Of a DNA stretch of 35,033 nucleotides, positions 1 to 35,033 are shown in pieces (position 1 is the first letter of the stretch; every line of letters starts with the position of its first letter). The stretch is from Candidatus Saccharimonadota bacterium (GTDB lineage: Bacteria; Patescibacteriota; Saccharimonadia; Saccharimonadales; Saccharimonadaceae). Below the pieces are notes generated by a model, which did no database searches, was not told the DNA's origin, and was given only the letters and a program-made list of their open reading frames with translations. Made by a program: the position numbers and the translations under genes. The stretch covers positions 1-35,033 of the forward strand of contig JAUMXO010000009.1 in NCBI GenBank assembly GCA_030529135.1, written 5' to 3'.

Positions 1-60
1 CGTCGTTACGGGGCTCGCGCCCTCATCCTCGGTCGTAACCTCCGGAAGCCCTCGAGTAGC
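1..60 (-). repeat. Palindromic coding element, copy A (partial, in valS)
   Basis: GC-rich segment in valS that continues past the window edge. In the coding frame it reads ATRGLPEVTTEDEGASPVTT, identical to copy B at 1861-1978. The first 45 or so bases match copy B exactly. The following seven codons carry five base changes, all synonymous, including a Ser TCG to AGC switch. It sits after an acidic linker behind the catalytic domain, where other ValRS proteins have no such block (from family knowledge, not aligned here). Confidence 0.8.
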
Positions 61-2121
61 ACCATTTTCAAACTCTCCTACCACGTCATCAGCAGTGCTT
101 TCACTTTCATCCTCATCAATGATAGACTGAATGAGGCGGGAGATGTTCCAAAGTTTGTTGCAGAGATTGCGACCAGCGACAACACTATTCTCGGAAAAAG
201 CCTGATTCATGCCGGCGGAGCGACCCCTCAAAATACCTAATCGGAAGGCGTCGGAGCCATATTTAGCGACGAGTTCGATTGGATTGATGACATTGCCTTT
301 AGATTTGCTCATCTTTTGGCCGTGTTCATCTAGAACTAAACCGTGAAGATAGACCTCTTTGAATGGAACTTCACCGGTAACGTAAAGGCCCATCATGATC
401 ATCCGGGCCACCCAAGCGAAGAGAATATCAGCGCCGGTCTCCATGACATTCAAAGGATAGTACGGAGTAGGATTTTCTTCGGACCAATCAGTACAAACAA
501 TTGGCCAATGACTTGACGAGAACCAGGTATCGAAAGTATCTTCGTCGCGGACGTAGGTAACACCGGATTTTTCAATCTCCTGCAAATTAGTGCGACGGTC
601 AAAAATCCAGTCTGGTTCGTCGGTGGCTTCCTCTGTGACCTTCCTAAACATTGGAATAGCAATGCCCCAAGGAATCTGACGAGAGATATTCCAGTCTTTG
701 AGGTTTTTGAGGTAGTTGATGAGAACGCGTTTCTTATTCTCGGGATGGAATTTGATTTCATCGTTCTCAAGATGCTCAATAGCCGTCTTGGCGAGTTTTT
801 CCACATCGACAAACCATTGCTCTTTGAGCATTGGCTCAAGCACAGTACCGCATTTGTAACAATGGGCGACGGAGTGAACAATTTTTTTCTCACCTTTCAG
901 ATAACCCTGCTCTTTTAAGTCTTTTAGAACTTGTTTGCGACATTCCTCGGTGGTCAATCCTTCGTATTTTTCTGGGACATTGATCATGTGGCCATCTTCG
1001 GAAATTACTTGCAGCCTAGGAAGATTGTGGCGCTCGCCTACTTCAAAATCGTCAAAATCATGGGCGGGGGTGATTTTAACTGCACCGGTGCCATATTCCA
1101 TGTCGGCGTGTTCATCGGCAACGACTGGGATTTCTCGGTCGGTAAGAGGTAAATGGACGGTTTTGCCGATAAGATGTTTATAACGCTCGTCTTCTGGGTT
1201 GACGGCTACGGCGGCGTCGCCGAAAAGGGTTTCTGGACGGGTGGTAGAAACCACAATAGAAGCCACAGGCCCATCTTCCTCGGACACACTCGAGGCCGTT
1301 CGGCCAAGCTTATGGTCCTCGGAAGAGGGTCCGATGGCTTCTTTTGCAAGCCTATACTCAATCTCCCAGAGGGTGCCTTTTTCGTCTTTGTGCTCGACTT
1401 CGATATCGGCAAAGGCGGTCTGGTGCTTCGGACAGAAATTGACGAGTTTTTCGCCTCTGTAAATAAGTCCGTCGTTCCACATTTTTTCAAAAGTAGTATA
1501 AACACGATCGATCACGTTTTCGTCGAGAGTGAAAGTGAGGTCGTCCCAGGAGCATGAAGCACCGAGAGCACGAAGCTGGAGCTCCATGTTGCCGCGCTGC
1601 ATCTGGACAAAATCCCAGACACGAGCATAGAGCTCGTCGCGGGAAAATTCAAAACGAGTATAACCCTCTTTTTCTAGAGCTTTTTCATAAACAACCCAAG
1701 TCTCAAAACCAGCGTGATCGGCACCAGGAATATACCAGGTGGAATCGCCTTTTAGCCTGTAGTAACGAGTAAGGGAATCTTCTAAAGCTACGGTGAGACC
1801 GTGGCCGATGTGGAGATTGCCATTGGCGTTTGGGGGCGGCATGACGATAGAGTAGCAAGTAGAGCTTGGGGTAGCGCTCTCTCGGGACGGGTCGCTTCGG
1901 CCCGTCGTCACGGGCGAAGCGCCCTCATCCTCGGTCGTAACCTCCGGAAGCCCTCGAGTAGCGCTATCTCCAAGCTCTGTTTCAAATCTGTCGTCTATGC
2001 CGTTGCTGTCGTTGTCTACTGGGACGGTGGGGACGATAGGCTTGAAGACATTAGCTGCTTCCCAAGCAGCATAAATGTCGGCTTCATATTCGTTTGGTTC
2101 GTAACTTGATGCAAATTTCAT
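1..2121 (-). CDS. valS: Valyl-tRNA synthetase, C-terminus cut by the left window edge
   Basis: Charges tRNA-Val with valine in the cytoplasm; class I aminoacyl-tRNA synthetase. An open frame of 707 codons runs from ATG at 2121 to the window edge without a stop. The class I signature HIGH lies at residues 104-107 (after MPPPNANGNL) and KMSKS at about 603-607 (HGQKMSKSKGN); the editing-domain motif TTRPETLFGD is also visible. HIGH normally sits near residue 45 in this family, so the N-terminus is about 55 residues longer than usual. The excess is explained by a palindromic insertion at residues 48-87. Two further insertions lie at about 261-288 and at the window edge (about 687-707). The reading frame stays intact across all of them. 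ATG overlaps the TGA of the upstream HIT gene (ATGA), so it is the last visible gene of a PAP2-HIT-valS operon. Family call is certain; the C-terminal anticodon-binding domain is mostly outside the window. Confidence 0.96.
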   Translation of the reverse strand, partial: MKFASSYEPNEYEADIYAAWEAANVFKPIVPTVPVDNDSNGIDDRFETELGDSATRGLPEVTTEDEGASPVTTGRSDPSRESATPSSTCYSIVMPPPNANGNLHIGHGLTVALEDSLTRYYRLKGDSTWYIPGADHAGFETWVVYEKALEKEGYTRFEFSRDELYARVWDFVQMQRGNMELQLRALGASCSWDDLTFTLDENVIDRVYTTFEKMWNDGLIYRGEKLVNFCPKHQTAFADIEVEHKDEKGTLWEIEYRLAKEAIGPSSEDHKLGRTASSVSEEDGPVASIVVSTTRPETLFGDAAVAVNPEDERYKHLIGKTVHLPLTDREIPVVADEHADMEYGTGAVKITPAHDFDDFEVGERHNLPRLQVISEDGHMINVPEKYEGLTTEECRKQVLKDLKEQGYLKGEKKIVHSVAHCYKCGTVLEPMLKEQWFVDVEKLAKTAIEHLENDEIKFHPENKKRVLINYLKNLKDWNISRQIPWGIAIPMFRKVTEEATDEPDWIFDRRTNLQEIEKSGVTYVRDEDTFDTWFSSSHWPIVCTDWSEENPTPYYPLNVMETGADILFAWVARMIMMGLYVTGEVPFKEVYLHGLVLDEHGQKMSKSKGNVINPIELVAKYGSDAFRLGILRGRSAGMNQAFSENSVVAGRNLCNKLWNISRLIQSIIDEDESESTADDVVGEFENGATRGLPEVTTEDEGASPVTT
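1259..1341 (-). repeat. Palindromic coding element, copy D (in valS, divergent)
   Basis: An 83-bp imperfect palindrome with 27-bp arms at 1259-1285 and 1315-1341 (about 6 mismatches) and an inner GGCC-gttc-GGCC hairpin. Both arms carry CCTCGGA on the plus strand, as do the arms of copy C in the methyltransferase gene. It encodes an extra stretch of about 28 residues (ending SSVSEEDGPVAS) just before the editing motif TTRPET, a place where ValRS length is variable. Its peptide is only loosely like that of copies A to C, so membership of the same family is less certain. Confidence 0.6.
1861..1978 (-). repeat. Palindromic coding element, copy B (in valS)
   Basis: A 118-bp element with terminal inverted repeats: AGAGCTTGG (1861-1869) pairs with CCAAGCTCT (1970-1978), and TAGCGCT pairs with AGCGCTA just inside. 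Inner hairpins are GACGGG/CCCGTC and GGGCG/CGCCC. It is translated in frame as about 39 residues of ValRS containing ATRGLPEVTTEDEGASPVTT, between the N-terminal helix and the MPPPN..HIGH motif. Flanking valS sequence is ordinary in composition while the element is clearly GC-rich. It is interpreted as an inserted, translated selfish element. Confidence 0.85.
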
Positions 2122-2510
2122 TTACTGTCTCCTTCGTGATATGCTATTTTAGCGCGGATCTCCTCAAATTCTTCCGGAGTAAGCTCTAGAGTTTTGCCAT
2201 ATTGCCAGTTTTCGTCTAATGGCATAAGGTGAACATGGGCGTGAGGAACATCTGTGCCAACTACTTTCCAGAGAATACGGGTGCCTAGTTTTTCTTCCAT
2301 GTATTTAGAGAGCTTTTTGACAGTTCGCATGAGAGCCGCATAGTCTTCATCTGGTAAATCATAGATTTTATCGACTTCGTATTTTGGGATAACAAGTACG
2401 TGGCCTTTGGTCTCTGGATGAATATCTAGAAAAGCAAGAGTATTACCATCTTCGTAAATTTTATAGCAGGGGATTTCTCCAGCGATGATTTTGCTAAAAA
2501 TACTACTCAT
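2118..2510 (-). CDS. HIT family nucleotide hydrolase/transferase
   Basis: 130 aa, the usual length for a Hint-type HIT protein. The catalytic histidine triad is H90-A-H92-V-H94 followed by LMPL. The N-terminal IFSKIIAGEIPCYKIYED and the GHVLVIPK segment are classic for the family, which hydrolyses AMP-linked nucleotides such as adenosine phosphoramidates; the true substrate cannot be read from sequence. Both ends overlap neighbours by 4 bp in ATGA form: PAP2 upstream and valS downstream, so the three genes are translationally coupled. A strong GGAGGA-like site lies just before the ATG, inside the PAP2 3' end. Confidence 0.93.
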   Translation of the reverse strand: MSSIFSKIIAGEIPCYKIYEDGNTLAFLDIHPETKGHVLVIPKYEVDKIYDLPDEDYAALMRTVKKLSKYMEEKLGTRILWKVVGTDVPHAHVHLMPLDENWQYGKTLELTPEEFEEIRAKIAYHEGDSK

Positions 2511-3004
2511 TTTCCTCCTTTTTGACTATTTTTAGTAAGTTTTTTAACTAGAATTAAGTAGATTGTGGCAAAGATAGCGGAAAAGATGAGGCCGCCAACG
2601 ACATCTGATACCCAGTGCTTGTTGGCAAGAACGCGGCCAATAGGAACGAGAACGACAAATGCTAACATGACTAAATCCAAAAATACCACGAGATATTTTT
2701 GCTTGATGTAATAGGGGAGAGCGATGGCGGTACAGAAGAAAACCGTAGCGGTAATCATGGTATGCGTGGAAGGGAAGCTGGGTTCGCCGCTGCCATCTGG
2801 GCGAGTATTCAAAACAAAGATGTGATCAAAGATGACGTAGGTAGCCACTACGAGTAGCGCTGGCACGATAAGCGAGACGATGGCTTTGTCGATTTTCTTG
2901 AAAGATTTACGAGTAATCCATTGATAGATACCTAACACCGCAAGAAGACCGGCAGTGGCGATGGCAGTATAGACCATTATATCTGTAGCTTTGTCCCAAT
3001 CCAT
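2507..3004 (-). CDS. PAP2 family membrane phosphatase
   Basis: 165 aa with about five hydrophobic segments. The PAP2 motifs are visible: RP at 68-69, PSTH at 78-81 and GRVLANKH..D at about 123-134, so the catalytic His residues (81 and 130) and Asp are present. The Lys that usually stands 7 residues before RP is replaced by His61. Related proteins act on lipid phosphates such as undecaprenyl pyrophosphate or phosphatidic acid at the membrane; which one applies here is unknown. It is the first gene of the PAP2-HIT-valS operon. An extended -10 (TGC TATAAT) ends exactly 6 nt before the ATG with no ribosome-binding site, so the mRNA is probably leaderless. Confidence 0.88.
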   Translation of the reverse strand: MDWDKATDIMVYTAIATAGLLAVLGIYQWITRKSFKKIDKAIVSLIVPALLVVATYVIFDHIFVLNTRPDGSGEPSFPSTHTMITATVFFCTAIALPYYIKQKYLVVFLDLVMLAFVVLVPIGRVLANKHWVSDVVGGLIFSAIFATIYLILVKKLTKNSQKGGK

Positions 3005-3010
3005 GGCTTC

Positions 3011-3019
3011 ATTATAGCA
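3011..3019 (-). promoter_or_regulatory. Extended -10 promoter of the PAP2-HIT-valS operon
   Basis: TGC TATAAT read on the minus strand, then GAAGCC, then the ATG at 3004. Start of transcription about 7 nt past the hexamer would coincide with the A of ATG. No good -35 is seen. Confidence 0.75.
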
Positions 3020-3080
3020 TAATTTTTGAGTGATTTTTTTGTATTTTTTTGCAAAAAACTTAACCTTTTTAAATAGATTA

Positions 3081-3089
3081 TGCTAAAAT
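3081..3089 (+). promoter_or_regulatory. Extended -10 promoter of the first surface-protein gene, with an 8-codon leader ORF
   Basis: TGC TAAAAT, then ATAAGT, then ATG at 3096. The ATG at 3080 overlaps this promoter and cannot be the translation start. The ATG at 3096 opens a short frame (MRVWRKVP, stop TGA at 3120-3122) that contains the GGAGG ribosome-binding site (3106-3110). It ends overlapping the TTG start of the large gene. Confidence 0.7.
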
Positions 3090-3118
3090 ATAAGTATGCG
3101 AGTGTGGAGGAAGGTCCC

Positions 3119-6100
3119 TTGATAAGGGGACGAAGATTAATATCCTGTTTACTCATCGCATTTTCTAGCTTGATATTCACTTGTCAGGCGGTTTTTGCTG
3201 AAGAAATAGAGGTAGAGATTTCTCCAAGTACGGTTGAAATGAATTTATTCCCAAACAAATTCGCCACTACAGACCAATCGATATCCGTTTCTACTACTAG
3301 TCCTAATGGCTACATTGTGAACTTTTCTACTACTGGCACAACCACATCATTGGTGGAGCAAAGTAATCCGTCATTTACAATACCCACTTTCACTCTTTCT
3401 AGTGGCGCTGCCGTACTCCCAGCCAGTAGCACTGGTTATGGTTATGGTTATAGCACAGATAACGGTGCTTTTTATCATCCTGTTCCTTCGCCGTCTGGTG
3501 ATGGTGATACAATCTTCACTGCTACCACGCCTGGTTCATATACCCATGTCTTAACTTATGGGGTTTATCCAAGTCTTGATACTGTCGCCGGATCATATAG
3601 CAATGCTTTCGCAATCGCCGTAGTAGCCAACGTCACTGGGCCTTGCTCGGCTAATACTATCTGCTATCACGGCAATGGCGATGATGGCACTGGTAGTATG
3701 GAAGACCAGCAAGCTGCCTCTAACTCTTCTGCGACTCTTATACCTTCGAATTTTTCTCGCTCGGGCTATGGCTTTGTAGGTTGGAATACGGAGTCTGATG
3801 GTACTGGTACAACTTATGGGCCAAATGAGACTATTAACACTGGGGATCTTTCGGAGTTGGGAATGGACCTATATGCAAAGTGGATCCCAGCGGTAGGCAT
3901 CATACAAAACTGGACTGGTTGCGAAGCTATGAATGTTGGCGACGTAACTGCGTTAAGGGATATGCGTGATAACGAAGTTTATGCGGTGGCAAAACTTGGA
4001 GATGAAAATTGTTGGACGACAGAGAACCTACGTCTTAATCCTGCTACAGCTACAATTTCTAAGTCCAACACTAACTCGCCAACTGACGATTTCGTATTAA
4101 GAGCCCCAGCTTCTCATACTACGAACACAATGTGTAATGGCAATAATAGCGCATGTGTGGATGGCATAATCTTCAATGCTAATAATACCGACCGAAACCT
4201 TGTCGCGGACTATATCACCAATGGAAATGCGTTCTCTTGGTATGACTATGGGCTCGACTACAACTGGTATACTGCCACAGCTGGGAATGGGACTTATAGC
4301 ACTCAGGGGAATAGCGTGCAAGGAGATATTTGCCCGGCTGGTTGGCATCTCCCAACTGGAAATAAAAATGGAGATTTCTGGAATTTGAATAGAGCAATCA
4401 ATAATAGCAACACCTCAAGTGATGCTAAGTTTCGCAAATATCCGAATAACTTCCTCTGGTCTGGAGACTACAATACCAATGCTACTAGTGGTAGAGGATT
4501 TCAGGGGCGATATTGGTCAGCCACGCCATATTCAGAAACAGATGCCTATCGGCTTGGTAACTCTTCCACCACACTTACTATAGATAAGCATTACAATAAA
4601 TGGGCAGGTTTCTCGGTCAGATGTATCGCGAAAACGGACAACACTTCACTAATAGGCGATGTCCATTACGATGCAAATGGTGGCTCTGGCACTATGTCTG
4701 ATGATGAAAGTGTCAACTTCTTTATAACGCAAGCTAAGGCGAATGGATTTACTCCACCTGAAAATCACATATTTATCGAGTGGAATACCAGCGCAGATGG
4801 AAGCGGGACCTCGGTTCTAGCAGGAGACTTGGTGGGTGATGCGGCTAGTGCATTAGGGCTACTCCCTGGTGATACGTTAACGCTCTATGCTATCTGGGGC
4901 GAAGAGGCTACTTTGTCGTATGACGTTAACGGCGGGATGGGCAACATAAGTCCAGCAACCAACAGAAGCGGTAATGGCACCTTTAGCTTTATTGTGTCGG
5001 CGGCGGTTCCAGCTAGGTTGGATTATACTTTTGTGGGTTGGAGTACCAGCCCAACTAGCCAAACAGCAGATTATCATGCTGGAGATACATTTACCACCAC
5101 CAATACCACAAACACCCTGTACGCCGTATGGGTTATTGATACTTGTTCTGCTAATAACGTGTGTTATAGGGCTAACGGAGCAGAACTAGGGACTTCGCTA
5201 ACTCTTCCTGTAGGCTCTGGTGGCGCAGTAAATCTTAGAGGTAGCGACTACGAGCGAGCTGGCTATGGGTTTACGGGGTGGAATACTGAGCCAGACGGTA
5301 GTGGTACGCAATACGGACCACAACAAAATATAACGATTACGGATGATTTATCTACTGAAGGAAAGTCACTTTATGCGAATTGGGTGGCCTCAAGTGGTGA
5401 TATGCAAACTTGGTCGTCCTGCGGTACGCTTCCTACTGGCAATGTCGTTGCACTCACAGATAATCGCGACAACAACACTTATGCTGTAGCTAAGCTCCAG
5501 GATGGTAATTGTTGGATGATAGAAAACTTACGCCTTGACCCTTCCAAAGTCACATTCACAGCGCTAAATACCAACTCTCCGACGTCAGATTTCATATTGG
5601 CGGCACCTGGTTCTAGTACATCTACTAACCTTTGTAACCAAGACACCCCTGACTGTGTCAACCAAGTCGCCTTTGATTCCAACAATATTAATCGTAAATT
5701 ATCTGCCAACCCAACCTCAAATGATAGCAGGAGCTCTTGGTATGGCTACGGGGTTTGGTACAACTGGTATACTGCCACAGCAGGGAATGGGGTAAGAGAG
5801 ACACTCACCGGTAGTGTTTCTGGTGACATCTGTCCAGCCGGTTGGCGACTGCCTACCGGTGGACCAAACAGTGAATTTGTGGCACTAAACAGCGCTATAA
5901 ACAATGGCCAAACGAGGTCAGATGCAAACTTCAAGATTTATCCAAATAACTTCGTGTACTCTGGCGACCACAATGCAAAGGATGATGGTGGGCGAGGAAC
6001 TTATAACCGTTATTGGAGCGCCAGTGCACTAGATATTGATAAATCATACCGGTTTGGTATGACAAGTAGCTCAGTGACACCAGCAAATACTTGGAATAAA

Positions 6101-6136
6101 TGGGACGCATTCGCCGTGCGGTGTATTAAGAAATGA
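3119..6136 (+). CDS. Large secreted surface protein with InlB-type repeats and two FISUMP domains
   Basis: 1005 aa from TTG at 3119, chosen because GGAGG lies 8 nt upstream and the product then starts with a clean signal peptide (MIRGRRL, hydrophobic core, cleavage near VFA-EE). Order of parts: a beta-rich N-terminal domain (about 27-180); an InlB/Listeria-Bacteroides-type repeat (GYGFVGWNTESDGTGTTYG..LYAKW); a first Fibrobacter-type FISUMP domain (about 3898-4635; VAKLGDENCWTTENLRL, DICPAGWHLPTG, YWSATPY, FSVRCIAK); three more repeats (about 4660-5390); and a second FISUMP domain (about 5395-6133; NCWMIENLRL, CPAGWRLPTG, FAVRCIKK). There is no LPXTG or C-terminal membrane anchor. The two FISUMP domains are an internal duplication. 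It is probably exported and cell-surface or matrix associated, and adhesion to a host cell is a guess. Same architecture as the 18125-22978 gene. Confidence 0.85.
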   Translation: MIRGRRLISCLLIAFSSLIFTCQAVFAEEIEVEISPSTVEMNLFPNKFATTDQSISVSTTSPNGYIVNFSTTGTTTSLVEQSNPSFTIPTFTLSSGAAVLPASSTGYGYGYSTDNGAFYHPVPSPSGDGDTIFTATTPGSYTHVLTYGVYPSLDTVAGSYSNAFAIAVVANVTGPCSANTICYHGNGDDGTGSMEDQQAASNSSATLIPSNFSRSGYGFVGWNTESDGTGTTYGPNETINTGDLSELGMDLYAKWIPAVGIIQNWTGCEAMNVGDVTALRDMRDNEVYAVAKLGDENCWTTENLRLNPATATISKSNTNSPTDDFVLRAPASHTTNTMCNGNNSACVDGIIFNANNTDRNLVADYITNGNAFSWYDYGLDYNWYTATAGNGTYSTQGNSVQGDICPAGWHLPTGNKNGDFWNLNRAINNSNTSSDAKFRKYPNNFLWSGDYNTNATSGRGFQGRYWSATPYSETDAYRLGNSSTTLTIDKHYNKWAGFSVRCIAKTDNTSLIGDVHYDANGGSGTMSDDESVNFFITQAKANGFTPPENHIFIEWNTSADGSGTSVLAGDLVGDAASALGLLPGDTLTLYAIWGEEATLSYDVNGGMGNISPATNRSGNGTFSFIVSAAVPARLDYTFVGWSTSPTSQTADYHAGDTFTTTNTTNTLYAVWVIDTCSANNVCYRANGAELGTSLTLPVGSGGAVNLRGSDYERAGYGFTGWNTEPDGSGTQYGPQQNITITDDLSTEGKSLYANWVASSGDMQTWSSCGTLPTGNVVALTDNRDNNTYAVAKLQDGNCWMIENLRLDPSKVTFTALNTNSPTSDFILAAPGSSTSTNLCNQDTPDCVNQVAFDSNNINRKLSANPTSNDSRSSWYGYGVWYNWYTATAGNGVRETLTGSVSGDICPAGWRLPTGGPNSEFVALNSAINNGQTRSDANFKIYPNNFVYSGDHNAKDDGGRGTYNRYWSASALDIDKSYRFGMTSSSVTPANTWNKWDAFAVRCIKK

Positions 6137-6146
6137 GAGCTGTAGC

Positions 6147-6665
6147 ATGAATATAATAATCGGGAACATTCTCTCATTTCTAGGCGCTTTACTCGATTTT
6201 TTGTTCGGGCTGAAATACAACGAGAAACTAGTAATACTACAGGGGAATCTAGTTAGTTCAACACTCTCTTTAATCTCGTATATATGCCTAAATGCCTACG
6301 ATGGTGTTATTGATTGCATTGTCACGCTACTAAGATTACTGACTATTTATTTTAAAGAAAAATATCATAAAAAATTTAAATTTTTGTTTGTTGTGTTTTT
6401 CCTATGTTATTGTCTTGTCTTTTTCAGATATTCAGGAGCCCAAACTATCATATTATTCTTAGGCGCCATGTGTTCATTCATCCCGAAATGGATGTCTAAA
6501 GACGTACAAAAGATTAGAATCGGTGCTCTACTTGCTAACATATTGATGATTTTCTACAATATCGCGATAGAGAACTATGCCGTAATATCAATCCAAGTAA
6601 CCAATATCGTGCTTTTGATAATCACAATTACCAAATGGGCCAGAAAGAAAAAGACAAAAAAATAA
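6147..6665 (+). CDS. Small multi-pass membrane protein, YgjV-like
   Basis: 172 aa with about five to six hydrophobic helices and a basic tail (KWARKKKTKK). The pattern (short N-terminal helix with LSFLGALLDFLFGLKYNEKLVILQ, then paired helices) resembles the YgjV inner-membrane family, whose function is not established; I hold this loosely. It starts 10 nt after the stop of the large surface protein and ends in a terminator, so it is the second gene of that transcript. Confidence 0.6.
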   Translation: MNIIIGNILSFLGALLDFLFGLKYNEKLVILQGNLVSSTLSLISYICLNAYDGVIDCIVTLLRLLTIYFKEKYHKKFKFLFVVFFLCYCLVFFRYSGAQTIILFLGAMCSFIPKWMSKDVQKIRIGALLANILMIFYNIAIENYAVISIQVTNIVLLIITITKWARKKKTKK

Positions 6666-6690
6666 GACTTTTTAGTCTTATTCTTGTTTT
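6655..6690. terminator. Bidirectional rho-independent terminator
   Basis: AATAAGAC (6661-6668), a TTTTTA loop, then GTCTTATT (6675-6682). On the plus strand it is followed by CTTGTTTT and ends the surface-protein transcript. On the minus strand it is followed by a run of T and lies directly behind the CCA of tRNA-Arg. Confidence 0.85.
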
Positions 6691-6766
6691 GGTACACCCG
6701 ACACGATTTGAACGTGCGACCTTTTGCTCCGCAAGCAAACGCTCTATCCAGCTGAGCTACGGGTGC
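6690..6766 (-). tRNA. tRNA-Arg (anticodon GCG), CCA encoded
   Basis: 77 nt. The acceptor GCACCCG pairs with CGGGTGT (G1-U72 wobble). The D arm is GCTC/GAGC, the anticodon stem TTTGC/GCAAA with loop TTGCGGA, and the T arm GCACG-TTCAAAT-CGTGT. It ends ACCA. Anticodon GCG reads Arg CGC/CGU codons; most bacteria instead use an ACG anticodon converted to ICG. The mature 5' end lies about 110 nt downstream of its likely promoter. Confidence 0.95.
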
Positions 6767-6899
6767 ATATTTTTGGAACGCACTGGCTAGCCTTTAGGGC
6801 TAGCCAAGTACAAATGTGGATGTTATATAAATATGACATCCACCTAGAAATTAAATGAGCATCACCACAGGGGTGACACCACTATTATAACACATTTTG
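6767..6899 (-). promoter_or_regulatory. Promoter and structured leader of tRNA-Arg
   Basis: 133 bp without a gene. Minus-strand extended -10 TGT TATAAT at 6884-6892 lies immediately behind the folC-like stop. The leader then contains three inverted repeats: TCACC/GGTGA (6862-6876), GTGGATGT/ACATCCAC (6816-6843) and TGGCTAGCC/GGCTAGCCA (6784-6806). None has a T-run, so they do not look like terminators. Confidence 0.55.
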
Positions 6900-8108
6900 T
6901 CAAAAATGTAATTGTTTTTTAATTTCGGGTAGCAGATAGAATGAGCCAAGCGCGACCAAGGGGGTCTTGGTGCGGCACGAATCCTCAAAGGCTTTTTGAA
7001 TGACAGACCGATAATCTGAACTAGAGTAAATCGGGAGCGAAAATTTCTCAAAAGCTTTTTTGGTACGAGAGAAATCTGATTTCTTGAAATCGCCGGGTAT
7101 AGTAAGATAGACTTTATTAAAAAGCCTAGAGTTTATGATTGCCTCTGCCATTTTTTCAACATTTTTGTCAGCGGCGCAGGCAAAAATGAGATTGCCATAG
7201 ACGCCATCTTTTTTCATACGGTCTAGTACCACTACAATACTATTCTCGGTGTGAGCACCATCCAACAATAGACGCGGAATACCTTTATAATTTTCGATTT
7301 GCTCATAACGACCTGGCAGAGAAATCCCTGCAGCAATTTGACTGGTTTTTGTTTCATCTAAATCTGGAAAAATTTGTTTGACAGAATTTATGGCAATTTT
7401 GGCATCTAAAATTTGGTAGTCGCTTGCGTCTTTAATGTACTGGACCGCAGTAGAATTTTTTGCAGCCTGTGCTTTGAAAATTTTCCGAACCTCAGGGGCT
7501 TGAGGAGCGGAGATGATTGGGACTTGAGGCTTAAAAACACCGGCTTTTTCGGTGGCGATTTCAGCGAGTGTATTACCTAAAATTTTAGTATGTTCTAATT
7601 CTATGGGCCCTACAGCAATTGCCAATGGAGAAATAACATTCGTAACATCATATCGACCGCCGATTTCTACTTCGTAAACTACATAATCTACTTTAGCCTG
7701 CCGAAAGACCAGCATCGCAAAAATCGTAACAATCTCCGACCAGGTAAGCGGATATGGGGGGTCAAGGGAGATGAGACCTTCTTTTAATTCTTTTTCGGCA
7801 TTTTTGTAAATCTCTTCGCTGAAAGCATTTTCTCCAGTAGATATGCGTTCGGTAAAATGATAAACGTGTGGGGAAGAGTAAACCCCGGTAGAGTAGCCCA
7901 TGGAACGCAAAATAGCCGCAATGCCATTTGCGATAGTGCCTTTACCTTTAGAACCGGCTACATGAAAACAGGGACAAAAATGCTCAGGATGCCCAAAATG
8001 TTCACAGAGAACGTTCATGGTCTCTAATTTTGAGGCTCTATCGTAATTATACTCGGCGATACAAAACTGCTCCAGATATTCCTCTACAGACGGTAAGTCA
8101 AAATACAT
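6900..8108 (-). CDS. folC: FolC-like Mur ligase family protein (folylpolyglutamate/dihydrofolate synthase)
   Basis: 402 aa, near the family's usual 420. The ATP-binding loop is AGSKGKGT at 51-58 (the FolC form, GKG rather than NGKT). YSSPHVYHFTERI and the signature ELEHTKILGNTLAEIATEKAGVFK are strongly FolC-like. LLLDGAHTENS corresponds to the C-terminal DGAHNP region. The family adds glutamate to dihydropteroate or folates. Folate synthesis is often incomplete in CPR bacteria, so the role may be retention of scavenged folate by polyglutamylation (inference). The promoter TGT TATAAT is exactly 6 nt before ATG, hence probably leaderless. Confidence 0.85.
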   Translation of the reverse strand: MYFDLPSVEEYLEQFCIAEYNYDRASKLETMNVLCEHFGHPEHFCPCFHVAGSKGKGTIANGIAAILRSMGYSTGVYSSPHVYHFTERISTGENAFSEEIYKNAEKELKEGLISLDPPYPLTWSEIVTIFAMLVFRQAKVDYVVYEVEIGGRYDVTNVISPLAIAVGPIELEHTKILGNTLAEIATEKAGVFKPQVPIISAPQAPEVRKIFKAQAAKNSTAVQYIKDASDYQILDAKIAINSVKQIFPDLDETKTSQIAAGISLPGRYEQIENYKGIPRLLLDGAHTENSIVVVLDRMKKDGVYGNLIFACAADKNVEKMAEAIINSRLFNKVYLTIPGDFKKSDFSRTKKAFEKFSLPIYSSSDYRSVIQKAFEDSCRTKTPLVALGSFYLLPEIKKQLHF

Positions 8109-8114
8109 AGCATC

Positions 8115-8123
8115 ATTATAACA
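8115..8123 (-). promoter_or_regulatory. Extended -10 promoter of the folC-like gene (leaderless)
   Basis: TGT TATAAT then GATGCT then ATG at 8108. There is no ribosome-binding site. Confidence 0.75.
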
Positions 8124-8139
8124 TGTTGAAGAAGAGGAG

Positions 8140-8706
8140 TTATTTTTTACGGGATTTTTTGACTGATTTAAAGAAGTTACGATGGGCTCTAAAACCGTAT
8201 TTTCCGGTAATTGGATCTTTGAAAAATAGAGTCTTCAAAGGCAAAAGTGTAAGGGTCATGTATGCGCCGAAGAAGACAAAACATCCTACCGCCGAAGCAA
8301 AGGTCGCCCAGTAAGGAACGGGCACGGAGTTAATGATTATTGAGAAGCTAAATTGGGCGATAATGATAGCAGTAGCAAAAGTGACAATATCGATAAAGAG
8401 AATTGGTTTTTTACTAAAACGAGTATAGCTATAAAAAACAAAGGGAATAAAAAGAGAAAGAATAAGTAGACTGGCAAGTTTGGCGGTAAAATAATTGGGA
8501 TTATTGCCATAGATAAAACCATCAATCAAACTCCAAAGCAGAGTAGGGGTAATTGCGATTTTGATATGTTCCCAGGTAGATTCATTAACGGCAGTAAAAA
8601 GACCAAGGGCTTTAGGCCCTTTCAAAATATCATAGAGAAAATGAGCAAGGCAGCCAAATAAAAATATTACTATAATGCTAATCCAGGTGAACAAAACTTG
8701 ATCCAT
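8140..8706 (-). CDS. DUF6512-like membrane protein
   Basis: 188 aa with about five to six membrane helices and a basic C-terminus (KSVKKSRKK). Conserved-looking features are the helix-1 run LAHFLYDI and the stretch GLFTAVNESTWEHIKIAITP, which I associate with the uncharacterised DUF6512 family. Function unknown. The stop is 31 bp upstream of the folC-like start. Its own leaderless promoter lies exactly 6 nt before ATG. Confidence 0.75.
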   Translation of the reverse strand: MDQVLFTWISIIVIFLFGCLAHFLYDILKGPKALGLFTAVNESTWEHIKIAITPTLLWSLIDGFIYGNNPNYFTAKLASLLILSLFIPFVFYSYTRFSKKPILFIDIVTFATAIIIAQFSFSIIINSVPVPYWATFASAVGCFVFFGAYMTLTLLPLKTLFFKDPITGKYGFRAHRNFFKSVKKSRKK

Positions 8707-8712
8707 GATTTT

Positions 8713-8721
8713 ATTATAGCA
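8713..8721 (-). promoter_or_regulatory. Extended -10 promoter of the DUF6512-like gene (leaderless)
   Basis: TGC TATAAT, then AAAATC, then ATG at 8706. Confidence 0.75.
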
Positions 8722-8726
8722 CGAGC

Positions 8727-8757
8727 AAAAAGACCCTTTTTACAGGGTCTTTTTGAG
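8727..8757. terminator. Rho-independent terminator
   Basis: AAAAAGACCC, short loop, GGGTCTTTTT. It has T-runs on both strands and ends the minus-strand gene at 8771-9739. Confidence 0.85.
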
Positions 8758-8770
8758 ATTGTATCTATCT

Positions 8771-9739
8771 TTAAGCTTTGGCGTGAAGTTTGGCGAATTT
8801 CTTGGATTTTTTGTCTAGTTCGGCCATGTCGCTTTCGGAAATTTTTTCGTCCTTACCAGAGTTGATAAAGTTTCTGAGCACACCAACCAAGATGAATGGG
8901 CGAACAAAAGTGGAATGGAGCATAGACCAGAAAATAATACCGACGATAGCAGAACAAGTGAGGTTGATAGCAAGAACACTTTGGAAAATTTCTGGAACAG
9001 CTTCACCGTTTTCAGTGAAGAGTTGAGTAATTTCGCTCTGTAAAGCGGCCATAGCATCTGGGAAAGCTTGAAGGATAAGATAGGCAATACCAAAGAAGAC
9101 CCCGCCGATTACGATGAAGGAGATGAGGCTGATGCCAAAGATGCGACCGAGATTCTTAAGCAAAGTTTTGCCGTGTTTGAAGAAGATAGCAGCACCTTCC
9201 AAGGTAGCTTTGGTAGCGGATTCGTCTTTTTTGTAGAATACCCAACCGAGACAACAATCACAAAGATAAGCAATGATAGTATTGATAACAGCAGAGATAG
9301 CGCTGCCGATAGAGCCGCCAGTGTCGCCGCCAATAGCTTCGCCAATTGCGGTGATGCCGACACCGATTTGGTTAAAAATGCCTTTGATGGCGCCAGTGAC
9401 AAAGTAGTAAGCAGCGACGGTAGAGAAGCGCTCTTTGACGACTTTTTTACCTTCCGCGATGGTATCTTCTGGAAGTTTGCCCTCAACCACACCTTTGGTC
9501 ATCATGGCGATTTGACCAGCTTTGTAAGTGTAGCCGATAAAGTGCAAGATGAGCCAAGAAGCGATTGCCCCAAGTATTGCGCCGATGCCGAGACCGACGA
9601 GACCATAGTTAGTAGCTTTATCTGCAATGACAAAACCTGCTGCAGCCATACCAAAGAAAGCCACGGCGGCTAGAAAATCCCAGAGAACACGCCAAAGAGA
9701 AAAGCCAATGGTTTTTTTATAAATTGCTTTATTATCCAT
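8771..9739 (-). CDS. Multi-pass membrane protein of unknown function
   Basis: 322 aa with about six hydrophobic segments (about 15-35, 47-70, 107-135, 145-170, 200-235 and 265-290). There is a Gly-rich stretch (GEAIGGDTGGSIGSAISAV) and a charged, Lys-rich cytoplasmic tail. A Cys pair (CDCCLGW) follows the central helices. I do not recognise the family. A GGAG ribosome-binding site (9746-9749) precedes the ATG. An extended -10 (TGT TATAAT, 9764-9772) lies upstream, so this gene has a short leader, unlike its neighbours. It is a single-gene transcript ending in the terminator at 8727-8757. Confidence 0.75.
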   Translation of the reverse strand: MDNKAIYKKTIGFSLWRVLWDFLAAVAFFGMAAAGFVIADKATNYGLVGLGIGAILGAIASWLILHFIGYTYKAGQIAMMTKGVVEGKLPEDTIAEGKKVVKERFSTVAAYYFVTGAIKGIFNQIGVGITAIGEAIGGDTGGSIGSAISAVINTIIAYLCDCCLGWVFYKKDESATKATLEGAAIFFKHGKTLLKNLGRIFGISLISFIVIGGVFFGIAYLILQAFPDAMAALQSEITQLFTENGEAVPEIFQSVLAINLTCSAIVGIIFWSMLHSTFVRPFILVGVLRNFINSGKDEKISESDMAELDKKSKKFAKLHAKA

Positions 9740-9763
9740 ATTTTACTCCATTTAATTAATTTG

Positions 9764-9772
9764 ATTATAACA
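9764..9772 (-). promoter_or_regulatory. Extended -10 promoter of the 8771-9739 gene
   Basis: TGT TATAAT on the minus strand, followed by a leader of about 18 nt containing GGAG. Confidence 0.65.
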
Positions 9773-9807
9773 TACTTTTTATGCTGGTGGAAAAATAGAG
9801 GCTTTTA

Positions 9808-9816
9808 TGGTAAAAT
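9808..9816 (+). promoter_or_regulatory. Extended -10 promoter of tRNA-Ser(CGA)
   Basis: TGG TAAAAT, 7 nt before the mature tRNA 5' end. The primary transcript would start at or next to the mature end. Confidence 0.55.
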
Positions 9817-9823
9817 AAGAGGT

Positions 9824-9913
9824 GGAAGTGTGGCCGAGTGGTTGAAGGCGCACGACTCGAAATCGTGTGGGCTCGCAAGAGTCTCGGAGGTTCGAATCCT
9901 CTCGCTTCCGCCA
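9824..9913 (+). tRNA. tRNA-Ser (anticodon CGA), CCA encoded
   Basis: 90 nt with a long variable arm. Acceptor GGAAGTG/CGCTTCC; anticodon stem CACGA/TCGTG with loop CTCGAAA; T arm GGAGG-TTCGAAT-CCTCT; 3' GCCA. It reads UCG codons. Its last 22 nt plus 3 flanking bases are duplicated 67 bp downstream. Confidence 0.96.
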
Positions 9914-9983
9914 TTTTTGTTGGCACAAAAACTAAAAAAGCAGGATTCGTTCTTCGAATCGAATCCTCTCGCTTCCGCCATTT
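9892..9983 (+). repeat. 25-bp direct repeat of the tRNA-Ser(CGA) 3' end
   Basis: Copies at 9892-9916 (in the tRNA: TCGAATCC through CCATTT) and 9959-9983 are identical. The gap also holds an inverted repeat AGGATTCG/CGAATCCT whose right arm overlaps the second copy. The layout resembles an attachment-site footprint left by tRNA-targeted integration. No integrase is in the window. Confidence 0.8.
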
Positions 9984-10162
9984 CACAATTAATAGGTATT
10001 TATTGTAGTTCTTTGATTGGAGATAGAATACATGTGCAGGGCAGAATTGCTAAAATATGCATCATTTTTACAGGGGTTCTCAAGATAGAGATGCTATGAT
10101 ATACTTTAAATTGGGTAGGAGTACTTTGAAACGCAAACGATGCGAAAGGGGGTGTCCTAGAC
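9984..10162 (+). promoter_or_regulatory. Leader and promoter of the 10163-10471 gene
   Basis: No gene is seen between the tRNA repeat and 10163. An extended -10 TGA TATACT is at 10097-10105, followed by a leader of about 50 nt ending in a strong AAAGGGGGTG ribosome-binding site at about 10145-10154. Confidence 0.5.
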
Positions 10163-10471
10163 ATGCAGGTAAGATATGATTCAATCGTGTCAAAGCAAGA
10201 GCACTGGAAAAGTGCTAATTTGCCAGAATCTATGGTAAAGGATATGGTTGCTCTATCTGATAAGCTAATGCATAAATTGATAGACAACGGTCATGACTTG
10301 GAGGGAGTGCGATTATTTTATCCCGAGGACTGTGACAACTATGAAGCATTTAGCGCTGTGGCTTATGCCCTTGATGCTTGTGTTACCACGAAGAAGGCCT
10401 ATGGCATTGAGAGTGCTGGAGCCATCATGCATGGTTTTGGCAAAAATCTCGCTGAGATTGAAGTTGAATAG
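10163..10471 (+). CDS. Small soluble protein of unknown function
   Basis: 102 aa, mixed alpha-type composition, no signal peptide or membrane segment. It is mildly acidic overall, with PEDCDNYEAFSAVAYALDA in the middle. Not recognised. It has a strong purine-rich ribosome-binding site, its own promoter and its own terminator, which supports a real, well-translated gene. It lies just downstream of the duplicated tRNA-Ser end, so accessory cargo is possible but unproven. Confidence 0.7.
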   Translation: MQVRYDSIVSKQEHWKSANLPESMVKDMVALSDKLMHKLIDNGHDLEGVRLFYPEDCDNYEAFSAVAYALDACVTTKKAYGIESAGAIMHGFGKNLAEIEVE

Positions 10472-10486
10472 GGACTGTACTTTTAA

Positions 10487-10514
10487 GAAAATGCTCCAGA
10501 TCGGAGCATTTTTT
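10487..10514. terminator. Rho-independent terminator
   Basis: AATGCTCC (10490-10497), loop AGATC, GGAGCATT, then T-run. Ends the 10163-10471 transcript. The preceding A-run would give some activity on the minus strand, where the 10538-11410 gene ends. Confidence 0.85.
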
Positions 10515-10537
10515 ATGATTATAATATTTGGCCTCCC

Positions 10538-11410
10538 TTATTTTTTTACAACAACAACTGACTGAGTGTCGTCATCATAATAATATTCAAAATTATAAGT
10601 GTTTGCGTCATCACTGATTCCAAAGGCGTATCTTTTACCTTTGTGGCCAATTAACTTAATAGTGTATCCCACATCACTATTAATAAGCTCAACGCCGCTC
10701 TGTATTTCACCAGCAAAAGCAGAAATATACGGCTCGCCAACAAATACAATATCATTTTCGCTGACAAATGTATTATTGTAAGCTTCAAATGGTTTATTTA
10801 TATTACCAATAACTATAAAAATAATTAGGCTAATTGTGGTGAGCGCGGCGCTGATAATACGAGGAATTTTATCTCTGAAAATCGCGAAGATAAAGATTGG
10901 GATGATACCAAAACAGTAGATAATTGTCAACAAATGGTTTGGAAAATTCTCTGCTATTTCTGCGACATAGCTCATCCCGGTAATAACCAGGTAGATTGTT
11001 GCAACAGATAAAATGAGCGCCGAATACCATTTATCCTTCTTGATATACCACGCAATAAAGCCGCCCGGAAAGGTTAATAACGTAATCATAAACCAATACC
11101 TGTAATAGCCAAAAAGCCCCCAGCCCATACTATTAAATGGTACCTGAAAGAGATAGACGAGTGGCTGCGAGATTAAGAAAAACACAAAGGTCTTAAGAGC
11201 TGCCTCGAGAGGCTTTTTTGAATTTACGATAATGAGAACTGCCGGCAAAACCCACCATTCTGGCGTAACGGCAATATCGTGAAACGAATTTCCGTCTGGC
11301 ACTAGCATAGCCATAAGTGCAGTATAGAAGCCCATTAAGACCGCAAATATGATCAACTTTGGCCAAGTGATATTTAGCCCGCCGAAAAGTTTTTTCAAAA
11401 TTCTTCCCAT
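10538..11410 (-). CDS. Membrane protein of unknown function with a C-terminal exposed domain
   Basis: 290 aa from ATG at 11410 (MGRILKKLF). An ATG 33 bp further upstream lies beyond the promoter -10 and is rejected as start. About six to seven membrane helices fill residues 18-205. A soluble C-terminal domain of about 80 residues (from YNNTFVSENDIVFVG) contains a Gly/Lys/Tyr-rich beta-like stretch and ends in acidic then VVVVKK residues. Family not recognised. A single-gene unit whose extended -10 TGT TATAAT is exactly 6 nt before ATG, so the mRNA is likely leaderless. Confidence 0.75.
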   Translation of the reverse strand: MGRILKKLFGGLNITWPKLIIFAVLMGFYTALMAMLVPDGNSFHDIAVTPEWWVLPAVLIIVNSKKPLEAALKTFVFFLISQPLVYLFQVPFNSMGWGLFGYYRYWFMITLLTFPGGFIAWYIKKDKWYSALILSVATIYLVITGMSYVAEIAENFPNHLLTIIYCFGIIPIFIFAIFRDKIPRIISAALTTISLIIFIVIGNINKPFEAYNNTFVSENDIVFVGEPYISAFAGEIQSGVELINSDVGYTIKLIGHKGKRYAFGISDDANTYNFEYYYDDDTQSVVVVKK

Positions 11411-11416
11411 AATTAG

Positions 11417-11425
11417 ATTATAACA
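11417..11425 (-). promoter_or_regulatory. Extended -10 promoter fixing the 11410 start (leaderless)
   Basis: TGT TATAAT, CTAATT, then ATG at 11410. Confidence 0.75.
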
Positions 11426-11467
11426 TGGAGCTTTCGTTGCCACCTGGTCTTTTTATTTTGATTAAAA

Positions 11468-11497
11468 GTAAACCGCCACTAATGTGGCGGTTTTTAA
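11468..11497. terminator. Rho-independent terminator
   Basis: AACCGCCAC (11471-11479), loop TAAT, GTGGCGGTT (11484-11492). T-run on the plus side and TTTACTTTT on the minus side, where it ends the 11511-11768 gene. Confidence 0.8.
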
Positions 11498-11510
11498 AAT
11501 AATACGAAGC

Positions 11511-11768
11511 TTACGCGTTGCCGTTAATGAGATTCGCGATTGCAATTGCCAGGTAATGAAGTGCTTCTGGAGAGTCAGTATATTCCTCCGGAATTTCAAC
11601 GGCACGACATTGTGCGGCAAAACTTGCAATTTTCGAATCGTCTCTGCACGGCCTACTTAAGAATAAATAGAGATACTGGCTGCTCCTAAGGCTGCAGATT
11701 TTCTCTTGACATCTGGGACTGAGACTGTTTAGGTATTCCTTTGCAGTTATGCGTGTCCTCGTAGACAT
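11511..11768 (-). CDS. Small protein of unknown function
   Basis: 85 aa, basic N-terminal half (MSTRTRITAKEYLNSLSPR), three Cys residues, and an alpha-helical C-terminus (PEALHYLAIAIANLI). No recognised domain. The near-perfect ribosome-binding site AAAGGAGGT (11775-11783), the TGG TATAAT extended -10 (11809-11817) and a strong terminator show it is a real, separately expressed gene. It shares the strong-SD style with the other small gene at 10163-10471. Confidence 0.7.
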   Translation of the reverse strand: MSTRTRITAKEYLNSLSPRCQEKICSLRSSQYLYLFLSRPCRDDSKIASFAAQCRAVEIPEEYTDSPEALHYLAIAIANLINGNA

Positions 11769-11808
11769 ATTCCCACCTCCTTTTTAAAAATGTAAGCTTA
11801 CAGGTTGG

Positions 11809-11817
11809 ATTATACCA
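11809..11817 (-). promoter_or_regulatory. Extended -10 promoter of the 11511-11768 gene
   Basis: TGG TATAAT, followed by a leader of about 35 nt that ends in AAAGGAGGT 6-7 nt before ATG. Confidence 0.7.
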
Positions 11818-11859
11818 CTACTCGGACAATGATGCGAGCATAAGAAAAATAAACGTGAA

Positions 11860-12552
11860 TCATTTTTGGGCAGTAGTAATTTTGATGCTACCGATGCCAC
11901 CTTTAATTTTGATTTGTTTTAGACCAGAGCCTTCTTTATAATAATTAGAGACAGACTTACCATCTAAGGTAATGTCGCCAAGTCCTTTTTCGGCTTCAAT
12001 TTCGTAATCTTCGGCTCTAGAAATTAAACCAACAGAGACTTCGCCAATACCAGTGCTGATGTCAGCCTTTTCGGTTTCCAGAGCGATAATTTTAGTTTCG
12101 CCTATGCCAAGAGCCATTTCGAGCTCTTTGGCATAAAGTTTTTCTATGTAGATGCTACCGACGCCACCACTAATACCAACTTTTTCAAATTTCATATCTT
12201 CTGGGATATAAACGATTACTTCACGATCGTTGTACCTTTCAAATAAATGCCGATCACGCTCGGTGATGACTAGCTTGTGGTCATCTTGGACTACTTCTAC
12301 TTTTTCATTCTTGGTTTCTACGGTGAGCTTATCGCCTTTTTTGATTTCTAAGTTGGAAATAGAAAGAGCAATTTTTAGGCAAAGTTTTTCTTCGTTTTCA
12401 CACTCAGTTGCCACGGTGGAGTTATCACCAATTAATTTGCCGGCAGTAGCAATTCCAAGCACGCCATATACTATGCCAGAAAGAATGGTTACGATTAGAA
12501 AAATAGCGAAACCAAAAGCCAAATATTTAATGACTTTTTGAGTAGGTCCCAT
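11860..12552 (-). CDS. DUF4097-like membrane-anchored putative adhesin/envelope protein
   Basis: 230 aa. One N-terminal membrane helix (about 12-34) is followed by an exported repetitive beta domain: GISGGVGSIYIEKLYAKELEMALGIGETKIIALETEKADISTGIGEVSVG and similar, with short GxG turns every 15-20 residues. This is the pattern of the DUF4097/head-GIN beta-helix family (quoted in parts: SGGVGSIYIEKLY, ALGIGETKI, STGIGEVSV, GGIGSIKI). Such proteins commonly sit beside LiaF-like proteins, as here. It starts 1 nt after the LiaF-like stop, so it is in the same operon. Role in envelope stress is inferred from this pairing. Confidence 0.7.
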   Translation of the reverse strand: MGPTQKVIKYLAFGFAIFLIVTILSGIVYGVLGIATAGKLIGDNSTVATECENEEKLCLKIALSISNLEIKKGDKLTVETKNEKVEVVQDDHKLVITERDRHLFERYNDREVIVYIPEDMKFEKVGISGGVGSIYIEKLYAKELEMALGIGETKIIALETEKADISTGIGEVSVGLISRAEDYEIEAEKGLGDITLDGKSVSNYYKEGSGLKQIKIKGGIGSIKITTAQK

Positions 12553-12553
12553 A

Positions 12554-13240
12554 TTATTTTACCTCAACGCCGCCAAATAGCGCAGTGCCGTTTACATAGA
12601 TAGTAGGAGCATCTTTCTTGGGGATATTTTTTGTCTTATTAGAAACGCCACCAAAGAAGGAGTTGGATTTAGTCTCTATAGCTACGTTTTCTGGAGGATT
12701 AATTTCAATACCACCGAAAATGGCGGTAGCATTAATAATGACGTCTTCTTTGATTTTGGCTTCTCTTAGATCCAATTTGAAGCCACCAAAAATGGCGTTT
12801 ATAGTCTTGCCTTTAAATTCTTTACCGGCCATATTGATGTTTATGCTGCCAAAAACGGCACCAGATTCTTCGTCTTTATTAAATTTCTCATTAAGCTTAT
12901 AAACTGCCTTATCAAATTTACGGCTAAAGAGTGTTTTGATAATTATAGAAAGACCGATAAGAATGATGATGGCTGGGAGTAATAATTTCCAGAGGGAACC
13001 AAAGCTTATAACGTCTTGACAAGCGAGAAGCAGACATACACCTACAATGATGCCGATAAGATTGCCGAGCCAATCTTTAATGTTAGTGAAAAGCCCGATG
13101 GTGCAAGGAACTATAATGAAAAGCGTCCACCAACCCTTAAAGAAAAGGTCTACATTAAACCAACCGAGAGCGTTGCCACAGAGGATGACGCCTACGGCAA
13201 TTAAAACTAGCCCCCACATGACTGCTGAAATTTTTTTCAT
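12554..13240 (-). CDS. LiaF-like envelope stress protein
   Basis: 228 aa. Four N-terminal hydrophobic helices (about 5-25, 30-52, 58-80 and 85-105; LiaI/LiaF transmembrane type) precede a C-terminal LiaF domain with recurring FGG turns (AVFGSININ, AIFGGFKLDL, AIFGGIEINPP, FFGGVSNK, ALFGGVEVK). In Firmicutes, LiaF modulates the LiaRS cell-envelope response; no LiaRS is in the window. AAGGAGT ribosome-binding site before ATG at 13240. A possible extended -10 (TGA TAAAAT) lies inside the end of the CDF gene, so the pair can be made with or without it. Confidence 0.8.
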   Translation of the reverse strand: MKKISAVMWGLVLIAVGVILCGNALGWFNVDLFFKGWWTLFIIVPCTIGLFTNIKDWLGNLIGIIVGVCLLLACQDVISFGSLWKLLLPAIIILIGLSIIIKTLFSRKFDKAVYKLNEKFNKDEESGAVFGSININMAGKEFKGKTINAIFGGFKLDLREAKIKEDVIINATAIFGGIEINPPENVAIETKSNSFFGGVSNKTKNIPKKDAPTIYVNGTALFGGVEVK

Positions 13241-13248
13241 GTTACTCC

Positions 13249-13863
13249 TTATTTATGTCTATATTTTATCACACTTTTAAGGTTTGGGAGGAGGTTTCTG
13301 ATAGCGCGATAAAGGATATAGATTGCGATGGCAATACTTAGGATAGGATCAATGAGGTGAACGTCTGTCAGCTTCATTACAATAGCACCGATAAGAACTG
13401 CTAGCCAAGAAAAAGTATCTTCTAGCATATGAAGGTTAACAGTTTTTTGGTTAAAGGATTTGCCCTCTTTGGTAGCAAGAGCTGCAAGGAGATTAAAAAG
13501 CACGCCGAGTACAGCAAAAAGCATCATGCCTTCGTAGTTGACTTCGGCAGGATCTTGTATGCGTTCAATGGCTTCTATGATTAGGTGCACTGATCCCGCG
13601 ATCAAAAAGGCGGAAACGACAAAACCGCCAATAAGGGAATATCTCTCGCTTTTTTTGCGTTCAAAAAGATAAGCAATGCCGGTAGAAACAGCGTCGGCAA
13701 AACTATGCACGGAGTCTGAAGTAATGGCGGCAGAATTGGTGACAAGTCCACCGATAAGCTCAATAACAGAGAAGGTTAAATTTAAAACTAACGCTACAAG
13801 AATGCTGCGGTCTGAAGAACCGTGAAAATGAAGATGATTGTGACGGTCGTGTGGTTTATCCAT
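13249..13863 (-). CDS. Cation diffusion facilitator (CDF) metal transporter without the C-terminal domain
   Basis: 204 aa against about 300 for typical members. His-rich N-terminus (HDRHNHLHFHG), then six helices with the metal-site residues in TM2 (TSDSVHSFADA) and TM5 (HMLEDTFSWLAVLIGA). The protein stops shortly after TM6 (KSVIKYRHK), so the cytoplasmic dimerisation domain is absent. The family exports Zn, Fe, Mn or Co by proton antiport. The stop codon is genuine (followed by the liaF ribosome-binding site), so the short form looks native rather than broken. Extended -10 TGA TAAAAT lies 9 nt before ATG. Confidence 0.85.
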   Translation of the reverse strand: MDKPHDRHNHLHFHGSSDRSILVALVLNLTFSVIELIGGLVTNSAAITSDSVHSFADAVSTGIAYLFERKKSERYSLIGGFVVSAFLIAGSVHLIIEAIERIQDPAEVNYEGMMLFAVLGVLFNLLAALATKEGKSFNQKTVNLHMLEDTFSWLAVLIGAIVMKLTDVHLIDPILSIAIAIYILYRAIRNLLPNLKSVIKYRHK

Positions 13864-13948
13864 TGCATAGTTATTTTATCACAGGGAAGAATTAGTAGCA
13901 AATCTTGATATACTTAACGTGCTTATGTTTTGTTTTTTTAAACTTTGG

Positions 13949-13957
13949 TGGTAGAAT
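13949..13957 (+). promoter_or_regulatory. Extended -10 promoter of the short MurE-like gene (leaderless)
   Basis: TGG TAGAAT, AAAAGT, then ATG at 13964. Confidence 0.7.
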
Positions 13958-13963
13958 AAAAGT

Positions 13964-14710
13964 ATGAAAAGGAGAGAGAAGTCGGAAAAAACTCAAAATA
14001 AAAAAGGTGGGTTTAAAATTACTTCACAAAAAATGAAGGCGAGGCTTCTAAAGTCTTACTATGGCAACCCTACGAAAGATATGAAGCTGATTGCTATCAC
14101 TGGCACAACTGGTAAGACCATCGTAGCGCATTACGTGCACGAAATTCTGAGAGCCACTGGCGAGCAGGTAGCAGTATTGGCAAGCGATAAACCCTTTAAG
14201 ATGAGTGTTTTGCATAAATTTTTGTCTGATGCCTGGAAGGCAGGGGCAAATTATGTGATTGTAACCGTACCAGTAGAGGGGCTTCGCGATAACGTATTTT
14301 ATGGCTTGCCGGTAAATGTGGCCGCAATGACAAATTTCGTAACGGCTGGTTTAGAAGATATGTCTCCGGAAGAATACATCGAAAATGAAAAGACCCTATT
14401 TGATATGAAGCCAGAAATTGTAGTATTGAATCATGATGACATTAATTATGACTCCTTCAAGGAATTTAAGGGGACTAAAAAGACTATTGATTTTGGGATG
14501 ACTGGCACTGGTGTCAAAGTTTTGAATTCAAAACTTTACAACAAAGGTTGCGAAGCAACTATGTCGATCAAATCTGAAATCGTAACGGTGGCATCATTTA
14601 TACCCGGTGAAGTAACGATTTCTTACATGGCTTGTGCGGTAGCAATCGCCACAGCACTCGATATTGATATCGAAAAAATTATCGATGGTATTGCTAACTA
14701 CGAAGCTTAA
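13964..14710 (+). CDS. Truncated MurE-like protein, probable pseudoenzyme
   Basis: 248 aa with the central ATP-binding domain of Mur ligases only. The P-loop AITGTTGKT lies at 44-52, preceded by a very basic N-terminus (MKRREKSEKTQNKKGG). It follows MurE order through VAAMTNFVTAGLEDMSPEEY and IVVLNHDD, but the histidine cluster of true MurE (HEHLDYH in the neighbour) is replaced by TAGLEDM. The position of the carbamylated Lys in YxxAKxxLF is Glu (YIENEKTLF). The C-terminal amino-acid-adding domain is missing. It may bind ATP or partner with MurE without ligase activity (inference). The last 17 bp overlap the 3' end of murE on the other strand. Confidence 0.75.
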   Translation: MKRREKSEKTQNKKGGFKITSQKMKARLLKSYYGNPTKDMKLIAITGTTGKTIVAHYVHEILRATGEQVAVLASDKPFKMSVLHKFLSDAWKAGANYVIVTVPVEGLRDNVFYGLPVNVAAMTNFVTAGLEDMSPEEYIENEKTLFDMKPEIVVLNHDDINYDSFKEFKGTKKTIDFGMTGTGVKVLNSKLYNKGCEATMSIKSEIVTVASFIPGEVTISYMACAVAIATALDIDIEKIIDGIANYEA

Positions 14711-15944
14711 GCAATTCTTTCACGACTTTAGCATCTTCAAAATCGTGAGGGCCATCAGCTCTAAGAATAGTTTTTTCGTGACCTTTGCCAAGAACTAAAA
14801 CAATGTCATCTTTTTTGGCCAGCTCTAGCGCTTTTTTGATAGCCTTTTCTCTATTTAATTCCTTAAATAAATCTTTTCCTAGGATTTTACCCTCTTTTTC
14901 TGCGCCTTTGATAAACTCGGTAGCGATTTTTTCGGGATCTTCGTCGCGTGAATCGTCTTCAGTGATAATAACTAGATCGGAATATTTTGCTAAAATGGCA
15001 CCGCGAATGAAGCGCGTAGAATTGTCACGTCGACCAGCACCGCCATGAATAGAAATAATTTTAGCACGGTGATCTTTGATAGCATCAAAAACTTTTTCAA
15101 TAGCGTCTGGAGTGTGGGCGTAGTCTACAATCACTGTGAAAGGTTGGCCTTCATCAATAATATTCATACGACCTTCAACGGACTCTAAAGATTTGATGCC
15201 ATTCTCAATCTGTTTATTTGACAAACCGAGTTTTTTGCCTACGAGGACAGCGGCAAGAGAATTATAGACGTTGAATTCACCTGGAATCTTGGTCTCAATT
15301 TTCATATCACCATACGAATATTTTACGCCTGAAACCGAAAGTTTTATGTCAGAAGCACGATTTTCACCATTTTTTATACCATATGTGATATATTTAAGCG
15401 ATAGTTTTTTGTAGTATTCGGCCGAGGGGTCATCGGCATTCAAAATCGAAAATTTAGCTTTTTTGAAAAGTTTGCCTTTAGCATCACGGTAACGAGTAAA
15501 AGTCTTGTGGTAGTCAAGATGCTCATGAGTGAGGTTAGTAAAAACAGCGATTTCGAATGGCACACCTAGCGTACGAAATTCCGCTAAAGCATGCGAAGTG
15601 ACCTCCAGAACCAGAAATTCAGCGCCGGAATCTACGATTTTTTTAATCCGTTTATTTAGGGTAACGGAATCTACGGTGGTCATATGGCCGAGCTCCGCTT
15701 CTAACTCGTCTACACCCCAAGCTACAGTAGTCATAAGGCCAGTTTTAAGTCCGGCAGAATTTAAAAGATGCCAAATCATAAAGCAAGTAGTAGTTTTGCC
15801 GTTCGTGCCGGTAACACCAATGACCCGAAGTTTTTTGGCGGGCCAATGGTTTTTGGTGCCAGCAACTACCGACTGAGCATAATGATAGGGAAGAACAGCG
15901 GTATTATAAAAAGGGAATTTCTCTAGAGAAGATTTCAGGCTCAT
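14694..15944 (-). CDS. murE: MurE-type UDP-MurNAc-tripeptide ligase, short N-terminus
   Basis: 416 aa. Adds the third stem-peptide residue to UDP-MurNAc-dipeptide in the cytoplasm. P-loop GVTGTNGKT at 43-51; EVTSHAL; FTNLTHEHLDYH; YRDAKGKLF with the Lys expected to be carbamylated; GRMNIID; DYAHTPDAIEKV; and GKGHEKTI at the C-terminal domain. The P-loop lies some 60 residues earlier than in E. coli MurE, so the N-terminal UDP-binding domain is essentially absent. The substrate-selecting DNPR/DNPx motif appears as DDSR (TEDDSRDEDP); preference for Lys or diaminopimelate cannot be decided. ATG overlaps the ABC permease stop (ATGA); last gene of the ATPase-permease-murE operon. Confidence 0.9.
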   Translation of the reverse strand: MSLKSSLEKFPFYNTAVLPYHYAQSVVAGTKNHWPAKKLRVIGVTGTNGKTTTCFMIWHLLNSAGLKTGLMTTVAWGVDELEAELGHMTTVDSVTLNKRIKKIVDSGAEFLVLEVTSHALAEFRTLGVPFEIAVFTNLTHEHLDYHKTFTRYRDAKGKLFKKAKFSILNADDPSAEYYKKLSLKYITYGIKNGENRASDIKLSVSGVKYSYGDMKIETKIPGEFNVYNSLAAVLVGKKLGLSNKQIENGIKSLESVEGRMNIIDEGQPFTVIVDYAHTPDAIEKVFDAIKDHRAKIISIHGGAGRRDNSTRFIRGAILAKYSDLVIITEDDSRDEDPEKIATEFIKGAEKEGKILGKDLFKELNREKAIKKALELAKKDDIVLVLGKGHEKTILRADGPHDFEDAKVVKELLKLRS

Positions 15945-17170
15945 TGGTAATGCCTTAGGGAATCAATTGGGCGCTTGCGGGCGGCCTTGAGGGCTGGATA
16001 AGTACCAAAGATAATGCCAATGGCAAGAGTGGTAAGAACTGTAACGACCAGGATTACCCAACTGATATACGGACTGAATGGCGTGACTAATGAAACCAGG
16101 AAGGCTAATAAATAGCCTAAGAATATGCCCAATATACTACCAAGGATAGAGAGGATGAAAGCCTCAAAAAGGAATTGCATAAGGATGTTGTAGGCGGAAG
16201 CACCGACAGCTTTTCTAATACCAATCTCATGGGTGCGTTCAGAAACAGAGACCAACATAATATTCATGATGCCAACGCCACCGACCACTAGAGAAATTCC
16301 AGCAACTAACGCAAGCATGCCGGAGATAATATTGAGTAGGCTGCTGGCGGGATGCGAAATAGCGTCGCCATAAGCTACAGAAAAGTTGGTATCGCCGTAA
16401 CGATTCTCTTTAAGAGTGGTAGTAATATTACTAGAGATAGGTTCAAGCAGGCTAGTATTTAATGCACGCACATTGATTTGTTGAATTTGAACAAAATCCA
16501 TAAGCTGTTCCATGGTTTCTATGTCCATAAAGAGAGCGTTATTGAAATTAATATTATCAAAGTTAACAGTGCTATCAATTTCTTCTAGTACACCGACAAC
16601 GATGAATCTTTGTCCGTAAAAAGTGAGCGTACGACCAACCGGGTTGGAGGTGTTGTAAAGGTTGAGCGCAAGTTCGTGACCAATTACTATGGCATTGTCG
16701 CTATTTTTGTCACTGAGGAAGACGCCATATTTAAGCGCGAGAGGTTCAACAGTATAAAAATCTGGAGTAGTGCCAATAATGGTAGCAGAAGGGATGGTAT
16801 TAGTTTCATTGACTAGCGTATTAGTAGAGACGGCAATTGGAGCGACAGCGGTTACGCCTTCTACCGCGCTAATAGCAGAAACGTCAACGAGAGAAAGACT
16901 ACTTCTCTCAAAAGAATTGGCGGAAGTAAGCTCTTCTACGATGCTCGTAACGGTCTCTTTGCTGCGACTTGGACGAACAACTATAAGGTCTGAGCCAATG
17001 TTAACAACTTCTTGACTAATGAGGTTGGAGATACTGCCAGTAAGGCTAAGAATTAAAGTAATACTAGCAATACCAATAGCAATACCGAGACACGTAAGAA
17101 ATGAGCGGGTACGATTCTGTTTAATAGATGCGCGAGCAAGACGAAGATGAGTACGGAGAAGTAAAGACAT
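15941..17170 (-). CDS. MacB/FtsX-type ABC transporter permease
   Basis: 409 aa. One N-terminal membrane helix (about 22-48; SFLTCLGIAIGIASITLIL), a large extracytoplasmic MacB periplasmic-core-like domain (about 50-275), and three C-terminal helices with the FtsX signature (SVSERTHEIGIRKAVGAS). The length and layout match lipoprotein-release or peptide-export permeases. Its ATG shares one base with the TAA of the ATPase. Substrate unknown; because murE follows in the same operon, a cell-envelope role is plausible. Confidence 0.92.
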   Translation of the reverse strand: MSLLLRTHLRLARASIKQNRTRSFLTCLGIAIGIASITLILSLTGSISNLISQEVVNIGSDLIVVRPSRSKETVTSIVEELTSANSFERSSLSLVDVSAISAVEGVTAVAPIAVSTNTLVNETNTIPSATIIGTTPDFYTVEPLALKYGVFLSDKNSDNAIVIGHELALNLYNTSNPVGRTLTFYGQRFIVVGVLEEIDSTVNFDNINFNNALFMDIETMEQLMDFVQIQQINVRALNTSLLEPISSNITTTLKENRYGDTNFSVAYGDAISHPASSLLNIISGMLALVAGISLVVGGVGIMNIMLVSVSERTHEIGIRKAVGASAYNILMQFLFEAFILSILGSILGIFLGYLLAFLVSLVTPFSPYISWVILVVTVLTTLAIGIIFGTYPALKAARKRPIDSLRHYQ

Positions 17171-17961
17171 TAAAAATTCTCCTTTCTGGAAATCTCTTTG
17201 CTAGAAATTTTGTTACGACCACGACGTTTTTTAGTTTTGATACTAATGGGCTGAGGAAGATTATAGTCCGCGACAGTTTTAACATCGGTATCAATTTGGC
17301 CATCTAACATATTAATAACTCTGGTAGCATAAACAGTGAGTGACGGATTGTGTGTAACCATGATGATAGTATTGCCTTCTTCATGGATAGCTTTGAGCTC
17401 GTCCATCACTATGCTGGAAGAGCGGGAGTCTAGATTGCCAGTAGGCTCATCCGCTAAAATAATTTCTGGATCAGAAACTATGGCCCGGGCAATAGCTACA
17501 CGCTGCTGCTGACCGCCAGAAAGTTGAGATGGACGATAATATTCACGCTCGCTTAAATGAAAGCGATTGAGCGCTGCGGAAGCAGCCTTTAAGCGAACAG
17601 TGCGAGGACGATTAACATAGACTAAGGGAAGAGCAACATTCTCTATGACGGTAAGATTCTGAATAAGATTAAAATCTTGAAAAATAAATCCAATTTTCTT
17701 GGCGCGCAGGCGGGCCTGACGAGAGGATGAGATGTCCGAAACATCCTCCCCGTTTAAAATATACTCGCCGTCGGTAGCACGATCAAGAAGCCCAATAATA
17801 TTAAGAAGGGTAGTCTTACCGCAACCAGATGGACCCATAATCATGACAAACTCACCGCGCTTGATAGTAAGATCAAAATCCTTGAGCGCAAAAGAAGCAG
17901 TGTCGCCATAACCATAGCGTTTTGTAAGGCCACTAAGTTTAATAACTATGTTGTCATCCAT
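17170..17961 (-). CDS. ABC transporter ATPase (MacB/LolD type)
   Basis: 263 aa. Walker [10 protein letters not shown] at about 43-51, Q-loop FIFQDFNLI, signature LSGGQQQR, Walker [12 protein letters not shown]-loop MVTHNP. A basic C-terminal tail of about 35 residues ([10 protein letters not shown]) goes beyond the usual domain. Pairs with the permease immediately downstream. The promoter TGC TATAAT is at 17997-18005 with a leader of about 30 nt and weak GGGTG, divergent from the surface-protein promoter at 18058-18086. Confidence 0.95.
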
Positions 17962-17996
17962 GTTTAGTTTTACACCCGCTTGTATATTTTGAATTT

Positions 17997-18005
17997 ATTA
18001 TAGCA
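17997..18005 (-). promoter_or_regulatory. Extended -10 promoter of the ABC-murE operon
   Basis: TGC TATAAT on the minus strand, about 35 nt before the ATPase ATG. Confidence 0.65.
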
Positions 18006-18057
18006 AAAATATGGGGAAATGCAATGGAAAATAATGAAAAGAAATGTGTATTTTCTA

Positions 18058-18086
18058 TTGCATTTATGCTTTTTAAGGCGTATAAT
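18058..18086 (+). promoter_or_regulatory. -35/-10 promoter of the giant surface-protein gene, with a leader ORF
   Basis: TTGCAT (18058-18063), 17-bp spacer, TATAAT (18081-18086). Ten nt later an ATG at 18097 opens a 16-codon frame (MRCVRGVVGYVGLRFY, stop at 18145-18147). It contains the AGGAG ribosome-binding site and overlaps the main start in another frame. Confidence 0.75.
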
Positions 18087-18124
18087 TATAAGCATAATGA
18101 GGTGTGTAAGAGGAGTTGTTGGTT

Positions 18125-21100
18125 ATGTTGGGCTACGTTTTTATTAAACGTAGAAGCTTTCGTCTCCCAGGCAAAACTCTAAGACGTCTAGGACGTGTTT
18201 CTAGTTTTGCCTTGTTTTTGTTTATAGCTTTTGCTATTTTTCCAATTGCCCCTAATAATGACGATGAGGCTAGCGCAGCAGCTAATGCTTCTTCTACTAC
18301 TCTTTCTATGACTACTGGTTTTAGTAGTGCTAGTCTAGATATTGTGCCTACATCTTTAGATGGTACCTTTGCTACCTCTCCTAGTGATAAGCTAGCTAAG
18401 TTTAGTGTTTCAACCAATAACAGCACCGGCTATACGTTGACTCTAGCAGGAGATGACGATACGAGACAGCTAGTTAGTGGCTCTGGCGCTAGTGCCGTAG
18501 CACTGGATTCTATCACTACCTCAACTGGTATTACTTCGAGTGATTTTACGTCTTCAGATGATTATCTGAACAAATGGGGGTATTTACCAAGCAAATACAA
18601 TTCCGTTGCTAATACTACTAAATACTATCGGGCTCCTACTACTACCAGTATTGCTACTCTAGACGCTACTAATGTACCTAACGCTTCTGGAACTTCCAAT
18701 AATTATTCTATTGGTCTCGGAGCTAGGATAGACTATACACAAACAGCAGGTAATTATACCAACACTTTTGTTCTAGCTGCAGTAGGCAATCCAATCACTT
18801 ATACTATTAATTATACTGATGCTACGGGTGATAGCAGTGTGTCTGGCATTCCTAGCCAACAATCCAGTAGTACTACTTCTACTAGCGTTACTCTTTCAAG
18901 TGCAGTTCCTATTAGAACTGGCTACACCTTTGCTGGTTGGTGTTATGGTACTGTAAACACTACTGGTACCCATCCAGGCACTACATGTTCTGGCACTCCA
19001 GGTACTACTCATGCCGCCAGTAGCTCACTTGCTTTCATAGACCAGACTGCTACTGGCAGTAGTGCTAATACTATTACTTTGCAGGCTTTATGGACGGTAA
19101 AAACTTATACCATTGCCCTAAATGCTAATGGTGGCAGTGGTGGCTCGTCTTCTACTACCGTAGGCTACAAAGATACTACACTAGGCACTATTACTAATCC
19201 TACTAGAGCTAACTATAGTGAATACAGAACCATTTCTGGCTTCACGGCTGGCACCAATGCCTCGGGTGCCACCATTACCTACCAATCTTCTGGTAATTGT
19301 ACCTCAAGTTCTAATTGTAAGTCTTCTAGAACTACTACTTACGCTTTTGATGGCTGGTATAAAGAATCTGGTACTACTAATAAGATAACAGATATTGCAA
19401 CTACACCAGCCCTTCAACCTAACACTACCTACACTAACGCTTCTTCGCAGTGGACTTACGATGCTGGCACAAGTGTGACTCTTTATGCTGGTTGGTATTC
19501 TACTATTGGTAACTATGGCTCTGTTACTCTTCCTACTATCACCAAAACTGGTTATACTTGTGGATGGGGTACTAGTTCTACTGCTACTAGTGTTACCTAT
19601 ACTTCTGGGCAATCACTTACCCCTCCATCCAATCTTACGCTTTATGGAATATGTACGGGTAATCCTTATAATATTACTTATCTTGGTGGGGAGATTTTTA
19701 CTGGTTTTGATAATACAACTCAAACATTAGCTCAAGGTAGTTCAGTTCCAGTAGTCACTTCAAATGTTCTCAATTTATCTGCAAATACGAATTACACTGT
19801 ATCGTTTGACTATGTTGGAACCCAGGCGTCTAATTATTTCGATGTAGATTTCATCCCAGATACTTTGCCGGAAACCCATCCTATCGCTACTCCAACTTCT
19901 CAACATATGGATTGGACTACATCGTCGGCTAGCAGCGACATGGGTTCCGCTAGGCTTCGTTTCTTTGATGATATCGCGGATGCCACTTACTATGGTGGAA
20001 TAACTATTTCTAATATTCTATTGTCTCGACCCAACGTTCAGTCTAAAACCTATGGTAATACTCTCGGCACCTTGCCATCAGTATCAAAGACCGGATATAC
20101 TTTCAATGGTTTCTACACAGCTCCTAGCGGTGGCACGCTGATTTCTAGTTCCACTGCGGTACCAGCAGCGGATACTACTTACTATGGGCATTGGACACCT
20201 AACACTTATACTATTAACCTCACAAATACTAACGCTACTACTTCTGGTTCTACATCCGCTACAGCTACCTACAATAGCAGTAGTCTTTCTAGTATCACTA
20301 ATCCTCAAAGAAGTTATACTGTGTCTGGTTTTGGCAGAACTACTTCTGGGACTAATGCCACTATATCATCCACCTCTACTCTTACTTCTACCTATACTTT
20401 TAATGGTTGGTACACTGCTACTTCAGGTGGCAGTAGAGTAATTACTTCTGGAAAAGCTTTAGCAGCTAACGTTACTGATTATACCGATTCTAGTAGTCGT
20501 TGGACTCGCACCTCTGGCGCAACGCTTTATGCTCAATGGGCTACTGGCAATGCCGTCACTCTACCTACCATTACTAGAACAGGTAGTACATGTGGCTGGA
20601 GTACGTCAAGTACCGCTACTTCTTGGACATATACTTCTGGACAATCCATTACTCCTACTTCCAATCTAACTCTCTATGGTGTATGTAGAAACAATATTAC
20701 TTTAAATCTTAATGGTGGTACGGGTGGTTCCACCTCCGCTACCGTCAAATATGGCGATACCTCACTTTCCTCCATCACTGTTCCTACTAGAGCTAGTAGT
20801 GTTGGTACCTATACTATATCCGGGTTTACTGTAGGTACTACCAACGCACCTAGTTCCACTAATGCCTCAATCACTTGGCCTTCTAGCGGTTGTACCAGTG
20901 CTTCCAACTGCAAATCTACTAATACTACTTCCTACACCTTCAACGGTTGGCATCAAAGCTCTGGCACCGGTACATTAATAGCTAGCAGTGCCGCTACCCC
21001 AGCTCTTCAAGCCAGCACTACCTACACTAATGCTTCCTCACAATGGACGTATACTACGGCTTCTTCTGTTACTCTATATGCTGGCTGGAATACCAATTCT

Positions 21101-22978
21101 GGAAGCTATAGTAGTGTCACCCTTCCTACCATTACTAGAACTGGCAGCACTTGCGGTTGGGCGACAACTAGTGGTGCCACTACCTGGAATTATGATTCTG
21201 GAGCCACTATCACCCCTACTTCCAACCTAACTCTCTATGGTGTATGTAGAAACAATATTACTCTAAGCAATACTGGTGCTACCACTTCTGGCTCTACTTC
21301 CGCTACCGTCAAATATGGCGATACTAGTCTTCATAGTATCACTGTGCCGCAAAGAAAATATACTGTATCCGGCTTCAGTAGGACTACCTCAGGTGCTAAC
21401 TCCACAATTTCTAGCACAGCTACACTTACCAACACTGCTACCTTCAACGGTTGGTACACTGCCAGCTCTGGTGGGACTAAGATAGCTGATGCCGCTGCCA
21501 CTCCAGCTCTTCAGGCTAGCACTACCTATACCAACAGTAGTAAACAATGGACCTACACTACTAGTGGAGCCGTTACTCTTTACTCCCAATTCACAGACAA
21601 TAGTGTCACTCTCCCTACCATTACTAGAACCGGTAGCACTTGTGGTTGGAGTACCAGCAGTACCGCTACCTCATGGACTTACACTTCTGGCCAGACTATC
21701 ACTCCTACTTCCAATCTAACTCTCTATGGTGTATGTAGAAACAATATTACTTTAAATCTTAATGGTGGTACGGGTGGTTCCACCTCCGCTACCGTCAAAT
21801 ATGGCGATACCTCACTTTCCTCCATCACTAGACCTACTAGAACTAGTACCTCAAGTACCAGAACCATTAGTGGCTTAGCCGCCAATGGCGCCAATGCTTC
21901 TGGCGCTACAGTTACCTTCCAAAGTAGTGGCAATTGCACCAGTGCTTCCAACTGTAAATCTACTAGTACCACTTCCTACACCTTCAATGGTTGGTATGAG
22001 GAGTCTAGTGGTACTAATAGAATAGCTGATGCCAGTGCCACCCCAGCTCTTCAGGCTAGCACTACCTATACCAACAGTAGTAAACAATGGACCTATACTT
22101 ATGCCTCTGCTATCACTCTCTATGCCGACTGGAATACCAGCAGTACCGGCTATGGCTCCATTACTCTGCCTACTATCACTAAAGCTAACAGTACTTGTGG
22201 CTGGGATACTAATAGCGCCGCTACCAGCCCCACCTATTCTTCTGGCCAGACTATCACCCCTAGCGGCAACATGACATTATATGGAGTATGCACTTACTCT
22301 GGTTATTACATTCAAGACTTCACAGTTTCTTTGTGTAGCAGTCTCGCTAGTAGTGGAAATTATACCGTGAGAGATAGACGAGATGATCAAGATTATACTG
22401 TACGATATATTAATGGTAGGTGTTTTATGACTAGAAATCTTGCAATTGGATGTAATGGCACTGGTTCTACTTATGGTAGTGCCGCATCGTCCAAAACTCT
22501 AACCAGTACATATTCTCATGTCTCTACTAGCTGGTCTACTCCTACTGCTTCACTTACTACCGCCACTAATGACAGTACTGCGAGATCAACAGATTACATG
22601 ACGTGTTCGTCTACTTATGGAGCTTGGTATAATTACAGAGCTGCTACAGCTGGAACTATTACTGGCAACAGTAATACAACTACTCCGACATATGATATTT
22701 GTCCTAAGGGCTGGCAACTACCAAATGGGCCAGGGTCCTCTAGTACGCCAGCCTACAAAGAGATTCTTAGTTATACTAGCTCGTTTGGAGCGGTAAAAGG
22801 TGGTTATTACCAACTCGGATCTCTAACCAGCACAACACAAGGGTATTGGTGGTCTAGAACTGTACCTGGTAGTGGTGCAACTCGTAGTGTGTTGTTGTAT
22901 GATGGTAGCGCTCTAAAGAGTGGCACCTCCCTAACTCGTTCTTATGGAGCATATGTTCGTTGTGTAAAAACTCCGTAG
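18125..22978 (+). CDS. Giant Ser/Thr-rich surface protein with InlB-type repeats and FISUMP-like C-terminus
   Basis: 1617 aa from ATG at 18125 (AGGAG at 18111-18115, 9 nt upstream; in-frame TTGs at 18116 and 18119 are too close to it). Basic n-region (KRRSFRLPGKTLRRLGR), hydrophobic core, cleavage near EASA. A beta-type N-terminal domain of about 180 residues, related in layout to that of the 3119-6136 protein, is followed by about 12 alternating repeat units. The long type is YTFNGWYTASSGG..VTLYAGW and the short type STCGWSTSS..LTLYGVC, the latter with two Cys each. A single-copy module (about 19680-20050) interrupts the repeats. The C-terminal about 220 residues are FISUMP-like (RCFMTRNLAIGC, DICPKGWQLPNG, YWWSRT, YVRCVKTP). 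No sortase motif. Probably exported and surface-displayed; a role in contact with other cells is a guess. Confidence 0.88.
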   Translation: MLGYVFIKRRSFRLPGKTLRRLGRVSSFALFLFIAFAIFPIAPNNDDEASAAANASSTTLSMTTGFSSASLDIVPTSLDGTFATSPSDKLAKFSVSTNNSTGYTLTLAGDDDTRQLVSGSGASAVALDSITTSTGITSSDFTSSDDYLNKWGYLPSKYNSVANTTKYYRAPTTTSIATLDATNVPNASGTSNNYSIGLGARIDYTQTAGNYTNTFVLAAVGNPITYTINYTDATGDSSVSGIPSQQSSSTTSTSVTLSSAVPIRTGYTFAGWCYGTVNTTGTHPGTTCSGTPGTTHAASSSLAFIDQTATGSSANTITLQALWTVKTYTIALNANGGSGGSSSTTVGYKDTTLGTITNPTRANYSEYRTISGFTAGTNASGATITYQSSGNCTSSSNCKSSRTTTYAFDGWYKESGTTNKITDIATTPALQPNTTYTNASSQWTYDAGTSVTLYAGWYSTIGNYGSVTLPTITKTGYTCGWGTSSTATSVTYTSGQSLTPPSNLTLYGICTGNPYNITYLGGEIFTGFDNTTQTLAQGSSVPVVTSNVLNLSANTNYTVSFDYVGTQASNYFDVDFIPDTLPETHPIATPTSQHMDWTTSSASSDMGSARLRFFDDIADATYYGGITISNILLSRPNVQSKTYGNTLGTLPSVSKTGYTFNGFYTAPSGGTLISSSTAVPAADTTYYGHWTPNTYTINLTNTNATTSGSTSATATYNSSSLSSITNPQRSYTVSGFGRTTSGTNATISSTSTLTSTYTFNGWYTATSGGSRVITSGKALAANVTDYTDSSSRWTRTSGATLYAQWATGNAVTLPTITRTGSTCGWSTSSTATSWTYTSGQSITPTSNLTLYGVCRNNITLNLNGGTGGSTSATVKYGDTSLSSITVPTRASSVGTYTISGFTVGTTNAPSSTNASITWPSSGCTSASNCKSTNTTSYTFNGWHQSSGTGTLIASSAATPALQASTTYTNASSQWTYTTASSVTLYAGWNTNSGSYSSVTLPTITRTGSTCGWATTSGATTWNYDSGATITPTSNLTLYGVCRNNITLSNTGATTSGSTSATVKYGDTSLHSITVPQRKYTVSGFSRTTSGANSTISSTATLTNTATFNGWYTASSGGTKIADAAATPALQASTTYTNSSKQWTYTTSGAVTLYSQFTDNSVTLPTITRTGSTCGWSTSSTATSWTYTSGQTITPTSNLTLYGVCRNNITLNLNGGTGGSTSATVKYGDTSLSSITRPTRTSTSSTRTISGLAANGANASGATVTFQSSGNCTSASNCKSTSTTSYTFNGWYEESSGTNRIADASATPALQASTTYTNSSKQWTYTYASAITLYADWNTSSTGYGSITLPTITKANSTCGWDTNSAATSPTYSSGQTITPSGNMTLYGVCTYSGYYIQDFTVSLCSSLASSGNYTVRDRRDDQDYTVRYINGRCFMTRNLAIGCNGTGSTYGSAASSKTLTSTYSHVSTSWSTPTASLTTATNDSTARSTDYMTCSSTYGAWYNYRAATAGTITGNSNTTTPTYDICPKGWQLPNGPGSSSTPAYKEILSYTSSFGAVKGGYYQLGSLTSTTQGYWWSRTVPGSGATRSVLLYDGSALKSGTSLTRSYGAYVRCVKTP
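19680..20050 (+). other. Single-copy beta-sandwich-like module inside the repeat array
   Basis: Within the giant protein, residues from about NITYLGGEIFTGF to ISNILLSRPNV match no repeat unit. The pattern LSANTNYTVSFDYVG, ARLRFFDD and GGITISNILL resembles galactose-binding or carbohydrate-binding (CBM4/9-like) sandwiches. The base composition is less repetitive than the flanks. Assignment is tentative. Confidence 0.4.
20651..20779 (+). repeat. 129-bp exact direct repeat, copy 1
   Basis: Identical at DNA level to 21701-21829 (offset 1050 bp, 350 codons). A third, diverged copy lies at about 21213-21342. Confidence 0.9.
21503..21555 (+). repeat. 53-bp exact direct repeat, copy 1 (copy 2 at 22043-22095)
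   Basis: Encodes PALQASTTYTNSSKQWTY in both places. Offset 540 bp, 180 codons. Confidence 0.85.
21701..21829 (+). repeat. 129-bp exact direct repeat, copy 2
   Basis: Identical to 20651-20779, with no synonymous change, which points to recent duplication or gene conversion. Confidence 0.9.
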
Positions 22979-23166
22979 TTTTCTGATTAGAAGCGAGAGG
23001 AAAGATAATCCTCGATGCTTAGAGCCGGCAAATAAGAATAGTCCGGAGCAGAGAGACTCCGTCTCTACGCGTATTTCAGTCGACAAAAATATGAGAGCAA
23101 GCTCTCAATTTTTGTTTCCTTCTATACGCTAGAAACGCTTCGCGTTTCTCTGCTCTTTATGCTACT
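22979..23166. other. 188-bp gene-free spacer with hairpins
   Basis: No ORF or recognised RNA is seen. From left: GAAGCGAGAGGA (22990-23001), a 12-bp match to the 3' end of the nearby tRNA-Ser; CGGAG/CTCCG (about 23044-23061); a bidirectional terminator (23084-23116); and hairpin AGAAACGC/GCGTTTCT (23131-23149), which would lie in the tRNA-Ser trailer. Confidence 0.5.
23084..23116. terminator. Bidirectional rho-independent terminator
   Basis: AAAAATATGAGAGC, loop AA, GCTCTCAATTTTT with T-runs on both sides. Ends the giant surface-protein transcript on plus and the tRNA-Ser(GGA) transcript on minus. Confidence 0.85.
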
Positions 23167-23256
23167 TGGCGGAAGCGAGAGGATTCGAACCTCCGGTAGA
23201 GTTGCCCCTACACACGCTTTCCAAGCGTGCTCCTTAAACCACTCGGACACACTTCC
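23167..23256 (-). tRNA. tRNA-Ser (anticodon GGA), CCA encoded
   Basis: 90 nt. Acceptor GGAAGTG/CGCTTCC, anticodon stem CACGC/GCGTG with loop TTGGAAA, long variable arm, T arm GGAGG-TTCGAAT-CCTCT, GCCA end. Reads UCC/UCU. Shares acceptor and T arms with tRNA-Ser(CGA) at 9824. Promoter TGC TATAAT lies 10 nt upstream of the mature 5' end (23267-23275). Confidence 0.96.
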
Positions 23257-23301
23257 GTCTGAAAACATTATAGCATATCTAGAAAAAAAGAGGAAGCGAG
23301 G

Positions 23302-23979
23302 CTAATTTGAGCCCTGACTTTGCTTATTGTGAAGAAAAGCCAGCAGGGTAGCAATACCAAAAGTAACGCCAGAAATCACTAGGAAAACTGGTAAGATTAC
23401 CCAATTATTACCGCCAAAAGTAAAATTATAGAAATCATACCAAGTTTTTAAGATTACTACGTTTAAAATGTAGGGAACTGAATAGATAAGGGGTGGCAAC
23501 AAAGAGAATAAACAGTCTTTTTTGGTAAGCTTGGTTTTGGGCGCAAGAAAAATTATCGCAAGAGCAGAAAGAAATGGATTAAAGAAATGGAAGAAAAACA
23601 TTGGCCCCATCATCATTTCAAAATAGTTGCGTCCAGTGGAAGCACGAAGTGGTGCTAAGAAAAATATTACGGTAAGTGCAGTAAGCATTACAGCAGAAGA
23701 CGCCACGAGGTATAGAACAGTGAGGAATCTTGGGGATGATTGATGATTTTTGAGATTTTTGATACCAAAAATCATCGCAATGAGCGCCACTATTCCCATT
23801 AAAATATTGCTTTGTACGGTATAGGTGGCGATATAAAACCAGCTTTCTTTTACGCTAGTATCCACTTGGCTCGCTACTGTACCAAAGCTAAGAGTGACAT
23901 AAGTCACTATAATAGTAGAGATGAATAAAAACGCATTAACAATGATAAACCAAAGTGCACATTTTTTCTCGTCTTTCAT
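23302..23979 (-). CDS. Multi-pass membrane protein, possibly Pr6Pr/FAR-17a-like
   Basis: 225 aa from ATG at 23979 (MKDEKKCALW). An ATG six codons upstream lies over the -10 hexamer and inside the methyltransferase 3' end. About six helices. The sequence FYIATYTVQSNILMGIVALI and the later FFFHFFNPFLSALAIIFL resemble the Pr6Pr membrane family, whose role is unknown; tentative. An extended -10 TGT TATCAT exactly 6 nt before ATG, lying inside the end of the upstream gene, gives it an internal leaderless promoter although only 1 nt separates the two genes. Confidence 0.7.
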   Translation of the reverse strand: MKDEKKCALWFIIVNAFLFISTIIVTYVTLSFGTVASQVDTSVKESWFYIATYTVQSNILMGIVALIAMIFGIKNLKNHQSSPRFLTVLYLVASSAVMLTALTVIFFLAPLRASTGRNYFEMMMGPMFFFHFFNPFLSALAIIFLAPKTKLTKKDCLFSLLPPLIYSVPYILNVVILKTWYDFYNFTFGGNNWVILPVFLVISGVTFGIATLLAFLHNKQSQGSN

Positions 23980-23980
23980 A

Positions 23981-25249
23981 CTATAATGATAACACAATTA
24001 GATTTTCTATGTGTGGAGTATGAGGGAAGAAATTAAAGGTTTTAATATTTTCTATGTGATATTTTTCTGACAAAATTTTAACGTCACGGGCTTGGGTGGC
24101 GGGATTGCAAGAGAGGTAGATGATTTTTGGCGGCATTATCTCTAATAATTTTTCTGTTAGTTTTATGTTTAAACCGGCGCGTGGTGGGTCGAGGATGACG
24201 GTTTGGTGATTGTTGATATAACTTAACGATTCTTCTGACTTGGCAAAAATTGCGACAGGATTTTTTCCTCGGAGCGCGTCGCCGCCGCCCGTTTGCCTTC
24301 GGCAATTCGCGTCCCAAGGGGCGAGCGTCACGGGGGCGGCGCGCTCATCCTCGTCGTAACTCCGGAGCTCCTCGGAAAAACCCTTTTCGCAATTTTTGGC
24401 AAGTTCGCTGAAGGCGAAATAGTCACATTCTACTAGGGTCAACTTTTTATCTCGGGCGACGGAAAGACCGATGGTGCCAACACCGGCATATAAATCTAAG
24501 ACTTCATCAGTGGCAATATTTTTTTTAATTTCCTTTAAAGCTAATTCGTAAACCGGAAGATTAATCTGAAAAAAACCGTTTGGTGAATAAGAATATTCGT
24601 GTCCTAAAATAATATCTTTTAAATTCTTGAAGGTCGGGTGAGGTTTGTGATTTTCAAAAAGTCCGCCAGAGACCTCGCCTTTCTGATTACAACGAAGTAG
24701 GAGTGATTGGTATTTACGAGCTTCCTCGCCTCTAGAATTTAAATCAGCGATAATTTCTTTAGCTTTTTTAAAAATTTCTGGACGTTCTATAGACGAGTTT
24801 TCAATTGGAATTTTGCGATGAGAACCGCGCGCATGAAAGGCAGGATGTATTTTTTCATCCTCAAAATCATAATAGAGGGCGTATTCCATTTTATTGCGAT
24901 AAAAATAATCTTTATTATCGGTGACTATCTCTGGAGTTTTAATTTTTATACCATGCTCGTAAAAAAGCTCAACTACAAGAGATTGTTTTTGCTCGAGTTC
25001 ATACTGGTAATCTAAAATTTGCCATGGAGAAGTAGAAAGAAAGCAATCATCTTTAGGCTCTTGTCGGAATGGGGAAGGATTTTTATATTTAATGGCGATA
25101 GCTTCTTCATAAGAAGGTTTTGATTTGATAATTTGATATTCAGTAACAATTTCACCAGGTAGAGCATTCCAAAAAAACATTTTTTTGCCGGTAGGTGCAG
25201 TACCAAGCGCGAAGCCGCCAGGGATAAATTTGTCAATTTTGATGTCCAA
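23981..25249 (-). CDS. TrmA/RlmD-family RNA (uracil-5-)-methyltransferase with a palindromic insertion
   Basis: 422 aa. Methylates C5 of a uridine in 23S rRNA or tRNA using SAM. N-terminal TRAM-like domain (GFALGTAPTGKKMFFWNALPGE region), central domain, then SAM motif DLYAGVGTIGLSVAR, ILDPPRAGL and the catalytic YLSCNPATQARDV with its Cys nucleophile. The four-Cys iron-sulfur cluster of classical RlmD is not evident. Residues about 290-330 are a foreign, GC-rich in-frame block (SEELRSYDEDERAAPVT and on) corresponding to palindromic copy C, between the ELAKNCEKGF and NPVAIFAKS segments. Start is TTG at 25249, with AAAGGA 8 nt upstream and extended -10 TGG TATAAT at 25275-25283. Confidence 0.9.
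   Translation of the reverse strand: MDIKIDKFIPGGFALGTAPTGKKMFFWNALPGEIVTEYQIIKSKPSYEEAIAIKYKNPSPFRQEPKDDCFLSTSPWQILDYQYELEQKQSLVVELFYEHGIKIKTPEIVTDNKDYFYRNKMEYALYYDFEDEKIHPAFHARGSHRKIPIENSSIERPEIFKKAKEIIADLNSRGEEARKYQSLLLRCNQKGEVSGGLFENHKPHPTFKNLKDIILGHEYSYSPNGFFQINLPVYELALKEIKKNIATDEVLDLYAGVGTIGLSVARDKKLTLVECDYFAFSELAKNCEKGFSEELRSYDEDERAAPVTLAPWDANCRRQTGGGDALRGKNPVAIFAKSEESLSYINNHQTVILDPPRAGLNIKLTEKLLEIMPPKIIYLSCNPATQARDVKILSEKYHIENIKTFNFFPHTPHIENLIVLSL
24262..24380 (-). repeat. Palindromic coding element, copy C (in the RNA methyltransferase gene)
   Basis: 119 bp. The arms TTTTTCCTCGGAGC (24262-24275) and GCTCCTCGGAAAAA (24367-24380) are inverted with a 2-base mismatch. An inner pair (GCCGCCGCCCGT with ACGGGGGCGGC) and hairpin TTGCC/GGCAA lie inside. 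The segment 24327-24375 aligns with 1908-1958 of valS with small indels: CGTCACGGG, CTCATCCTCG, GTCGTAAC, TCCGGA. The encoded YDEDERAAPVT parallels TTEDEGASPVT in the same frame. Confidence 0.8.
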
Positions 25250-25310
25250 AATAGGTTCCTTTCAGAGTATTTCTATTATACCATCTATTTACTTAAATGG
25301 GAAGATGTTG

Positions 25311-25316
25311 TATAAT
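25311..25316 (+). promoter_or_regulatory. -10 promoter of the 724-aa protein gene
   Basis: TATAAT (25311-25316) 12 nt before the ATG at 25329. A second TATAAT (25323-25328) directly abuts the ATG and is too close to be the promoter of this start. No ribosome-binding site, so the message has little or no leader. Confidence 0.6.
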
Positions 25317-25328
25317 ATATATTATAAT

Positions 25329-27503
25329 ATGTCTGCAGAAGAACTACTTAGGGCGAGCGAAAGGTCGGCTTTAAAAACTGGTCAGGCTGGCGAAGACCAG
25401 ATTATTTCGCATGTGACAGGCAAAAATGGTATTAAAAAATTTAGCGGTTTAAAAAGCCCCAAATCGCTTTCGGTGATAGGTTTAATAACGGGTGTCATTA
25501 TAATAGCAACTATACTGGTTTCTTCTGGAAATTTAATTCCAGCAGCAATACTAGAGCGGCTAATTGAAGCAACTGACGTACAATATGCCGATGGAGTAGA
25601 AAGTAAAATTTTGGTTTTCCAACAAGCATTAGAGAGCGGGACTCTCCCTAAAAATACCATTGAGCATTTAGAGGCGCAAGGCGTGAAAGTAGAAGGAAAC
25701 AGTTTGATATTTAACGGAAAAACTATTTCAGCTGGGGATTTTGCTGATGCTGTCCATGCTGACGTTGGCCTTTATAATGCATTTAATGCGGCAACTTATG
25801 GACGGGCAGCATACTACTATGACGAACCAGCAGAAACAGTATTCAAAAAAATTGGTACAAACCGAAACAACTACACAGCGACCTCTATATTTGATGAGGT
25901 AATGGACAGTTTAGTAGGCAAAGGAAGTAATATTAATGTAAATAATGTGGGGTTGTTTGAAAAAGAAGATGAGGAGGGAAATACTTTTACTGAATATGAT
26001 TACGTAGCAGAGGGAGCAAATTCGGGAAGTGGAGCTGGTGAATTCATCCAGAAAGTAGCGGAGAACAACTTAGCCGAAAGTAGTTTTACGGCAACTTTAA
26101 ATGCAGCAGATACGATAAACGCGGCAGACACCATCTCCAAGGAGCAAAAATCAAGCATCTTCTTTATGGCTTTAATGGAAAATATTAGTAAAATGAAGGC
26201 GGGTAATGGAAACACCTCTAAAATTAACGAGGCGATGAATTTTCTATATGAAAAACAAAAATCCAGCATACTAGATACAAACACCGGAAATATAGTAACT
26301 GCGGATGGAAGCATGCTAGAATCGCCGAGTTTATACGCAATATTATCTGGAACACAAATAGACGGAAAAGAAGTGAAAAATTATGCGTCTGATCGAATAC
26401 TAAAAACTATTGAAAATAAGATGGGTGTGGGTGAAGTAGGGAAAGATGTAAAAGAAGGAACAGTGACCTCTAGTAGTACCAAGCTCAAGGGAGCAATTGG
26501 ACGTTTTATTCCGTTTATGGGTGAGTCGGCTAATGTCGGGGTATTAAGTTCGGTGACATCAACCGTTGATGACTCGATGGTGAATAATAGTTTTGACTCG
26601 ATTGGGGGTATTTATGGTGGAGAGTTGCTGGTGGAAGGTGCTGTAAATGTAGGAAAAGAATTAGCAAAAGCAAGTGGAGCAACCCCCGGAGACAAAGAGG
26701 CCGCTTCAGCCTATGCAAAATTAAATAACACTATACTAGCTATGGATGCAGAGGCTGACAGAATAAACCGCAGCCCTTTTGATATTACATCAAAAAATAC
26801 CTTTCTTGGCTCAATCGTATACAAATTAGGTGTTACTATGTCTCATGAATCAATTTTTCAGACCGTGGCTTCGGCGATGGGAAAAATTTTGCCAGCTACC
26901 TATGCAAAAGATGATGGAACAGAATATTTGACAAATTTTGGTGACTGCGAAACACTCAACTCGATTGGTGCAGTTGGTTCGGTGGGATGTTCCGAGATTG
27001 CGACCTTTGATACTTCCACCCTTAAGGACGCTTTTCATGATGGAGGTTTTTCCGCTTTTGTAGAAGCTAATACTTCACTTGGTGAAGATGGAGCACGAAA
27101 AATAAATGGTGGCTCGACACTAGCTAATTTTATAAAATATAACAATGAGAGAATTACACCGGCTGGTATAATGGATGGGGGAATTATAGAATCTCTTAAA
27201 ATGGGTTCTTTTAAAATACCATTTCTTTCTGATATTTTAGCAATGATTTTAACTTTCCTCGAGTCTACGGAAGAAGAAAAAAGTATTGCTACTGGTAGAA
27301 GTTTTGTAAATTCAAGTAGTAATAGCGAGTGGCAGACTTATAAATATGCCCAGAGGTATGTATCGCTGGCTAGAGCTACAGATGCTTTAAGACAGTATGA
27401 TGGAGATGAAACTGCATACAATAATATCAAGTTCTTTGAAGGAAAAGAGAACCCCGTGGTAGCTTTCTTAAGGGACTATTACAGGGAAGTAGCCTCTAAT
27501 TAA
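25329..27503 (+). CDS. Large membrane-anchored protein of unknown function
   Basis: 724 aa from ATG at 25329 (MSAEELLRASE). The frame is open 48 codons further upstream, but that stretch crosses the promoter and the oppositely oriented methyltransferase start. One membrane helix at about 48-70 (SVIGLITGVIIIATILVSS) splits a short basic cytoplasmic head from a long exported part of about 650 residues, rich in Ala, Ser, Thr, Asn and Glu. A second hydrophobic stretch (IPFLSDILAMILTFL) occurs near 650. Two Cys (GDCETL, VGCSEI) may pair. No family recognised. It sits convergent to recF with a 4-bp overlap. Pilus-secretion or cell-contact roles are possible but unsupported. Confidence 0.8.
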   Translation: MSAEELLRASERSALKTGQAGEDQIISHVTGKNGIKKFSGLKSPKSLSVIGLITGVIIIATILVSSGNLIPAAILERLIEATDVQYADGVESKILVFQQALESGTLPKNTIEHLEAQGVKVEGNSLIFNGKTISAGDFADAVHADVGLYNAFNAATYGRAAYYYDEPAETVFKKIGTNRNNYTATSIFDEVMDSLVGKGSNINVNNVGLFEKEDEEGNTFTEYDYVAEGANSGSGAGEFIQKVAENNLAESSFTATLNAADTINAADTISKEQKSSIFFMALMENISKMKAGNGNTSKINEAMNFLYEKQKSSILDTNTGNIVTADGSMLESPSLYAILSGTQIDGKEVKNYASDRILKTIENKMGVGEVGKDVKEGTVTSSSTKLKGAIGRFIPFMGESANVGVLSSVTSTVDDSMVNNSFDSIGGIYGGELLVEGAVNVGKELAKASGATPGDKEAASAYAKLNNTILAMDAEADRINRSPFDITSKNTFLGSIVYKLGVTMSHESIFQTVASAMGKILPATYAKDDGTEYLTNFGDCETLNSIGAVGSVGCSEIATFDTSTLKDAFHDGGFSAFVEANTSLGEDGARKINGGSTLANFIKYNNERITPAGIMDGGIIESLKMGSFKIPFLSDILAMILTFLESTEEEKSIATGRSFVNSSSNSEWQTYKYAQRYVSLARATDALRQYDGDETAYNNIKFFEGKENPVVAFLRDYYREVASN

Positions 27504-28531
27504 TTATTTTCAATATCTTTATCAGTAAATTTTTCTACACTAGTAATAATAACTTGGTGATTTTTAAAGTTATCAATTAAACAAGCACGGCGTTCATTAT
27601 CTAGCTCCGAAAAAACATCGTCCAATAAAATAATTGGCGCTTTTTTTAATTCTTTGGTAATAATACGGGCTTCGATAAATTTTAACGCAAGGATTATAGA
27701 ACGTGTTTCACCACGAGACGCAGAACCATTAGCTATTTTATGATTAAAAATAAATTCAAAATTATCACGATGAACACCAAAGGTGGTATGCCCTATAAGA
27801 CGATCTTTTTGGTAGTTTTTTTCTAGAATTTGGAGGTATTGATTTTCTGTAATATGGTTATTGTTAGTAATGGTTTCGGTTTGATATTCTATTAAAACTT
27901 CGTCTTGATTATCTGCAATAGAATGATAAGTGGAAGTAAGTGATTCATTAATTTGATTAATGAAATTTTGACGCAGGGAACTAAGCATAGCGCCATTCTT
28001 AGCTAATAAAACGTTCCATGGAAAAACATCTATCGGTGTAATAGAGTCTTCTTTTAATAATTTATTTCTTTGAAGAAGGGCTTTTTCGTATTTATTAATA
28101 CTGGTGGAATATTTTGAGTTTAAAATAGAAAAAAACCGATCAAAATATTTACGTCGACTAGATGGGGAACCACTAATTAAATTTAAATCGCTAGGTAAAA
28201 AAAGAATGACTGGATATTTATTTTTATTTGGTAACCGGTATGTGTTTTTATCTAAAATTTGAAATTTCTTTCTAATCCCATCATAAATTGCAATATTTTT
28301 TTCTCCATTATTATATTCTAATTCTATACGATAGAATTTTGTTCCCCTTTTTAAAATATCTGGATCGGTGGCTCGAAAACTTTTACCCTGAGTGAGAATA
28401 TAGATGGCTTCAAGTACAGAAGTTTTACCGCAACCATTAGCGCCCAAAATTAAAGTGGTGGTTGGCTTACAATTTAATTTGTAAGTATCGTGATTTCTGA
28501 AATTAGTAAGTGAAATGGTTTTTATTAACAT
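27500..28531 (-). CDS. recF: DNA replication and repair protein RecF
   Basis: 343 aa. SMC-like ATPase that helps load RecA at gaps with RecO/RecR. P-loop GANGCGKTS at 30-38; LPSDLNLISGSPSSRRKYFD, a hallmark of RecF; signature GSASRGETRSIILALKF; and Walker B IILLDDVFSELD. The start is 1 nt after the dnaN stop, giving the classic dnaA-dnaN-recF order. The stop overlaps the convergent 25329 gene by 4 bp. Confidence 0.95.
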   Translation of the reverse strand: MLIKTISLTNFRNHDTYKLNCKPTTTLILGANGCGKTSVLEAIYILTQGKSFRATDPDILKRGTKFYRIELEYNNGEKNIAIYDGIRKKFQILDKNTYRLPNKNKYPVILFLPSDLNLISGSPSSRRKYFDRFFSILNSKYSTSINKYEKALLQRNKLLKEDSITPIDVFPWNVLLAKNGAMLSSLRQNFINQINESLTSTYHSIADNQDEVLIEYQTETITNNNHITENQYLQILEKNYQKDRLIGHTTFGVHRDNFEFIFNHKIANGSASRGETRSIILALKFIEARIITKELKKAPIILLDDVFSELDNERRACLIDNFKNHQVIITSVEKFTDKDIENN

Positions 28532-28532
28532 A

Positions 28533-29657
28533 TTAAATAGTGATAGGCATTAATATATGAATATAATCATCAGATTTTTCCTTCTTTAAAACCATTGGTG
28601 CAGTAATATTAGTATTTTTATCTATACCAGTGGAAAAATTAATGGAAATTTCATCGTCATCTATTACACTAAGGGCATCAATTAAATATTTAGAGGTGAT
28701 AGAAATTTTACCATCTTTGTTAATTTTGGTATTAATAATAGAATCATTTTCCCCAAATTCATTAGCGATAGAATAAACAGAAAACACATCTGGAGTTTTA
28801 GTTTCACAAGTAATAGCATCATTAGCGCCATGGCGGGCAAAAAGACTAGCTAGTTTAGCAATTCTAATAAGTTCTTCTCGATTAGCTACGAGGTTTATAT
28901 CGGAAGTTTTTGGAATTAAATTATCTATGTTTGGATACTCTGCATCGATAAGTTTAGAAATAATTTCAATTTCCCCTAAACGAAAACGAACTAAATCCTC
29001 ATTAAAAGAAATTTCTATTTCTTCCATATTATCATTTATACTTCTTAAAACTTCCTGCAGAGTACTCGCTGGAATGGTGACTTTTATCTCGCTTTTAACA
29101 TTTTTAATTAGTTCTTTTTTTGCTAATCTATAACCATCGGTAGCTACTATATAGAGAGATTTGTTATTAGTATAAAAATGTACACCAGTAAGGGCTGGAC
29201 GATTAAAATCATTACTACTTGCAATAATAACTTGATTAATACCGTTTTTAAACTCTTCTACACCCATAGAAAAAATAACAGCTGATTTTTCATCTATCTC
29301 TGGTAGTTCAGGAAAATCATCAGCAGGTGAACCATTAATAATTGAAGAGTATTTATCTGCAGAAATAGTGACTTTATTCTCTTTAGATATAATTTTGGTT
29401 TGAGTATTTTTAGGTAGATTAGAAACAAACTCAGTGATAAGTTTAGCTGGGATAGTAGTAATACCATCTTTAGAATTGGATACTGGTAGAAAGTCTACGA
29501 TAGCCATATCTAAATTAGTGGTGATTAGGGAAACTTTTTTATCTTTTACTTTTATAAGTACATTATTTAGTACTGGTAGGGTGACTTTACCAGTAGCAAT
29601 ACGGCTAACATTATTTAGGGCTTTAGATAATTTTTCGTTATTTACTTCAATTTCCAT
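28533..29657 (-). CDS. dnaN: DNA polymerase III sliding clamp (beta subunit)
   Basis: 374 aa, the standard length, with three similar domains. Marked by LPVLNNVLIKV, IPAKLITEFVSNLP, the second-domain ALTGVHFYTNNKSLYIVATDGYRLA and the C-terminal HILMPITI. It rings DNA and tethers polymerase. AAAGGA ribosome-binding site before ATG. Separated from dnaA by a 244-bp spacer holding DnaA-box-like sites. Confidence 0.97.
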   Translation of the reverse strand: MEIEVNNEKLSKALNNVSRIATGKVTLPVLNNVLIKVKDKKVSLITTNLDMAIVDFLPVSNSKDGITTIPAKLITEFVSNLPKNTQTKIISKENKVTISADKYSSIINGSPADDFPELPEIDEKSAVIFSMGVEEFKNGINQVIIASSNDFNRPALTGVHFYTNNKSLYIVATDGYRLAKKELIKNVKSEIKVTIPASTLQEVLRSINDNMEEIEISFNEDLVRFRLGEIEIISKLIDAEYPNIDNLIPKTSDINLVANREELIRIAKLASLFARHGANDAITCETKTPDVFSVYSIANEFGENDSIINTKINKDGKISITSKYLIDALSVIDDDEISINFSTGIDKNTNITAPMVLKKEKSDDYIHILMPITI

Positions 29658-29901
29658 TTTAATCCTTTCTTATTATTAATATATTTAGTAGTAGTTGTAA
29701 TAGGGCTTGTGAAAATGTGAATAAGTCTTGGGTTTATTAGGGGGAGAAAAGGTGTTTAAAAGTAGGTTTAAAAATTGGTAAAAATATTGTGGGTAATTAA
29801 TAGTTTTGCACTGTTTTAAAAAAATGGTTAAGAAATTCACAGAATTTTGCATAAAAAATTCACATGAATTTACACAGAGATTTACACAAGAAATACACAG
29901 A
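29658..29901. other. dnaA-dnaN spacer, probable part of oriC
   Basis: AT-rich and gene-free. TGTGAATAA at 29716-29724 is the complement of TTATTCACA, matching the DnaA box TTATNCACA; it abuts TGTGAAAAT (29708-29716). At the dnaA end there is a cluster of TTCACA/TTTACACA cores: 29836-29841, 29859-29864, 29869-29876, 29881-29888 and 29893-29899. The last three are spaced 11-12 bp, one helical turn. Confidence 0.65.
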
Positions 29902-31266
29902 TTAGTCATAAACTTTCTCCTTAATTTCGGCGATTTGGTCACGTAGAACGAAATTCAACTTAAGATCATTCTTGATTTTATTAATACCATGGATAACAGT
30001 GCTATGATCTTTAACCCCTACTTCAGTAGCAATTTTCGTAGTGCTAAGAGAGAGTTCTTCATGAAGGAGGTACATCGCTACCTGGCGAGCGTTTTTAATA
30101 TTAGCAACACGGGATTTACTTTTTAATTCATTGGTGGATAATTGATAATATTTAGCAACTTTATCAACGATGCGTTTTGGTGAAGTGGGGCGGAGTTTTG
30201 TAGTGTGTGAGACATTAACAGCGCCGTTATTAATAAGCTGCATTGGGGTGAGGCCTCGGACGTCAGACATGAGGAGGATGGTGGAGAGTTCACCTTCTAG
30301 ATCACGAATATTGGTATTTACGTTTTCGGCGATATATTCAATAGCTTCGTCTTCAATTTCGGCGCCGATTAAATCAGCTTTAGAACGAAGAATAGCACAC
30401 TTGTCCTCAAATTTAGGAAGTTGGAGATCGAAAGCACCAGCCCAAGTGAGACGGTTAGCAAGACGTTCGTCTACGGTTTTAATCTGACTGGGAAGGCGAT
30501 CTGAGGTAACGATGATTTGTTTGTCTAATTGGTGGAGATTATTAAAGATATTAAAAAATTCTTCTTGAGACTTTTCTTTATTAACAATGAGTTGAAAATC
30601 ATCAATAATAAGAACGTCGATGGAACGGAATTTATCATTAAAATCTTTACCCTTTTTCTTGAGGACGGAGTCTACAAAATCAGCATAGAAATCTGAAACT
30701 GGAGTATAAAGAATTTTAAAGTCAGGGTGTTTTTTGAGAATTTCATTACCGATAGCTTGGACTAGATGGGTTTTACCAAGACCAGATCCACCATAAAGGA
30801 AGAAAGGATTGTAGTTAGTTCCAGGATGATCGATGATATTTTTGGCGGCGGCAACCGCGAGGTCATTATTAGAGCCGACGATAAAGTTATCTAGAGTATA
30901 TTTACTGTTAAGACCGGTAGTAAAATTTTTGGTAGATTTAGAGGTAATTTTTTTAGTAGCAAGGCGATCTTTAAGGCTAGCTGGGTTAGCGGTGATTTCA
31001 CGGGGGCGAACTTTATTAGATTTTGATTTGGCGTCAATTTTAAATTCGATTTCTTTAACTTCGATCCCATTATTAGTGAGTGCTTCAGTGATGATATCTA
31101 GAAATTTAGAGCGGAGCTGTTTGACGAAAAAAGAGTTCTTGACACCAATAATGATATAGCCATCCTCAGTGGAAATAAGGGAAGTATCTTGAAACCAAGT
31201 AGAGAAATTACTGGAAGAGATTTTTTGCTCAATCTCAGCTAGGGTGTTTTCCCACACGTTATACAC
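29902..31266 (-). CDS. dnaA: Chromosomal replication initiator DnaA
   Basis: 454 aa from GTG at 31266 (MYNVWENTLAEIEQK), chosen because AAAGGAGG lies 6-7 nt upstream; a longer reading would start inside the promoter. Domain I (VWENTLAEIEQKISSSNFSTWF), a low-complexity linker, an AAA+ core with Walker A GGSGLGKTH (about 165), Walker B VLIIDDFQ, and sensor TSDRLP, then the C-terminal helix-turn-helix with VGVKDHSTVIHGINKI that reads DnaA boxes. Opens the origin and regulates its own gene: a TTTTCCACA site overlaps the -35 of its promoter. Confidence 0.97.
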   Translation of the reverse strand: MYNVWENTLAEIEQKISSSNFSTWFQDTSLISTEDGYIIIGVKNSFFVKQLRSKFLDIITEALTNNGIEVKEIEFKIDAKSKSNKVRPREITANPASLKDRLATKKITSKSTKNFTTGLNSKYTLDNFIVGSNNDLAVAAAKNIIDHPGTNYNPFFLYGGSGLGKTHLVQAIGNEILKKHPDFKILYTPVSDFYADFVDSVLKKKGKDFNDKFRSIDVLIIDDFQLIVNKEKSQEEFFNIFNNLHQLDKQIIVTSDRLPSQIKTVDERLANRLTWAGAFDLQLPKFEDKCAILRSKADLIGAEIEDEAIEYIAENVNTNIRDLEGELSTILLMSDVRGLTPMQLINNGAVNVSHTTKLRPTSPKRIVDKVAKYYQLSTNELKSKSRVANIKNARQVAMYLLHEELSLSTTKIATEVGVKDHSTVIHGINKIKNDLKLNFVLRDQIAEIKEKVYD

Positions 31267-31496
31267 TTTTGACCTCCTTTTATTAAATCCATTATAGCAA
31301 AACGAGAGGGAGTTTTCCACAGGTTTTGGCAAAAAAGTGGAATATTTTTTAATATATAAAAATTTATATAGAGGTGAAGATTTTCACATAGTAAGCAGAT
31401 TCCCTAAAAGTCTTGTGGAAAAGTCTTTGAAAAATGTGGAAAAGTGTGCTATACTATAACAAGAATTTGCAAAATAATAAAGTATAGGAAAATAAT
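31267..31496. other. dnaA-rpmH spacer, probable oriC
   Basis: Contains TTTTCCACA at 31313-31321, ATTTTCACA at 31380-31388, and the reverse form TGTGGAAAA at 31414-31422 and 31435-31443. An AT-only-like stretch (about 31347-31370) could unwind. The boxes vary from TTATCCACA at the third and fourth bases. The dnaA promoter (-35 TGGAAA at 31314-31319, extended -10 TGC TATAAT at 31291-31299) and the rpmH promoter lie inside. Confidence 0.75.
31427..31455 (+). promoter_or_regulatory. rpmH promoter with a DnaA box in the spacer
   Basis: TTGAAA (31427-31432), 17 bp, TATACT (31450-31455) preceded by TGC. The DnaA-box-like TGTGGAAAA (31435-31443) occupies the spacer. Confidence 0.7.
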
Positions 31497-31634
31497 ATGC
31501 CAAAGAGGACTTATCAACCACACAAGAAACAGCGTAAAGTCGAACATGGTTTTATGAAGAGGAATTCTTCTATAAATGGACGAAAGGTGTTAAAGCGTCG
31601 TCGCATTAAGGGTCGCGCAAAATTAGCTATATAG
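31497..31634 (+). CDS. rpmH: 50S ribosomal protein L34
   Basis: 45 aa, very basic: [19 protein letters not shown], then [17 protein letters not shown], the diagnostic L34 pattern. Binds 23S rRNA in the large subunit. Placed as usual between oriC and rnpA. An AGGA is 7-8 nt upstream of ATG. TAG stop followed at once by the -10 of rnpA. Confidence 0.96.
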
Positions 31635-31640
31635 TATAAT
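31635..31640 (+). promoter_or_regulatory. rnpA -10 promoter
   Basis: TATAAT directly after the rpmH stop and 9 nt before the rnpA ATG. Confidence 0.55.
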
Positions 31641-31649
31641 ATATATTAT

Positions 31650-31988
31650 ATGCTATCAAAAAAATACCGATTTCACTCTCGTGGAGGGGTGAAATATACT
31701 TATCAGAAAGGGAAGACTGTGCGAAAGCCACAGATGTCCCTGGTTTTTAATGAGAATACTCGGGGTTTTACTAGAGTAGCGGTGGTAGTGTCTAAAAAAG
31801 TGACGAAAACTGCGGTAGGGAGGAATAGAATTCGACGACGAGTATATGAAGCGTTGAGGGAAAATTTTGAATTATTACCAAAACAGAAGGACTATATTTT
31901 TGTGGTTTTTAAAAAAGAAGTGGCGACAATGTCGTATAGCGAATTAGTGAAGCTGTTAGGAGAACTAGTCGCTGAGAGCAAAGTATGA
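31650..31988 (+). CDS. rnpA: Ribonuclease P protein component
   Basis: 112 aa, basic. RNP motif GRNRIRRRVYEALR at about 57-70, N-terminal KKYRFHSRGGVKY, and VAVVVSKKVTKTAVGRN. Assists the catalytic RNA in trimming tRNA 5' ends. TATAAT (31635-31640) lies 9 nt before ATG with no ribosome-binding site, so it can be made from its own near-leaderless message besides the rpmH read-through. Confidence 0.95.
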   Translation: MLSKKYRFHSRGGVKYTYQKGKTVRKPQMSLVFNENTRGFTRVAVVVSKKVTKTAVGRNRIRRRVYEALRENFELLPKQKDYIFVVFKKEVATMSYSELVKLLGELVAESKV

Positions 31989-31994
31989 TATAAT
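31986..31994 (+). promoter_or_regulatory. yidC extended -10 promoter
   Basis: TGA TATAAT, 8 nt before the yidC ATG. The TGA of the extended element is also the rnpA stop codon. Confidence 0.6.
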
Positions 31995-32002
31995 ATATTG
32001 TA

Positions 32003-33175
32003 ATGGACAAAAAGAGTATGAAAAAATATATTATCTTGGCACTTGTGGTTGCCTTTATTGCTGGTTCGATTGCGACTGGCAGTCCGTTTAACTTGATTGA
32101 TATGATTATAGTGCGACCAATCGTAAATATACAATTTATGATATTTAACTTGGTGCATGATTTTGGTCTTGCAATCGTGATTTTGGCTATCTTGGTAAAA
32201 CTTTTCATGTGGCCTTTAACTAAGAGGCAGCTAGTACAGACGAGATTAATGCAGAAGATTCAGCCAGAACTTGTAAAAATTCGCAAGAATTGTAATGGGA
32301 ATAAGCAATTAGAGTCTTTGCAGACGATGGACCTCTATAAAAGATATAACGTAAAACCTTTTGCTTCTATTTTAGTGTTGATAATTCAATTACCTATTTT
32401 TATCGCGGTGTTTTCGGCAATTAGAGTAATCGCTACACCGATGCCACAGGATAATCTAAATAATCGTGCATATGATTTTGTAGCGTATGAAGGTTCGGAA
32501 ATTAAAAGCCTAGAAGATAAGCAGCAAGAATATCTTGAAAAACTAGAGAGTATGAGTGATGAGGAGAAAAAGAGCCTTACCGTAGAACAAAGTAAAAAAT
32601 TATATGATTTTGATCCAAAATTATTTAATACGATTGATCTTACCGCTAAGGCTAGCGATGTAATTAATCCAGCGAGATTTTCTTGGAGTGCAGTATTTAT
32701 GTTAGTAATTTCGATTGCGGCAGCTCTAGCTCAATACTTTGTGGCTAAGCAGCAGTCTGCATCTGGTAAAAGTGAAAAGAAAAAGAAATTCCGTGAGATT
32801 CTGAAAGAGGCAAAAGAGGGTAAAGAGGTAGACGATAGTGATATCAGTAGCCTTACTACTGGACAAATGTCTAAGATGATGCCAATTATGATGTTTGTGA
32901 TTATGTTTAATTTGCATGGCGCGTTGGCGTTTTATTACTTCCTTTCCAATATCTTTACGATTTTGCAGCAGAAATTAATTTTTAACAAAGTGCGTGATGA
33001 AATGGATGATAATACTGATAAGGCAATTTTGAAGGAATTAAAGAAATCCGAAAGTGGTAAAAGTATTTCTAAGGGGACTAAAAAAATTAAGGAGGCAGAG
33101 GTGGTCGAAAATAAAAAAACTGGAACAAAAATAACACGTATCTCCGCAAAGGATAATAAAAAGAAAAGGAGATAA
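32003..33175 (+). CDS. yidC: Membrane protein insertase YidC/Oxa1
   Basis: 390 aa. Inserts and folds membrane proteins alone or with SecYEG. N-terminal helix (IILALVVAFIAGSIA), then the Oxa1 core: FGLAIVILAILVKLFMWPLTKRQ with the conserved basic residue in the groove, QPELVKIRKNCNGN, and LVLIIQLPIFIAVFSAI. There are later helices at about 230-250 and 300-325. A charged insertion of about 60 residues (EIKSLEDKQQEYLEKLESMS) separates helices after the second core segment. Lys-rich tail. No large periplasmic domain, as in Gram-positive types. Four bases separate it from jag. Confidence 0.95.
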   Translation: MDKKSMKKYIILALVVAFIAGSIATGSPFNLIDMIIVRPIVNIQFMIFNLVHDFGLAIVILAILVKLFMWPLTKRQLVQTRLMQKIQPELVKIRKNCNGNKQLESLQTMDLYKRYNVKPFASILVLIIQLPIFIAVFSAIRVIATPMPQDNLNNRAYDFVAYEGSEIKSLEDKQQEYLEKLESMSDEEKKSLTVEQSKKLYDFDPKLFNTIDLTAKASDVINPARFSWSAVFMLVISIAAALAQYFVAKQQSASGKSEKKKKFREILKEAKEGKEVDDSDISSLTTGQMSKMMPIMMFVIMFNLHGALAFYYFLSNIFTILQQKLIFNKVRDEMDDNTDKAILKELKKSESGKSISKGTKKIKEAEVVENKKTGTKITRISAKDNKKKRR

Positions 33176-33178
33176 ATT

Positions 33179-33634
33179 ATGAATAAAGAAGAATCAATTA
33201 GGTTTGCTAGCCGATATCTAGAAGATCTTTTGAGCTTTTTTGGCATTAATGTGGCGGTATACGCTACGGCAGAGGAGGACGTAATACAGCTTTCGGTACC
33301 ATCTACGTCTCTTAATTCATTATTGATTGGCCGTAACGCTGATAATTTGAGGTCTCTGCAGCATATCGTAATGATGGCACTAGTTACTAAAAACGCAGAG
33401 CTTACGCGAGTGAATATAGACATTGCTAACTATAAGAGACAGAGGGAAGATAGAATTGCGGCGAAAGCGGAAGGTTGGATTGCAAAAGTACGTGAGACTG
33501 GGGAACCAATGACAATTAACCTAAATGCTGCGGATAGACGTGTGGTACATAAAGTGGCGCAGGATTATTCTGATATTGAAACGCACTCTGAGGGGGAAGG
33601 TAGAGAGAGAAAAATAATTATTAGTAAAATATAA
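33179..33634 (+). CDS. jag: KH/R3H RNA-binding protein Jag/KhpB
   Basis: 151 aa. KH domain (VPSTSLNSLLIGRNADNLRSLQHIV) followed by R3H (NLNAADRRVVHKVAQDY..IETHSEGEGRERKIIISKI). The N-terminal Jag domain of longer homologues is absent. RNA-binding regulator linked in Gram-positives to cell division and elongation, normally encoded after yidC, as here. AAGGAGA lies just before the ATG at the end of yidC. Confidence 0.92.
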   Translation: MNKEESIRFASRYLEDLLSFFGINVAVYATAEEDVIQLSVPSTSLNSLLIGRNADNLRSLQHIVMMALVTKNAELTRVNIDIANYKRQREDRIAAKAEGWIAKVRETGEPMTINLNAADRRVVHKVAQDYSDIETHSEGEGRERKIIISKI

Positions 33635-33667
33635 TCTTTAATTAAGTTTTAAGTTTGTTCGGTTATT

Positions 33668-35033
33668 TTAGCTGTTTTTGTTGGGATTGTTTAGGATAAT
33701 GATGAAATCATATTTTGGATCAATAGTGGTTGGAAGATTTTCAGCAGACTGAGCATCGTAACCATACTCTTCTTCCAAAAGACGTTTGGTGCCTGGTTTT
33801 TTGTTAGTGATAGCATAGATAGTAGTGCCTGCACTGTAAGTGCCTTCTGGGGCGTTGTCTATCATAGTAATAATATAACCTTTATCTTCCAATTTGCGTT
33901 TTTCTTCGGCGGCTAAGCCAACAGTGTCACTGGCATTGTAAATAGCAATGGTAGGCTCTTCATAATCGCGCGGGTCAGACGAAAGCTGTTTAGCGACGTA
34001 ACTTTGGACTTCTCTATAATTGTTTGCACCGGCCTTTGGAATAACGTAAGAAATGCCATTGATGTTGCCAGTAGTCATATAATCTGGGTAGAGGGAAATT
34101 TGACGCATAATATCAAAATCTAAAATTTCTGGCATATGAGCGACAGTCTTGAGCTCAGAAACTGAGAAATTAGTACGAAGATTGTCACCTAAAGTATTGA
34201 TGAGTCCTAGAATGTCGGTGAGTGAAAGATTTTTTTCAAGAATTTTATCTTTGATGCCGATAATGATTTTTTGCTGAGAAGCGCCGCGTGAAAAATCGCC
34301 ACCAGTGGTACCATGTCGAGCGCGAGCCAAACCTACTGCTTCGGCGCCATTAATAGTATAAGGCTTTCCAGCTTCGTAGACAGCCTCTGTGTAATAATAA
34401 TCTGCGATATCTTCGTCTAGGGTAATGGTGATGCCGCCGAGTATATCTACGATAGAAGCGAGAGAGCCCCAGTTGAGGTGGGCAAAGTATTGGATATCTA
34501 CATCTAGAACGGAACCGACTGCATCCATAAGGGCAGTGGCAGCTTTTTCTTCTTGCTCAATAGTGGCATCGCCACCACCACCATTACACCAGTAAACTTC
34601 ATTAATTTTACCAGTAGAGGTACAGGTGGCTGGGCCTTTTAGGTCGCGCGGGAGACTGAGCATAGCTACGTCGCCAGTTTTTTGGTCAAAGCTAATTAGC
34701 ATGATAGAATCGGTAAGCTGAGCACCATCGTGGACGCCTCCGCCTTCTTCGCCGTTCATGTCGTAACCACCGGTACCGAAGGCTAAGATATTTGTGCGAC
34801 CATTTGCATCAGTTTTTAATGGGTCATAATGTTCGTCGGTGAAAGAAAAGAGATCAAAGATATTGCCACGACCGCCGGTGATTTTGGCAATAATGTCGTT
34901 GCCCCAGAAAATCATCCAAATGACGCCGCCGATTAAGATAAAAACAATAATTAATGCAACGATTGAAATAATGCGACGTTTTTTGTTTGGTTGTTTTTTC
35001 TTTAGCTTTTTTTTGAGCTTTTTAGCTTTTTTT
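33668..35033 (-). CDS. LytR-CpsA-Psr (LCP) family protein, N-terminus cut by the right edge
   Basis: The frame continues past an internal ATG at 34915 to the window edge. Upstream residues are KKRRIISIVALIIVFILIGG, a basic anchor plus membrane helix, so the true start lies outside. LCP domain: DSIMLISFDQKTGDVAMLSLPRDL, HLNWGSLASIVDILGGI and LARARHGTTGGDFSRGASQQ, with the Arg/Asp residues that bind polyprenyl pyrophosphate. A LytR C-terminal domain follows (IAIYNASDTVGLAAEEKRKL). The family transfers glycopolymers from lipid carriers onto peptidoglycan. It converges on jag with a 33-bp gap and no clear terminator. Confidence 0.93.
   Translation of the reverse strand, partial: KKAKKLKKKLKKKQPNKKRRIISIVALIIVFILIGGVIWMIFWGNDIIAKITGGRGNIFDLFSFTDEHYDPLKTDANGRTNILAFGTGGYDMNGEEGGGVHDGAQLTDSIMLISFDQKTGDVAMLSLPRDLKGPATCTSTGKINEVYWCNGGGGDATIEQEEKAATALMDAVGSVLDVDIQYFAHLNWGSLASIVDILGGITITLDEDIADYYYTEAVYEAGKPYTINGAEAVGLARARHGTTGGDFSRGASQQKIIIGIKDKILEKNLSLTDILGLINTLGDNLRTNFSVSELKTVAHMPEILDFDIMRQISLYPDYMTTGNINGISYVIPKAGANNYREVQSYVAKQLSSDPRDYEEPTIAIYNASDTVGLAAEEKRKLEDKGYIITMIDNAPEGTYSAGTTIYAITNKKPGTKRLLEEEYGYDAQSAENLPTTIDPKYDFIIILNNPNKNS

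Follow-up and report, generated by a model that had tools for sequence, protein, structure and literature searches.

A gene for an RNA methyltransferase in a Saccharibacteria genome contains a palindromic block that is read in frame, and this locus raises the questions of whether the block is part of the enzyme or an insertion, how the gene tolerates it, and how its long inverted repeat came about. The window, that is, the whole 35,033-nt stretch of DNA that was analysed, is contig 3 (C3) of the source genome (G000; 787 kb, 23 contigs). The host gene (23981-25249, minus strand) encodes a TrmA/RlmD-type RNA (uracil-5-) methyltransferase of 422 aa, which matched PF05958 with 64.7 bits (cut-off 23). 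The best NCBIfam model for the protein was rumA/RlmD, scoring 153 bits and thus under its cut-off of 183.6, and its PDB relatives were SP_1029, RumA, and TrmA.

The block, referred to as copy C, was found to be a 167-nt palindrome on the minus strand at 24238-24404. The original prediction had placed it at 24262-24380; the block was real, but its outer parts had been missed. The full inverted repeat pairs 24238-24275 with 24367-24404 (38 nt, 82% complementary) and is the strongest local inverted repeat of the window, in which only three sites reached the threshold compared with 0, 1, and 0 in shuffles. In the coding sense, copy C reads ACTTGCCAAAAATTGCGAAAAGGGTTTTTCCGAGGAGC, TCCGGAGTTACGACGAGGATGAGCGCGCCGCC, CCCGTGACG-CTCGCCCCTTGGGACGCGAATTGCCGAAGGCAA-ACGGG, GCGGCGGCGACGC, and GCTCCGAGGAAAAAATCCTGTCGCAATTTTTGCCAAGT, with the last two pieces overlapping by one base as printed. 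On the minus strand, it comprises a host-specific 5' arm coding for ELAKNCEKGFSEE (24367-24404), a chassis module, TCCGGAGTTACGACGAGGATGAGCGCGCCGCC, that alignment showed to be shared with copy B (see below) and with copies in related genomes (24335-24366), a long core (24288-24334) whose last 31 nt are matched in related genomes with 0-3 mismatches, and a host-specific 3' arm coding for the end of the insert and VAIFAKS (24238-24275). With DNA parameters, the whole block is predicted to fold into a single hairpin at about -53 kcal/mol.

Three further copies with the copy C chassis were identified in the window, all of them in valS and on the minus strand. Copy B (1862-1977, with weaker pairing to 1837-2002) lies in the N-terminal linker; it has a short core at 1901-1914, to which copy C adds an inner module of about 33 nt (CTCGCCCCTTGGGACGCGAATTGCCGAAGGCAA) within its CCCGT...ACGGG core. 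The alignment of B and C scored 73.5, and the best of 500 shuffles of C reached 54.5, which confirmed the earlier claim of one element family in two non-homologous genes; as also claimed, B encodes TTEDEGASPVT and C encodes YDEDERAAPVT, both on the minus strand. Copy D (1259-1341), located before the IVVSTTRPET motif, was spotted via a similar valS insert in another species (L303). It carries the chassis ends CCGAGGAC...GTCCGAGG around a different centre with the peptide PSSEDHKLGRTASSVSEE, and it folds as a single hairpin; its peptide SEDHKLGRTASSVSEE recurs in L303 at another valS site. Copy A (1-75), in the 3' part of valS, is cut by the contig end, and its other half was found at the start of contig C19 of the same genome (C19:1-100). 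valS is thus divided between C3 and C19, and as the break falls inside the copy, the repeat probably broke the assembly. An Rfam search of the window returned tRNAs only and no match to the element.

The distribution of the family was examined with one genome per species, mostly drafts and metagenome assemblies. The 14-nt core CCCGTNACGACGGG was present in 53 of 60 genomes of the same Saccharibacteria genus, and a reversed control pattern gave 0 matches. Across 198 genomes sampled throughout the order, the core was detected in 14 of 15 members of the genus, three genomes of a sister genus in the same family had it in clear elements, and one further genus had a single unstructured core match; the core was absent from all 146 sampled genomes of other families. 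Exact core matches in public genomes all came from Candidatus Saccharibacteria metagenome assemblies, and where a source was named, it was mostly the gut of goat, sheep, or buffalo. The rarer long core, with its 33-nt inner module, was found in 11 of the 60 genus genomes, and a 23-mer of it occurred in Saccharibacteria only, among 84,980 species genomes. Either core form can occupy an orthologous site: site A of valS has the short core here and the long core in G007, and the der site has the short core here and the long core in L064. Other palindromic inserts, unlike in sequence and partly AT-rich, were observed in other species at the truB site (L297, L298, and L301) and at valS sites (L246, L308, L311, L319, and L320), and several unrelated families of coding palindromes appear to exist in the genus.

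The copies reside mainly in genes. Among 153 distinct copies with enough flanking sequence, 127 (83%) were intragenic, which was defined as lying in an ORF of at least 120 aa whose coding sequence continues to either side of the copy. In the genome of the window itself, pattern searches, which give a lower bound, located copies in der, typA (TypA/BipA), leuS (2), tsaD, polA, gyrA (close to the N-terminus of GyrA), queA, lepA, ileS, argS, truB, and valS (3). Genes outside the window were named from recognisable sequence, except that der, truB, valS, and trmA were traced via orthologues. The family appears to be one of small mobile hairpins that have entered essential genes in frame, time and again, in a single lineage of tiny parasitic gut bacteria. 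LeuRS has two inserts of this kind (L120; G000 C15:6805), one of which (RAASGRPIATGGRRSSSRCRAPESL) is almost identical to an insert in QueA (L126).

The shared orientation and frame of B and C had been taken originally as a sign of mobile-like spread with selection for a translatable frame. The spread was borne out, but the selection was not, as copies serve as sense on both strands and in five of the six frames. Relative to the core, frames +0, +1, and +2 were used by 34, 51, and 1 copies, and those of the other strand by 19, 15, and 7; the +2 frame is closed by TAA or TGA in the core. The mean number of open frames per element was 3.78, the same as in dinucleotide shuffles (3.71), and special selection for open frames was therefore rejected. 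The GC-richness of the element (66%, compared with 40% for the window) and the purging of gene-killing insertions are enough to explain the placement, and coding selection on the element is unneeded.

Orthologous genes distinguished an insertion from a native part of the enzyme. Among same-genus orthologues of the methyltransferase, nine with a full site carried an insert (this one included), 13 had none, and one (L017) had a remnant; the insert was also missing in both outgroup genomes of the alignment. Insert-free orthologues read, for example, NCKITNATAIL or NCQASNAYAVL, where the present protein reads NCEKGFSEELRS...LRGKNPVAIF, and the inserts of the carriers differed in frame and in sequence. 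In the AlphaFold2 model, pLDDT was below 50 exactly at residues 290-327, which correspond to the insert, and mostly 80-97 in the rest of the protein; the insert is positioned between a helix (277-288) and a strand (332-335). In the TrmA-type protein, the one host modelled, the insert is thus predicted to be a disordered surface loop, in line with the structural check proposed earlier. It is practically excluded that the block belongs to the conserved methyltransferase fold, the outcome that the original prediction had named as its refutation, or that it is a product of chance or assembly: it is in frame and the genomes are metagenome assemblies, but most orthologues lack it, the model shows it as disordered, and the same family recurs in more than 50 genomes that were assembled independently, whereas the control pattern gave no match.

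On a tree of the remaining TrmA protein, the nine carriers required seven presence changes, equal to the value for shuffled labels. Carriers are scattered over the tree, which argues for repeated gain, loss, or replacement at a single permissive site. ValRS, Der, and TruB showed a similar pattern of occupied and empty sites. Short hairpins of 8-11 bp were observed at a few otherwise empty TrmA sites (L020 and L023). The hairpins of L020 and L017 resemble deletion remnants, which suggests loss by internal deletion.

The outer arms distinguish each copy from the others. With a loose aligner, they had a median length of 41 nt and an identity of 82%, and in 94% of the copies they were better than in any of 153 shuffles. 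Only 2 of 11,628 copy pairs were at least 75% alike in the outer 16 nt of their arms; the difference between the arms of B and C noticed in the original prediction is thus general, and its suggestion that core and arms evolve separately is supported. One could suppose that the element targets pre-existing hairpin loops and that the arms are native inverted repeats of the host. The 8-11 bp hairpins at empty TrmA sites and the resemblance of short and long cores to a hairpin nested in a hairpin loop fit this idea, which is nevertheless very improbable, since 46 empty sites in four genes showed no extra palindromicity (on average at percentile 0.42 within the surrounding gene region) and L020 and L017 resemble remnants of elements. 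As the empty sites are not palindromic, the arms arise with or after insertion.

The arms also change in concert. In 14 orthologous pairs picked by eye as alignable, we counted 58 two-sided changes that kept Watson-Crick pairing in the big hairpin, compared with 8-16 when the partner was slid by 1-3 bases, and these changes were mildly clustered in adjacent pairs (10 versus 5.4, p 0.03). Such paired changes, together with very stable predicted folds, could reflect a hairpin kept by selection on mRNA structure (stability, pausing, processing, or excision from the transcript). Selection on a transcript is, however, quite improbable. In the coding sense, G.U and A.C mismatches were equally frequent (198 and 197 in loosely defined arms; 38 and 45 in strictly defined arms), and single-sided changes favoured A.C over G.T (36 versus 15). 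Moreover, either strand can be sense, and at one site the inserts vary among species or are missing. As the arms show no preference for G-U, the transcript is not the selected molecule, and a process at the DNA level is indicated.

The net length added at occupied sites bears on how this process works. In Der and TruB, the net insertion equalled the element without its arms (extra length about zero), which implies in-place rewriting of the flanking host sequence. ValRS and TrmA had gained about one arm more than the element (medians of 1.22 and 0.90 arms). We consider, with a probability of roughly 0.72, that copy C is a non-autonomous mobile palindrome with a swappable centre that is tolerated in loops and whose arms are built and kept by strand switching. 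Such an element would measure about 60-110 nt without its arms, belong to a Saccharibacteria lineage, and bear on its chassis a short core, a long core with the 33-nt module, or another centre. Genes would tolerate it because it is GC-rich, has few stops, and settles in loops that can take an in-frame insert with little damage, and it would presumably be translated as a disordered loop. Once the hairpin is in a gene, flanking host DNA would turn into a lasting inverted repeat, as strand switching during replication would copy one flank over the other, and each copy would thereby gain and keep long locus-specific arms running into the host gene. Insertions would be gained and lost many times at the same permissive sites. 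Template switching is most likely the arm-making process, and the copies presumably transpose via some enzyme.

Two observations speak against the template-switching account. The excess of one arm in ValRS and TrmA is one of them, as a flank might already be copied in inverted form during insertion. The other is a mismatch motif at the border of chassis and arm, YGAGR opposite YCGAR; 87 of 153 copies had both, compared with 6 expected, and this mismatch persists, although pure homogenisation of the arms is expected to erase it. The motif could be a recognition feature or could form tandem G.A pairs.

Alternatively, the arms may be made by the insertion reaction, through fold-back synthesis or a recombinase that copies the target flank inverted, which would yield an inverted rather than a direct target duplication. 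The excess of about one arm in ValRS and TrmA agrees with this mechanism, as does the lack of arms at empty sites, and in G006 (L014) and G001 (L291) the extra arm resembles the reverse complement of the conserved neighbour. We regard it as an unlikely candidate, because extra length was about zero in Der and TruB, native linkers vary by a few residues, and two-sided changes continuing after insertion require an ongoing process in any case. The corresponding conclusion, that the insertion reaction itself builds a host-specific palindrome by inverted flank copying, a mode of transposition without RAYT, IS110, or direct target duplication, is doubtful; if true, such transposition serves to thread replaceable loops into the essential proteins of a lineage in a candidate phylum. 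By eye, no direct repeats indicative of target-site duplication were seen at the sites compared (one genome per species). RAYT/Y1 transposases (PF01797) and IS110 (PF01548) were each found in 2 of 60 genomes and were absent from the source genome, and both were rejected as movers because they are missing from nearly all genomes. No mobilising enzyme could be linked to the family, which counts against the mobile reading.

Under the preferred reading of a mobile palindrome with arms kept by strand switching, the closest known kind, by analogy, is that of the protein-coding palindromic elements of Rickettsia and Wolbachia. Rickettsia palindromic elements (RPEs; 105-146 bp), studied by Ogata, Claverie, and colleagues, and the Wolbachia repeats are, in the passages available, described as short many-copy hairpins in several families, placed in frame in housekeeping genes of reduced-genome, host-dependent bacteria, tolerated there as inserts at the protein surface, and without an enzyme of their own (PMC2229807, PMC10969869). 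Likewise, we found dispersed palindromes of about 60-150 nt in unrelated genes, in-frame insertion into open ORFs, and empty orthologues elsewhere. The likeness is one of kind, and the phyla are unrelated. RPEs are reported, in the same passages, with one conserved peptide frame, whereas five of six frames are used here. Further differences are the swappable centre and the locus-specific coevolving arms running into the host gene, which are absent from the RPE review passages.

Inverted repeats within protein genes, with both arms coding, are also known from mitochondria of Nematomorpha, for which template switching and concerted arm evolution were considered (PMC6649704); those palindromes are native to the genes of an animal mitochondrion, whereas the present ones lie in a bacterium, around members of an inserted repeat family. 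In quasipalindromes, template switching is proposed to rewrite one arm from the other and to cause multi-base coding changes (PMC8604942, PMC7202029), and yeast coding DNA provides a documented case of such arm homogenisation (PMC8604942). The process is known for native short inverted repeats, whereas in the present family it would create and maintain the outer arms of an element that is mobile. REP/REPIN sequences and MITEs are likewise small non-autonomous palindromes scattered over genomes. However, REP/REPINs are extragenic and tied to RAYT, which the source genome lacks and to which the 83% intragenic placement stands in contrast, and the fixed terminal inverted repeats of MITEs have no counterpart, as only the inner chassis is common and the outer arms differ at each locus.

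Literature searches turned up no report of such elements in Saccharibacteria, and papers that combine 'Saccharibacteria' and 'palindromic' appear, judging by their titles and abstracts, to concern CRISPR or other topics. Copy C can be classed as a protein-coding palindrome in a phylum for which no report was found, with coevolving locus-specific arms and exchangeable centres in addition. The best-known protein-coding palindromes are those of Rickettsia and Wolbachia, in which spread and tolerance are still unexplained, and an abundant, much more diverse set in an unrelated group of host-dependent bacteria with reduced genomes suggests that the phenomenon is a general one. Competing mechanisms can be tested on this set, which offers measurable coevolution of the arms and dozens of orthologous sites, both occupied and empty.

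Elsewhere in the window, the plus strand encodes two large proteins (3080-6136 and 18116-22978) that are predicted to be exported and contain repeated modules, possibly surface adhesins; the repeats in 19523-22292 share 65-89% identity.
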